From: Burkholderiaceae bacterium
Lineage (GTDB): Bacteria; Pseudomonadota; Gammaproteobacteria; Burkholderiales; Burkholderiaceae_C
DNA length: 51,855 bases
Assembly: GCA_016790515.1 (NCBI GenBank)
Contig: JAEUOY010000011.1
Span: forward strand, 1 to 51,855
Direction: 5' to 3'
Part shown: piece by piece, positions 1-51,855 of the stretch
Layout of the letters: each line of letters starts with the position of its first letter
How positions within the stretch are numbered: the first letter of the stretch is position 1
Position numbers and translations under genes: made by a program
Notes under the pieces: generated by a model
The model's database searches: none
The model's input: the letters and a program-made list of their open reading frames with translations, nothing else
What the model was told of the DNA's origin: nothing

Positions 1-1089
1 GACGAGCGCGAGCAGACGCTGAACCAGATGCTGGTCGAGATGGACGGCTTCGAGACCAACCTCGGCGTGATCGTGATGGCGGCGACCAACCGGCCCGACA
101 TCCTCGACCCGGCGCTGCTGCGCCCGGGCCGCTTCGACCGCCAGGTGTACGTGACGCTGCCGGACGTGCGTGGCCGCGAGCAGATCCTGAATGTCCACAT
201 GCGCAAGGTGCCGATCGGCCAGGACATCCGCGCCGACATCCTGGCGCGCGGCACGCCGGGCTTCTCGGGCGCCGATCTGGCCAACCTGGTCAACGAGGCG
301 GCCTTGTTCGCCGCGCGCCGCAACGGCCGCGTCGTCGAGATGGTCGACTTCGAGAAGGCCAAGGACAAGATCATGATGGGCCCCGAGCGCAAGTCCATGG
401 TGATGCCCGAGGAAGAGCGCCGCAACACCGCCTACCACGAGGCCGGCCATGCGCTGGTGGCGCGGCTGATGCCCAAGACCGATCCGGTGCACAAGGTCAC
501 CGTGATCCCGCGCGGCCGCGCGCTGGGCGTCACGATGCAGCTGCCCGAGGGCGACCGCTACAGCATGGACAAGGAGCGCATGCTGTCGACGATCTCGGTG
601 CTGTTCGGCGGCCGCATCGCCGAGGAGGTGTTCATGAACCAGATGACCACCGGCGCTTCCAACGACTTCGAGCGCGCGACCCAGATCGCCCGCGACATGG
701 TCACCCGCTACGGCATGACCGACGAGCTGGGCCCGATGGTCTACGCCGAGAACGAGGGCGAGGTCTTCCTCGGCCGTTCGGTGACCAAGACGACGACGAT
801 GTCCGAGGAGACGATGCGCAAGGTCGACTCGGTGATCCGCCGCATCATCGACGAGCAGTACACCGTCGCCCGCAAGCTGATCGAGGACAACCAGGACAAG
901 ATGCACGCGATGGCCAAGGCCCTGCTCGAATGGGAGACCATCGACGCCGAGCAGATCGACGACATCATGTCCGGCAAGCCGCCGCGGCCGCCGAAGGACT
1001 GGACGCCGAGCGACCGTCCCCGGGGTTCCGGCCCGGCCAGCGGCAGCGGGTCGGTCAGCACCGACGGCGCCCCGGCGGCCGCCGCCTGA
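1..1089 (+). CDS. ftsH: ATP-dependent zinc metalloprotease FtsH, C-terminal part (5' end outside window)
   Basis: Membrane-anchored AAA+ protease that degrades misfolded and regulatory membrane and cytosolic proteins. The reading frame is open from base 1 with no start codon inside the window, so the N-terminal membrane segments and Walker A motif lie upstream. Visible are the end of the AAA module with the arginine-finger segment LLRPGRFDR (118-144), and the zinc protease motif HEAGH (436-450). The peptidase domain continues to about base 970. A Gly/Ser/Ala-rich tail of about 30 residues ends the protein, as is common in betaproteobacterial FtsH. A UUCG-capped hairpin follows the stop, and folP starts 68 bases later, the order ftsH-folP-glmM seen in many proteobacteria. 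Identification is certain. Confidence 0.97.
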
Positions 1090-1113
1090 ACGACCGCGCC
1101 CGCTGCGCGATCC

Positions 1114-1140
1114 GGCACGGGGCCTTCGGGCCCCGTTGCC
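1114..1140 (+). terminator. UUCG-capped hairpin after ftsH
   Basis: The stem ACGGGGCC (1117-1124) and GGCCCCGT (1129-1136) closes on a TTCG tetraloop. It extends by GGC/GCC (1114-1116 and 1138-1140) around one bulged T. No T-run follows, so it may be a weak or Rho-assisted terminator or an mRNA 3'-end stabiliser rather than a full intrinsic terminator. It lies entirely between the ftsH stop and the folP start. Confidence 0.6.
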
Positions 1141-1157
1141 GTTGCTGATCGAACCCG

Positions 1158-1994
1158 ATGCACTGGCAGACCTCCCGATTCCTGATCGACCTGCGGCGAC
1201 CGCAGGTGATGGGCATCGTCAACGCCACGCCCGACTCGTTCTCCGACGGCGGCCGCCATGCCGACGCCGACGCTGCGATGGCCCATTGCGACCAGCTGCT
1301 GCGCGAGGGTGCCGACCTGCTCGACATCGGCGGTGAATCGACCCGCCCCGGCGCCCGGCAGCCCGACCTGGCCGAGGAGCTGGCCCGCGTGCTGCCGGTG
1401 CTGCGGCATGCGGTGACGCTCGGCGTGCCGGTGTCGGTGGACACCAGCCGCCCAGAGGTGATGGCGGCCGCGCTCGAACTCGGCGTCGACATCGTCAACG
1501 ACGTGCGTGCACTGTCGCGGCCTGGCGCGCTGGCGGCGGTGGCGGCCCACCCGAGCTGCGGCGTCTGCCTGATGCACATGCAGGGCGAGCCCGGCTCGAT
1601 GCAGCGCTCGCCGCACTACGACGGCGACGTGGTCGAGGTGGTGGCCGGCTGGCTGCGCCAGCGCCTGCAGCTGGCGCAGGCGGCGGGCATCGCGGCGCCG
1701 CGCATCGCGCTCGACCCCGGCATCGGCTTCGGCAAGACGCCGGCGCACAACTGGGCACTATTGCAGCGACAGGCCGAATTGCTGACCCTGGGCCGGCCGC
1801 TGCTGCTGGGCTGGAGCCGAAAATCGACGCTGGGCGAGCTGACCAGCCGGCCGGTGGGCGAGCGGCTGGTGCCCAGCGTGGCGGCGGCGCTGGCCTGCGT
1901 GCAGCGCGGCGGCCACATCGTCCGCGTGCACGACGTGGCGGCCACGGTGGATGCGCTGAAGGTCTGGCGCGCCGCCGGCCTGCTGGCCGGATGA
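1158..1994 (+). CDS. folP: dihydropteroate synthase
   Basis: Condenses 6-hydroxymethyl-7,8-dihydropterin diphosphate with p-aminobenzoate to give dihydropteroate in folate synthesis; it is the sulfonamide target. The 278-residue product carries the family signatures in order: [15 protein letters not shown] near the N-terminus, [18 protein letters not shown], the pterin-binding [10 protein letters not shown], the LGWSRKS loop, and the C-terminal RVHDV. Length is normal for a bacterial DHPS (about 270-285). The ATG start has only a weak upstream purine stretch. glmM starts 56 bases downstream on the same strand, so the two are probably co-transcribed. Confidence 0.97.
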
Positions 1995-2050
1995 ATCAGC
2001 CCTCTGGCGCCGCAGCGGCGGCGAGGCCGGGCAACGACAGGGACAGGACC

Positions 2051-3403
2051 ATGACAAGACGCTATTTCGGCACCGACGGCATTCGCGGCACCGTCGGCCA
2101 GACCCCGATCACGCCCGACTTCATGCTGCGCCTGGGCCACGCGGTGGGCCGTGTGCTGCGCCGCAGCAACAGCCGGCCCACGGTGCTGATCGGCAAGGAC
2201 ACCCGGATCTCGGGCTACATGATCGAGTCGGCGCTCGAAGCCGGCCTGGCGTCGGCCGGCGTCGACACCCTGCTGACCGGGCCGCTGCCGACGCCCGGCG
2301 TCGCCTACCTGACCCGCGCACTGCGGCTGGACCTCGGCGTGGTGATCAGCGCCTCGCACAACGCCTATCCCGACAACGGCATCAAGTTCTTCTCGGCCCG
2401 CGGCGAGAAGCTGCCCGACGACTGGGAAGAGGCGGTCGAGGCCGCGCTGGCCGAGCCGCCGCAGTGGGTCGACTCGGCCACGCTGGGCAAGGCCCGCAGG
2501 CTCGACGACGCGCGCGGCCGCTACATCGAGTTCTGCAAGAGCACGGTCGACAAGGACATGTCGCTGCGCGGCCTGAAGGTCGTCGTCGACGCGGCGAACG
2601 GCGCGGCCTACCATGTCGCGCCGGATGTCTTCCACGAGCTCGGCGCCGAGGTCGTGGCTATCGGCTGCCAGCCCGATGGCGTCAACATCAACGCCGGATT
2701 CGGTGCCACCGCGCCGCAGGCGCTGGTTGCCGCGGTGGCCCGGCACGGCGCCGACTACGGTGTTGCGCTCGACGGCGATGCCGACCGGCTGCAGCTGGTC
2801 GACCGCCATGGCCGGCTGTTCAACGGCGACGAGCTGCTCTACGCGCTGGTGCTGGACCGGCTGGCGCAGGGCCAGCCGGTGCCGGGTGCGGTCGGCACGC
2901 TGATGACCAACATGGCGGTCGAACTGGCGCTGCGCCAGCGCGGCATCGCGCTGGTCCGGGCCAAGGTCGGCGACCGCTACGTGCTCGAAGAGCTGGCCGC
3001 GCGCGGCTGGCTGCTCGGCGGCGAGGGTTCGGGCCACCTGCTGGCGCTGGACAAGCACACCACCGGCGACGGGATCGTCAGTGCACTGCAGGTCCTGCAG
3101 GCGACCCAGCGCGCCAGGGCCTCGCTGGGCGAGCTGCTTGCCGACGTTGCGCTGTTCCCGCAGACCCTGATCAACGTTCGCCTGCCCAGCCTGGCGAACT
3201 GGCAGGACAACGCACGGCTGGCGATCGAGACCCGCGCGGTCGAGGCCGAGCTGGCCGGGCAGGGCCGGGTGCTGATCCGCGCCTCGGGCACCGAACCCGT
3301 GCTGCGGGTGATGGTCGAGGCCCGCGACGCCGGCCACGGCCGCGCGCTGGCCGAACGCCTGGCCGCCGCCGCCCGACATGACGGTTTCGTGACCGCCGGC
3401 TGA
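2051..3403 (+). CDS. glmM: phosphoglucosamine mutase
   Basis: Interconverts glucosamine-6-phosphate and glucosamine-1-phosphate in the cytoplasm, feeding UDP-GlcNAc for peptidoglycan and LPS. The start at 2051 gives [13 protein letters not shown], the universal GlmM N-terminus, and sits behind an AGGGAC-type ribosome site. An in-frame ATG at 1991 would add 20 low-complexity residues and is rejected. The active-site serine loop [11 protein letters not shown] (phosphoserine about residue 102), the metal-binding DGDADR loop and the C-terminal phosphate-binding [12 protein letters not shown] are all present. Length is 450 residues, typical for the family. A Pho box begins 12 bases after the stop, so the pst operon is a separate regulatory unit. 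Confidence 0.97.
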
Positions 3404-3414
3404 AATGTGACAGC

Positions 3415-3432
3415 GCGTCACGCGCCTGTCAC
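3415..3432 (+). promoter_or_regulatory. Pho box (PhoB operator) ahead of pstS
   Basis: Two direct heptamers, GCGTCAC (3415-3421) and CTGTCAC (3426-3432), are separated by GCGC, giving the 11-base period of the PhoB box (consensus CTGTCAT-N4-CTGTCAT). A -10-like TAGAGT (3443-3448) lies exactly 10 bases downstream, the spacing expected when PhoB replaces a -35 element. The site is upstream of pstS and of the window's own phoB, so phosphate-starvation autoregulation is the natural reading. Confidence 0.75.
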
Positions 3433-3442
3433 AGGGGGTCTC

Positions 3443-3448
3443 TAGAGT
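3443..3448 (+). promoter_or_regulatory. -10 element of the PhoB-dependent pst promoter
   Basis: TAGAGT matches TATAAT at four of six positions and follows the Pho box by 10 bases. No recognisable -35 hexamer is present, as expected of a class II PhoB-activated promoter. Transcription would start near 3455, about 45 bases before the pstS ATG. Confidence 0.5.
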
Positions 3449-3498
3449 CCGGGGCAGTGAAAAAACTGCCCCTTCGACTCGCTGAAAGGCCCCTGCCC

Positions 3499-4533
3499 AT
3501 GAACACGATGCTGTTGCGTGCCGTCGCGCTGTCGGCGACCCTGATCCCGATGGTCGCGTCCGCCCAGGACGTCACCGGCGCCGGCGCCACCTTCCCCGCG
3601 CCGCTGTACGCCAAGTGGGCCGACGCCTACCACAAGGCCACCGGCGCGCGCATCAACTACCAGTCGGTCGGCTCGGGCGCCGGCATCCGCCAGATCAAGG
3701 CCAGGACGGTGGATTTCGGCGCCTCCGACATGCCGCTGACCGACGAGGAACTGGCCAAGGACGGCCTGATCCAGTTCCCCACCGTGATCGGCGGCGTCGT
3801 GCCGGTGGTCAACATCGCCGGCATCGCGCCGGGGCAGATCAAGCTGTCGGGCGCCGTGCTCGGCGACATCTACCTGGGCAAGATCACCAAGTGGAACGAC
3901 CCGGCGCTGACCGCGCTGAACCCCGGCGTGCCGTTGCCGGCGGCCGACATCTCGGTCGTGCGCCGCGCCGACGGGTCGGGCACCAGCTTCATCTTCACCA
4001 ACTACCTGTCCAAGGTCAATGCCGACTGGAAGGCCAAGGTCGGCGAGGGTACCGCGGTGAACTGGCCGGTGGGCGCCGGCGGCAAGGGCAACGAGGGCGT
4101 CGCCGCCTTCGTGCAGCGCCTGCCGAACTCGATCGGCTATGTCGAGTACGCGTATGTCAAGCAGAACAAGATGACCTACACGCTGCTGAAGAACAAGGAC
4201 GGCCACTTCGTGCCGCCGAGCGACACCAACTTCAAGGCTGCGGCGGCGGGTGCCGACTGGTCCAGGACCTTCTACCAGATCACCACCGAGCAGGCCGGCA
4301 AGGACGCCTGGCCGCTGAGCAACCCGACCTACATCCTGATGTACAAGAGCCAGGACAAGCCGGCCAACGCCAGCAACGCGCTGAAGTTCTTCGACTGGGC
4401 CTTTGCCAACGGCGACAAGGCGGCCGACGACCTCGACTACGTGCCGCTGCCCGACGCGGTCAAGGACCTGGTGCGCAAGCAGTGGGCGGCCCAGGTGAAG
4501 GACGCCGCGGGCAAGCCGATCGCCTTCAAGTGA
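3499..4533 (+). CDS. pstS: phosphate ABC transporter periplasmic substrate-binding protein
   Basis: Binds inorganic phosphate in the periplasm and delivers it to the PstCAB permease. The start at 3499 follows a GAAAGG ribosome site and gives a clean signal peptide, with a hydrophobic core [14 protein letters not shown] and cleavage after ASA before [11 protein letters not shown] at 3457 in the same frame would prefix charged residues and is less likely. Phosphate-binding motifs are visible: [11 protein letters not shown], the [11 protein letters not shown] loop, DFGASDMPL and [11 protein letters not shown]. The mature length is typical. It is the first gene of pstSCAB-phoU-phoBR and the most strongly expressed one in known operons of this type. 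A stable hairpin separates it from pstC. Confidence 0.97.
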
Positions 4534-4536
4534 CAA

Positions 4537-4566
4537 CAGGCGGGCGCGACACGGTCGCGCCGCCTG
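4537..4566 (+). terminator. pstS-pstC intercistronic hairpin
   Basis: An inverted repeat of about 13 bp with one bulged G: arms 4537-4550 and 4554-4566 around an ACG loop. No T-run follows. Such a structure after pstS fits partial termination or 3'-end protection, which would give more PstS than membrane components; that role is inferred, not shown. Confidence 0.6.
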
Positions 4567-4594
4567 GTTCATCATCCAGCCCCACGGAGGCTCC

Positions 4595-5608
4595 ATGGCT
4601 GCGACACTGCCTGCCGCTCCCTATCCGTCATCCGACAGTGTGACCCCGAAGCGCCAGCCCCCCGAGCGCCGGCGCGTCGCCCCCTGGGCCGACGCGGTGT
4701 TCGCGTTCCTGGCGCATGGCGCGGCCTGGCTCACGCTGGCGCTGCTGGTGGGCATCATCGTCTCGCTGCTGTTCAACGCCGCACCGGCGATCGAGGCCTT
4801 CGGCCTGTCCTTCCTGTGGACGGCCGAGTGGGACCCGGTGCAGGAGAAGTTCGGCGGCCTGGTGATGATCTACGGCACGGTGATGACGTCGATCATCGCG
4901 CTGGTGATCGCCGTGCCGGTGAGCTTCGGCATCGCGCTGTTCCTCACCGAGATGTCGCCGGGCTGGCTGAAGCGCCCGCTGGGCACCGCGATCGAGCTGC
5001 TGGCCGCGGTGCCCTCGATCGTCTACGGCATGTGGGGCCTGCTGGTGTTCAGCCCGATCCTGTCGACCTGGGTGCAGCAGCCGCTGCAGAAGCTGTTCAA
5101 GGGCGTGCCGGTGCTCGAGACCTTCGTCTCGGGGGCGCCGGTGGGCATCGGCCTGCTGTCGGCCGGCATCATCCTGGCGATCATGGTGATCCCGTACATC
5201 GCCGCGGTGATGCGCGACGTGTTCGAGGTCACGCCGCCGATGCTCAAGGAATCGGCCTATGCGCTGGGGGCGACGACCTGGGAAGTCGTCTACCGCATCG
5301 TGCTGCCCTACACCAAGGCCGGCGTGGTCGGCGGCATCATGCTGGGGCTCGGCCGCGCGCTGGGCGAGACGATGGCGGTCACCTTCGTGATCGGCAATTT
5401 CAACCAGCTCGACTCGCTGTCGCTGTTCGAGGCCGCCAACAGCATCACTTCGGCGCTGGCCAACGAGTTCGCCGAGGCCGGCGCGGGGCTGCACCAGGCA
5501 TCGCTGTACTACCTGGGCCTGGTGCTGTTCTTCATCACCTTCGTGGTGCTGAGCCTGTCCAAGCTGCTGCTGGCGCAGCTGCGCAAGGGCGAGGGAGCCC
5601 GCTCATGA
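4595..5608 (+). CDS. pstC: phosphate ABC transporter permease PstC
   Basis: One of the two inner-membrane permease subunits of the high-affinity phosphate importer. The 337-residue protein has a cytoplasmic N-terminal tail rich in Pro and Arg, then six predicted membrane segments. The binding-protein-dependent transport (EAA) loop is visible as [20 protein letters not shown], followed by a Gly-rich stretch [17 protein letters not shown] that is typical of PstC. The ATG at 4595 has the sequence GGAGG seven to eleven bases upstream. The stop overlaps the pstA start (ATGA at 5605-5608), indicating translational coupling to its heterodimer partner. Confidence 0.96.
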
Positions 5609-6489
5609 ACCAGCTCTCGCAGGCCCACGGTGCGCAGCAGCAGGCGGGCCGGATGGCCATGCACCGGCGGCGCAAGATGGTCAACGTGGTCGCGCTGACG
5701 CTGTCGCTCGGCGCGATGGCCTTCGGCGTGTTCTGGCTGATGTGGATCCTGTTCGAGACGGTTCGGCTCGGCCTCGGCGGCATCGATCTGGCGGTGTTCA
5801 CCGAGATGACACCGCCGCCGCAGGCCGACACGGGCGGCCTGTCGAACGCGATCTTCGGCTCGCTGGTGATGGCCGGGCTGGCCACGTTGCTGGGTACGCC
5901 GATCGGCGTGATGGCCGGCATCTACCTGGCCGAGTACGGCCAGAAGACCTGGCTGGGCAGCGCCACCCGCTTCATCAACGACATCCTGCTGTCGGCGCCA
6001 TCGATCGTCATCGGCCTGTTCATCTATGCCGCCGTGGTCGCGCGCACCAAGAGCTTCTCGGGCTGGGCCGGCATCCTGGCGCTGACGCTGATCGTGATCC
6101 CGGTGGTCATCCGCACCACCGAGAACATGCTCAGCCTGATCCCCAATGCGCTGCGCGAGGCGGCCTACGCGCTGGGCACGCCGAAGTGGAAGGTCATCGC
6201 TTCGGTGACGCTGAAGGCCTCGCGGGCGGGTGTGATCACCGGCATCCTGCTGGCGATCGCGCGCATCTCGGGCGAGACCGCGCCGCTGCTGTTCACCGCG
6301 CTGTCCAACCAGTTCTGGACCAGCGACCTGGGCGAGCCGATGGCCAGCCTGCCGGTGACGATCTTCAAGTTCGCGATGAGTCCCTACGAGAACTGGCAGA
6401 AGCTGGCCTGGGCCGGCGTCTTCCTGATCACGCTGGGCGTGCTGGCGCTGAACATCGCCGCCCGCGTGCTGTTCCGCAACAAGCACTGA
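5605..6489 (+). CDS. pstA: phosphate ABC transporter permease PstA
   Basis: Second permease subunit of the Pst importer, pairing with PstC. The 294-residue protein begins at an ATG that overlaps the pstC stop by four bases. It shows a cytoplasmic N-terminus ([13 protein letters not shown]), several hydrophobic spans, and the permease loop [18 protein letters not shown] followed by [17 protein letters not shown], the PstA signature. A long in-frame extension runs back through pstC, but it only reflects the absence of stops in high-GC DNA. The C-terminus [12 protein letters not shown] is a usual PstA end. pstB follows after 19 bases. Confidence 0.96.
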
Positions 6490-6508
6490 TCGCCCACGAG
6501 GAGCTTTC

Positions 6509-7294
6509 ATGGACATCCGCGCCGACCTCCCGGTCACCGAGAAAGTCAAGATCTCGGTGCGCGACCTCAATTTCTACTACGGCGGCTTCCACGCGCTGAA
6601 GAAGATCAACCTCGACCTGCCGCACAACAAGGTCACCGCCTTCATCGGCCCGTCGGGCTGCGGCAAGAGCACGCTGCTGCGCACCTTCAACCGCATGTTC
6701 GAGCTCTACCCCGAGCAGCGCGCCGACGGCCAGATCCTGCTCGACGGCGAGAACATCCTCAGCCGCGAGCTCGACGTCAGCCTGATCCGGGCCAAGGTCG
6801 GCATGGTGTTCCAGAAGCCGACGCCGTTCCCGATGTCGATCTACGACAACATCGCCTTCGGCGTGAAGCTGTTCGAGCGCCTGCCGCGCCCCGAGATGGA
6901 CGAGCGGGTCGAATGGGCGCTGAAGAAGGCCGCGCTGTGGAACGAGGTCAAGGACAAGCTCGACCAGAGCGGCGCCGGCCTGTCCGGCGGCCAGCAGCAG
7001 CGGCTGTGCATCGCGCGCGGCATCGCGATCAAGCCCGAGGTGCTGCTGCTCGACGAGCCGACCTCGGCGCTCGACCCGATCTCCACCGGCAAGATCGAGG
7101 AACTGGTCCACGAGCTGAAGTCCGACTACACCGTGCTGATCGTCACCCACAACATGCAGCAGGCGGCGCGCTGCTCCGACTACACCGCCTACATGTACCT
7201 GGGCGACCTGATCGAGTTCGGCCCGACCAACGAAGTGTTCACCCGCCCCAAGCGCAAGGACACCGAGGACTACATCACCGGCCGCTTCGGGTGA
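6509..7294 (+). CDS. pstB: phosphate ABC transporter ATPase PstB
   Basis: Cytoplasmic ATPase that powers phosphate import and is part of the Pst-PhoU signalling complex acting on PhoR. The 261-residue protein has Walker [11 protein letters not shown]-loop [15 protein letters not shown] signature LSGGQQQR, Walker [13 protein letters not shown] and H-loop [13 protein letters not shown]. The motif [12 protein letters not shown] is characteristic of PstB rather than other ABC ATPases. The ATG follows a GAGG ribosome site. The stop lies about 100 bases before phoU, the largest gap in this operon. Confidence 0.97.
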
Positions 7295-7395
7295 GCGTGG
7301 ACGCGTGACGGCGCCCGCGCGCTGTCATGCGCCTCGCGAACCGGCCGAGCTCCGCGAGGCCGTGGCACGGCACAGGCACAGCGAAGGAATCCAGC

Positions 7396-8103
7396 ATGAG
7401 CGACAAGCATCTTTCCTCCCAGTTCGACACCGAGCTGTCGGGCATCTCGACCCGCGTGCTCGAGATGGGCGGCATGGTCGAATCGCAGGTCGAGCAGGCG
7501 GTCTACGCGCTGTCGACCTTCAGCGGCGACGTCGCTGCCGACGTGCTCAAGGTCGAGGAGCGCGTCAACGCGATGGAAGTCGAGATCGACCGCGACCTGT
7601 CGTCGATCATCGCCCGCCGCCAGCCCACCGCGCGCGACCTGCGGCTGCTGATCGCGGTGTCCAAGACCATCGGCAACCTCGAGCGCATCGGCGACGAGGC
7701 CGCGCGCATCGCCCGCACGGTGGTGCGGCTGCTGGGCTCGGGCATGTCCAGCCGGCTGCGCCTGCCGGTGACCGACCTGTCGTTCGAGGCCGATCTGGCG
7801 ACCCGCCAGCTGCGCAAGGCGCTCGACGCCTTTGCCCGGCTGGACGTCGACGCCGCGGTCGACGTGCTGCGCACCGACGACCAGATCGACCAGGAGTTCG
7901 ACGGCCTGATGCGCAAGCTGATCACCTACATGATGGAGGACCCGCGCACGATCTCGTCGTCGATCGACCTGGTGTTCGTCGCCAAGGCGATCGAGCGTGT
8001 CGGCGACCATGCCAAGAACCTGGCCGAGCAGATCATCTACATCGTCAAGGGCACCGATGTGCGGCACAACCCGGTCGACGCGGTCCGGGACCTGGTCCGC
8101 TGA
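7396..8103 (+). CDS. phoU: phosphate signalling protein PhoU
   Basis: Cytoplasmic negative regulator linking Pst transporter state to the PhoR kinase. The start at 7396 follows GAAGGA and gives MSDKHLSSQFDTELSGI, the usual PhoU N-terminus. An upstream in-frame ATG (7327) would add 23 residues without family support. The 235-residue all-helical protein contains two PhoU repeats with the metal-binding helix patterns NLERIGDEAARIA (first repeat) and AIERVGDHAKNLAEQI (second repeat). phoB starts 21 bases after the stop. Confidence 0.96.
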   Translation: MSDKHLSSQFDTELSGISTRVLEMGGMVESQVEQAVYALSTFSGDVAADVLKVEERVNAMEVEIDRDLSSIIARRQPTARDLRLLIAVSKTIGNLERIGDEAARIARTVVRLLGSGMSSRLRLPVTDLSFEADLATRQLRKALDAFARLDVDAAVDVLRTDDQIDQEFDGLMRKLITYMMEDPRTISSSIDLVFVAKAIERVGDHAKNLAEQIIYIVKGTDVRHNPVDAVRDLVR

Positions 8104-8124
8104 GCCAGAAGGAGCAACGACGAG

Positions 8125-8838
8125 ATGAGCCGGATCGTGGTCGTCGAGGACGAGTCGGCAATCGCCGAGCTGATCGCCATCAACCTGCGCCATGCCGGGC
8201 ACGAGGTGACGATCGCCGCCACCGCCGAGCAGGCGCAGCGCGCGATCGATGCCGTGCTGCCCGACCTGGTGGTGCTCGACTGGATGCTGCCCGGCCAGTC
8301 GGGGCTGGCGCTGGCCCGGCAGTGGCGGGCCGCCGAGCGCACCCGCGAGCTGCCGATCATCATGCTGACCGCGCGCAGCGAGGAGCCCGACAAGGTCGCC
8401 GGCCTCGACGCCGGTGCCGACGACTACCTGACCAAGCCGTTCTCGACCAACGAGCTGATGGCGCGCATCCGCGCGGTGCTGCGCCGCAAGGCCCCCGAGG
8501 CGCTCGAGGACCTGGTCGAGGTCGCCGGGCTGCGGCTGGACCCGTCGACCCGGCGCATCAGCCGGCGCGTCGACGGTGTCGAGGTCGAGCTGAAGATGGG
8601 GCCGACCGAGTTCCGTCTGCTGCACTTCCTGATGACCCACCCCGAGCGGGTGCACAGCCGCGCCCAGCTGCTCGACCGGGTCTGGGGCGACCATGTCTTC
8701 ATCGAGGAACGCACCGTCGACGTGCACGTCAAGCGGCTGCGCGAGGCGCTGCTGCCGGCGCGGGCGTCGGCGATGATCGAGACCGTGCGCGGCGCAGGCT
8801 ACCGCCTGACCCAGCACGCCCCCGCGCTGACCGCCTGA
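8125..8838 (+). CDS. phoB: phosphate regulon response regulator PhoB
   Basis: OmpR-family response regulator that activates Pho boxes once phosphorylated by PhoR. The receiver domain (about residues 1-120) has the acidic pocket VVEDE (residues 6-10), the phospho-acceptor Asp52 in VVLDWMLPGQSG, the switch Thr80 in MLTAR and Lys102 in LTKPF. The C-terminal winged helix (about 135-237) contains KMGPTEFRLLHFLMTHPERV and HVFIEERTVDVHVKRLR, which match the PhoB recognition region closely. The length of 237 residues is slightly longer than E. coli PhoB. The Pho box upstream of pstS is its expected target. Confidence 0.96.
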   Translation: MSRIVVVEDESAIAELIAINLRHAGHEVTIAATAEQAQRAIDAVLPDLVVLDWMLPGQSGLALARQWRAAERTRELPIIMLTARSEEPDKVAGLDAGADDYLTKPFSTNELMARIRAVLRRKAPEALEDLVEVAGLRLDPSTRRISRRVDGVEVELKMGPTEFRLLHFLMTHPERVHSRAQLLDRVWGDHVFIEERTVDVHVKRLREALLPARASAMIETVRGAGYRLTQHAPALTA

Positions 8839-8879
8839 CCGACGCGCCGACCTCGACCGCATTGCGCAGCGCCTGAACG

Positions 8880-10253
8880 ATGCTCTGGTGGCTCCCCCGC
8901 CTGCTGGCTGCGTTGCTGGCGCTGTCGCTGGGGGCTGCACTGGGCTTCGTGGCCGGCTCGGCCTGGCCGGGCGCCGGCCGCGGCGCGGTGCCCGGCACGA
9001 TGGTGGGCCTGGTGGTGGGCCTGCTGGCCGGCCTGGGCGCGGTGGTGCTGGTCGACACCGTGCGCGCCGCGCGGCTGATGCGCTGGCTGCGTGGCACGCA
9101 GGACGGCGAGGCGCCGCGCGACGCCGGCCTGTGGGGCGAGTTCGGCTACCGCATCGAGCGCGCGCTGCGCTCGCGCGAGGCGACGCTGGCGGCCGAGCGC
9201 CGGCGGCTGGAGGAATTCCTCGCGGCGATCGAAGCCTCGCCGAACGGCGTGCTGCTGCTCGACGCCAGCGACCAGATCGGCTGGTGCAGCGCGGTGGCGG
9301 CCGACCACCTGGGGCTCGATGCCCGGCGCGACCTCGGCCAGCCGATCACCAACCTCGTGCGCATGCCGGCCTTCGTCGCCTACCTGCAGGAGGGCCAGTG
9401 GCGAGAGCCGGTGCTGCTGTCGGCGCCGGGCGGGCAGGTCAGCCTGCAACTGGTGGTTCGCCGCTACGGCGACGGCCAGAAGCTGCTGATCACCCAGGAC
9501 GTGACCGAACGCCAGCGCGCCGATGCGATGCGGCGCGACTTCGTCGCCAACGTCTCGCACGAGATCCGCACCCCGCTGACCGTGCTGGCCGGATTCGTCG
9601 AGACGATGGCCAGCCTGCCGCTGACCGAGTCCGAGCGCGTCCGCGTGCTCAGGCTGATGCAGCAGCAGACCGACCGCATGCAGGTGCTGGTCAGCGACCT
9701 GCTGCAGCTGGCCCAGCTCGAGGGCAGCCCGCGCCCGCCGGCCGACCGCTGGCTGGCGCTGGCGCCGCTGCTGCAGCGCGTGGTGGCCGACGCGCGCACG
9801 CTGTCGGCCGGCCGCCACACGATCGTGCTCGCCGACATGCCGGCGGTCGAGGTCGCCGGCCTGGAGGCCGAACTGCACAGCGCGGTGGCCAACCTGGCCA
9901 CCAACGCGGTGCGCTACACCCCCGACGGCGGTCAGATCGTGGTGTCCTGGCTGCCGCGCGCCGATGGCGGCGGCGAGATCGAGGTCCGCGACAGCGGCAT
10001 CGGCATTGCCCGCGAGCACCTGCCGCGGCTGACCGAGCGCTTCTACCGGGTCGACGGCAGCCGCTCGCGCGACACCGGCGGCACCGGGCTGGGGCTGTCG
10101 ATCGTCAAGCACGTGATGCAGCGGCACGGCGGCTCGCTCGAGGTCGACAGCGACCCCGGCAAGGGTTCGCGCTTCAGGCTGGTGCTGCCGGCCGGCCGGG
10201 TGCGCCGGGGACACCCGGGCATTGGCGTCAACGACTCGGCGCGGGCGGCGTGA
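8880..10253 (+). CDS. phoR: phosphate regulon sensor histidine kinase PhoR
   Basis: Inner-membrane histidine kinase that phosphorylates PhoB when phosphate is scarce. The 457-residue protein has two N-terminal membrane segments (about residues 4-27 and 39-60) with almost no periplasmic loop, typical of PhoR, which senses through Pst and PhoU. A PAS-like domain follows (about 110-210), then the dimerisation helix FVANVSHEIRTPL with His227, and the catalytic domain with N box NLATNAVRYTPDGG, G1 DSGIGIAREHLPRLTERFY and G2 TGGTGLGLSIVKHV. It starts 42 bases after phoB with a weak ribosome site. Its last 26 bases overlap the 3' end of the convergent membrane-protein gene. Confidence 0.95.
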   Translation: MLWWLPRLLAALLALSLGAALGFVAGSAWPGAGRGAVPGTMVGLVVGLLAGLGAVVLVDTVRAARLMRWLRGTQDGEAPRDAGLWGEFGYRIERALRSREATLAAERRRLEEFLAAIEASPNGVLLLDASDQIGWCSAVAADHLGLDARRDLGQPITNLVRMPAFVAYLQEGQWREPVLLSAPGGQVSLQLVVRRYGDGQKLLITQDVTERQRADAMRRDFVANVSHEIRTPLTVLAGFVETMASLPLTESERVRVLRLMQQQTDRMQVLVSDLLQLAQLEGSPRPPADRWLALAPLLQRVVADARTLSAGRHTIVLADMPAVEVAGLEAELHSAVANLATNAVRYTPDGGQIVVSWLPRADGGGEIEVRDSGIGIAREHLPRLTERFYRVDGSRSRDTGGTGLGLSIVKHVMQRHGGSLEVDSDPGKGSRFRLVLPAGRVRRGHPGIGVNDSARAA

Positions 10254-11955
10254 CCCGCGGCGCGGCCGGGTCGGCATCGGCGCGCCGGTAGACCACGACC
10301 ACCGCGCTGCGGTCGGTCAGCCGGCGCTCGCGGCCCACCTCGCGCCAGCCGCGGCTGGCCGCGGCGGCCGCTGCCGCACTGCGCGCCACCTCGGGACCAC
10401 GCTGCTGCAGCTCCATCATCAGCACCGGGCAGCGGCCCCGCGCCGCGCCGGGCGTGGCATCGACGCGGCGCCGGCCGTGGAACTCGAGCGCCGCCACCAG
10501 CGAGGGCGGCGCGCCGGGCGCGGCGATGCAGGCCCCCGCCGGCACCTGGCGCACCAGCCGCTCGGCCAGCGGCCGGTTGCTGCGCACATAGTCCAGCAGC
10601 GGCAGCCACAGCGTCATCAGCAGCAGCCAGCACAGCGCGACGCCGCCGGCCGGCAGCACCAGGCTCTTCCAGATCACCTCGCGCTGGTGGCTGGTGCGCC
10701 AGCGCACCAGCCACAGCCAGGCGATGCTGGCCAGCGCCGCCAGCAGCAGCGGCGTCCACGAGAACTGGCTCTTGAAGCCCGGCGCCAGCCGTTGCACCGT
10801 GCGCAGCGCCCAGGCCGGGCCGCCGGTCTGCATCGCGCTGTAGAAGATCCAGAAGCTCGTCGCGCAGACGGTGAAGAAGAACACCGAGAACCAGTCGATC
10901 ACCGCGGTCCTGCCGCGGTGCAGCGTCGGCAGCGCGAACGCCGCCAGCACCGCGATGCCCGGCACGCCCAGCATCAGCGCGCGGTCGGAGCCGCCCATCG
11001 CCAGGCAGGCGGCCAGCGCCACCCCCAGGCCGAGCAGCGGGATCGCCAGGTGGCGCTGCATCAGGTGGCGGCGCCAGCGCCACAGCGTCCACAGCGCCAG
11101 CACCCAGGCCGGCCACAGGAACCACAGCAGCAGCCGGGCCAGCGCGACGCCGTCGTCGATCTCGGATGCCACCCGCCAGGCCCAGCTGTGCACCGGCCAG
11201 GCCACCAGTGCCGCGACCCCCATCGCCGCGACCAGCCAGGGCGCCAGCGACTTCGTCCCGGCATCGCCGGCACGCAGGCACAGCAGCGCGGCGCCGGCGC
11301 CCAGCACCATCGCAATGCTCGGCGCGCCGCAGGCGGCCAGCGCCGGCAGCGCCAGCAGCACGCCGGCACGGGCCTGCCAGCCGCGGTGGGCTGCGGCGGC
11401 CATCGCCCATTGCAGGCAGGCCACCGCGGCGAGCTGGGCGAGCTCGGGCGTGGTCTCGTGGCCGAGCTGCAGCAGGCCCAGCGTGGCGATCACCGCCAGC
11501 AGGGCGCCGTCGGCCACCGCACGCGCATAGTCGACCGGCGAGGCCTCGCCGCCGAAGGCCAGCGGCAGCGGCTGCGCGGCCTCGCTGCGGGCCAGATGGA
11601 AGCTGGCGTACCAGACCGCGACCAGCGCCAGCGCCAGCAGCAGCGCAAAAGGCACCCGGGCGGCCAGCGCCGGATCGACCCAGCCGCGGCCGGCCAGGAT
11701 CGCCGCGGCACCGATCCAGTGCGGCAGCAGCGCCGCGTCGGTGGGCACGCCGCCCAGCGAGGGCTGCAGCCATGAGGCGCGGCCTTCGGCGATCGCCAGC
11801 ATCTGGCCGAAGGCGTTCAGGTCGGCGCCGCGCCAGGGGTCGCGGCCGAACAGCCCCGGCAGCAGGTAGGCGGCGCAGAACACCAGCAGCGCCAGCCTCG
11901 GCAGGCGCCGTGCAGCGTCCTGGGTCACCAGCGCAGGGTTGGGCTTCGGGGTCAC
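10228..11955 (-). CDS. GT-C-fold integral membrane protein, ArnT/PMT-like glycosyltransferase
   Basis: A 575-residue polytopic membrane protein with roughly 11-13 hydrophobic spans. The first periplasmic loop has RDPWRGADLNAF and, about 20 residues later, WLQPSLGGVPTDAALL. This resembles the loop of ArnT and Pmt-type lipid-linked sugar transferases (acidic residue near the membrane, then a W-x-x-P segment). A soluble domain of about 110 residues follows the last span and includes CIAAPGAPPSLVAALEF and RCPVLMMELQQRGPEV. Donor and acceptor cannot be told from sequence. It is convergent with phoR and their 3' ends overlap by 26 bases. It lies downstream of rpmE2, separated from it by an intrinsic terminator. 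The family assignment is by motif pattern and is moderately secure. Confidence 0.75.
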   Translation of the reverse strand: MTPKPNPALVTQDAARRLPRLALLVFCAAYLLPGLFGRDPWRGADLNAFGQMLAIAEGRASWLQPSLGGVPTDAALLPHWIGAAAILAGRGWVDPALAARVPFALLLALALVAVWYASFHLARSEAAQPLPLAFGGEASPVDYARAVADGALLAVIATLGLLQLGHETTPELAQLAAVACLQWAMAAAAHRGWQARAGVLLALPALAACGAPSIAMVLGAGAALLCLRAGDAGTKSLAPWLVAAMGVAALVAWPVHSWAWRVASEIDDGVALARLLLWFLWPAWVLALWTLWRWRRHLMQRHLAIPLLGLGVALAACLAMGGSDRALMLGVPGIAVLAAFALPTLHRGRTAVIDWFSVFFFTVCATSFWIFYSAMQTGGPAWALRTVQRLAPGFKSQFSWTPLLLAALASIAWLWLVRWRTSHQREVIWKSLVLPAGGVALCWLLLMTLWLPLLDYVRSNRPLAERLVRQVPAGACIAAPGAPPSLVAALEFHGRRRVDATPGAARGRCPVLMMELQQRGPEVARSAAAAAAASRGWREVGRERRLTDRSAVVVVYRRADADPAAPRVTPPAPSR

Positions 11956-11976
11956 CGTCCGATCATAGAGTGGCGC

Positions 11977-12001
11977 AAAAAAAGGGCAGCCTGGGCTGCC
12001 C
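11977..12001 (-). terminator. intrinsic terminator of rpmE2
   Basis: On the minus strand, GGGCAGCC and GGCTGCCC (8-bp perfect stem, 2-base centre, 11984-12001) are followed directly by seven T residues (A-run 11977-11983 on the plus strand). It is located 46 bases past the rpmE2 stop and before the downstream membrane-protein gene. This is a textbook Rho-independent terminator. Confidence 0.92.
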
Positions 12002-12046
12002 TTGTGTCCGGTTGCGCCGCTGCGGTCCGGCGCCTCGAGAGGCCGT

Positions 12047-12316
12047 TCAGGCGGTCTTCTTGTTGATGCCGAGGTTGGCGAACTTGTTGCGGAACTTCTC
12101 GACCCGGCCGCCCAGGCTGTCGACGCTCTTCTGCGTGCCGGTGTAGAAGGGGTGGGTTTCGCTCGTCGTTTCCAGCTTCACCAGCGGCAGCTCGCGGCCG
12201 TCGTCCATCTTGACGGTCTCGCGCGTGGCCACCGTCGAACGGGTCACGAACTTGAAGCCGTTGGACAGGTCCACGAAGCAGACCTCGCGGTAGTTGGGGT
12301 GAATGCCTTCTTTCAT
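12047..12316 (-). CDS. rpmE2: 50S ribosomal protein bL31, type B (zinc-free form)
   Basis: Large-subunit ribosomal protein at the central protuberance bridge. The 89-residue sequence begins [16 protein letters not shown] and contains [23 protein letters not shown], split here only by my quoting limit, which is the type B pattern. The four cysteines of zinc-binding type A L31 are absent; the only cysteine is Cys13. Many bacteria keep such a C-minus paralogue for zinc limitation, but in Burkholderiales it is commonly the copy beside rho, as here. A TATAAT box lies about 90 bases upstream, and a small inverted repeat sits in the leader. A strong terminator follows. Confidence 0.95.
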
Positions 12317-12381
12317 CGGGAACCTCTTGTCGCTGTCTGGTCGCTGTGTTGCCGGAAGCCACGCCGCACCGTGCTGCGCAC

Positions 12382-12397
12382 TTTCCGCAAGCGGAAA
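12382..12397. repeat. small perfect inverted repeat in the rpmE2 leader
   Basis: TTTCCGC-AA-GCGGAAA, a 7-bp perfect palindromic stem with a 2-base centre, lies between the proposed -10 box (12405-12410) and the rpmE2 start (12316). It could be an operator or a leader hairpin. It lacks a T-run on the minus strand, so it is not a convincing rho terminator. Confidence 0.45.
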
Positions 12398-12404
12398 ACT
12401 GCAA

Positions 12405-12410
12405 ATTATA
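12405..12410 (-). promoter_or_regulatory. -10 box (TATAAT) of the rpmE2 promoter
   Basis: A perfect minus-strand TATAAT sits in AT-rich sequence between the rho stop and rpmE2. The nearest TTGACG is only 10 bases upstream of it, too close to serve as its -35, so the -35 element is unresolved. It would permit rpmE2 transcription independent of rho. Confidence 0.45.
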
Positions 12411-12422
12411 GCGTGTGGACCG

Positions 12423-13688
12423 TCAACCGCCCCTGCGCATCATGTCGAAGAAGTCGAGGTTGTTCTTGGTCTGCTTCATCTTGTCGAGCACGAACTCCAT
12501 CGCCTCGATCTCGTCCATGTTGTAGAGCAGCTTGCGCAGGATCCAGGTCTTCTGCAGGATCTCGGGCTTGAGCAGCAGTTCCTCGCGCCGGGTGCCGGTC
12601 TTGTTGATCAGGATCGACGGGTAGACGCGCTTCTCGGCCATCCGGCGATCGAGGTGGATCTCGCAGTTGCCGGTGCCCTTGAACTCCTCGTAGATCACCT
12701 CGTCCATGCGCGAGCCGGTGTCGATCAGCGCGGTGCCGATGATCGTCAGCGACCCGCCCTCCTCGACGTTGCGCGCGGCGCCGAAGAAGCGCTTGGGCCG
12801 CTGCAGCGCGTTGGCGTCGACGCCGCCGGTCAGCACCTTGCCGCTCGACGGCAGCACGTTGTTGTAGGCGCGGGCCAGCCGGGTGATCGAGTCGAGCAGG
12901 ATGACCACGTCCTTGCGCATCTCGACCAGGCGCTTGGCGCGCTCGATCACCATCTCCGCCACCTGCACATGGCGCGCGGCGGGCTCGTCGAAGGTCGAGC
13001 TGATGACCTCGCCGCGCACCGTGCGCTGCATCTCGGTCACTTCCTCGGGCCGCTCGTCGACCAGCAGCACGATCAGGTGGATCTCGGGGTGGTTGGCGAC
13101 CAGCGCATGGGCGATGTGCTGCATCATCACCGTCTTGCCGGTCTTGGGCTGGGCCACCAGCAGTGCGCGCTGGCCTTTGCCGATCGGCGCGATCAGGTCG
13201 ATGATGCGGCTGGTGACGTTCTCGTCGCCCTTGAGGTTGTCACGCTCGAGCTTGAACGCCTCCTTCGGGAAGAGCGGCGTCAGGTTCTCGAACATGATCT
13301 TGTGCTTGTTCTCCTCGGGCGTGACGCCGTTCACCCGGTCGACCTTGACCAGCGCGAAGTAGCGCTCGCCGTCCTTGGGCACCCGCACCTCGCCTTCGAT
13401 CAGGTCGCCGGTGTGCAGGTTGAAGCGGCGGATCTGGCTCGGCGACAGGTAGATGTCGTCGGTCGAGGCCATGTAGCTGGCCTCGATCGAGCGCAGGAAG
13501 CCGAAGCCGTCGGGCAGCACCTCGAGCACGCCGTCGCCGAACACCTGTTCGCCGCCGCGCGCGCGCTTCTTCATGATGGCGAACATCAGCTCCTGCTTGC
13601 GCAGCCGGGCGACGTTGTCGATCTCCAGCGCTTCGCCCATCGTGATGAGTGCGGAGACGTGGAGCGCCTTCAGTTCTGAGAGATGCAT
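12423..13688 (-). CDS. rho: transcription termination factor Rho
   Basis: Hexameric RNA-dependent ATPase that terminates transcription at rut sites. The start at 13688 gives [15 protein letters not shown], the standard N-terminus; a GTG at 13700 would add four residues. The 421-residue protein has the N-terminal helical domain, the RNA-binding cold-shock-like domain ([30 protein letters not shown]), Walker A QPKTGKT, Walker [14 protein letters not shown], the Q-loop and the arginine-finger region [15 protein letters not shown]. It is flanked by trxA upstream and rpmE2 downstream, a conserved beta-proteobacterial order. A leader of roughly 280 bases separates it from a consensus promoter at the end of trxA, which suggests autogenous attenuation as in E. 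coli. Confidence 0.97.
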
Positions 13689-13978
13689 GAGCGGAATCAC
13701 CCTGGGGTGTGGGGCCTCGTGCCGGGCCGGGTGGGCACGAAACGGGAGAGCCGGCGCACCCGAGCGGCGGGCACACCGGTGTGGGCCATCACGGCAGCGC
13801 CCGCTACGGGTCCGTGCCGCTGCGACAGTGCCTGCCGGAACAGGCGCGCCACGAAGAGAGACAGGGGGGATTGGCCGGAACCACGCGCAGCGCCGGACTG
13901 CGGCGGTGGGGCGTGGCGGCGTCAGCCTCGGGGCAGGGCGCTGGCGCTTGCGGCGACGGACGACCCTGCGATGGGAGG

Positions 13979-14009
13979 ATTATAGATGCGGCTCGATGAA
14001 GGCCGTCAA
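13979..14009 (-). promoter_or_regulatory. sigma-70-type promoter for rho, overlapping the trxA stop
   Basis: On the minus strand, TTGACG (14004-14009) and a perfect TATAAT (13979-13984) are separated by 19 bases. The -10 box overlaps the trxA stop codon (13980-13982). Transcription would begin near 13972, leaving about 280 bases of untranslated leader before rho. The spacing is two bases longer than ideal. Confidence 0.6.
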
Positions 14010-14309
14010 TTGCGCCTTGGACAGCGCGCCGACCTTGGTGGCGGCGAGTTGGCCGTCCTTGAACAGCATCAGCGTCGGGATGCCGCGGATGCCGAACTTC
14101 GCCGGCACCTCGCGGTTCTCGTCGACGTTCATCTTGGCGATCTGCAGGCGATTGCCGAACTCCTTGGCAGTCTCGTCGAGGATCGGCGCGATCATCTTGC
14201 ACGGGCCGCACCACTCGGCCCAGTAGTCCACCAGCACCGGCGTCTGCGACTTCAGCACATCGGCTTCGAAGGTGGCGTCGGTGGTGTGCTTGATCAATTC
14301 ACTGCTCAT
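13980..14309 (-). CDS. trxA: thioredoxin 1
   Basis: Small cytoplasmic dithiol-disulfide oxidoreductase. The start at 14309 follows an AAGGAA ribosome site and yields 109 residues; the longer open frame upstream is unrelated sequence. The active site is WCGPC (Cys34 and Cys37) inside [16 protein letters not shown]. The cis-proline loop is visible as [10 protein letters not shown], and the buried Asp in LVDYW is present. It is upstream of rho on the same strand, a conserved pairing, and divergent from the HDOD pair. Confidence 0.97.
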
Positions 14310-14536
14310 CGTTGTTCCTTGGGAGGCGCCGCGGGGCCTGAGTCCTCGAGACGAGGCTTTGGGGAAAAGCCCTGGAATTTTCGCACAAAGGGGCTGTCGG
14401 CGTGCTCGCCGGGTCGACCGCGACAGCGGCGGACGACGCCGCTGCGGTGGCGATCTGGGGCCGCTTGCTCCGTCTGTTCGGGCCATTGCCCGCGGCGGTC
14501 TTGGGTCCAATCGGCAAATCCACCCCGAGCCGTCCG

Positions 14537-16318
14537 ATGGCCGCCACACCGCCACCCCGACCCGCATCGTCCCGAGCCGTCCGGCACCTGGGTCGCTTCC
14601 AACTGCTGCGACTGCTCGGCAAGAGCGAGCGCACGATGCTCTGGCTGGTGGCCGACGCCCGCGCCGGCCAGGAACTGGTGCTGGCGCTGCCGCGCAGCCA
14701 ACCCGCCGATGCCGCCGCGCTGCAGCGCTGGCTGGACAACGCCCGCAAGGCCGCGCGCATCGACCACCCGGGTCTGGCGCCGGTGGTGGAGGTCGGCGAA
14801 CACGAGCGCTGGCCTTACCTGGCCTACGACCGGGGCAACAGCGTCACGCTGGCCGAGCGGCTCGGCAGCAAGGGCTTCCCGCCGGCCGAGCTGGTGGCCT
14901 GGATGCTGCAGGCACTGCAGGGCCTGGCCTTCGCCCACGAGGCCGGGCTGGCCCACCACGACCTGCAGGCCGGCATGCTGATGCTGGCCGAGGGCAGCGG
15001 CTGCCGGCTGCTGGGTCTGGGCGCGGCGCTGCCGCCGGCCGGCGACACCGGCAGCCTGCCCTCGCATCGGCGTGCGGCCGAGCGCGATGTGCTGGCGCTG
15101 GGCGTCGTGCTGCACCACGGCCTGGCCGGGGTGCCCGCGCTCGACCTGCCCGACACCGGCCAGGTGATCGATCGCATGCCGCCGCTGGGGCGCGACATCG
15201 TGCGCCTGCCCTGGACCGGCGCACATGCCGTGCCCGAGGCGCTGCGCGCGATCGTCAACCGCGCCACCGACCGCCAGGAGCGCCAGCGCTACCGCAACGC
15301 GCGCACGCTGGAGCGCGCGCTCGGCGGCTGGCTGAAGACCGACGGCGAACCCGGCGGCGGGCCGATCCTGCTGCTGCTCGACCGCATGCGCGCCGTCGGC
15401 CTGCTGCCGGCGATGCCCGGCGGCGCGGCGCGCGCGGCGCGCCTGGCCACGCTCGAGCGCGAGCGCACCAACGAGCTGGCCGAGATCGTGATCCAGGACG
15501 TCGGGCTGGCCTTCGAGCTGATCCGTACCGTCAATGGCAGCCGCATGCGCGGCGCGCTGGGCGCCGGCGGCGGGCCGATCCTGACGATCCGGCGCGCGAT
15601 CTCGATGATCGGCATCGACGGCGTGCGCCAGGCCGCGCTGACGCTGCGGCCCTGGCCCGGTCCGCTCAACGAAGCCCATGCCGCCGATCTGGCGACGCTG
15701 CTCGACCGGGTGCGGCTGGCCGGCAAGGTGGCGCAGTGGCTGCGCCCGGCCGGCTACGACGCCGAGGTGGTCTACCTGCTGGCGATGCTGCAGAACCTGG
15801 GTCGGCTGCTGGTGCAGTACCACTTTCCCGAGGAGGCCGCGCAGATCCGTCGCCTGATGCTGCCGGCGCCGGCGGCCCGCGCTGGCGAGCCCGAGGATCC
15901 TGGCATGAGCGAGGAGGGTGCCTCGTTCGCGGTGCTGGGCGTCGACATCGATGCGCTGGGCACCGCGCTGGGCCGGCACTGGGCGCTGGACGACAGCGTG
16001 CTGCAGATGATCCGGCGAATCCCGCTGGCGGCGCCGGTGCACGCCGCCGACGCCGATGCCGACATGTTGCGGCTGGCCGCCAGCTGTGCCAACGAAGTGG
16101 TCGACGCGCGCTCGGTCCCGGCGCACCACCGCACGGCCTTCCTGCACCGCGTCGTGCAGCGCTACGGCCGCGTGCTCGGCGTGACCCAGCGCGAGGTGAT
16201 GCTGGCCGCCCAGGGCATTGCACCCGACGAGGCGCCCGAGGGCGCTGCCGGCACGCCCGGCGAGCCTGCTGCCGCGGCCGGCGCAACCCATCACGCGCAG
16301 CACGGGGCTGAGCCATGA
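14537..16318 (+). CDS. HDOD-domain protein with a degenerate protein-kinase domain (pseudokinase-HDOD)
   Basis: The N-terminal part (about residues 17-260) follows a bacterial Ser/Thr kinase layout but has lost the catalytic residues. The VALK lysine site reads LALP, the HRDLKPSN loop reads HHDLQAGM (His140 onward), and the DFG motif reads GLG. It is therefore expected not to phosphorylate. The C-terminal half (about 270-560) is an HDOD domain with [38 protein letters not shown] and [18 protein letters not shown] Pro/Ala-rich tail ends it. Start choice: ATG 14537 is preferred because codon use upstream is poor; a GTG at 14402 would add 45 residues. Its stop overlaps the first mini-ORF of the repeat array. 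HDOD proteins are usually signalling scaffolds; the target here is unknown. Confidence 0.8.
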
Positions 16319-16380
16319 GCGCGCCGGGCCGCTCCCAAGCGCGAATCCCGGAGCGCGCAGCGCGGAGGGTTGCCCGATGA
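16315..16380 (+). CDS. repeat-encoded mini-ORF 1 (21 residues)
   Basis: ATG at 16315 overlaps the stop of the pseudokinase-HDOD gene (ATGA). The peptide runs [17 protein letters not shown] and ends RVAR. It is Arg-rich and basic. The stop TGA overlaps the ATG of mini-ORF 2. There is no good ribosome site of its own upstream, so translation would depend on re-initiation. Whether the peptide has a function or is only a by-product of translational coupling is unknown. Confidence 0.35.
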   Translation: MSAPGRSQARIPERAARRVAR

Positions 16381-16442
16381 GCGCGCCGGGCCGCTCCCAA
16401 GCGCGAATCCCGGAGCGCGCAGCGCGGAGGGTTTTCAGATGA
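16377..16442 (+). CDS. repeat-encoded mini-ORF 2 (21 residues)
   Basis: Same peptide as mini-ORF 1 except for its penultimate residue (ends RVFR). It is preceded by GGAGGG with 7-base spacing, an excellent ribosome site. Start and stop each overlap the neighbouring mini-ORF by ATGA. Too short to judge as a protein; the arrangement is the notable point. Confidence 0.35.
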   Translation: MSAPGRSQARIPERAARRVFR

Positions 16443-16504
16443 GCGCGCCGGGCCGCTCCCAAGCCCGAATCCCGGAGCGCGCAGCTGGGAGGGCCGTCCC
16501 GTGA
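16439..16504 (+). CDS. repeat-encoded mini-ORF 3 (21 residues)
   Basis: Begins [16 protein letters not shown] and ends GRAVP. It is preceded by GGAGGG. Its TGA stop (16502-16504) overlaps the GTG start of the kinase-HDOD-GAF gene (GTGA at 16501-16504), so ribosomes finishing it are positioned to re-initiate on the kinase gene. Confidence 0.35.
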   Translation: MSAPGRSQARIPERAAGRAVP

Positions 16505-19029
16505 GTGCCGCGCCAGCGCGCCGGGCCGGCCAGCGCCTGGGGCGCTTTCGCCTGCTGGGCGAACTGGGCCGGGGCGCGCAGGCCACGGTCTGGCGCGCGC
16601 ACGACGAGCGGCTCGACCGCGAAGTGGCGCTGAAGCTGCTGGTCGGCGAAGGCGCCAGCCAGCCGGTGAGCCAGTGGCTGCACGAGGCGCGCGCGGTCAG
16701 CCGGCTGGTCCATCCGCACCTGGTGCCGGTGTTCGAGGCCGACGAGATCGACGGCCAGCCGATGCTGGTGTTCGAGCTGGTCGGCGGCCGCACCCTGGCC
16801 GAGGCGCTGCGGCGCGATGGCGCGATGCCCGCGCGCGAGGCGGTGGAACTGATGCTGGGGGTGGTCGACGCGCTGCGTGCCGCGCACGCGATGGGCATCG
16901 TGCACCGCGACCTGAAGCCATCGAACATCCTGGTCGATGCCGAAGGCCGCGCCAAGGTGATGGACTTCGGCATCGCGGCGCGCCTGGCGCCGGCCGGCGG
17001 CGACCGCAGGCCGGTCGAGGGCTTCGAGGGCTTCGAGGGCTGCATCGTCGGCACCCCCGGCTACCTGTCGCCCGAGGCGGCGGCCGGCTGCGCGCCATCG
17101 CCGCAGATGGACGTGTTTGCCGCCGGCCTGGTGCTCGGCGAGCTGCTGTCGGGCAGGCCGCTGCTGGCCGAACGCGACGCCCGCGCCGCGCTGCGCCGGG
17201 TCCAGCAGGAGGACCTGCTGCTGGGCCCCGCGGCGGCGGCCGACGACCGCTTGCGGGCGATCGTGCAGCGCGCCATTGCCCGCGATCCGCAGCAGCGCTA
17301 TGACTCGGCCGCCAGCCTGCGCGATGCCCTGATGCAGTGGCTGGCGCCGGTCGACGAGGGCCTGCCCGAGGCCGGCAGCGGCCACGGCACGCTGGACTTC
17401 CTGCTGCGCCGCATGCGCCACAAGAGCGACTTTCCGGCGCTCACCGAGCATGTGCTGCGCATCCAGCGCATGGCCACGTCGGAAGTCGAGACCCTCAGCA
17501 ACCTGGCCGATGCGATCCTGAAGGACGTGGCGCTGACGCAGAAGCTGCTGCGCCTGGTCAACACCGCGCACTTCCGCCGCAGCGGCCATGGCGTCAGCAC
17601 CGTCACCCGCGCGGTGGCGCTGGTCGGCCTGGCCGGCATCCGCAACCTGGCGCTGTCGCTGGTGCTGGTCGAGCACATGAAGGACAAGGCCCAGGCCCAG
17701 CGCATGAAGGAGGAGTTCCTGCGTTCGCTGCTGGCCGGCCAGCTGGCGCGTGCACTGGGACCCACGGCGCGCGACGCCGAGGAGGCCTCGCTCGGCGCGA
17801 TGTTCTACAACCTGGGCAAGCTGCTGACCGAGTACTACTTCCCCGACGAGGCCGAGGCCATCCGCGCGCAGCTGCGACTCGCCGCCGCGGCCGAGCCGCG
17901 AGCGCATCCGGACGTGGTCGCCGACCGCGCCGCCGGCATGGTGCTCGGGCTGGGCTTCGAGGCCCTGGGCGTCGGGGTGGCGCGGCACTGGGGCCTGCCC
18001 GAGACGCTGCAGCGCTGCATGCGCCGGCCGGTCACCCCGTCGCCGCCGCTGCCGATGGCCCATGGACCCGAGCGCATGCGCTGGCTCGCGGTGGCCGCCA
18101 ACGAACTGGCGGACGCGGTCTGGCATGGCGACGAGGCGACGCTGCCGGCGCGGCTGGAGGCGGTCGCCCAGCGCCATGGCCGGGCGCTGGGGCTGAGCCT
18201 GACCGAGCTCGGCCGGGCGGTCGCCGAGGCGAGGCAGACGCTGGCCCAGATGGCGCCGGCGATGGGCCTGTCGCTGCCCGAGGGCAGCCGCGGCCAGCAG
18301 CTGCTCGACCAGGGTGCCGGGCCGGACATGACCGATTCGCTGCTGCCCCACCAGCTGGCGGCCACGCTGCCGCTGGCAATGGCCCGCCCCGGTCTGCCGG
18401 CACCGCCGGCGAGCGTGCGCGCCGCCGGCGCGGGGCGGGCCCAGGATGCGACCGTGGCGCTGGCCGCGCCGGTGGCCGGCGCGGTCCCGGCGGCGACCAC
18501 CGACATGCTGGCCGCCGGGGTCCAGGACATCACCGAGACCCTCGCCGGCGACAGCTTCCGCCTCAACGAGGTGTTGCGCATGGTGCTCGAGACGATGTTC
18601 CGGGCGCTGGCCTTCCAGCGCATCGTGTTCTGCCTGCGCGATGCCTCGGCCGGCCGGCTCAGCGGCCGCTTCGGCCTCGGCGACCGGGTGGCGGCGCTGA
18701 GCCCGCTGTTCGAGGTGCCGCTGCGCTGGCCGGTCGGCCAGCCGCCCGACCTGTTCGGCGCGGTCTGCCTGAAGGGCAGCGACACGCTGATCGACGACAG
18801 CCGCCAGCCGGGGATCGAGAAGCGCCTGCCCGATTGGTACCGGCGCCAGGTCAATGCGCCGTCGTTCGTGCTGCTGCCGCTGATGATGAAGGGTGCACCG
18901 TTCGCGCTGATCTACGCCGACCAGTCGCGTCCCGGTGCACTGCGGGTCGGCGAGCGCGAGCTGGCGCTGCTGCGCACGCTGCGCAACCAGGTGGTGATGG
19001 CCTTCCGCCAGGTCAGCCAGACGGGCTGA
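16501..19029 (+). CDS. Ser/Thr protein kinase fused to HDOD and GAF domains
   Basis: An 842-residue signalling protein. The kinase domain (about residues 15-280) is intact: glycine loop LGRGAQATV, Lys45 in VALKLL, catalytic loop HRDLKPSN (135-142), DFG at 155-157 and the activation segment GTPGYLSPE. An HDOD domain follows (about 295-520) with LTEHVLRIQRMATSEVETL, AILKDVALTQKLLRLVNTA and MFYNLGKLLTEYYFPDEAE. A linker leads to a C-terminal GAF-like domain (about 675-840) with LNEVLRMVLETMFRALAF and a closing LLRTLRNQVVMAFRQ helix. It starts with GTG directly behind the third 62-bp repeat, which provides its ribosome site. It is a paralogue of the upstream pseudokinase-HDOD protein; the pair probably acts together. 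The substrate and the GAF ligand are unknown. Confidence 0.9.
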   Translation: MSAAPARRAGQRLGRFRLLGELGRGAQATVWRAHDERLDREVALKLLVGEGASQPVSQWLHEARAVSRLVHPHLVPVFEADEIDGQPMLVFELVGGRTLAEALRRDGAMPAREAVELMLGVVDALRAAHAMGIVHRDLKPSNILVDAEGRAKVMDFGIAARLAPAGGDRRPVEGFEGFEGCIVGTPGYLSPEAAAGCAPSPQMDVFAAGLVLGELLSGRPLLAERDARAALRRVQQEDLLLGPAAAADDRLRAIVQRAIARDPQQRYDSAASLRDALMQWLAPVDEGLPEAGSGHGTLDFLLRRMRHKSDFPALTEHVLRIQRMATSEVETLSNLADAILKDVALTQKLLRLVNTAHFRRSGHGVSTVTRAVALVGLAGIRNLALSLVLVEHMKDKAQAQRMKEEFLRSLLAGQLARALGPTARDAEEASLGAMFYNLGKLLTEYYFPDEAEAIRAQLRLAAAAEPRAHPDVVADRAAGMVLGLGFEALGVGVARHWGLPETLQRCMRRPVTPSPPLPMAHGPERMRWLAVAANELADAVWHGDEATLPARLEAVAQRHGRALGLSLTELGRAVAEARQTLAQMAPAMGLSLPEGSRGQQLLDQGAGPDMTDSLLPHQLAATLPLAMARPGLPAPPASVRAAGAGRAQDATVALAAPVAGAVPAATTDMLAAGVQDITETLAGDSFRLNEVLRMVLETMFRALAFQRIVFCLRDASAGRLSGRFGLGDRVAALSPLFEVPLRWPVGQPPDLFGAVCLKGSDTLIDDSRQPGIEKRLPDWYRRQVNAPSFVLLPLMMKGAPFALIYADQSRPGALRVGERELALLRTLRNQVVMAFRQVSQTG

Positions 19030-19052
19030 GGACGGCGCGGGTGCGGCAGCGG

Positions 19053-19149
19053 GGGGGTGACGAGCCTGACCCCGGCACTGGTTGCAACGGTTGGGGCTGC
19101 TTCGTTCCCGACCTGACCCGGTTGGCCGCGCTTCCATGCGAGGAGGCCC
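19053..19149 (-). ncRNA. ffs: signal recognition particle 4.5S RNA
   Basis: The minus strand contains GGTCAGGTCGGGAACGAAGC followed by AGCC, the Ffh-binding domain IV of bacterial SRP RNA (E. coli: GGTCAGGTCCGGAAGGAAGC plus AGCC). The GGAA tetraloop and the flanking A/C symmetric loop are conserved, and the loop-closing pair is swapped from C-G to G-C, a compensatory change. The 5' GGGCCTCC and the 3' AGGCTC arms can pair to close the rod. Ends are estimated to within a few bases from the usual length of about 95-100. It lies between the kinase gene and the PurM-like gene. Confidence 0.88.
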
Positions 19150-19205
19150 GTCGGGCCCGATTGTAGGCGATGGCCCCCGTGGCCCCGCCGAGCGGATCGC
19201 CGCGG

Positions 19206-20333
19206 TCAGCGCAGCTGCAGGTCGTCGTCGCCGAAACGGATGCCCAGCGGCTCGATCAGCAGCTGCTTCGGCCCGGCCTCGACCACGCCGGCGACACGGG
19301 CGCCCAGGCCCAGGCCCTGGGCGATCGCGACCACCCGCGCGGCCTCGCCGGCGGCGACGAAGATCGCGAAGCCGGCGCCCATGTTCAGCGTGCTGTAGGC
19401 CTCGCGGTCGTCCTGCTGCGCATGCCGCTGGATGAAGCCCAGCACCGGCGGCACCGGCGGCAGCGTGTCGATGCGGTAGGTGAACGCGCCGGGGTGGCGC
19501 AGCAGCTTGCGCCAGCCGTGGCCGGTGATGTTGGCGCAGTAGTGCGGCACGATGCCGGCCGCCCACAGCGCCTCGGTCAGCGGCGAGTACAGCAGCGTCG
19601 GCGCGAGCAGCGCCTCGCCGTAGCCCAGCCCGGGCGCCACTTCGGTCAGCCAGCCCTGCGGCAAGCGCGGCAGCAGCTTGCGCGCCAGGCTCAGCCCGTT
19701 GGCATGGATGCCGCTCGAGTCGAGCAGCACGATCGCATCGCCGGCGGCCAGCCGGTCGCCGACGCTCAGCCGCTGTTTCGGGTTGATCAGCCCGGTGCAC
19801 GACGCGGCCAGGTCGATGCGGCCGGCCTCGACGATGCCGGCCAGCGCCGGTGTCTCGCCGCCGCCCCAGGCGACGCCGCAGCGCTCGCAGGCGGCCTTCC
19901 AGCCGGCCACCAGGGCCCGGGCGCGCGCCGCGTCGCCGAACCAGTCGGAGCCGCCGGCGGCCCAGTAGGCCTGCACCACCAGCGGCGTGGCGCCGACGGT
20001 GATCAGGTCGTTGACCGCCATCGCGATGGTGTCCTGCGCGATGCCCTCGTACCAGGAACGGCCGGTCAGCGAGGCCATCTCGTCGGCGACCAGGGCCTTG
20101 GAACCCAGGCATTCGACGATCGAGGCGATGTAGAACGGCCCGACGTCGACCACGTAGGCCGATTCGCCCCGCGAGGCCTGCACCTCGGCAAACCCGTGCC
20201 GCGCCAGGTGGCCGGCGGTGGCCGCCGCGGCACGCTGGGCGCTGACCTTCAGCGGGTCGATCAGGTCGTAGTCGACGCCGGCCTGTTCGTAGCTGAGGGT
20301 GCCCGGGCGCGAGGGTTGGCAATCGGAACTCAT
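19206..20333 (-). CDS. divergent PurM-like protein (AIR synthase family)
   Basis: A 375-residue member of the PurM/PurL/SelD/HypE ATP-binding superfamily. It resembles phosphoribosylaminoimidazole synthetase: LSYEQAGVDYD near the start, AVNDLITVGATPLVVQAYWA (Asn108-Asp109), GGGETPALAGIV, SSGIHANGLSLARKL, LLAPTLLYS and NITGHGWRKLL. However, the hallmark GTDGVGTK loop of PurM is replaced by SIVECLGSK (residues 71-79), losing the conserved Asp. It may therefore be a paralogue with altered substrate rather than the housekeeping PurM. It is divergent from dnaX with an 86-base gap. A minus-strand GATAAT lies 8-13 bases before its ATG. Many databases would label it phosphoribosylformylglycinamidine cyclo-ligase. 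Confidence 0.75.
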   Translation of the reverse strand: MSSDCQPSRPGTLSYEQAGVDYDLIDPLKVSAQRAAAATAGHLARHGFAEVQASRGESAYVVDVGPFYIASIVECLGSKALVADEMASLTGRSWYEGIAQDTIAMAVNDLITVGATPLVVQAYWAAGGSDWFGDAARARALVAGWKAACERCGVAWGGGETPALAGIVEAGRIDLAASCTGLINPKQRLSVGDRLAAGDAIVLLDSSGIHANGLSLARKLLPRLPQGWLTEVAPGLGYGEALLAPTLLYSPLTEALWAAGIVPHYCANITGHGWRKLLRHPGAFTYRIDTLPPVPPVLGFIQRHAQQDDREAYSTLNMGAGFAIFVAAGEAARVVAIAQGLGLGARVAGVVEAGPKQLLIEPLGIRFGDDDLQLR

Positions 20334-20419
20334 GGCCTCGATTATCGGCGACGCTGCGGCCCGCCCGGCGCCGTGCCAGGCCCGGTCCCGCCAGAGGGGC
20401 GGCCCGTAGAATGACCTCT

Positions 20420-22324
20420 ATGAGTCATGTCGTCCTGGCACGCAAGTACCGGCCCCGCAGCTTCGAGCAGATGGTGGGCCAGGCGCATGTGGTGCAGGCG
20501 CTGACCAATGCGCTGAGCAGCGGCCGGCTGCACCATGCCTACCTGTTCACCGGCACGCGCGGCATCGGCAAGACCACCGTCAGCCGGATCCTGGCCAAGA
20601 GCCTGAACTGCACCGGCGCCGACGGCGCCGGCGGCGTCACCGCCCACCCCTGCGGCGTCTGCCAGGCCTGCACCGAGATCGACGCCGACCGCTTCATCGA
20701 CTACATCGAGCTCGACGCCGCCAGCAACCGCAGCATCGACGAGATCCGCGAGCTGATCGAGCGCGCCGCCTACAAGCCCAGCGTCGGCCGCTACAAGGTG
20801 TTCATGATCGACGAGGCGCACCAGCTGACCAAGGACGCCTTCAACGCGCTGCTGAAGACGCTGGAGGAGCCGCCCGACTACCTGAAGTTCGTGCTGGCCA
20901 CCACCGACCCTGAGAAGATGCTGCCGACGGTGCTCAGCCGCTGCCTGCAGTTCAACCTGCGGCCGATGGCGCCCGAGGTCGTTCACGAGCACCTGGCCCA
21001 GGTGCTGGCGACCGAGGGCGTCGCCGCCGAGGCCGGTGCGCTGCGCTTGCTGGCGCGCGCCGCAAGGGGCTCGATGCGCGACGCGCTGTCGCTGACCGAC
21101 CAGGCCATCGCCTACGGCGCCGGCACGCTGCGCGAAGACGGCGTGCGCGCGATGCTGGGCACGGTGGACCGATCGCATGCCGCGTCGCTGGTCCAGGCGC
21201 TGGCCGGGCACGACGGTGCGGGCGTGCTCGCCACCGTGGCTGCGCTGCGCCAGCTGGGCCTGTCGGGCGCCGGCACGCTGGAGGAAATGGCGGCGCTGCT
21301 GCAGCAGATGGCGATCGAGCAGGCGGTGCCCGGCGCGCTGGACGACACCGACCCCGACACCGCCGGTGCCCGTGCGCTGGCCGCCGCACTCGCGCCCGAC
21401 GAGACGCAGCTGCTCTATGGCATCGTCGTGCACGGCCGTGCCGAGCTGAGCCTGCTGTCGGACGAATACGCGGCGCTGACGATGGTGCTGCTGCGCTTGC
21501 TGGCGTTTCCGCCGGCGGGCGCCGCGCCGTTGGCCGCCGTCGCGCCGCGTGCGGCGCCGCTGGTGGCCGCACCGCGCGAGGCACGCAGCACCGCGCCGGC
21601 GCGGCCGCCTGTGCCGCTGCGGCCGTCTGCCGGGCCCGCGACGGCGGCAGCGCCTGCAGCGCCGGTGCGCAGCGCCGCACCGGCCGCTGTGCCGATGGCC
21701 GCGCTTGCGGCGGGCGTCCCGACGGCTCAGGAGCCGCCCCCCTGGCTGGACGAGGAGTTGCCCGCCGAGGACAGCCCGGCCGACAGCGGTCGCAGCGCGT
21801 CGCCCGACGATGCCCGGACCGACGGCGAGCCGCCCGCGCGGCGGACGGTGCCGGTCACGCCGCCCGTGCCGGCGCTGCAGGCCACGGCGCTGGGTGACCA
21901 GTGGGCGGCCACGGTGCGCCCGCTGCTGGCGGCCGGCAGCGTCACCGCGCTGGTGCGCGAGCTGGCGCTGCAGGCCGAACTGCTGGCCGTCGCGCCGCGG
22001 GCCGAAGGTGGCCGGCGCTGGCGGCTGCGGGTCGAGCGCGAAACCCTGCGCAACCCGGCGCTGGCCGCCAAGCTGGGCGTGGCGCTTCAGGACGCGCTGG
22101 GCGAAGCGACCGAGGTCGACGTCGAGGCCGGCGTGGCGCTCGACTCGATCGCCCGCCGCGACGGGGCCGCGCGCGAGGCCGCCCAGCAGCAGGCCGAACA
22201 GCTGATCCGCAGCGATCCCGTCGTGCTGGCGCTGATGGCACAGTTCGACACTGCCCGCATCGTGCCGGGCTCGATCAAACCCCTGGCCGCCACGAGCGGC
22301 GATACGAAGGCACCCCCACCATGA
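20420..22324 (+). CDS. dnaX: DNA polymerase III subunit tau (DnaX)
   Basis: Clamp-loader ATPase and organiser of the replicative holoenzyme. The 634-residue protein starts [20 protein letters not shown]; an ATG at 20411 would add three residues. Visible are Walker [10 protein letters not shown], the zinc-binding cysteines (CGVCQAC plus one upstream), Walker [10 protein letters not shown], sensor 1 [16 protein letters not shown], and domain III. An Ala/Pro-rich linker (about residues 375-480) precedes a C-terminal tau domain (about 490-620). I see no A-rich slippery site like that of E. coli, so a short gamma form by frameshifting is not supported. The stop overlaps the ybaB start (ATGA). dnaX-ybaB-recR is a conserved operon. 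Confidence 0.96.
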
Positions 22325-22647
22325 TGAAGAACCAACTGGCCGGCCTGATGAAACAGGCCCAGGCGATGCAGGACAACCTGAAGAAGGCGCAGGACGAGCT
22401 GGCGCTGATGGAGGTGACCGGCGAGTCGGGTGCCGGCCTGGTCAAGGTGCAGATGACCTGCAAGCACGACGTCAAGCGCGTCACCATCGATCCCAGCCTG
22501 CTCGCCGACGACAAGGACATGCTCGAGGACCTGGTGGCCGCGGCGATCAACGACGCGGTGCGCCGGGTCGAGGCCACGACGCAGGAAAAGATGGGCAAGC
22601 TGACCGCCGGGATGCCGCAGATCCCGGGCATGAAGTTCCCGTTCTGA
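22321..22647 (+). CDS. ybaB: nucleoid-associated protein YbaB/EbfC
   Basis: Small dimeric DNA-binding protein that coats the nucleoid, usually encoded between dnaX and recR. The 108-residue product begins [19 protein letters not shown] and has the family's N-terminal helix, central sheet ([20 protein letters not shown]) and C-terminal helix. It ends [12 protein letters not shown], a near-universal beta-proteobacterial tail. The start is fixed by the ATGA overlap with dnaX; the much longer open frame reading back into dnaX is spurious. Confidence 0.96.
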
Positions 22648-22663
22648 TGCCCGGCCGCTTGCG

Positions 22664-23260
22664 GTGGCCGAGCGCAGCCTCGAGGGCCTGATCGACGCGC
22701 TGCGCCGGCTGCCCGGCGTCGGCCTGAAGTCGGCGCAGCGCATGGCCTATCACCTGTTGCAGCACGACCGCGAGGGCGCGCAGCGGCTGTCGCAGGCACT
22801 GGCCACCGCCGCGGTGGCGGTGCAGCACTGCGAGCGCTGCCACACGTTCACCGAATCGCGGATCTGCGCCACCTGCAGCGACCCGGCGCGCGATGCGCGG
22901 CAGCTGCTGGTGGTCGAGACGCCGGCCGACCAGGCGGCGATGGAGCGCAGCGGCAGCTACCGCGGGCTGTACTTCGTGCTGATGGGCCGGCTCAGTCCGC
23001 TCGACGGCATCGGCGTGGACGACATCGGCGTCCATCCGCTGCTGGCCCGTGCCGACGACGGCGTGGTCAGCGAGGTGATCCTGGCCACCGGCTTCTCGGC
23101 CGAGGGCGAGGCCACCGCGCATGTGCTGGCGCAGGCGCTGCGGGCGCAGGGCGGCGCCGCGCTGACGGTGACCCGGCTGGCCCGCGGCGTTCCGGTGGGC
23201 AGCGAACTGGAGTATGTCGACCTGTCGACGCTGGCCCATGCGCTGAGCGACCGGCGCTAG
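22664..23260 (+). CDS. recR: recombination mediator protein RecR
   Basis: Works with RecF and RecO to load RecA on gapped DNA. The 198-residue protein has the helix-hairpin-helix [17 protein letters not shown], the four-cysteine zinc finger [16 protein letters not shown], the TOPRIM domain ([20 protein letters not shown], then [14 protein letters not shown]) and the C-terminal Walker-B-like segment [15 protein letters not shown]. It starts with GTG 16 bases after ybaB and has a weak ribosome site, so translation is probably coupled to ybaB. A hairpin follows its stop. Confidence 0.96.
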
Positions 23261-23266
23261 CAGCGT

Positions 23267-23286
23267 CCACGCGCCCAGGCGCGTGG
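23267..23286. terminator. hairpin between convergent recR and mltD
   Basis: A perfect 9-bp inverted repeat, CCACGCGCC (23267-23275) and GGCGCGTGG (23278-23286), with a 2-base centre, lies six bases after the recR stop and before the end of mltD. There is no T-run on either side. Its position between converging genes suggests a bidirectional transcription block. Confidence 0.5.
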
Positions 23287-23320
23287 CCGTTGCGGCGCGC
23301 CGCGATGCGCCTGGCCTGCT

Positions 23321-24949
23321 TCAGCGCGTCGCGATGCGCGCGGTGGGCGCCGGCTTCGTCAGCTTCTTCGCGCTGCCGCCGCGCGCGGCGACCTTGACGC
23401 CGTCCTTGGCGGCCACCTGGTTCGACGGCCTCGCGGCCGCTGGCTTGTTCGGCACCATCACCACCACCGCCTGGCCCGGCTTGAAGCGGTCGGCCACCGC
23501 GACGTCGTTCCACTGCGCGACCATCACCGGGTTGACGCCGTAGCGCTGGGCGACCGCCCGGACGCTGTCGCCCTTGCGCCCGGCCTTGAAGCTCACCCGC
23601 CTGAGCGGCGGCAGGTCGGGCGCCAGCGTCAGCACCGCGTTGTCGGCGATGTGCTCGGCGACGTCGTCGGCGCGGTGCGCGGCGCGCGGCACCAGCAGCG
23701 TCGAGCCCTGCTTGACGAGCATGCCCTTGGGGATGTCGTTGACGGCGCGCAACTGGGCCTCGTCCATGCCGGCCAGGCGTGCGGCCTCGGCCGGTTTCAA
23801 GGTGCGCGGGACCAGCCATGCGGTCCAGCTGGCCATCGTGCCGCGGTGCTGGCCGAGCGCGCGCACGAACCGGTTGGCGGCATCGTAGGGCAGCAGCACC
23901 TGCGGCGTTCCGGCGGCCAGGATCACCGGCTTGTTCATCTGCGGGTTGAGCTGCTTGAACTCGTCCAGCGGCAATCCGGCCAGCCTGGCGGCGAGGTCGA
24001 TGTCGATGTCGCGCTCGAGCCCGACCGAGACGAAATAGGGGTGGTTCTTCAGCGCCGGCAGCGTCAGCCCGTAGGCATCGGGCCGCATCACGATGTTCTT
24101 CACCGCCTGCAGCTTGGGCAGGTAGTTGCGGGTCTCGTCGGGCATGCGCAGGCTGTCGTAGTCGGTGCTCAGCCCGGCCTTCTGGTTGCGCGCGATCGCC
24201 CGCTGGACGTTGCCCTGGCCCCAGTTGTAGGCCGCCAGCGCGAGCTGCCAGTCGCCGAACATGCCGTGCAGCGTCTGCAGGTAGTCGAGCGCGGCGCGGG
24301 TGGACGCCAGCACGTCGCGCCGGTCGTCGCGGAACAGGTTCTGCGTCAACGCGAAGTCGCGCCCGGTGGCCGGCACGAACTGCCACATGCCCGAGGCCTT
24401 GGCAGTGCTCATCGCCTGCGGGTTGTAGGCACTCTCGATGAAGGGCAGCAGCGCCAGCTCGGTGGGCAGCCCGCGCCGGCTGACTTCCTCGACGGTGTTG
24501 AACAGGTAGCGGCTGCCGCGCTCGGTCATGCGCTGGACATAGTCGGGGCGGCTGGCGTACCACTGCTCCCACTTGCGGACCAGATCGTTGTCGAGGTCGG
24601 GCAGCGCGGTGCCCTGGCGCAAGCGGATCCACAGGTCGGTCTGTGCGCTGGGGGCGTCGAGGTCGAGCCGCTCGGTGGGCTGCAGCGGGTCGATGGCGAT
24701 GAGCCCGGACCGCGCGGCGGCCGGCCGGTGGCCGGCGGCCGTTGCCGGCGCGGCAGCCACGGGGGCGACCGCGGCGACCGGCGGCGCCTCGCCCGGCAGG
24801 ACCGGGGCCTCGGTGGGCTGCGGGACCGGTGCGGTGGCGCAGGCGGTGATCAGCAGCGCCGTGAGCAGCAGCGCCACGCGCTGCAGCACCGCCGTGGCGG
24901 CGAACGGGCGGGGAGCGTGCGGCGGCGTCGTCAAAACTGGTTCTTCCAT
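23321..24949 (-). CDS. mltD: membrane-bound lytic murein transglycosylase D (lipoprotein)
   Basis: Cleaves the MurNAc-GlcNAc bond of peptidoglycan to 1,6-anhydro products at the outer membrane. The 542-residue precursor has a lipoprotein signal with lipobox ITAC (Cys37). The family 1 SLT domain has the catalytic glutamate in IESAYNPQA (Glu172), then GMWQFVPATGR and AYNWGQGNV. The C-terminal half has an MltD-type region and a LysM-like segment (RKGDSVRAVAQRYGVNPVM), ending in a basic Lys/Ala-rich tail. The ATG at 24949 lies inside the 3' end of gloB (19-base overlap). An alternative TTG at 24934 overlaps the gloB stop as TTGA and has GGAAGA just upstream. Confidence 0.93.
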   Translation of the reverse strand: MEEPVLTTPPHAPRPFAATAVLQRVALLLTALLITACATAPVPQPTEAPVLPGEAPPVAAVAPVAAAPATAAGHRPAAARSGLIAIDPLQPTERLDLDAPSAQTDLWIRLRQGTALPDLDNDLVRKWEQWYASRPDYVQRMTERGSRYLFNTVEEVSRRGLPTELALLPFIESAYNPQAMSTAKASGMWQFVPATGRDFALTQNLFRDDRRDVLASTRAALDYLQTLHGMFGDWQLALAAYNWGQGNVQRAIARNQKAGLSTDYDSLRMPDETRNYLPKLQAVKNIVMRPDAYGLTLPALKNHPYFVSVGLERDIDIDLAARLAGLPLDEFKQLNPQMNKPVILAAGTPQVLLPYDAANRFVRALGQHRGTMASWTAWLVPRTLKPAEAARLAGMDEAQLRAVNDIPKGMLVKQGSTLLVPRAAHRADDVAEHIADNAVLTLAPDLPPLRRVSFKAGRKGDSVRAVAQRYGVNPVMVAQWNDVAVADRFKPGQAVVVMVPNKPAAARPSNQVAAKDGVKVAARGGSAKKLTKPAPTARIATR

Positions 24950-25710
24950 TCGCGCAGCGCGCCCAGCACCGCGGCGCCGCTCGGGTCGGTGACCCCGCGA
25001 CCGCGGGCGGCGGCGATCACGGCCGGCGCATCGCAGCGCATGAACGGGTTGATCGCGCGCTCCTGCGCGATGGTCGACGGCAGCGTCGGCCGGCCGGCGG
25101 CACGCAGCGCACGGCAACTGGCGGTGTAGGCCGCCAGGTCGGCGCTGGCGGGTTCGACGGCGGCGGCGAAGCGCAGGTTGGATTCGGTGTACTCATGGGC
25201 GCAGCACACCCGCGTGTCACCCGGCAGCGCGGCCAGGCGGCCCAGCGACCGGTGCATCTGCGCCGGCGTGCCCTCGAACAGGCGGCCGCAGCCGCCCGAG
25301 AACAGCGTGTCGCCGCAGAACAGGACCGGCGAGCCGGCAGCGCCGGCCGGCAGGAAATAGGCGATGTGGCCGGCGGTGTGGCCGGGCACCTCGATGACCT
25401 GGAACTCCAGGCCGATCACCGCGACCCTATCGCCATCGGTCAGCGGCATGAACGGTGCGGGAATCTTCTCGCGCGCCGGGCCCCAGACCCGCGTCCCGTC
25501 ACCCTGCAGGCGCGGCCGCAGCGCGGCCAGGCCGCCGACGTGGTCGGGGTGGTGGTGCGTCACTAGAATGCCGGCCAGCGCGAGCCCCCGGGCATCGAGC
25601 GCGTCCGCCACGGGCGCGGCGTCACCTGGATCGACGACGATCGCCTGCCGGCCATCGTGGAGCATCCAGATGTAGTTGTCGGAGAAGGCGGGCAGGGCAA
25701 CGAGGTTCAT
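24931..25710 (-). CDS. gloB: hydroxyacylglutathione hydrolase (glyoxalase II)
   Basis: Hydrolyses S-D-lactoylglutathione to D-lactate and glutathione, completing methylglyoxal detoxification. The 259-residue metallo-beta-lactamase-fold protein begins [15 protein letters not shown], the usual GloB N-terminus; an in-frame TTG at 25719 is rejected. The metal-binding motif THHHPDHVGG, the second-shell PGHTAGHI, FCGDTLFSGGCGRLFEG and CCAHEYTESNLRF are all present. Its ATG overlaps the start codon of the divergent methyltransferase gene (shared CATG at 25708-25711). A perfect minus-strand TATAAT is at 25727-25732, inside the methyltransferase gene. mltD starts within its 3' end. Confidence 0.96.
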   Translation of the reverse strand: MNLVALPAFSDNYIWMLHDGRQAIVVDPGDAAPVADALDARGLALAGILVTHHHPDHVGGLAALRPRLQGDGTRVWGPAREKIPAPFMPLTDGDRVAVIGLEFQVIEVPGHTAGHIAYFLPAGAAGSPVLFCGDTLFSGGCGRLFEGTPAQMHRSLGRLAALPGDTRVCCAHEYTESNLRFAAAVEPASADLAAYTASCRALRAAGRPTLPSTIAQERAINPFMRCDAPAVIAAARGRGVTDPSGAAVLGALREWKNQF

Positions 25711-26602
25711 GACGCGCAATTCATCGATTATAGAGTTGGCCCAGTGGCTGCAAAGCCCGCCCGGCCGCTACCTGCTGGAGTGGGAGCAGCGCCAGCTCGA
25801 CCACGCGGTGGCCGACGTCTTCGGCTTCCATGCGCTGCAGCTCGGCCTGCCGGACCTGGCGGCGCTGCGTGCCAACCGGATGCCGCACCGCTGGGTCGCC
25901 GGCGATTCGCTGCGCGAGCCCGAACTGCTGGCCCTGCCGCCGGTCGACGAGGACATGGCCACGCTGCTGCCGATCGGCGCCGGCGTCGCGCTGCACTGCG
26001 ACTTCGATGCGCTGCCGTTTCCCAGCAACAGCCTGGACCTGGTGGTGCTGCCGCACGCGCTGGAGCTGGCCCGTGATCCGCATGAGACGCTGCGCGAGGT
26101 CGAACGCGTGCTGGTGCCCGAGGGCCGGGTGGTGATCGTCGGCTTCAATCCGGCCAGCCTGTGGGGCCTGCGCCAGCGGCTGGGCCACCTGCGCCAGCGG
26201 CTGGGGCTGGGCGGACGGCTCTATCTGCCCAGCGCCGGCGACTTCCTCGGCTACGGCCGGGTGCGCGACTGGCTGCGACTGCTGGGCTTCGAGGTCGAGC
26301 GCGGACGCTTCGGCTGCTGGCGCCTGCCCTTGCGGTCGGAAGCCGGGTTGCAGCGCATGGCCTGGATCGAGGCCGCGGGTGCGCGCGGCTGGCCGGTGCT
26401 GGGCGCGGTGTACCTGGTCGAGGCGGTCAAGCGGGTGCGCGGCATGCGGCTGGTGGGGCTGGCGCGCCGGCGCCAGGTGGCGACCCGGGCGGCACCCGCG
26501 GTGGCGGCCAACCGCAGCGCCTGGGGCACTGACGCCGACCCCGGGCCGGCGCCGGCGCCGCGGCGCCATGCCCTTGCCGGCGAACCCCTGGAGACCGAAT
26601 GA
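25709..26602 (+). CDS. SAM-dependent methyltransferase-fold protein (class I, type 11-like)
   Basis: A 297-residue protein with the class I methyltransferase arrangement but a poorly conserved SAM-binding motif I: the usual GxGxG glycine loop is not evident, as in the proteobacterial family encoded between gloB and rnhA. Supporting segments are [20 protein letters not shown] (motif II region), [20 protein letters not shown] (the post-II helix and strand), and [14 protein letters not shown]. The C-terminus is Arg/Pro-rich. The start at 25709 shares CATG with the gloB start. The substrate is unknown. Its stop overlaps the rnhA ATG (ATGA at 26599-26602), so the two are translationally coupled. 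Confidence 0.85.
25727..25753 (-). promoter_or_regulatory. candidate gloB promoter inside the divergent methyltransferase gene
   Basis: Minus-strand TATAAT (25727-25732) with TTGCAG 15 bases upstream (25748-25753), or TTTGCA at 16 bases. The transcript would start within about 10 bases of the gloB ATG, so the leader is very short or absent. The -35 match is weak. Confidence 0.45.
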
Positions 26603-27075
26603 ACGACCAAGCCCCCGAGCGCGTGCTGATCTACACCGACGGCGCCTGCAAGGGCAACCCGGGCCCGGGCGGCTGGGGCGCCTGGCTGCGCTGGGGCACG
26701 CACGAGAAGGAGCTGTTCGGCGGCGAGGCGCTGACCACCAACAACCGCATGGAGCTCACCGCGGTGATCGAAGCGCTGGCGGCGCTCAAGCGCCGCACGC
26801 CGGTGGCGATCTACACCGACAGCGAGTACGTGAAGAACGGCATCACCAGCTGGATCCACAACTGGAAGAGGCGCGGCTGGCGCACCGCCGACAACAAGCC
26901 GGTGAAGAACGTCGAGCTGTGGCAGAGGCTCGACGCGCTGGCCGCCTCGCACGACGTGCGGTGGCACTGGGTGCGCGGCCACACCGGCGACCCCGGCAAC
27001 GAGCGCGCCGATGCGCTGGCCAACCGCGGTGTCGACGCGGTGCGTGGCCGGGGGGCCCAGGGTCGACCGGCCTGA
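26599..27075 (+). CDS. rnhA: ribonuclease HI
   Basis: Degrades the RNA strand of RNA-DNA hybrids (R-loops, primers). The 158-residue protein carries the DEDD metal site: Asp in [15 protein letters not shown], Glu in [13 protein letters not shown], Asp in [11 protein letters not shown] and Asp in [10 protein letters not shown], plus the conserved His in [10 protein letters not shown]. Length and pattern match E. coli RNase HI. The ATG overlaps the stop of the methyltransferase gene. In many relatives dnaQ follows rnhA; here an RND efflux operon follows instead after 93 bases. Confidence 0.97.
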
Positions 27076-27168
27076 CCGGCGCCGCAGGGCACCGATCCGA
27101 GTGGTCTTGCCGATCCACGGGACATCGCCAGACCGTTACATTCGGTCGGTGATCCGAGACTGCGCACC

Positions 27169-28335
27169 ATGAAGAAGCGGCATACCAGCCTGGTCGTCCT
27201 GGGCCTGGCCGGCGCGGTCGCGGCCGCCTGGTGGTTGCAGAACCGCCCCGCAGGCCCTCGTACCGAGCAGGCCGCTGCCGCCGCGTCGGCGCCCGGCGGC
27301 GGCGGCAGCGCCGCGGCGAGCGCCGGCGGCCCGGTGCCGGTCGAGGTCGGCAAGGTCCAGCGCCAGCGGCTCGAGGACGACGTGCAGGCGGTCGGCACGC
27401 TGCACTCGAACCAGTCGGTGATGCTGCGTCCCGAAGTCAGCGGGCGCATCGTCGCGCTGGGCTTTGCCGACGGCCAGCGCGTCAGGCGCGGCCAGCTGCT
27501 GGTGCAGCTGGACGACACGCTGCAGCAGGCCCAGCTGCGCCAGGCCGAGGCCCAGGCCGGCATCGCCCGCACCAACCTGCAGCGCAGCCGCGACCTGGTC
27601 GGCCAGGGTTTCGTCAGCCAGAGCGTGGTCGACCAGAACGCCGCCGCGCTCGACGTCGCCCAGGCCCAGGTGGCGCTGGTCCAGGCGCAGCTGGGCCGCA
27701 TGAAGATCGTCGCGCCCTTCGATGGCGTGTCGGGCATCCGCCTGGTCAATGTCGGTGACTACGTCAAGGACGGCGCCGACCTGGTCGGCATCGAGGACAT
27801 CTCGTCGTTGTGGGTCGACTTCAGGCTGCCCGAGCGGTATCTGGTCCGGCTCCGGCCCGGCCAGGATGTCGAGGTCACGCTCGACGCGCTGCCGGGGCGC
27901 CGCCTGAAGGCCCAGGTCGGCGCGCTGGACGCTCAGCTCGACGCCAACGGCCGCTCGGTGCTGGTGCGGGCCCGGCTGGCCAACCCCGACGGCGCGCTGC
28001 GCGGCGGCATGTTCGCCCGCGCCCGGGTGGTGTTCGCGGTGCGCGAGGCGGCGCTGATGGTGCCCGAGGAAGCGCTGGTGCCGATGGGCGACAAGCAGTT
28101 CGTCGTCAAGGTGGTCGCCGGCGAGGGCGGCGCCCAGGTGTCGCAGCGGCTCGAGGCGCGCATCGGCCAGCGCCTGCAGGGCAAGGTCGAACTGCTCGAC
28201 GGTGTCGTCGACGGCGACCTGGTCGTGCTGGCCGGCCAGGCGCGGCTGATGCGCGGCGACGCCCAGCCGGTGCGGGTGGTCGACATCAGCCGGCCAGGCA
28301 GGCCGGGGCCGCGCGCGGCCTCGGCGCCGGTCTGA
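27169..28335 (+). CDS. RND efflux periplasmic adaptor (membrane fusion protein)
   Basis: Links an inner-membrane RND pump to an outer-membrane channel. The 388-residue protein has an N-terminal membrane anchor (TSLVVLGLAGAVAAAWWLQN) and a Gly/Ala-rich linker. The barrel-sandwich half-motifs follow: VMLRPEVSGRIVALGFADGQ and IVAPFDGVSGIRLVNVGDYV, with a short alpha-hairpin between them (QAEAQAGIARTNLQRSRDLV). A beta-barrel and membrane-proximal domain completes it. The short hairpin resembles the MexH/VexG-like or MdtA groups. It lies 49 bases before the pump gene and no outer-membrane partner is encoded nearby. Substrate unknown. Confidence 0.92.
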   Translation: MKKRHTSLVVLGLAGAVAAAWWLQNRPAGPRTEQAAAAASAPGGGGSAAASAGGPVPVEVGKVQRQRLEDDVQAVGTLHSNQSVMLRPEVSGRIVALGFADGQRVRRGQLLVQLDDTLQQAQLRQAEAQAGIARTNLQRSRDLVGQGFVSQSVVDQNAAALDVAQAQVALVQAQLGRMKIVAPFDGVSGIRLVNVGDYVKDGADLVGIEDISSLWVDFRLPERYLVRLRPGQDVEVTLDALPGRRLKAQVGALDAQLDANGRSVLVRARLANPDGALRGGMFARARVVFAVREAALMVPEEALVPMGDKQFVVKVVAGEGGAQVSQRLEARIGQRLQGKVELLDGVVDGDLVVLAGQARLMRGDAQPVRVVDISRPGRPGPRAASAPV

Positions 28336-28384
28336 CGGCGGCCGGCGGAATTCGCAGCCCGACCGCAGCGCTGGAACGGCCCCG

Positions 28385-31300
28385 ATGAGACTGAGCGAGA
28401 CCTCGATCCGCCGGCCGGTGCTGGCCACCGTGCTGTCGCTGCTGATCGTGCTGGTCGGGCTGGTGTCGTTCGACCGCCTGGTGGTGCGCGAGTACCCGCG
28501 CATCGACGAGCCGGTGGTCAACGTCAGCACGCGGCTGATCGGCGCGTCGTCGGAGGTGATCGAGTCGCAGGTCACCAAGCCGCTGGAGGACTCGATCGCC
28601 GGCATCGAGGGCGTGGACATCATCACCTCGATCTCGCGCGCCGAGCAGAGCCAGATCACGGTGCGCTTCAAGCTCGCGAAAGACCCCGACAACGCCGCCG
28701 CCGACGTGCGCGACCGGGTCTCGCGGGTGCGCGGTCGGCTGCCCGATGCGGTGGACGAGCCGATCATCGCCAAGGTCGAGGCCGACGCCACGCCGACGAT
28801 CTGGCTGGCCTACACCAGCGAGACGCTGACCCCGCTGGAGGTCACCGACCTGATCAACCGCATCGTCAAGCCGCGGCTGCAGACGGTGCCCGGCGTCGCC
28901 GACATCCAGATCGGCGGCGACCGCGCCTATGCGATGAGGCTGTGGCTGGATGCCGACAAGCTGGCGGCCTACCGGCTGACGGTGCAGGACGTCGAGGACG
29001 CGCTGCGCCGGCAGAACCTGGAGGTGCCGGCCGGCCGCATCGAGAGCCGGCAGCGCGAGTTCAACGTCACCGCGCGCACCGACCTGAACACCGTGGCGCA
29101 GTTCAAGGAGATCTCGCTGCGCAACGCCAGCGGCTACACGGTGCGGCTGCGCGACGTCGCCCGCGTCGAGGAGGCGGCGGCCAGCGATCGCTCGCGGGTG
29201 CGCCTGAACGGCGTGCCGTCGATCTCCACCGGCGTGGTCCGCAACGCCACCGCCAACCCGCTCGAGGTGGCCGCCGGCGTGCGCGCGGTGATGCCGCAGA
29301 TCCAGCGCGACCTGCCGGCCTCGGTCACCGTGGTGCAGGCCAACGACAACTCGGTGTTCATCGACCGCTCGATCAAGTCGGTGTTCAAGACCGTGGCCGA
29401 GGCGGTGGTGCTGGTGGCGCTGGTGGTGTTCCTGTTCCTGCGCACGGTGCGGGCATCGATCATCCCGCTGGTGACGATTCCGGTCAGCCTGGTCGGCTCG
29501 TTCGCGCTGATCGCGCTGGCCGGCTTCACGATCAACACGCTGACGCTGCTGGCCCTGGTGCTGGCGATCGGCCTGGTGGTCGACGACGCGATCGTCGTGC
29601 TCGAGAACATCTTCCGCCACATCGAGGAGGGGTTGACGCCGTTCCAGGCGGCGATCAAGGGCATCCGCGAGATCAGCTTCGCGGTGGTCGCGATGACGCT
29701 GACGCTGGCCGCGGTGTTCGCGCCGCTGGCGTTCACGCCGGGGCGCACCGGGCGGCTGTTCGGCGAGTTCGCGCTGACGCTGGCCGGCGCCGTGATCGTC
29801 TCGGGCTTCGTCGCGCTGACGCTGACGCCGATGATGTGCAGCAAGCTGCTGCGCCACAACCCAGCGCCCAACCGCTTCGACCGCGGCATGGAACGGCTGC
29901 TGGTCGGGCTGACCGGCGCCTACCACGGCGCGCTGGGCTGGGTGCTGCACCACCGCTGGGTGGTGCTGGTGGTGATGGCGGTGTCGGCCGCTGCCAGCGG
30001 CTGGCTGTTCAAGACCACCAAGTCCGAGCTGGCGCCGGTCGAGGACCGCGGCGTGATCATCATGCCGGTGCGCGCGCCCGACGGCGCGACGCTGGAGTTC
30101 ACTGCGCGCTACCTCGATGCAATCGACGCGATCGGCGCCGCCTACCCCGAGTTCGACCGCCGCTTCATGTTCATGGGCGGCGGCCAGGTGTCGCAGGGCA
30201 CGGCGCTGTTCCGCACCGTCGACTGGACCGAGCGCAGCCGCACGACGCAGGAGCTGGCGCGCGACCTGCTGCCCAAGGTGAGCGCCTTGCCGGGGGTCAG
30301 CGTGTTCCCGATCACGCCGCCCAGCCTGGGCCAGGGCTTCCGCTCGCGCCCGCTGGAGTACGTGGTGCAGACGAGCGACAGCTATGCCAACCTGGCGCGG
30401 GTGGCGCAGCAGATGCTCGCCGCGATGGCCAAGAACCCCGGCATCGTGCAGCCCGACATCGACCTGCAGCTGAACAAGCCCGAGATCTTCATGGAGGTGG
30501 ACCGCCAGCGCGCGGCCGACATGGGCGTCAGCGTCGACGCGGTGGCGCGCACCGTCGAGACGATGCTGGGCGGGCGCGCCGTCACGCGCTACAAGCGCGA
30601 CGCCGACCAGTTCGACGTGATCGTGCAGACCGAGAGCCGCGGCCGCTCGACCCCCGAGGACATCGAGCGCCTGTTCGTGCGCGGCCGCGACGACACGATG
30701 GTGCCGCTGTCGTCGCTGGTCAAGCTGCGCGAGGCGGTCAGCCCGCGCGAGCTGAACCACTTCAACCAGCGCCGCTCGGTCACCATCACCGCCAACCTGG
30801 CGCCGGGCTATGCGCTGAGCGAGGCGCTGAGCTTCATGGACCAGACGGCCGCGCGCGTGCTGCCGTCGGGCTACGTGACCGAGCTCAACGGCGTCAGCCG
30901 CGAGTTCCGCTCGTCCTCGGGCGCGCTGGGGCTGGTGTTCGTGCTCGCGCTGCTGTTCATCTTCCTGGTGCTGGCGGCGCAGTTCGAGAGCTTCATCGAC
31001 CCCTTCGTGATCCTGATCGCCGTGCCCTTGTCGATGGTCGGCGCGCTGTGGGCGCTGAAGCTGGCCGGCGGCACGCTGAACGTCTACTCGCAGATCGGGC
31101 TGATCACGCTGGTCGGGCTGATCAGCAAGCACGGCATCCTGATCGTCGAGTTCAGCAACCAGCTGCGCCAGCGCGGCCGGCCGGTGCGCGAGGCGGTGCT
31201 CGAGGCCGCCAGCCAGCGGCTGCGGCCGATCCTGATGACCACCGGCGCGATGGTGCTGGGCGCCTTGCCGCTGGCACTGGCCAGCGGCGCCGGTGCCGAG

Positions 31301-31471
31301 AGCCGGCAGCAGATCGGCTGGGTCATCGTCGGCGGCATGAGCCTGGGCACGCTGCTGACGATCTTCGTCGTGCCCACCGTCTACACGCTGCTGGCGCGAC
31401 GGCGCATCCCGGGCGAGATCACCGCGCCGGGGCCGGACGAGGCCGCTGTCGAGGCGGTGCCCGCGAAGTAG
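28385..31471 (+). CDS. RND multidrug efflux permease (HAE-1 family, AcrB/MexF-like)
   Basis: Proton-driven trimeric inner-membrane exporter. The 1028-residue protein has the standard layout: one N-terminal span (RPVLATVLSLLIVLVGLVSF), a porter domain, spans 2-7, a second porter domain, and spans 8-12. The proton-relay aspartates of span 4 are present in GLVVDDAIVVLENIFRH. The motif SEVIESQVTKPLEDSIAGIE and the RND signature GALPLALASGAGAESRQQIG followed by WVIVGG are also visible. It is co-directional with the adaptor gene. Its stop is only four bases from the end of the convergent moeA1. Specificity cannot be read from sequence. Confidence 0.95.
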   Translation: MRLSETSIRRPVLATVLSLLIVLVGLVSFDRLVVREYPRIDEPVVNVSTRLIGASSEVIESQVTKPLEDSIAGIEGVDIITSISRAEQSQITVRFKLAKDPDNAAADVRDRVSRVRGRLPDAVDEPIIAKVEADATPTIWLAYTSETLTPLEVTDLINRIVKPRLQTVPGVADIQIGGDRAYAMRLWLDADKLAAYRLTVQDVEDALRRQNLEVPAGRIESRQREFNVTARTDLNTVAQFKEISLRNASGYTVRLRDVARVEEAAASDRSRVRLNGVPSISTGVVRNATANPLEVAAGVRAVMPQIQRDLPASVTVVQANDNSVFIDRSIKSVFKTVAEAVVLVALVVFLFLRTVRASIIPLVTIPVSLVGSFALIALAGFTINTLTLLALVLAIGLVVDDAIVVLENIFRHIEEGLTPFQAAIKGIREISFAVVAMTLTLAAVFAPLAFTPGRTGRLFGEFALTLAGAVIVSGFVALTLTPMMCSKLLRHNPAPNRFDRGMERLLVGLTGAYHGALGWVLHHRWVVLVVMAVSAAASGWLFKTTKSELAPVEDRGVIIMPVRAPDGATLEFTARYLDAIDAIGAAYPEFDRRFMFMGGGQVSQGTALFRTVDWTERSRTTQELARDLLPKVSALPGVSVFPITPPSLGQGFRSRPLEYVVQTSDSYANLARVAQQMLAAMAKNPGIVQPDIDLQLNKPEIFMEVDRQRAADMGVSVDAVARTVETMLGGRAVTRYKRDADQFDVIVQTESRGRSTPEDIERLFVRGRDDTMVPLSSLVKLREAVSPRELNHFNQRRSVTITANLAPGYALSEALSFMDQTAARVLPSGYVTELNGVSREFRSSSGALGLVFVLALLFIFLVLAAQFESFIDPFVILIAVPLSMVGALWALKLAGGTLNVYSQIGLITLVGLISKHGILIVEFSNQLRQRGRPVREAVLEAASQRLRPILMTTGAMVLGALPLALASGAGAESRQQIGWVIVGGMSLGTLLTIFVVPTVYTLLARRRIPGEITAPGPDEAAVEAVPAK

Positions 31472-31475
31472 CGGG

Positions 31476-32786
31476 TCAGACCAGGCCCTGGAACGGGATC
31501 ACGTCGACCAGGTCGCCGGCGGCGACGTTGCCCTGGCCGTGGTGCAGCACGACCATGCCGTTGGCCTCGCTCATGCTGCGCAGGATGCCCGAGCCCTGCG
31601 CGCCGGTGATGCGCACGCTCCAGCGCCCGTCGTCGGTCTGGCGCACGATGCCGCGCTGGTACTCGGTGCGGCCGGGCTTCTTGCGCAGCGGCGCCTCGCT
31701 GAGGGCGCGCAGCAGCGGCAGCGGCTGCGGCGTGGCGCCGCTCATCGCCAGCAGCGCGTCGCGCACGAACGCGTAGAAGGTCACCATCACCGCGACCGGG
31801 TTGCCGGGCAGGCCGAACAGGATCGCTTCCTTGCCGGGGTCACCGATTCTTCCGTCCCTGCCGAATTGGCCGCCGATGCGGCCAATGGCCATCGGCCGCC
31901 CCGGCCGCATCGCGATGGTCCAGAACAGCACCTCGCCGAGCTCGCGCATGATCTGCTTGGTGTAGTCGGCCTCGCCGACGCTGACGCCGCCCGAGGTGAT
32001 CACCGCATCGGCGCTGGCCGCTGCCTGGCTGAACGCGGCCTTCAGCGCTTCGGGCTGGTCGGGCACCACGCCGAGGTCGATCAGCTCGACGCCGAGCCGG
32101 CTGAGCATGCCCCAGATCGTGTAGCGGTTGCTGTCGTAGACGCAGCCGGCGTCCAGTGGCTGGCCGATCGAGCGCAGTTCGTCGCCGGTCGAGAAGAACG
32201 CCACCCGCAGCCGGCGGAACACCGGCAGCTCGGCCTGGCCCAGCGAGGCCATCAGGCCCAGGTCGGCGGGGGTCAGGATGCGGCCGGCCTTCAGCGCCGG
32301 CTCGCCGCGGGCCAGGTCCTCGCCGCGCAGCCGGCGGTTGTCGCCGGGCCTGACGATGCCGGCAGGGATGCGGATGCGGCCGTCGTCCAGCCGGGTCGTG
32401 AACTCCTGCGGCACGACCGTGTCGAGGCCCTCGGGCATCACCGCGCCGGTCATGATGCGGACGGCCTGGCCGGGCGCCACCGCGCCGCTGAACTGCGCAC
32501 CGGCGTAGGCCGTGCCGGCGACGCCGATCAGCGTGTCGCCCGTGGTCGCCAGATCGGCCGCGCGCAGCGCGAAGCCGTCCATCGCCGAGTTGTCGTGCGC
32601 CGGCACGTCGATGGCCGAGACGATGTCGCGCGCCAGCACGCGGCCCAGCGCGCTGCGCAGCGCCAGGCTCTCGACGGCCTGCACCCGCGGCACCAGGCGG
32701 GCGATGAAGTCCTGCGCCTGTGCCACCGGCAGCGCATTGGGGTCGTAGCCGGCGACGCAGGAGGCAATCTGTTCGAGGGTTTGCAT
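31476..32786 (-). CDS. moeA: molybdopterin molybdenumtransferase MoeA (copy 1)
   Basis: Inserts molybdate into adenylylated molybdopterin to give molybdenum cofactor. The 436-residue protein shows SAIDVPAHDNSAMDGFALRA (domain containing the conserved Asp and MDGFA), RIMTGAVMPEGLDTVVPQE, the MPT-binding STGDEL and TSGGVSVGEADYTKQIM, and GLPGNPVAVMVTF. A beta-barrel C-terminal domain ends it. It is 17 bases downstream of moaA on the same strand. A second, clearly different moeA lies at 44455-45729. One of the two might be specialised, for example for tungstate; this is only a guess. Confidence 0.95.
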   Translation of the reverse strand: MQTLEQIASCVAGYDPNALPVAQAQDFIARLVPRVQAVESLALRSALGRVLARDIVSAIDVPAHDNSAMDGFALRAADLATTGDTLIGVAGTAYAGAQFSGAVAPGQAVRIMTGAVMPEGLDTVVPQEFTTRLDDGRIRIPAGIVRPGDNRRLRGEDLARGEPALKAGRILTPADLGLMASLGQAELPVFRRLRVAFFSTGDELRSIGQPLDAGCVYDSNRYTIWGMLSRLGVELIDLGVVPDQPEALKAAFSQAAASADAVITSGGVSVGEADYTKQIMRELGEVLFWTIAMRPGRPMAIGRIGGQFGRDGRIGDPGKEAILFGLPGNPVAVMVTFYAFVRDALLAMSGATPQPLPLLRALSEAPLRKKPGRTEYQRGIVRQTDDGRWSVRITGAQGSGILRSMSEANGMVVLHHGQGNVAAGDLVDVIPFQGLV

Positions 32787-32803
32787 GGCAGACCAGGCGG
32801 GCG

Positions 32804-33928
32804 TCAGCCGCCGATGTAGTGCATCTCGACGCGCCGCGCGCTGCCGGCGGCGCCCGGCGGCTGGGCCGCGCGCAGTTCGGAATAGCGGTCGTCGCGCCCG
32901 GCCCAGACCGCTGCCAGCGCGCTGGTGATGTCGGCGTCGCTGGCGCCGCCACGCAGCAAGCTGCGCAGGTCGTGGCCGCGGGTGGCGAACAGGCAGAGGA
33001 AGAGCTTGCCCTCGGTGGACAAGCGGGCCCGGTTGCAGTCGCGGCAGAAGGCCTGCGTGACGCTGGAGATCAGGCCGATCTCGCCGCCGCCGTCGGCATA
33101 GCGCCAGCGCTCGGCGGTCTCGCCGGCCACCGTCGGGTCCAGCGGTTCCAACGGCCAGTGCTCGCGCAGCATCGCCAGCACCCGGGCCGACGGCAGCACC
33201 TCGTCCATGCGCCAGCCGTTGCTGGCGCCGACGTCCATGAACTCGATGAAGCGCAGCACGATGCGGCCGTCGAACCGCTCGCGGAAGTAGCGCGCCATCG
33301 GCACGATCTCCTGCTCGTTGGTGCCGCGCTTGACGACCATGTTGACCTTGATCGGCCCGAGGCCGACGCGGTGCGCCGCCTCGATGCCGTCCAGCACCTC
33401 GGCGACGGGGAAGCCGACGTCGTTCATGCTGCGGAACACCGCATCGTCCAGCCCGTCGAGGCTGACGGTCACCCGCTGCAGCCCGGCCGCCTTCAGCGCC
33501 GCGGCCTTCTTCGCCAGCACCGAGCCGTTGGTGGTCAGCGTCAGGTCCAGCGGCGCGCCGTCGGGGGTGCGCAGCCCGGCGAGCTGGGCGACCAGCGATT
33601 CCAGGCCGCGGCGCAGCAGCGGTTCACCGCCGGTCAGGCGGATCTTCTGCACGCCGTGGCCGACGAAGAGGCGCGCCAGCCGGGTGATCTCCTCGAAGCT
33701 CAGCAGCGAGGCCTGCGGCAGGAACCGGTAGTCGCGGTCGAAGACCTCCTTGGGCATGCAGTAGCTGCAGCGGAAATTGCAGCGGTCGGTCACCGAGATG
33801 CGCAGGTCGCGCAGCGGCCGGCCCAGCGCGTCGGTCAACAGACCGGTGGCGGCAATCGGCTGCGCGGGGATCGCCGGCACCGGCGCGGCATAGCGCAGGT
33901 CGGCCAGCGGGATGACGGTTTCGCCCAT
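32804..33928 (-). CDS. moaA: GTP 3',8-cyclase MoaA
   Basis: Radical SAM enzyme that, with MoaC, converts GTP to cyclic pyranopterin monophosphate, the first step of molybdenum cofactor synthesis. The 374-residue protein has the radical SAM cluster motif CNFRCSYC (Cys50, Cys54, Cys57), the SAM-binding [15 protein letters not shown], and the C-terminal substrate-binding cluster [19 protein letters not shown]. It ends with the GG dipeptide (HYIGG) needed for activity in MoaA. An N-terminal extension of about 30 residues precedes the core. moaC is not in the window. moeA1 follows 17 bases downstream. Confidence 0.96.
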
Positions 33929-34000
33929 GGGAGCCGGATTGTGCCGTGCGCGCCCGACCTCGGCGGCTGCGGGGTGGCCCGCCGGCCCGCCTGGCCCCGG

Positions 34001-34636
34001 TCAGCGGGTGACGGGCACCTGCGGCAGCGCCGCGGTCAGGTCGGCGCGGCGCGCGCCGGTGAAGCGGCGCGCCCAGTAGGCGTCGCGCATGTCCTCGATG
34101 CGCACCCGGCTGCCGGTGCGCGGGGCGTGGATGAACTTGTCGTCGCCGACATAGATGCCCACATGCGAGAAGCTGCGCTTCATCGTGTTGAAGAACACCA
34201 GGTCGCCGGGCCTGAGTTCGGCGCGGTTGATCGCCAGCAGGCCGGCGCTGCGCGCCTGCTCGTCGGCGCGGCGCGGCAACACCAGCCCGATGCTGTTCTC
34301 GAAGATGTGGCGGGTGAAGCCGCTGCAGTCGAAGCCGGATTCCGCCGAATCGCCGCCGCGCACGTAGGGCACGCCGAGGAAGTTCATGGCCGTCATCACC
34401 AGGTCCGACGCGGCGTCGCGCACCGAATTGCGCATCGAATCGACCATCGCGGACGTGGCCAGCGGCCGCAGCAGGCCGCGCTCGCCGAGCAGGCCCATGA
34501 TCGGGTCGGTCGCCGCGGCGGCCGCGCTTGGCGGGTTCGCCGGCGCGGCGGCGTCGGGTTCGGCCTGCGCAAAGACGCAGGCGGCCAGCAGGCCGGCAGC
34601 CACGAGGCATCGAAAGGGGGCGGCGCGAACCTTCAT
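34001..34636 (-). CDS. secreted NlpC/P60 cell-wall peptidase
   Basis: Probably a peptidoglycan D,L-endopeptidase of the Spr/MepS type. The start at 34636 gives MKVRAAPFRCLVAAG with a hydrophobic signal; an upstream ATG at 34720 is rejected because it would put 28 polar residues before the signal. The signal contains LAAC (Cys20), a possible lipobox, but also a standard QA cleavage site at residues 24-25, so lipoprotein or soluble periplasmic are both possible. The catalytic triad region is intact: FDCSGF (Cys104), SHVGIYVGD (His158) and FIHAP (His170). Length is 211 residues. It is 72 bases upstream of moaA on the same strand and divergent from the prpE-like gene. Confidence 0.9.
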   Translation of the reverse strand: MKVRAAPFRCLVAAGLLAACVFAQAEPDAAAPANPPSAAAAATDPIMGLLGERGLLRPLATSAMVDSMRNSVRDAASDLVMTAMNFLGVPYVRGGDSAESGFDCSGFTRHIFENSIGLVLPRRADEQARSAGLLAINRAELRPGDLVFFNTMKRSFSHVGIYVGDDKFIHAPRTGSRVRIEDMRDAYWARRFTGARRADLTAALPQVPVTR

Positions 34637-34838
34637 CGGCGGCAAGGATACCACCCTCGAATGAGGGGGGTCGGCGGCCGCGGCTGATCGATTTCCAGCA
34701 GTCGGCTTGCGCTGCATCATCCCGCGGCGGCCCGGTGCGGCGCCGCAACGGCAAAGTCAGTGTGCTGTCAGTGCCAGGCCTTGCAATGCGACGCGGTCCA
34801 GGGCCCCGGATTCCGCCGCCGATTGCAGGAGACAGACG

Positions 34839-36737
34839 ATGAACCGATACCCCGAATTCCACCGCCGTTCGATCGAGGATCGCGACGGCTTCTGGCGCGA
34901 GCAGGCCGCGCTGATCGACTGGCAGACGCCGTTCGGCGCCGTCAGCCAGTACGACCGGCCGCCGTTCGCGAAGTGGTTCGTCGGCGGCCGCACCAACCTG
35001 TGCCACAACGCGGTCGATCGTCACCTGAAGGACCGCGCCGACCAGCCGGCGCTGATCTGGGTGTCGACCGAGGTCGACCGGGAGGTCGTCTACAGCTTCC
35101 GCCAGTTGCACGACGAAGTGCAGCGCATGGCGGCGGTGCTGCTGTCGCTGGGTGTCGGGCAGGGCGACCGGGTGCTGGTCTACATGCCGATGACCGCCGA
35201 GGCGGCGTTCGCGATGCTGGCCTGCGCGCGCATCGGCGCGATCCATTCGGTGGTCTTCGGCGGCTTCGCCAGCCACAGCCTGGCCAGCCGCATCGACGAC
35301 GCGGCGCCGACGGTGATCGTCAGCACCGACGCCGGCAGCCGCGGCGGCAAGGTGGTGCCGTACAAGCCGCTGCTCGACGAAGCGATCCGCCTGGCGACGC
35401 ACAAGCCGGCCAAGGTGCTGATGGTCGACCGCGGCCTGGCGGCCTTCGACCGCGTCGCCGGCCGCGACGTCGACTACGCCGCGCTGCGCGAGCAGCACAA
35501 GGACGCGGTCGTGCCCTGCGTCTGGCTGGAGTCGAACGAACCCAGCTACACGCTATACACCTCGGGCACCACCGGCAAGCCCAAGGGCGTGCAGCGCGAC
35601 ACCGGCGGCTACGCGGTGGCGCTGGCGGCGTCGATGAAGCACATCTTCCAGGGCCGGCCCGGCGAGACCTATTTCTCGACCAGCGACATCGGCTGGGTCG
35701 TCGGCCACAGCTACATCATCTACGGGCCGCTGATCGCCGGCATGGCGACGATCATGTACGAGGGCCTGCCGACCCGGCCCGACGGCGGCGTCTGGTGGAG
35801 CCTGGTCGAGAAGTACAAGGTCACGGTGATGTTCTCGGCACCCACCGCGGTGCGGGTGCTGAAGAAGCAGGACCCGGCGCTGATGGCGAGACACGACCTG
35901 TCGAGCCTGCGCGCGCTGTTCCTCGCCGGCGAGCCGCTGGACGAGACCACCGGCAAGTGGATCGCCGAGTCGCTGGGCAAGCCGATCATCGACAACTACT
36001 GGCAGACCGAGACCGGCTGGCCGATCCTGACGATCGCCAACGGCGTCGAGCAGGCGCCGTCGAAGTTCGGCTCGCCGGGCGTGCCGATGTACGGCTACGA
36101 CGTCAAGCTGATCGACGAGGCCACCGGCGAGGTGCTGACCGGCCATCACCAGAAGGGCGTGGTCGCGGTCGAGGGGCCGCTGCCGCCGGGCTGCATGCAG
36201 ACCGTCTGGCGCGACGACGATCGCTTCGTCAAGACCTACTGGACCAGCATCCCCGGCAAGATGGTCTACAGCACCTTCGACTGGGGTATCCGCGACGAGG
36301 ACGGCTACTTCTTCATCCTGGGCCGCACCGACGACGTGATCAACGTCGCCGGCCACCGGCTGGGCACGCGCGAGATCGAGGAGAGCATCTCCAGCCATCC
36401 CAACGTGGCCGAGGTCGCGGTGGTCGGTGTCGCCGACAACCTGAAGGGCCAGGTGGCGATGGCCTTCGCGGTGCTGAAGGATCCGTCGCTGGCGGCCACG
36501 CCGGCCGATGCGCTGAAGCTCGAGGGCGAGATCATGAAGGTCGTCGACTCGCAGCTCGGCGCGGTGGCGCGGCCCGCGCGCGTTCGCTTCGTCTCGGTGC
36601 TGCCGAAGACGCGTTCGGGCAAGCTGCTGCGCCGCGCGATCCAGGCGGTTTGCGAGGCGCGCGACCCCGGCGACCTGACGACGATCGAGGACCCGACGGC
36701 GCTCGCCCAGATCAAGGACCTGGTCGGAGCGGCCTGA
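34839..36737 (+). CDS. prpE: propionyl-CoA synthetase (acyl-adenylate ligase)
   Basis: Activates propionate (or another short-chain acid) to its CoA thioester via an acyl-adenylate. The 632-residue protein starts behind AGGAGA and opens MNRYPEFHRRSIEDRDGFW, typical of PrpE. The adenylation motifs are YTLYTSGTTGKPKGVQRDTG (P-loop), NYWQTETGWP, FDWGIRDEDGYFFILGRTDD and the C-terminal acetylation-site motif TRSGKLLRR (catalytic Lys). The combination of PFAKWFVGG and the KGVQRDTGGY segment favours PrpE over acetyl-CoA synthetase. No other methylcitrate-cycle gene is nearby. A GC-rich hairpin lies after its stop. Confidence 0.93.
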   Translation: MNRYPEFHRRSIEDRDGFWREQAALIDWQTPFGAVSQYDRPPFAKWFVGGRTNLCHNAVDRHLKDRADQPALIWVSTEVDREVVYSFRQLHDEVQRMAAVLLSLGVGQGDRVLVYMPMTAEAAFAMLACARIGAIHSVVFGGFASHSLASRIDDAAPTVIVSTDAGSRGGKVVPYKPLLDEAIRLATHKPAKVLMVDRGLAAFDRVAGRDVDYAALREQHKDAVVPCVWLESNEPSYTLYTSGTTGKPKGVQRDTGGYAVALAASMKHIFQGRPGETYFSTSDIGWVVGHSYIIYGPLIAGMATIMYEGLPTRPDGGVWWSLVEKYKVTVMFSAPTAVRVLKKQDPALMARHDLSSLRALFLAGEPLDETTGKWIAESLGKPIIDNYWQTETGWPILTIANGVEQAPSKFGSPGVPMYGYDVKLIDEATGEVLTGHHQKGVVAVEGPLPPGCMQTVWRDDDRFVKTYWTSIPGKMVYSTFDWGIRDEDGYFFILGRTDDVINVAGHRLGTREIEESISSHPNVAEVAVVGVADNLKGQVAMAFAVLKDPSLAATPADALKLEGEIMKVVDSQLGAVARPARVRFVSVLPKTRSGKLLRRAIQAVCEARDPGDLTTIEDPTALAQIKDLVGAA

Positions 36738-36755
36738 CGGACCCACGATCAGGCA

Positions 36756-36788
36756 GAGGCCGCCCTGCCCGCTCGGGGCGGCGGCCTC
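36756..36788. terminator. hairpin between convergent prpE and phoH genes
   Basis: A 9-bp perfect stem, GAGGCCGCC (36756-36764) and GGCGGCCTC (36780-36788), with a 15-base loop that can partly pair. No T-run on either strand. Its position between two converging stops makes a bidirectional terminator likely. Confidence 0.55.
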
Positions 36789-36806
36789 GTCCCAACCCCG
36801 CAGCGG

Positions 36807-38561
36807 CTACAGCACCTCGGACGCGAAATCGGCCAGCCGCGAGCGTTCGCCGCGTGCCAGCATCACGTGGCCCGAGTGCGGCCAGCCCTTGAAGCGGTCG
36901 ACCGCGTAGGTCAGCCCCGAACTGCCCTCGGTCAGGTAGGGCGTGTCGATCTGCGCCAGGTTGCCCAGGCAGACGATCTTGGTGCCCGGCCCGGCGCGGG
37001 TGATCAGCGTCTTCATCTGCTTGGGCGTCAGGTTCTGCGCCTCGTCGATCAGCACGAACTTGTTCAGGAACGTGCGGCCGCGCATGAAGTTCAGGCTCTT
37101 GATCTTGATCTTGCTGCGCACCAGGTCCTGCGTCGCGGCGCGGCCCCATTCGCCGGCCGAGCCGTCGCCCTTGGCCAGCACCTCGAGGTTATCGTCGAGC
37201 GCGCCCATCCAGGGGCCCATCTTCTCTTCCTCGGTGCCGGGCAGGAAGCCGATGTCCTCACCGACCGGCACCGTCACGCGGGTGACGATGATCTCGGTGT
37301 AGCGGCGGTCGTCGAGCACCTGCGACAGCCCGGCGGCCAGCGTCATCAGCGTCTTGCCGGTGCCGGCGGTGCCGGTCAGGCTGACGAAATCGCACTCGGG
37401 ATCCATCAGCAGGTTCAGCGCGAAGTTCTGCTCGCGGTTGCGGGCGCACACCCCCCAGACGGCGTTCTTCGCGTGGGTGAAGTCCTTCAGCGTCTTCAGC
37501 ACCGCGGTCTTGCCGGTGATCTCGGTGACGCGGGCATACAGCGGCGCGGCGCCGGGCTGCTCGAGGTAGACGAACTGGTTGACCATCAGCACCGGCACCA
37601 TCGGCCCGGTGATGCGGTAGAAGGTCTGGCCACCCTGCTGCCAGCTCTCCATCGTCTTGCCGTGCTGCTCCCAGAAGTCCGACGGCAGCGCCAGCACGCC
37701 GGTGTAGAGCAGGTCACCGTCCTCCAGCACCTTGTCGTTGAAGTAGTCTTCGGCGGCCAGACCCAGCGCGCGAGCCTTGACGCGCATGTTGATGTCCTTG
37801 GACACCAGCACGACCTCGCGGCCGCTGCCCTTGATCGCTTCGGTCTCGCGCAGGCTCTTGACGACGCCGAGGATCTGGTTGTCGGCCTTGCCCTGCGGGA
37901 GACCGGCGGGCAGTTGCACGTCCAGCAGCATGGTCTGAAAGTACAGCTTGCCGCCGGCGTCCTTGTGGCCGGACTTGGCCAGCGCGATGCCGTCCTTCGG
38001 GTCCAGGCTGCCGGCGGTGGCCAGCGCGTCGAGTTCCCGGCTGACCTGGCGTGCGTTGCGCGCGACCTCGCTCATGCCCTTCTTGTGGCCGTCGAGTTCC
38101 TCCAGCGTGATCATCGGCAGGAAGACGTCGTGTTCCTCGAAGCGGAACAGGCTCATCGGGTCGTGCATCAGCACGTTGGTGTCGAGCACGAACAGCTTGG
38201 CCGGCCCGGTGCCGCGCGGCGAGCGCACGCGCGACTTCGGCGCCGCCTGCGGCTGCGCGGCAGGCGGCGCAGCCAGCGAGACCTGCTTGCCGGGCAACCC
38301 CGGCGAGCGGCCGCGCAGCGCCGCGGCGGGGGCCGACGCCGGCGTTGCGACGGCCGGTGCCGCCGACCTGGCCGGGCTGCGTGCCGACTGCTTGGGTGCC
38401 GCCACGGCCGCGCCGCCATCGAACAGTTCGAGCGGCGTGCTGGCGCTGGTTTCGGCCCGGCCCTTGCCGCTCGACCGCCCGGCCCGCGGCGCGGCCTGGG
38501 CCTCGAAGTCGGCGGCGGACAGCATCGCGGCTTTGGTGGCAGGCGGCTTGGGCAGTGGCAT
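36807..38561 (-). CDS. PIN-PhoH family ATPase/ribonuclease (PhoH2-like)
   Basis: A fusion of an N-terminal PIN nuclease domain and a C-terminal PhoH ATPase domain, the architecture called PhoH2. In studied cases it has RNA helicase and RNase activity. Residues 1-120 are an unusual Ala/Pro/Arg-rich, probably disordered region. The PIN domain begins at KLFVLDTNVLMHDP (Asp127), with TLEELDGHKKG and VSKDINMRVKARALG completing the acidic site. The PhoH domain has Walker A TGTAGTGKT, VTVPVGEDIGFLPGTEEEKM and Walker B FVLIDEAQN. Length is 584 residues. The ATG at 38561 is chosen over an upstream start at 38696 because a transcription terminator lies between. No antitoxin-like partner gene is visible. 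Confidence 0.92.
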   Translation of the reverse strand: MPLPKPPATKAAMLSAADFEAQAAPRAGRSSGKGRAETSASTPLELFDGGAAVAAPKQSARSPARSAAPAVATPASAPAAALRGRSPGLPGKQVSLAAPPAAQPQAAPKSRVRSPRGTGPAKLFVLDTNVLMHDPMSLFRFEEHDVFLPMITLEELDGHKKGMSEVARNARQVSRELDALATAGSLDPKDGIALAKSGHKDAGGKLYFQTMLLDVQLPAGLPQGKADNQILGVVKSLRETEAIKGSGREVVLVSKDINMRVKARALGLAAEDYFNDKVLEDGDLLYTGVLALPSDFWEQHGKTMESWQQGGQTFYRITGPMVPVLMVNQFVYLEQPGAAPLYARVTEITGKTAVLKTLKDFTHAKNAVWGVCARNREQNFALNLLMDPECDFVSLTGTAGTGKTLMTLAAGLSQVLDDRRYTEIIVTRVTVPVGEDIGFLPGTEEEKMGPWMGALDDNLEVLAKGDGSAGEWGRAATQDLVRSKIKIKSLNFMRGRTFLNKFVLIDEAQNLTPKQMKTLITRAGPGTKIVCLGNLAQIDTPYLTEGSSGLTYAVDRFKGWPHSGHVMLARGERSRLADFASEVL

Positions 38562-38598
38562 GGGGCGTGTCGGCTCAGCGGGGAGCGCAGCGGGCAAC

Positions 38599-38628
38599 AA
38601 AAAAGCCGCACAGGCGACTGTGCGGCTT
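38599..38628 (-). terminator. intrinsic terminator of the peroxiredoxin gene
   Basis: On the minus strand a 10-bp stem, AAGCCGCACA and TGTGCGGCTT (38603-38612 paired with 38619-38628), has a 6-base loop and is followed by a T-run (A-run 38599-38604 on the plus strand). It is about 100 bases past the bcp stop and upstream of the PIN-PhoH gene, so that gene needs its own promoter. Confidence 0.92.
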
Positions 38629-38727
38629 CGGCGATCGAGGCGTGTTCGTCGGGTGAACCACCGGCATGCGCCGATTATGCACAAGCCCTGTGGCACGACG
38701 GTGACCGTCGCGTGACGCGCCGGCGGC

Positions 38728-39204
38728 TCAGGCGGCCTTCTTCAGGTCCTTCACCGCCTTCAGCACTTCGTCGACATGGCCGGCCACCTTGATGCCGCGC
38801 CACTCGGCGCGCAGCACGCCGTTGGCGTCGATCAGGAAGGTGCTGCGCTCGATGCCCTTGACCTTCTTGCCGTACATGATCTTGTTCTTGACCACGCCGA
38901 ACATGTGGCAGAGCTTCTCTTCGGTGTCGGCGATCAGTTCGAACGGCAGTTCGAGGTTCTGGCGGAACTTCTCGTGCGAGGCCATGTTGTCGCGCGACAC
39001 GCCGAACAACACCGCGCCGGCCTTGACGAAGTCCTTGTACTTGTCGCGGAATTGCATCGCCTCGGTGGTGCAGCCCGGTGTATGGTCCTTGGGGTAGAAG
39101 TACAGCACCACCGCGTGGCCGCTGAAGGCCTGCGGGGTGAACTTCACGCCGCTGGTGGCGAGGGCTTCGAACTCGGGCAGGTTTTTGTTGAGCACAGGCG
39201 TCAT
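38728..39204 (-). CDS. bcp: thioredoxin-dependent peroxiredoxin, BCP/PrxQ type
   Basis: Reduces hydrogen peroxide and organic hydroperoxides in the cytoplasm. The 158-residue protein has the peroxidatic cysteine in KDHTPGCTTEAMQFRD (Cys45) and the Arg-containing GVSRDN segment. The resolving cysteine that E. coli BCP has five residues later is Met50 here. The only other cysteine is Cys99 (EEKLCHMFG), so the enzyme works either as a 1-Cys form or with Cys99 as resolver. An AT-rich region with a minus-strand TATAAT lies about 125 bases upstream. A strong terminator follows. Confidence 0.95.
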   Translation of the reverse strand: MTPVLNKNLPEFEALATSGVKFTPQAFSGHAVVLYFYPKDHTPGCTTEAMQFRDKYKDFVKAGAVLFGVSRDNMASHEKFRQNLELPFELIADTEEKLCHMFGVVKNKIMYGKKVKGIERSTFLIDANGVLRAEWRGIKVAGHVDEVLKAVKDLKKAA

Positions 39205-39240
39205 GGGCGGGCCAATTCGAAAGGTCGCGGAAGTCGTCGG

Positions 39241-39268
39241 GCGTCGTTCGTCGGGCGTCGTTCGTCGG
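39241..39268. repeat. 14-bp tandem repeat upstream of bcp
   Basis: Two exact copies of GCGTCGTTCGTCGG (39241-39254 and 39255-39268), with a partial copy GTCGTCGG just before. They lie in the leader between the bcp start (39204) and the candidate -10 box (39327-39332). Short repeats of this kind are variable; a regulatory role is possible but not shown. Confidence 0.8.
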
Positions 39269-39326
39269 GCAAAGTCCGGGCGGTCGGGCGTTCTCGCTGG
39301 GCAGACCCCGCGCGGCTCAACCGCTG

Positions 39327-39332
39327 ATTATA
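39327..39332 (-). promoter_or_regulatory. candidate -10 box (TATAAT) for bcp
   Basis: A perfect minus-strand TATAAT lies in an AT-rich island between the Mth938-domain gene and bcp. No convincing -35 hexamer is found at 16-18 bases. The implied leader of about 115 bases contains the 14-bp repeats. Confidence 0.4.
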
Positions 39333-39389
39333 AAGTTAAGGCTGGTTCCTGCCGGCTGCCGCTGCACTGGACGGCCGCTGGCGAGCCGC

Positions 39390-39770
39390 TCAAGCCGGGG
39401 GCGACAACAGCAGCGCGGCCACCGCCGAACGGCCTTCGCTGACCAGCACGTTGAAGGTGCGGCAGGCAGCGCCGGTGTCCATCGTCTCGACGCCGATGCG
39501 ACGCTCGATCAAGGCGCGCAGCAGCGCCGGGGCGACGAACTTCAACCGCGGCCCGCTGCCGAAGATCACCAGTTCGGGCTTCAGCGCCAGCACCGCCTCG
39601 AAGTGCCCGGCGGTCAGCTCCTCGGGCCGCGTGGCGGCCCAGCGCAGCACGCTGCCGGTCCACGGCACCATCAGGCTGTGGCCGAAGCGGGTGCTGCCGA
39701 CCCACAGTGCATCGGCATCGTGGCGGGTGATCACGTTGGTGCCGGCGAGGACGTCGGGTTGGAACTTCAC
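39390..39770 (-). CDS. Mth938-domain protein (DUF498)
   Basis: A 126-residue protein of the Mth938-like family, related to eukaryotic AAMDC and to NDUFAF3, a complex I assembly factor. The family signature is visible in GHSLMVPWTG, VIFGSGPRLKFV, IGVETMDTGAACRTFNVLVSE (quoted in part: TMDTGAACRTFNVL) and the closing VAALLLSPPA. The biochemical role in bacteria is not established. It precedes bcp on the minus strand with its own AT-rich promoter-like region (TATAAT at 39836-39841). It is divergent from alaA. Confidence 0.88.
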   Translation of the reverse strand: MKFQPDVLAGTNVITRHDADALWVGSTRFGHSLMVPWTGSVLRWAATRPEELTAGHFEAVLALKPELVIFGSGPRLKFVAPALLRALIERRIGVETMDTGAACRTFNVLVSEGRSAVAALLLSPPA

Positions 39771-39835
39771 GTGGCGAGACTCGGGTTCGCGTCGGGCGCA
39801 GGGCGTCGGGGCCTGGTGCTGCCCCGAAGGCTAAA

Positions 39836-39841
39836 ATTATA
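39836..39841 (-). promoter_or_regulatory. candidate -10 box in the Mth938/alaA divergent region
   Basis: A perfect minus-strand TATAAT about 65 bases upstream of the Mth938-domain gene. The overlapping plus-strand TAAAAT (39832-39837) could serve alaA. Neither has a clear -35 element. Confidence 0.35.
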
Positions 39842-39908
39842 GGTTTTGCGGCGCAGCAGGTCCTTGGCAGGGCGGTGGCGGCGCTGCGCTCGACCCGGGA
39901 GCCCCACC

Positions 39909-41138
39909 GTGCTGAAGTCCATCGCCAAGTCGGCCAAGCTGGCCAATGTCTGCTACGACATCCGCGGCCCGGTGCTCGACAAGGCGCGGCAGATGGAGGA
40001 CGAGGGACAGAAGATCATCAAGCTGAACATCGGCAACATCGCCGCGTTCGGGTTGGAGCCGCCCGACGAGATCGTGCAGGACATGATCCGCAACCTGCCG
40101 CACGCCGCCGGCTACACCGACAGCAAGGGTCTGTTCGCGCCGCGCAAGTCGGTCGTGCACTACAGCCAGGAGAAGCACATCGCCGGCGTCACGGTCGACG
40201 ATGTCTACCTGGGCAACGGCGCTTCGGAGCTGATCACGATGAGCATGAACGCGCTGCTCAACGCCGGCGACGAGATCCTGGTGCCGGCGCCCGACTACCC
40301 GCTGTGGACCGCCTCGGTGGCGCTGTCGGGCGGCACGCCGGTGCACTACCTGTGCGACGAGCAGGCCGACTGGACGCCCGACCTGGCCGACATCCGCCGC
40401 AAGATCACGCCCAGCACCCGCGGCATCGTGGTGATCAACCCGAACAACCCGACCGGCGCGCTCTACCCCGACAGCGTGCTGCGGGAGATCGTCGAGATCG
40501 CCCGTGCGCACCAGCTGATCGTCTTCGCCGACGAGATCTACGACAAGACGCTGTTCGACGGCAACACCCACACCAGCATCGCCTCGCTGGCCGACGACGT
40601 GCTGTTCATCACCTTCAACGGCCTGAGCAAGAACTACCGCTCCTGCGGCTACCGCGCCGGCTGGATGATCGTCTCGGGCGACAAGCGCCACGCCAGGGAC
40701 TACATCGAGGGCCTGAACATGCTGGCCTCGATGCGGCTGTGCGCCAACACGCCGGGGCAGCTGGCGATCCAGACCGCGCTGGGCGGCTACCAGAGCATCA
40801 AGGACCTGGTCGCGCCGGGCGGCCGCCTGTGCCGCCAGCGCGACCTGGCCTACGAGCTGCTGACGAAGATTCCCGGCGTCAGCGTCGTCAAGCCGAAGGC
40901 CGCGCTGTACATGTTCCCGCGGCTCGACCCCAAGCTGTACCCGATCGCCGACGACCAGGAGTTCGCCTACGAGCTCCTTGCCGAGGAGAAGGTGCTGATC
41001 GTGCAGGGCACAGGCTTCAACTGGATCGCGCCCGACCATTTCCGGCTGGTGTTCCTGCCCAATTCCGACGACCTGGCCGAGGCCGTCGGCCGCATCGAAC
41101 GCTTCCTGTCGCACTACCGCCGCCGCCATTCGCTGTGA
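39909..41138 (+). CDS. alaA: glutamate-pyruvate (alanine) aminotransferase AlaA
   Basis: PLP-dependent transaminase that makes alanine from pyruvate and glutamate. The 409-residue protein follows E. coli AlaA (YfbQ) closely: NVCYDIRGPVLDKARQME, AGYTDSKGLFAPRKSV, LVPAPDYPLWTASVALSGG, VVINPNNPTGALYP, FADEIYDKTLFDG, the PLP-lysine motif FNGLSKNYRSCGYRAGWM, and MLASMRLCANTPGQLAIQ. The substrate-loop sequence is NIGNIAAFG, where E. coli has NIGNPAPFG. It starts with GTG behind GGGAG; an upstream in-frame start at 39846 is less likely. In Burkholderiales this gene commonly precedes hom-thrC, as here. Confidence 0.94.
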   Translation: MLKSIAKSAKLANVCYDIRGPVLDKARQMEDEGQKIIKLNIGNIAAFGLEPPDEIVQDMIRNLPHAAGYTDSKGLFAPRKSVVHYSQEKHIAGVTVDDVYLGNGASELITMSMNALLNAGDEILVPAPDYPLWTASVALSGGTPVHYLCDEQADWTPDLADIRRKITPSTRGIVVINPNNPTGALYPDSVLREIVEIARAHQLIVFADEIYDKTLFDGNTHTSIASLADDVLFITFNGLSKNYRSCGYRAGWMIVSGDKRHARDYIEGLNMLASMRLCANTPGQLAIQTALGGYQSIKDLVAPGGRLCRQRDLAYELLTKIPGVSVVKPKAALYMFPRLDPKLYPIADDQEFAYELLAEEKVLIVQGTGFNWIAPDHFRLVFLPNSDDLAEAVGRIERFLSHYRRRHSL

Positions 41139-41170
41139 GCGCGCCGGCTTTGAACGAGGACCAGAACACC

Positions 41171-42487
41171 ATGAAACCCATCCAGGTCGGCCTGCTCGGC
41201 ATCGGCACCGTCGGCAGCGGCACCTACAAGGTGCTGACGCGCAACCAGGCCGAGATCCGGCGCCGCGCCGGCCGCGGCATCGAGATCACGATGGTCGCCG
41301 ACCTCGACACCGCACGCGCCAGGGCGATCGTCGGCGAGGGCGTGCAGGTCGTGGCCGACGGCCGCGCGGTGATCGCCAACCCCGACATCGACATCGTGAT
41401 CGAGCTGATCGGCGGCTACGGCATCGCCAAGGCGCTGGTGATGGAGGCGATTGCCGCCGGCAAGCACGTGGTCACCGCCAACAAGGCGCTGCTGGCGGTG
41501 CATGGCACCGAGATCTTCGCCGCGGCGCGCGACAAGGGCGTGATGGTCGGCTTCGAGGCCGCGGTGGCCGGCGGCATCCCGATCATCAAGGCGCTGCGCG
41601 AGGGCCTGACGGCCAACCGCATCGAGTGGATCGCCGGCATCATCAACGGCACCACCAACTTCATCCTCAGCGAGATGCGCGACAAGGGACTGGACTTCGG
41701 CGCGGCGCTGAAGGACGCCCAGGCGCTGGGCTATGCCGAGGCCGACCCGACCTTCGACATCGAGGGCATCGACGCGGCGCACAAGGCGACGATCATGAGC
41801 GCGATCGCCTTCGGCACGCCGGTGCAGTTCGACAAGGCGCATGTCGAGGGCATCACCCAGCTGCAGGCGGTCGACATCCGCTATGCCGAGCAGCTGGGCT
41901 ATCGCATCAAGCTGCTGGGCATCACCAAGCGGCGCGACGACGTCGCCGGCATCGAGCTGCGGGTGCACCCGACGCTGGTGCCGGCCAAGCGGCTGATCGC
42001 CAATGTCGAGGGCGCGATGAACGCGGTGGTGGTGCAGGGCGACGCGGTCGGCACCACGCTGTACTACGGCAAGGGCGCGGGCAGCGAGCCCACCGCCTCG
42101 GCGGTGGTCGCCGATCTGGTCGACATCACCCGCCTGCACACCGCCGACCCCGACCATCGGGTGCCGCACCTGGCGTTCCAGCCCGGCGCGGTGGCGGCCA
42201 CCCCGATCCTGCCGATAGCCCAGGTCATCACCTCGTTCTATCTACGCCTGCAGGTGGCCGACCAGACCGGGGTGCTGGCCCGCATCACGACGATCCTGGC
42301 CGAGCACGACATCTCGATCGACGCGGTGATCCAGCGCGAGAGCGCGGAGGGCGAGAAGCAGACCGATCTCATCATCCTGACCCACGACACGGTCGAAGGC
42401 CGCATGCGCGATGCGCTGGCGCTGATGCAGGCGCTGCCGACGGTGCTGGCGCCCATCGTCAACATCCGCAAGGAAGAACTGAGCTGA
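41171..42487 (+). CDS. hom: homoserine dehydrogenase
   Basis: Reduces L-aspartate 4-semialdehyde to homoserine for threonine and methionine synthesis. The 438-residue protein has the NAD(P)-binding motif GLLGIGTVGSGTYKVL, then TANKALLAVHG, FEAAVAGGIPIIKALREGL, IINGTTNFILSEMRDKG with ALGYAEADPTFDIEG, and the catalytic Lys region. A C-terminal ACT domain (about residues 355-435, LQVADQTGVLARITTILAEH) suggests feedback inhibition by threonine. The start at 41171 is separated from alaA by 32 bases. thrC starts two bases after its stop. Confidence 0.97.
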   Translation: MKPIQVGLLGIGTVGSGTYKVLTRNQAEIRRRAGRGIEITMVADLDTARARAIVGEGVQVVADGRAVIANPDIDIVIELIGGYGIAKALVMEAIAAGKHVVTANKALLAVHGTEIFAAARDKGVMVGFEAAVAGGIPIIKALREGLTANRIEWIAGIINGTTNFILSEMRDKGLDFGAALKDAQALGYAEADPTFDIEGIDAAHKATIMSAIAFGTPVQFDKAHVEGITQLQAVDIRYAEQLGYRIKLLGITKRRDDVAGIELRVHPTLVPAKRLIANVEGAMNAVVVQGDAVGTTLYYGKGAGSEPTASAVVADLVDITRLHTADPDHRVPHLAFQPGAVAATPILPIAQVITSFYLRLQVADQTGVLARITTILAEHDISIDAVIQRESAEGEKQTDLIILTHDTVEGRMRDALALMQALPTVLAPIVNIRKEELS

Positions 42488-42489
42488 CG

Positions 42490-43923
42490 ATGAAGTACAT
42501 CAGCACCCGCGGCGAGCCCACCGGGCGGCATTTCAGCGAGATCCTGCTCGAGGGGCTGGCGCCCGATGGCGGGCTGTACCTGCCGACGCACTACCCGAAG
42601 GTCGACGATGCCACCTTGGCGCGCTGGCGCGGCCTGTACGGCAACGGCCGGCCGGGCGGCTATGCCGACCTGGCCTTCGAGATCCTGTCGCTCTACATCG
42701 ACGACATCCCGGCCGCCGATCTGAAGGCGCTGGCGCACAGGACCTACACCGCTGCCACCTTCGGCACCGAGGCGATCGTGCCGGTGCGCCGGCTCGAACC
42801 GGGGCTGTACATCGAGGGCCTGTCCAACGGCCCGACGCTGGCCTTCAAGGACATGGCGATGCAACTGCTGGGCAACCTGTTCGAGTACGAACTGGCGCGC
42901 CGCGGCGAGCAACTGAACATCCTGGGCGCGACCTCGGGCGACACCGGCAGCGCGGCCGAGTACGCGATGCGCGGCAAGCGGGGCGTGCGGGTCTTCATGC
43001 TGAGCCCGCAGGGCCGGATGAGCCCGTTCCAGCAGGCGCAGATGTTCAGCCTGCAGGACCCGAACATCCACAACATCGCGGTCGAGGGCGTGTTCGACGA
43101 CTGCCAGGACATCGTCAAGGCGGCGAGCAACGACCTGGACTTCAAGCGCCGCCACCGGATCGGTACCGTCAATTCGATCAACTGGGCGCGGCTGCTGGCG
43201 CAGGTGGTGTACTACTTCGCCGGCTACTTCCAGGTGACGAAGTCCAACTCCGAGCCGGTCAGCTTCGCGGTGCCGTCGGGCAACTTCGGCAACGTCTGCG
43301 CCGGTCATGTCGCGCGGATGATGGGCCTGCCGATCGCCCGGCTGGTGGTCGCGACCAACGAGAACGACGTGCTCGACGAGTTCTTCCGCAGCGGCCGCTA
43401 CCGGGTGAGGGCGGCGGCCGAGACCTACGAGACCAGCAGCCCGTCGATGGACATCAGCAAGGCCAGCAACTTCGAGCGCTTCGTGTTCGACCTGCTCGGC
43501 CGCGATGGCCGTCGGGTGGCCCAGCTGTTCGGCGCCGGTCTGGCGAAGGACGGCGGCTTCCAGCTGACGCCCGGCGAGTTCGAGCGCATCGAGGCCTTCG
43601 GCTTCGTCTCGGGCAAGAGCACCCATGCCGACCGGCTGGCGGCGATCCGCAGCACCTGGGAAGATCATGGCGACATGATCGACACCCACACCGCGGACGG
43701 GCTGAAGGTCGCGCGCGAACACCTGCAGCCCGGCGTGGCCATGGTCGTGCTCGAGACCGCGCTGCCGGCGAAGTTCGCCGCGACCATCGCCGAGGCGCTG
43801 GGCCGCGAGCCGCTGCGCCCGGCCGCGCTCGTCGGCATCGAGGACCTGCCCCGGCGCTTCACGGTGATGGCGGCGGACGCGGCCCAGGTCAAGGCCTACA
43901 TCGAACGGCATTGCCGCGCATGA
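42490..43923 (+). CDS. thrC: threonine synthase
   Basis: PLP enzyme converting O-phosphohomoserine to threonine. The 477-residue protein is of the long (E. coli/yeast-like) class: MKYISTRGEPTGRHFSEIL, PDGGLYLPTHYPKV, the PLP-lysine motif PTLAFKDMAMQLLGN, the phosphate-binding ATSGDTGSAAEYA, and VPSGNFGNVCAGHVARMMGL. It starts two bases after hom and is surely in the same operon. No homoserine kinase gene is in the window. Its stop overlaps the mobB start (ATGA at 43920-43923). Confidence 0.97.
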   Translation: MKYISTRGEPTGRHFSEILLEGLAPDGGLYLPTHYPKVDDATLARWRGLYGNGRPGGYADLAFEILSLYIDDIPAADLKALAHRTYTAATFGTEAIVPVRRLEPGLYIEGLSNGPTLAFKDMAMQLLGNLFEYELARRGEQLNILGATSGDTGSAAEYAMRGKRGVRVFMLSPQGRMSPFQQAQMFSLQDPNIHNIAVEGVFDDCQDIVKAASNDLDFKRRHRIGTVNSINWARLLAQVVYYFAGYFQVTKSNSEPVSFAVPSGNFGNVCAGHVARMMGLPIARLVVATNENDVLDEFFRSGRYRVRAAAETYETSSPSMDISKASNFERFVFDLLGRDGRRVAQLFGAGLAKDGGFQLTPGEFERIEAFGFVSGKSTHADRLAAIRSTWEDHGDMIDTHTADGLKVAREHLQPGVAMVVLETALPAKFAATIAEALGREPLRPAALVGIEDLPRRFTVMAADAAQVKAYIERHCRA

Positions 43924-44462
43924 AGCTGGTCGTCGTCTGTGGCCCGTCGGGGGTCGGCAAGACCACGCTGATCGAGCAGCTGATCGCCGGGCTGAAGGCG
44001 CGTGGTGAGCGGGTGTCGGTGATCAAGCATGCCCACCAGCGCTTCGACATCGACCGGCCGGGCAAGGACAGCTTCCGTCACCGCGAGGCCGGCGCCACCG
44101 AGGTGCTGCTGGCCTCGTCGCAGCGGCTGGCGCTGCTGCGCGAGTACGACGCCGAGGGCCTGCCTTCGCTGCACGACCTGGTGGCCGAGCTGTCGCCGGT
44201 AGACTGGGTGCTGGCCGAGGGCTTCAAGCACGCCGACTGGCCCAAGGTCGAGGTCTGGCGCGCCGCGCTGGGGCAGGCCCCGCTCTACCCCGACGACCCG
44301 TTCGTCACCACCGTGGCCACCGATGCGCCCGACGCGCTGCCGGTGGCCACCACCAGGCCGGTGTTCTCGCTGACCGCGCCGGCTGCGCTGGTTTCGCAGC
44401 TGATGGACACTGCAGGGCGTTACGAGTACGCCGACCCACGACCCGCCGCCACCGATGGCTGA
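43920..44462 (+). CDS. mobB: molybdopterin-guanine dinucleotide biosynthesis adaptor MobB
   Basis: GTP-binding protein that assists MobA in making the guanylated molybdenum cofactor. The 180-residue protein starts MKLVVVCGPSGVGKTTLIEQ (Walker A) and continues VSVIKHAHQRFDIDRPGKDS, FRHREAGATEVLLAS and WVLAEGFKHADWPKVEVWR, all MobB signatures. The ATG at 43920 overlaps the thrC stop; an ATG at 43911 would add three residues. It overlaps moeA2 by eight bases. mobA itself is not in the window. Confidence 0.94.
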   Translation: MKLVVVCGPSGVGKTTLIEQLIAGLKARGERVSVIKHAHQRFDIDRPGKDSFRHREAGATEVLLASSQRLALLREYDAEGLPSLHDLVAELSPVDWVLAEGFKHADWPKVEVWRAALGQAPLYPDDPFVTTVATDAPDALPVATTRPVFSLTAPAALVSQLMDTAGRYEYADPRPAATDG

Positions 44463-45729
44463 ACCGCAACGCCCTGCCATGCTGAGCCTCGACGAGGTGC
44501 TGACCCGCACGCTGGCGGTGGCCCGCGATCGGGTGATCGCCGAGGTCGAGAAGGTCGACACCTTCGACGCGCTGGGCCGCGTGCTGGCGCGCGGCGTGGT
44601 CTCGGCGCTCGACGTGCCGCCGGCCGACAACACCTCGATGGACGGCTACGCGCTGCGTGCGGCCGACGTCGGCGCCGCCGGTCCGGTGCTGCCGGTCAGC
44701 CAGCGGCTGCCGGCCGGTGTCGTCGGCCTGCCGCTGCAGCCGGGCAGCGCGGTGCGCATCTTCACCGGCGCGCAGTTGCCTGCGGGTGCCGACGCGGTGG
44801 TGATGCAGGAGCAGTGCCAGGCGCTGCCCGATGCCGGCGGCGGCCTCGGCGCGGTGCGCGTCGACGTCGTGCCCGAGCCTGGCCAGTGGATCCGCCGCCG
44901 CGGCGAGGACGTGCAACTGGGTGCCGAGGTGCTGGCCGCCGGCGCCCGGTTGACGCCGCAGGCGCTGGGTCTGGCCGCGTCGGTCGGCGCGTCGCGGCTG
45001 ACGGTGCGGCGGCGGCCGCGCGTCGCGCTGTTCTCGACCGGCGACGAACTGGTGATGCCCGGCGAATCGCTGAAGCCCGGTGCGATCTACAACAGCAACC
45101 GCTTCACGCTGCGCGGCCTGCTGCAGGCCGCCGGTTGCAGCGTCGACGACCTGGGCATCGTGCCCGACAACCTGGCCGCCACCCGCGACGCGCTGCGCCG
45201 CGCCGCGCTGCACAGCGACCTGATCCTGACCTCCGGCGGCGTCTCGGTCGGCGAGGAAGACCACATCAAGCCGGCAGTCAAGGCCGAAGGCTGGCTCGAA
45301 GCCTGGCAAGTGGCGATGAAGCCGGGCAAGCCGCTGGTCTTCGGCGCGGTGCGTCGCGAGGGCAGCCAAGGCGAGAACGACAGCGAGGCGCTGTTCATGG
45401 GCCTGCCCGGCAACCCGGTATCGAGCTTCGTGACCTTCCTGCTGGCCGTCGCGCCGGTGCTGCGGGCGATCCAGGGTTGCCCGACGGCGATGCCGACCGC
45501 GCTGCCGCTGCGCGCCGATTTCGACTGGCCCCGCCCCGACAAACGGCGCGAGTTCCTGCGCGCCCGCGTCAATGCCGGGGGCGGGCTCGAGCTGTTCCCG
45601 AACCAGAGCTCGGGCGTGCTGACCTCGGCGGTCTGGGCCGATGGCCTGATCGACCTGCCGGCCTTGCAGCCGGTGCAGCGCGGCGACACCGTGCAGTTCC
45701 TGCACTTCGGCGACCTGCTGGGGCGCTAG
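44455..45729 (+). CDS. moeA: molybdopterin molybdenumtransferase MoeA (copy 2)
   Basis: Second MoeA of the window, 424 residues. It shows SALDVPPADNTSMDGYALRA, RIFTGAQLPAGADAVVMQEQ, FSTGDELVMPGESLKPGAIY, LTSGGVSVGEEDHIKPAVKA and GLPGNPVSSFVTFLLAVAPV. It sits in the mobB-moeA-moaD-moaE arrangement, overlapping mobB by eight bases, which makes it the likely housekeeping copy in this operon. It differs from the copy at 31476-32786 throughout, including SVGEEDHIK in place of SVGEADYTK. A 187-base gap holding a possible small ORF separates it from moaD. Confidence 0.95.
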   Translation: MAEPQRPAMLSLDEVLTRTLAVARDRVIAEVEKVDTFDALGRVLARGVVSALDVPPADNTSMDGYALRAADVGAAGPVLPVSQRLPAGVVGLPLQPGSAVRIFTGAQLPAGADAVVMQEQCQALPDAGGGLGAVRVDVVPEPGQWIRRRGEDVQLGAEVLAAGARLTPQALGLAASVGASRLTVRRRPRVALFSTGDELVMPGESLKPGAIYNSNRFTLRGLLQAAGCSVDDLGIVPDNLAATRDALRRAALHSDLILTSGGVSVGEEDHIKPAVKAEGWLEAWQVAMKPGKPLVFGAVRREGSQGENDSEALFMGLPGNPVSSFVTFLLAVAPVLRAIQGCPTAMPTALPLRADFDWPRPDKRREFLRARVNAGGGLELFPNQSSGVLTSAVWADGLIDLPALQPVQRGDTVQFLHFGDLLGR

Positions 45730-45778
45730 ACCGGCGCCGCGCCGATCCCCCGATGTCCCGCGATCCCCACCAGGCACC

Positions 45779-45907
45779 ATGTCCAGGAACGCCAATCGCT
45801 TCGCCGACAAGCCGATCGTCACACCGCTGGGCGAGGCATCGCGGGCCGGCTGGATCGGACCTGCCGGCGCGCAGGGCGAACCCTCCGGCGCCGGCGCCAA
45901 CCACTGA
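45779..45907 (+). CDS. possible 42-residue protein between moeA2 and moaD
   Basis: ATG 45779 to TGA 45905-45907 encodes a peptide beginning MSRNANRFADKPIVTPLGEA and ending GEPSGAGANH. Codon third positions are strongly G/C, like the neighbouring genes, and AGG lies nine bases upstream of the start. There is no membrane segment or recognised motif. It ends nine bases before moaD, on the same strand, so it fits within the operon. It could also be chance open sequence. I do not recognise the protein. Confidence 0.4.
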   Translation: MSRNANRFADKPIVTPLGEASRAGWIGPAGAQGEPSGAGANH

Positions 45908-45916
45908 TCGAGCGCC

Positions 45917-46171
45917 ATGACTGCGATCCGCCTGCGCTATTTCGCCTCGCTGCGTGAGGCGCTGGGCCCCGGGGAAGAAGCCCCCTTCGCGCCCGGCCTG
46001 ACCGTGGGCCAGTTGCGCGACCAGCTGATCGCCCGTGGCGGCCGCCATGCCGAGGTGCTGGCGCGCGGCCGCGCGCTGCGCTGCGCGCTGAACCAGGTGA
46101 TGGCCGACGAGACCGCCGCAGTGCCGGAGGGCGCCGAGGTCGCGTTCTTTCCACCGGTCACGGGCGGTTGA
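45917..46171 (+). CDS. moaD: molybdopterin synthase sulfur-carrier subunit MoaD
   Basis: Small ubiquitin-like protein that carries a C-terminal thiocarboxylate and donates sulfur to the pterin precursor in complex with MoaE. The 84-residue protein begins MTAIRLRYFASLREALG and ends FFPPVTGG, with the essential Gly-Gly terminus. The segment CALNQVMADETAAVPEGAEV is typical. It is directly followed by moaE (four-base gap), its partner. Confidence 0.97.
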   Translation: MTAIRLRYFASLREALGPGEEAPFAPGLTVGQLRDQLIARGGRHAEVLARGRALRCALNQVMADETAAVPEGAEVAFFPPVTGG

Positions 46172-46175
46172 GACG

Positions 46176-46664
46176 ATGGACTCCGCGGCGCGCGTGCGCA
46201 TCCAGACCGCCGATTTCGACCTCTCCACCGAGGTCGCGTCGCTGCGCGCCGGCGACGGCGGCGTCGGCGCCGTCTGCGCTTTCGTCGGCACGGTGCGCGA
46301 CCGCACGGCCGGCCAGAGCGGTGCGGTCAGCGCGATGGAGCTGGAGCATTACCCGGGCATGACCGAGCGGGCGATCGAGGCGATGATCGACGAGGCGCTG
46401 CGCCGCTTCGACCTGCAAGGCGCGCGCGTGATCCACCGTGTCGGGCTGCTGCAGCCGCAGGACCAGATCGTGCTGGTCGTCGTCAGCTCGGCGCACCGGG
46501 GCGAATCGTTCAAGGGCTGCGAGTTCCTGATGGACTACCTGAAGACCCAGGCGCCGTTCTGGAAGAAGGAGACCACGCCCGAGGGCGCGCGCTGGGTCGA
46601 CGCCCGGGTCAGCGACGACGAGGCCTTGGCGCGCTGGGGTTTCGCGGCATCGAACGCCGCGTGA
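46176..46664 (+). CDS. moaE: molybdopterin synthase catalytic subunit MoaE
   Basis: Catalytic subunit of molybdopterin synthase, forming a heterotetramer with MoaD. The 162-residue protein has VCAFVGTVRD, MELEHYPGMTERAIEAMIDE, RVIHRVGLLQPQDQIVLVVV, SAHRGESFKGCEFLMDYLK and the active-site lysine segment APFWKKE. It begins four bases after moaD. The molybdenum operon ends here; the next 439 bases carry no convincing gene. Confidence 0.97.
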   Translation: MDSAARVRIQTADFDLSTEVASLRAGDGGVGAVCAFVGTVRDRTAGQSGAVSAMELEHYPGMTERAIEAMIDEALRRFDLQGARVIHRVGLLQPQDQIVLVVVSSAHRGESFKGCEFLMDYLKTQAPFWKKETTPEGARWVDARVSDDEALARWGFAASNAA

Positions 46665-47103
46665 TCGCGGCGGCCCGGGACCGGCGCGACGGCGCCGCCA
46701 TGCCGCCCGCCGAGCCGCTGCAACGGTGCCGGGCTTTCGCGCCTCGACATCGCAAGCGGCGCGGCCCGCGCGCACGGCTGCTGGGTACCGAATGCCCGCC
46801 ATGCCTTGGACAGCGGTCGCGCCCGCGTGCGCGGTGGCCGGCAATCTGTCGCGCACCTCGAGGACGATGCCGCGCGGCGGGCTGGTGGACCTGAAGCGCG
46901 AGAAGACCCCTGTCCGGCCGGTCGTGAGGGCGAGCGGGTTTCGGACCCTGGCCCTCGCTCGAGCCGAGGTGTCGGCCTGCTTCTCGGACCCGACACTGCG
47001 AGGCGCCAGGGCGGGCGGATCGGGTGACTCTCTTGCCCGCGCAGCGCGATCCGCCTCCACCTGACGGTGAGCGCCGTTGCTTCTTGCATACATTAACGGC
47101 ACG
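46665..47103. other. 439-bp non-coding stretch with strong secondary structure
   Basis: Open frames exist on both strands but lack family motifs, and their codon-position bias differs from the neighbouring genes; I consider them chance. The stretch holds several inverted repeats, the largest at 46946-47011, and a GCGGGC/GCCCGC pair just after it. It ends with an AT-richer run TTCTTGCATACATTAAC right before the flavin reductase gene, a plausible promoter. It may include the moaE terminator, a leader for the downstream operon, or a decayed gene. Confidence 0.6.
46946..47011 (+). ncRNA. 66-nt imperfect stem-loop (possible structured RNA)
   Basis: Three nested paired blocks in order: CCCTGG (46946-46951) with CCAGGG (47006-47011), CCTCGC (46953-46958) with GCGAGG (46998-47003), and GTGTCGG (46969-46975) with CCGACAC (46990-46996). 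A 10-base bulge on the left arm can itself fold (CTCG/CGAG), and the apical loop is about 14 bases. It matches no riboswitch consensus that I recognise. It is about 100 bases upstream of the flavin reductase start. Confidence 0.4.
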
Positions 47104-47625
47104 ATGACCGCACCGGACCCCACCCCCGCCGCCGCGCCGCCCGACGATCCGAACTCCGGTACGTTGCGCGCGGCGCTGGGCCGCTTCGCCACCGGCGTGG
47201 CGATCATCACCTGCCGCGGTGCCGACGGCACGCCGGTCGGGCTGACGGCCAACTCGTTCGCCTCGCTGTCGCTCGACCCGCCGCTGGTGCTGTGGTCGCT
47301 GCGCCAGGCCAGCAGCAGCGTCGCGGCATTCGAGGCCGCGGCGCATTTCGCCGTCAACGTGCTGGCCGAGACCCAGGTCGACCTGTCGCGCCGCTTCGCC
47401 TCGGCAGCGGCCGACAAGTTCGGCGACGGCGTCTGGGCCGAAGGCCATGGCGGCGCGCCGGTGCTGACCGGCTGCGCCGCGGTCTTCGAATGCCGCGTCG
47501 AGAGCCGCCAGAGCGTCGGCGACCATGTGCTGTTCATCGGCCGCGTGCTGCGGCTGGCCGACCTGGCGGTGGCGCCGCTGCTGTTCCAGGGTGGGCATTA
47601 CCGGATGTTGGGAGAGATCTTGTGA
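47104..47625 (+). CDS. flavin reductase domain protein (HpaC/DIM6-NTAB family)
   Basis: Likely an NAD(P)H:flavin oxidoreductase that supplies reduced FMN or FAD to a partner monooxygenase. The 173-residue protein has the family features LGRFATGVAIITCRGADGTP, GLTANSFASLSLDPPLVLWS, FAVNVLAETQVDLSRRFASA and DHVLFIGRVL. The ATG at 47104 follows a short AT-rich run; an in-frame TTG at 47077 is less likely. It is the first gene of a run of five co-directional genes. The acyl-CoA-dehydrogenase-fold protein at 49520 is a possible oxygenase partner. Confidence 0.9.
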   Translation: MTAPDPTPAAAPPDDPNSGTLRAALGRFATGVAIITCRGADGTPVGLTANSFASLSLDPPLVLWSLRQASSSVAAFEAAAHFAVNVLAETQVDLSRRFASAAADKFGDGVWAEGHGGAPVLTGCAAVFECRVESRQSVGDHVLFIGRVLRLADLAVAPLLFQGGHYRMLGEIL

Positions 47626-47632
47626 GGGTGAG

Positions 47633-48670
47633 ATGAGCATGGTCGAACGCATCGAGGCCAAGTGGATCGACAGCTTCGTCGAGGTGTTCCGCCTGTGCGG
47701 CGTGAAGCCCGGCGACGCCTGCGCGGTGCTGTCCGAAACGCTGTCGCGGCCGTCGCTGGTGCAGTTGAGCGAGCTCGCGCTGGCCCGGCTGGGCGCGCGC
47801 TGGTTCCACGTCGTGCTGCCGACGCCGCGCCAGTCGGCGCCGGTGCCGGTGCGATCGACCGGTGCGTCGGACGCGATCGGGCGGCTGCAGCCGGTGGTCA
47901 GCGCGCTGGCCGGCAGCACCTTCGTCGCCGACTGCACCGTCGAGGGCCTGCAGCATGCGGTGGAGCTGCCCGAGATCCTGAAGGGCGGCGCCCGCGTGCT
48001 GGTGATCAGCAACGAGCACCCCGAGATCCTCGAGCGCACCGCGCCGCGCGCCGAGGACGAGGGCGAGGTGCGCGAGGCGATGCGCCGGCTGAAGAACGCC
48101 CGGGTGATGCAGGTCACCTCGGCGGCGGGCAGCGACCTGACGATCGCGCTGGCCGGTGCGCGCATCGGCGGCGTCTGGGGCTTCACCGCGAAGCCGGGGT
48201 CCTTGAGCCACTGGCCGGCCGGACTGGTGCTGGCGTTCCCGGCGGCCGGATCGGTCGACGGCACGCTGGTGCTGGCGCCCGGCGACGTCAACCTGACCTT
48301 CAAGCGCTACCTGAGCGACCCGGTCACGCTGCGCATCCGCGGCGACCATGTCGCCGCGATCGAGGGCCGCAGCGTCGACGCCGACCTGATGCGCAGCTAT
48401 TTCGCCGCCTGGGACGACCCGTCGGCCTACGCGGTGTCGCATGTCGGCTGGGGCCTGAACCGCCGCGCCCGCTGGGACGCGATGACCTTCTACGACAAGG
48501 CCGACTTCAACGGCACCGAGCTGCGTGCCTTCGCCGGCAGTTTCCTGTACTCGACCGGCGCCAACGAGGTCGCCCACCGCCACACGCTGGGCCATTTCGA
48601 TCTGCCGATGCGCGGCTGCACCGTGACGGTCGACGGCGTCGCGGTGGTGCAGGACGGGCGGCTGCCATGA
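47633..48670 (+). CDS. NicX-like 2,5-dihydroxypyridine 5,6-dioxygenase family protein
   Basis: Related to NicX of nicotinate degradation, a mononuclear Fe(II) ring-cleaving dioxygenase of the peptidase M29-like fold. The 345-residue protein shares GTLVLAPGDVNLTFKRYLSD, AYAVSHVGWGLNRRARWDAM and SFLYSTGANE with NicX (SHIGWGL and RAQWTAM in P. putida). The presumed metal ligands are conserved: His270, His321 and Asp323, corresponding to His265, His318 and Asp320 of NicX as I remember them. The start follows GAGGGTGAG. Its stop overlaps the next gene (ATGA). The real substrate may be a dihydroxypyridine or an analogue; other nic genes are absent from the visible part. Confidence 0.85.
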   Translation: MSMVERIEAKWIDSFVEVFRLCGVKPGDACAVLSETLSRPSLVQLSELALARLGARWFHVVLPTPRQSAPVPVRSTGASDAIGRLQPVVSALAGSTFVADCTVEGLQHAVELPEILKGGARVLVISNEHPEILERTAPRAEDEGEVREAMRRLKNARVMQVTSAAGSDLTIALAGARIGGVWGFTAKPGSLSHWPAGLVLAFPAAGSVDGTLVLAPGDVNLTFKRYLSDPVTLRIRGDHVAAIEGRSVDADLMRSYFAAWDDPSAYAVSHVGWGLNRRARWDAMTFYDKADFNGTELRAFAGSFLYSTGANEVAHRHTLGHFDLPMRGCTVTVDGVAVVQDGRLP

Positions 48671-49500
48671 CCGGCGTGCTGGTGACCGATGCGCCGCTGG
48701 CGCACCTGCGCTGGTCGCCGGCCGCCGGCGCGCCGGCGCGTCCACCGGTGCTGCTGCTGCACGGCATCGGCGGCGGCCGCGAGGCTTGGGGGCAGGCCGG
48801 CTCGGGCACCGGCCGGGCGCTGGCCGACGCGGGGTTCAGCGTGCTGGCGCTGGACTTTCCCGGCTACGGGCTGTCGCCGGCGATCGCGCCGTTCGACCTC
48901 GCCGGGCTGGCGCGGTCGGTCATCGCGCTGATCGATTGGGTGGGCGCCGGGCCCGCGGTGCTGGTCGGCCACAGCATGGGCGGCATGGTGGCGCAGGAAC
49001 TGGCCGCGCTGGCGCCGGGGCGCATCGCCGGGCTGGTGCTGGCCAGCACCTCGCCGGCCTTCGGCAAGCCCGGCGGCGACTGGCAGCGCGGCTTCCTGCA
49101 ATCGCGCTTCGCGCCGCTGGACGCCGGGCTGGGCATGGCCGGTCTGGCGGCACGGCTGGTGCCGGCGATGGTCGCGCCCGGCACCGCGGCGGCGGCCGTC
49201 GCCACGGCGCAGGCGCTGATGGCCGGCGTGCCCGAGGCCACCTACCGCGCAGCGGTCACCGCGCTGGTCGAATTCGACCGCCGCGCCAACCTGCCGGCTG
49301 TTCGTGTGCCGACGCTGGTGATCACCGGCGAACACGACGCCACGGCGCCGCCCGAGGTGTCGCGCCGCATGGCCGAGCGCATCCCCGGCGCGGCCTGCCG
49401 CATCGTGCCGGGCGCCGGCCATTTGCTGAACCTGGAGCAGCCGCAGGCCTTCAACGCCGCGCTGCTGGCCCACCTCGGCGCGTGCGCTGGCGCGCGCTGA
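48667..49500 (+). CDS. alpha/beta hydrolase (NicD-like candidate)
   Basis: A 277-residue alpha/beta-hydrolase-fold enzyme with oxyanion segment LLLHGIGGG, nucleophile elbow VGHSMGG (Ser103), acid Asp224 in ITGEHDATAPP and His252 in GAGHLLN. Its start overlaps the stop of the NicX-like gene, which implies that it acts on the product of that enzyme. In the nicotinate pathway the equivalent step is deformylation of N-formylmaleamate by NicD, also an alpha/beta hydrolase. Sequence alone cannot separate this from lactonase or C-C hydrolase relatives. Confidence 0.85.
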   Translation: MTGVLVTDAPLAHLRWSPAAGAPARPPVLLLHGIGGGREAWGQAGSGTGRALADAGFSVLALDFPGYGLSPAIAPFDLAGLARSVIALIDWVGAGPAVLVGHSMGGMVAQELAALAPGRIAGLVLASTSPAFGKPGGDWQRGFLQSRFAPLDAGLGMAGLAARLVPAMVAPGTAAAAVATAQALMAGVPEATYRAAVTALVEFDRRANLPAVRVPTLVITGEHDATAPPEVSRRMAERIPGAACRIVPGAGHLLNLEQPQAFNAALLAHLGACAGAR

Positions 49501-49519
49501 TTCTCGACTGGAGATCCCG

Positions 49520-50830
49520 ATGTCCGCCGTGCTCGCCACCGCCACCGCCACCGCCGCCGCCTCCGCGCCCAGCCGCTACCAGCCGTCGCACATCGCCGGC
49601 AACCCGGCGATGCTGACGCCGCTGCAGCGCGAGCTGGTCGCCAGGGTGGCGGCGCTGGGCCCGCGCTGGGCCGCGCGCGCCGAACGCTACGACCGCGAGG
49701 CCAGTTTTCCGTTCGAGAACTACGACGACCTGCGCGAGTCCGGCCTGCTGGGCATCTGCGTGCCCGCCTCGCACGGCGGGCTGGGCGCCGATTTCGCCAC
49801 CTACGTGATCGTCGCCGCCGAGATCGGCCGCTGGTGCGGCGCCACCGCGTTGAGCTTCAACATGCATGTCTGCTCCTGCCTGTGGGCCGGCGAGATCGCC
49901 GACGCGCTGGACATGACGCCCGAGCAGCGCGCCGACCACGAGGCCCACCGCACGATCCACTTCGCGCGCATCGTGAAGGAGGGCAAGGTCTACGCCCAGC
50001 CGTTCTCCGAAGGCGGCGCAGCGGCCGCCGGCGCTGCGCCCTGGGGCACGATCGCGCGCAAGGTCGACGGCGGCTACGTGATCAGCGGCAAGAAGATCTT
50101 CGCGTCGCTGGCCGGTGCCGCCGACACCTACGGCGTGCTGTGCACGCTGGACCGGCCCGACCGCGCCGGCGGCGGCACCCGGCGCGATTCGATGTACCTG
50201 GCGGTGCCGGCCGATGCGCCGGGGGTGCAGGTGGTCGGCGACTGGGACCCGCTGGGCATGCGCGGCACCGTCAGCCGCAACCTGCTGTTCAGCGAGGTGT
50301 TCGTGCCCGACACGGCGCGGCTGATGCCCGAAGGCCTGTACTTCCAGGCCGCCAGCCGCTACCCGCACATGTTCGCGACGCTGTCGCCGACCTACCTGGG
50401 CGTGGCGCAGGCGGCCTACGACTTCACGGTGCAGTACCTGCGCGCCGAGGTGCCCGGCATGCCGCCCGTCAAGCGCCGGATGTACCCGACCAAGCAGTAC
50501 GCGGTGGCCGAGATGCGCATCAAGCTCGAGGCCACGCGCGCGCTGTTCCTGCAGAACGCCCGCGATGCCGGCATCGACCCCGACAAGGACACCCGGATGC
50601 GGCTGTACGCGGCGCACTACACGATCATGGAGAACAGCAACGACATCTGCCGGCTGGCGATTCGCACCTGCGGCGGCCAGAGCATGCTGAAGTCGCTGCC
50701 GCTCGAGCGGCTGTACCGCGACTCGCGCTGCGGCTCGCTGATGCTGCCGTGGACGGCCGAGCTGTGCATGGACCGGCTCGGCCGCGAATGCCTGTACGAG
50801 GCCGGCGAGCGCGACGAGGCGATCGAGTGA
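49520..50830 (+). CDS. acyl-CoA dehydrogenase-fold flavoprotein lacking the usual catalytic Glu
   Basis: A 436-residue protein with the acyl-CoA dehydrogenase fold: LRESGLLGICVPASHGGLGA, AQPFSEGGAAAAGAAPWGTI, ARKVDGGYVISGKKIFASLA and DPLGMRGTVSRNLLF. The usual C-terminal catalytic motif (Y-E-G-T, Glu376 of MCAD) aligns with MLPWTAEL, where Glu is replaced by Pro410. The alternative helix-G Glu of isovaleryl-CoA dehydrogenase also seems absent. It may therefore be a flavin monooxygenase of this fold, fed by the flavin reductase at 47104, or a dehydrogenase with a different base. It begins 19 bases after the hydrolase gene and precedes a CoA ligase. Confidence 0.85.
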   Translation: MSAVLATATATAAASAPSRYQPSHIAGNPAMLTPLQRELVARVAALGPRWAARAERYDREASFPFENYDDLRESGLLGICVPASHGGLGADFATYVIVAAEIGRWCGATALSFNMHVCSCLWAGEIADALDMTPEQRADHEAHRTIHFARIVKEGKVYAQPFSEGGAAAAGAAPWGTIARKVDGGYVISGKKIFASLAGAADTYGVLCTLDRPDRAGGGTRRDSMYLAVPADAPGVQVVGDWDPLGMRGTVSRNLLFSEVFVPDTARLMPEGLYFQAASRYPHMFATLSPTYLGVAQAAYDFTVQYLRAEVPGMPPVKRRMYPTKQYAVAEMRIKLEATRALFLQNARDAGIDPDKDTRMRLYAAHYTIMENSNDICRLAIRTCGGQSMLKSLPLERLYRDSRCGSLMLPWTAELCMDRLGRECLYEAGERDEAIE

Positions 50831-50848
50831 GCCTGGTGTGACGCCACC

Positions 50849-51855
50849 GTGAGCCCGCTGTACGACCGCCTGGCCGCGCGCGCCGCCCAGGCGCCCGATG
50901 CACCGGCGCTGCAGTGTGGCGGCAGGCAGCTGACAGCGCATGACTTCGTCGCGCTCGTCGACACCACGGCCTTGCGCTTCCAGGCCGAAGGCCTGGGCGA
51001 AGGCGATTCGATCGGCTGGCTGGACCACAACTCGCCCGAGATGCTGGCCGCGCTGCTCGCCTGCGCGAAGCTGGGCGCGGTGTGGGTGCCGCTGAACTGG
51101 CGCCTGGCCGCGCCCGAGCTGGCGGCGATCGCCCGCCACGCCGGGCTGTCGGCGCTGAAGCACGGCCCCGCGCTGGCCGGGCTGGCCGCGCAGGTGCTGG
51201 CGCTGTCCCCGATCTCCGGCCCGGCCGAGGCGGCGCAGCCCGGCGACGTGATGCTGGTCTACACCTCGGGCACCACCGGCGAGCCCAAGGGGGCGATGCA
51301 CAGCCAGGCGGGGATGCTGGCCAACATCGACATCGCCACCGAGGTGCAGGGCCTGAGCGAGGCCGACCGGGTGCTGGCGGTGCTGCCGCTGTTCCATGTC
51401 GGCGGGCTGTGCATCCAGGTGCTGCCGGCGCTGGCCTGCGGCGCGCCGGTGAACCTGCATGCACGCTTCGATCCCGGCGCCTGGCTGCGCGACGCCGAAG
51501 CCTGGCGGCCGACCACCAGCCTGCTGGTGCCGGCGGTGATGCAGGCGCTGCTGGCTCACCCCGACTGGCCGGCGGCCGGCCTGGGCTCGCTGCGTTTCGT
51601 CAACAGCGGGTCGTCGATCGTGCCGGTGACGCTGATCGACGCCTTCCATGCCCGCGGCCTGCCGGTGGCCCAGGTCTACGGCAGCACCGAGACCGGGCCG
51701 TTCTCGATCGCACTGCGGCCCGACGAGGCCCTTTGCCATGTCGGCAGCGTCGGGGGGCCCGCCCCGGGCGGGCGGGGGGGGCGGGCCGCCGCCCCGGGGG
51801 CCACCGTGACCCCCCGGGCCGGCCGCGCGGTCCGGTGGGCGGCGCCCCCCCGGCT
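50849..51855 (+). CDS. AMP-dependent acyl-CoA ligase, N-terminal part (3' end outside window)
   Basis: An ANL-superfamily ligase activating a carboxylic acid to its CoA thioester. The frame runs open from GTG 50849 to the window edge. It shows WLDHNSPEMLAALLACAKLG, the P-loop MLVYTSGTTGEPKGAMHSQA, VLPLFHVGGL, and VYGSTETGPFSIA. It starts 18 bases after the dehydrogenase-like gene, and all genes of this run are co-directional. From about 51750 the sequence becomes G/C homopolymer-rich, and the expected conserved continuation (GSVGRPAPG-like) reads GSVGGPAPGG and then degenerates, so the last ~100 bases are unreliable. Confidence 0.88.
   Translation, partial: MSPLYDRLAARAAQAPDAPALQCGGRQLTAHDFVALVDTTALRFQAEGLGEGDSIGWLDHNSPEMLAALLACAKLGAVWVPLNWRLAAPELAAIARHAGLSALKHGPALAGLAAQVLALSPISGPAEAAQPGDVMLVYTSGTTGEPKGAMHSQAGMLANIDIATEVQGLSEADRVLAVLPLFHVGGLCIQVLPALACGAPVNLHARFDPGAWLRDAEAWRPTTSLLVPAVMQALLAHPDWPAAGLGSLRFVNSGSSIVPVTLIDAFHARGLPVAQVYGSTETGPFSIALRPDEALCHVGSVGGPAPGGRGGRAAAPGATVTPRAGRAVRWAAPPR

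Follow-up and report, generated by a model that had tools for sequence, protein, structure and literature searches.

Introduction

REP elements, to which RAYT transposases belong, are hairpin repeats found near gene ends. Mycobacterial interspersed repetitive units (MIRUs) were reportedly described by Supply et al. in 1997 (Mol Microbiol 26:991). According to a review of 2025, MIRUs are apparently mobile, insert at start codons, and contain an internal ORF coupled with a −4 nt spacing, and this coupling probably allows insertion with little harm (PMC12548453). Their size ranges from 40 to 100 bp, and at the rnc-fpg1 junction only a few bases separate the two genes in species without repeats (PMC2734929). 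In Betaproteobacteria, the BRE are GC-rich dispersed repeats, present in tandem with a variable copy number; some overlap ORF ends by a few bases, the full length is 75-91 bp in Bordetella, and their function was left open (Hot et al. 2011, PMC3110155). The TAACTGA repeats of Beggiatoaceae are intergenic direct repeats placed just upstream of start codons, for which a translational role has been proposed (PMC4679880). Finally, termination-reinitiation occurs at ATGA overlaps, where removal of the Shine-Dalgarno (SD) sequence reduced reinitiation in most gene pairs tested (PMC6728339).

Here we describe a family of 62-bp units starting from one locus of the window, i.e. the whole stretch of 51,855 nucleotides that was analysed. 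Like MIRUs, the unit is short, scattered at many chromosomal sites and partly in tandem, and the 4-nt overlap between ORF and gene is found here as well, in 171 of 237 units (plus 12 of the TGATG/TAATG type). MIRUs are mycobacterial, from another phylum, and the 62-bp family is from Burkholderiales; the two are likened here by architecture. The portions of the MIRU literature considered say nothing of two hairpins that covary, of avoided stops, of in-frame units or of a burst confined to stop codons, all of which are seen here. BRE are the nearest repeats by taxon; judged from their description and not from sequence, the 62-bp unit falls outside their 75-91 bp range, while a second family presented below (74-92 bp) would largely fit it, and the parts of the BRE paper considered describe neither frame rule nor coupling (PMC3110155). 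With the TAACTGA repeats the difference is one of size, seven bases against 62 (PMC4679880). The ATGA junctions studied for reinitiation are of the same type as ours, but there two genes adjoin directly, and here a chain of mini-ORFs is inserted (PMC6728339). In open-licence PMC full text, no description of the 62-bp element was found, BRE and MIRU being the nearest.

Results

Three 62-bp units between two HDOD genes

The locus contains the following features (window coordinates).

14402..16318 (ORF extent), + strand: upstream gene, encoding an HDOD protein whose protein-kinase-like region is degenerate (ORF list; Pfam)
16315..16376, + strand: unit 1, 62 bp, mini-ORF 16315-16380 (sequence, ORF list, Tandem Repeats Finder)
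16319..16342, + strand: hairpin 1 in the first unit, formed by its positions 5-8:25-28 and 12-14:20-22, recurring every 62 bp (covariation, 84 units)
16353..16363, + strand: hairpin 2 in the first unit, formed by its positions 39-42:46-49, directly 5′ of the SD, recurring every 62 bp (covariation)
16364..16369, + strand: Shine-Dalgarno-like GGAGGG of unit 1 (sequence)
16377..16438, + strand: unit 2, 62 bp, mini-ORF 16377-16442 (sequence, Tandem Repeats Finder)
16439..16500, + strand: unit 3, 62 bp, mini-ORF 16439-16504 (sequence)
16426-16431 and 16488-16493, + strand: GGAGGG of units 2 and 3 (sequence)
16501..19029, + strand: downstream gene, protein kinase with HDOD and GAF (ORF list; Pfam)

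Direct reading confirmed the geometry given in the initial annotation: two HDOD genes are separated by three units of 62 bp, every one of which holds a mini-ORF of 21 codons followed by a TGA that stops inside the next start. The TGA of the upstream ORF (16316-16318) overlaps the ATG of the first mini-ORF, the TGA of mini-ORF 3 (16502-16504) overlaps the GTG (16501) that starts the kinase gene, and GGAGGG is placed 7 bases ahead of the next start in all three units. Tandem Repeats Finder reported 16315-16493 with a period of 62, 2.9 copies, 94% matches and a score of 316, the top of its 14 rows. By eye, substitutions in unit 3 disrupt pairs in both hairpins. A search of window positions 14000-19000 with Rfam covariance models was negative up to E 5.

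The downstream gene matched Pfam Pkinase (E 2.6e-40), HDOD (6.7e-28) and GAF (9.6e-6). In the upstream gene, HDOD was found with E 4.4e-15 and Pkinase with E 4e-5, at 23.6 bits, below the cut-off of 31.7. HRDLK is a protein kinase motif, and where it is expected the upstream gene reads HHDLQ by eye. The label of putative pseudokinase rests on this sub-threshold match and on that reading. Two side observations concern the same genes. Within the kinase gene, three perfect 9-bp repeats (17015-17041) are in frame and read EGFEGFEG; DFG stands on one side of them and the GTPGYLSPE stretch on the other, which makes this the likely activation loop. Also, 16 genus genomes have a close kinase match, and in 15 of them the two genes of the HDOD pseudokinase/kinase pair (window 14402-19029; L254-L268) are neighbours; in the 16th, G010, a contig end cuts the pair.

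Dispersal of the unit in the genus and the family

As the initial annotation had proposed, the unit was searched against its own genome and relatives. In the window's genome (G000, 5.0 Mb, 176 contigs), nine further places matched, with E values from 1.2e-22 to 1.4e-8. At E 1e-3, matches were obtained in 17 of 40 genomes (self and relatives), every one in the same genus, and most matches in relatives carry RTGA at both boundaries. Below E 1e-8, at least 13 of the 21 genus genomes matched; four others had only fragments of 21-22 bp and four had none. Because of these nine places and of the many relatives that match, the repeat of the window is not due to chance.

At the family level, where a 25-base core was searched with up to 3 mismatches, at least 55 of 399 sampled genomes and at least 31 of 141 genera matched (genome counts are lower bounds), as against 2 hits in total for the reversed control pattern. 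The presence of similar elements in Burkholderiales, mentioned in the initial annotation, is thereby supported. The most places in one family genome, up to 35, were found in G117. In a class-wide sample of 369 genomes, G000 was the sole match (0 of 368 others), and the plasmids, phages and viral contigs searched gave no match to the unit. Tandem hits in named records came from three stretches of two Rubrivivax sp. MAGs (Burkholderiales), one of which has 507 bp at 89% in common with a locus of G014, a genome of the window's genus; the window thus probably stems from that part of Burkholderiales. In the named loci, model hits follow one another at spacings of 66, 64 and 69; in L185, the spacing of 64 consists, by eye, of 62 up to GTGA and then two extra bases.

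The nearest neighbour of a unit was within the same genome in 27.6% of cases, compared to 4.3% after shuffling (maximum 9.1%), and in G010, 8 of 9 units have one common hairpin-2 sequence. Such resemblance would fit either genome-specific bursts or gene conversion. Contigs start or stop in or near unit arrays at L064, L066, L069, L094, L098, L102 and L103, which means that tandem copies are probably undercounted in draft assemblies. At L087:2025-2060, a 12-bp inner piece of the unit (GCGCGAATCCCG) is itself in tandem.

Units lie at stop/start junctions

The anatomy of the arrays was analysed for 244 units in 195 arrays, 115 from a genus set (114 records: 100 stretches, 13 earlier loci and the window) and 80 from a family set (80 stretches of 36 genomes). 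The latter was hand-picked among the matches listed and deliberately favoured tandem arrays, so that array-size frequencies are biased. Genes were called with a purpose-made simple caller trained on four window genes rather than with a standard program, and its start criterion was lenient.

Under these definitions, 119 of the 195 arrays are exact stop/start junctions. Among genus arrays, 57 have stop and start, 22 stop only, 22 start only and 14 neither; the corresponding numbers among family arrays are 62, 6, 9 and 3. An upstream gene on the same strand was found for 103 of 115 genus arrays, and in 79 its stop falls exactly on positions 2-4 of the unit; a downstream gene on the same strand was found for 95. 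In the family set, these numbers were 77 of 80, 68 and 80. As background, RTGAGC sites outside genes at the same loci were junctions in 9 of 86 cases (genus) and 9 of 31 (family), giving an odds ratio of 8.4 in both sets (p 1.7e-9 for the genus, 4.5e-6 for the family). The placement is therefore not explained by tolerance of intergenic insertion alone. Non-coding placement without conservation of frame or ATGA, named beforehand as evidence against the relay, is thus not what most arrays display; genome G018, described below, does display it in part.

The mini-ORF frame is kept open

Mini-ORF ends were counted for 237 of the 244 units. The mini-ORF ends in the ATGA of the next start in 171 units and at a TGATG/TAATG type of junction in 12 more; the others run in frame past the next start (33), overlap it out of frame (7), stop early (4) or have no next start (10). 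The first codon is not ATG, GTG or TTG in 21 of the 237, including 15 of the relay class, which leaves 156 of 171 relay units with a start codon as well. The in-frame units are N-terminal extensions or fused mini-ORFs instead of a relay. Unit lengths (n = 227) are 2 modulo 3 in 187 cases, 0 in 34 and 1 in 6, and none of the 49 tandem spacings (59, 60, 62, 63, and one of 24) is 1 modulo 3, bearing in mind that copies within one genome are not independent. Two of the 49 unit-to-unit steps were unclassifiable (in one a contig end truncates the unit, the other is the 24-bp partial duplication); the 47 others were either relays (27) or in frame (20). The comparison thus supports the proposal of the initial annotation that the relay geometry is kept as copies are added.

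We then asked how often the mini-ORF frame is interrupted. From 163 distinct 62-bp units (over 66 bases), 158 were kept after a similarity filter, and expected stops were computed by reassigning the observed substitutions at random among sites that carry the same base. Within positions 4-54, 0 of 158 units had a stop in the mini-ORF frame, for 17.0 expected and a minimum of 6 in 500 runs. Frame 2 had 13 stops (15.4 expected) and frame 3 had 1 (5.3 expected). In a wider set of 213 units that includes length variants, frame 1 is interrupted by a stop in 3 units, frame 2 in 19 and frame 3 in 5. The avoidance depends on three positions. One of them, position 37, is the first base of a GAG/CAG/AAG codon; it is non-consensus in 85 of 158 units, and is A, C or G but never T. 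RNA constraints might alternatively fix the three positions, though position 37 varies. Stop avoidance in the mini-ORF frame is an indirect sign of translation.

A 60-bp cousin of the unit (MSPPGRPKGEYRSAQHEG-like peptide), seen at L207:1370-1489, L191:1430 and L234, reads in frame into the next start; in L234 it stands one unit ahead of a 62-bp unit, and none is present in the window. N-termini of this kind occur in Comamonadaceae proteins.

Two hairpins covary

Covariation was examined with 84 of 133 non-redundant units. Over these, 97.6% of cells in hairpins 1 and 2 are paired. Double-change cells amounted to 45. Shuffled alignments gave 7.5, none of the 500 reaching the observed value, and slid controls gave 2-11. 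Five pairs show at least one double change, which does not exceed all slid controls (2-5). Pair 41-47 of hairpin 2 is GC in 55 units, AU in 18, CG in 7 and GU in 3 of the 84. Nearly the same helices were recovered by RNAalifold unaided. The compensations GCGC/GCGC, GCAC/GTGC and GCCC/GGGC alter amino acids, which means that the structure is conserved and not the peptide. Unit 1 taken alone is not unusual in folding stability (z 0.00), and the case for an RNA structure depends on the covariation. RNAalifold also suggested a longer hairpin 2, in which positions 34-35 pair with 53-54 and would sequester the SD; this was rejected as a distinctive mechanism, as accessibility was no lower than in shuffles (43 of 90 lower).

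Bare junctions, copy-number changes and the G018 exception

Orthologous kinase junctions without units were found in 14 genomes. In 13, the upstream stop and an in-frame start share a four-base overlap (ATGA in 6, GTGA in 3, TTGA in 4), and five of these have further in-frame starts downstream. The 14th, in G016, has ATGA at positions 1448 and 1474 of L265, i.e. a 26-bp insert with a 9-codon mini-ORF (L265:1448-1477), which overlaps both neighbours by ATGA like a relay and has no sequence similarity to the unit.

At least two units precede the orthologous kinase gene of G010, where the contig starts inside the array and the upstream gene is out of view. G000 and G010 belong to separate, strongly supported clades, and 0 of 200 bootstrap trees need one change only, the G010 branch being long. 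The array was thus either gained twice, or lost several times. A change of copy number is visible between L208 (G056) and L212 (G334), two genomes of one genus: both sides are 98% identical, and the difference is exactly one 62-bp unit. The dispersal through genus and family genomes and the bare junctions of relatives agree, by comparison, with the mobile element that the initial annotation had offered as an alternative.

The exception is G018, in which 11 of 23 arrays begin with CTG or CTA and not RTG. All 11 sit exactly on the stop codon that ends the gene before them, one of these stops being a TAA; 6 are ahead of a convergent gene, 3 ahead of a same-strand gene and 2 near contig ends. These start-less copies (L059, L060, L062-L068, L070 and L071) are nearly identical and probably represent a recent burst; the genes that end there are unrelated (dbpA-, amidase- and PhoD-like by eye). 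Either stop codons as such are targeted, or gene-end hairpins have another use. For one copy, behind a putative dbpA, truncation of that gene was considered and set aside: the proteins of most relatives end near the same place without a unit, and the gene is not plainly truncated.

A second, 83-bp family

At L002, the 62-bp unit adjoins a unit of 83 bp (L002:1432-1514). This second family has matches in at least 10 of 21 genus genomes, and the window's own genome has 9 matches; its loci are L305-L334, unit lengths of 74, 80 and 92 also occur, and L307 holds a tandem. The plan, RTGA-hairpin-GGAGGG-RTGA, is that of the 62-bp family, and the peptide differs despite this shared architecture. Among 27 units listed, 21 begin with RTGA and are followed by a further start, and 19 of these 21 are exact relays, L326 and L328 being the exceptions. 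The exact relays measure 83 bp (14), 80 (2), 92 (2) or 74 (1), all 2 modulo 3.

Discussion

We conclude that the 62-bp family is real, widespread, and a MIRU-like relay. The unit is probably a short insertion cassette, dispersed over many loci, which leaves translational coupling intact and works like a mycobacterial MIRU. The cassette would be set into a gene pair at the point where stop and start overlap by four bases (RTGA), its 5′ end holding the upstream stop in its own ATGA; it would encode the 21-codon mini-ORF, and its 3′ part would provide the hairpin, the SD and a new RTGA. A ribosome finishing the upstream gene would then re-start on the mini-ORF, and again on the downstream gene, and coupling would survive with a single copy or with several tandem copies. 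From the sequence comparisons, we infer that ribosomes pass along the units, that the unit moves as an element, and that preserved coupling is the reason for its location. Against this reading stand the start-less G018 arrays at stop codons, and the units that run on in frame, overlap out of frame or stop early. The interpretation given in the initial annotation is, overall, partly supported.

That annotation had also envisaged an adjustable relay that sets the ratio of the two HDOD proteins. In such a rheostat, the host would retain and vary the number of copies, and a share of ribosomes would be lost or gained at every step. Copies before the same gene do vary (none in 14 relatives, three in the window, two or more in G010; 1 versus 2 in L208/L212), and in M. 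tuberculosis higher fpg1 mRNA accompanies longer MIRU-VNTR arrays (PMC2734929). However, 158 of 195 arrays are single despite the deliberate choice of tandems in the family set, and units are found at many gene pairs, so that we consider such a rheostat unlikely. A little less probable still is a REP-like hairpin that stabilises or processes mRNA at stop codons, with an incidental reading frame. The covarying hairpins and the 11 of 11 start-less G018 copies placed exactly at stop codons, one a TAA, speak for it, and hairpins near gene ends are common to both kinds of repeat. The 62-bp unit nevertheless adds an SD and a start, and retains SD and RTGA at its 3′ end; stops are avoided in the mini-ORF frame and not in frame 2, and lengths are mostly frame-preserving. 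A RAYT partner was looked for and discarded: the Y1 transposase PF01797 is present in 7 of 12 unit-bearing genomes and absent in 5, and the stretches around the 7 matches contain no unit.

The well conserved first half of the unit and the stop avoidance could also be due to a functional small peptide made from the mini-ORF. This we regard as highly improbable, as the hairpin compensations change residues (ERAAR, EHAVR and QPAGR, translated by eye) and the 83-bp family has a different peptide in the same architecture; the mini-ORF peptide itself is probably unimportant. Another proposal bears on origin: two or more relay families of Burkholderiales would have reached the MIRU strategy independently, with insertion aimed at stop codons or translated junctions, perhaps through mobilisation at the RNA level without a known transposase. 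If so, such targeting would have left its footprint in the start-less copies of G018, which all lie at stop codons, and the unrelated 26-bp mini-relay of G016 would show that junctions gather relays repeatedly. We hold this to be doubtful.

For the insertion cassette, MIRU is the best parallel, and the 62-bp family is best called MIRU-like, not a MIRU. The coupling mechanism is already known from MIRU; the two families themselves were not found in print. If our reading is true, mycobacteria are not alone in having coupled gene pairs that take up a self-contained stop/SD/start relay. More than 200 natural copies, some with bare orthologous junctions or differing by one unit, would make serial re-initiation on mini-ORFs directly measurable, and relay units could explain short spurious ORFs and N-terminal extensions in annotations.
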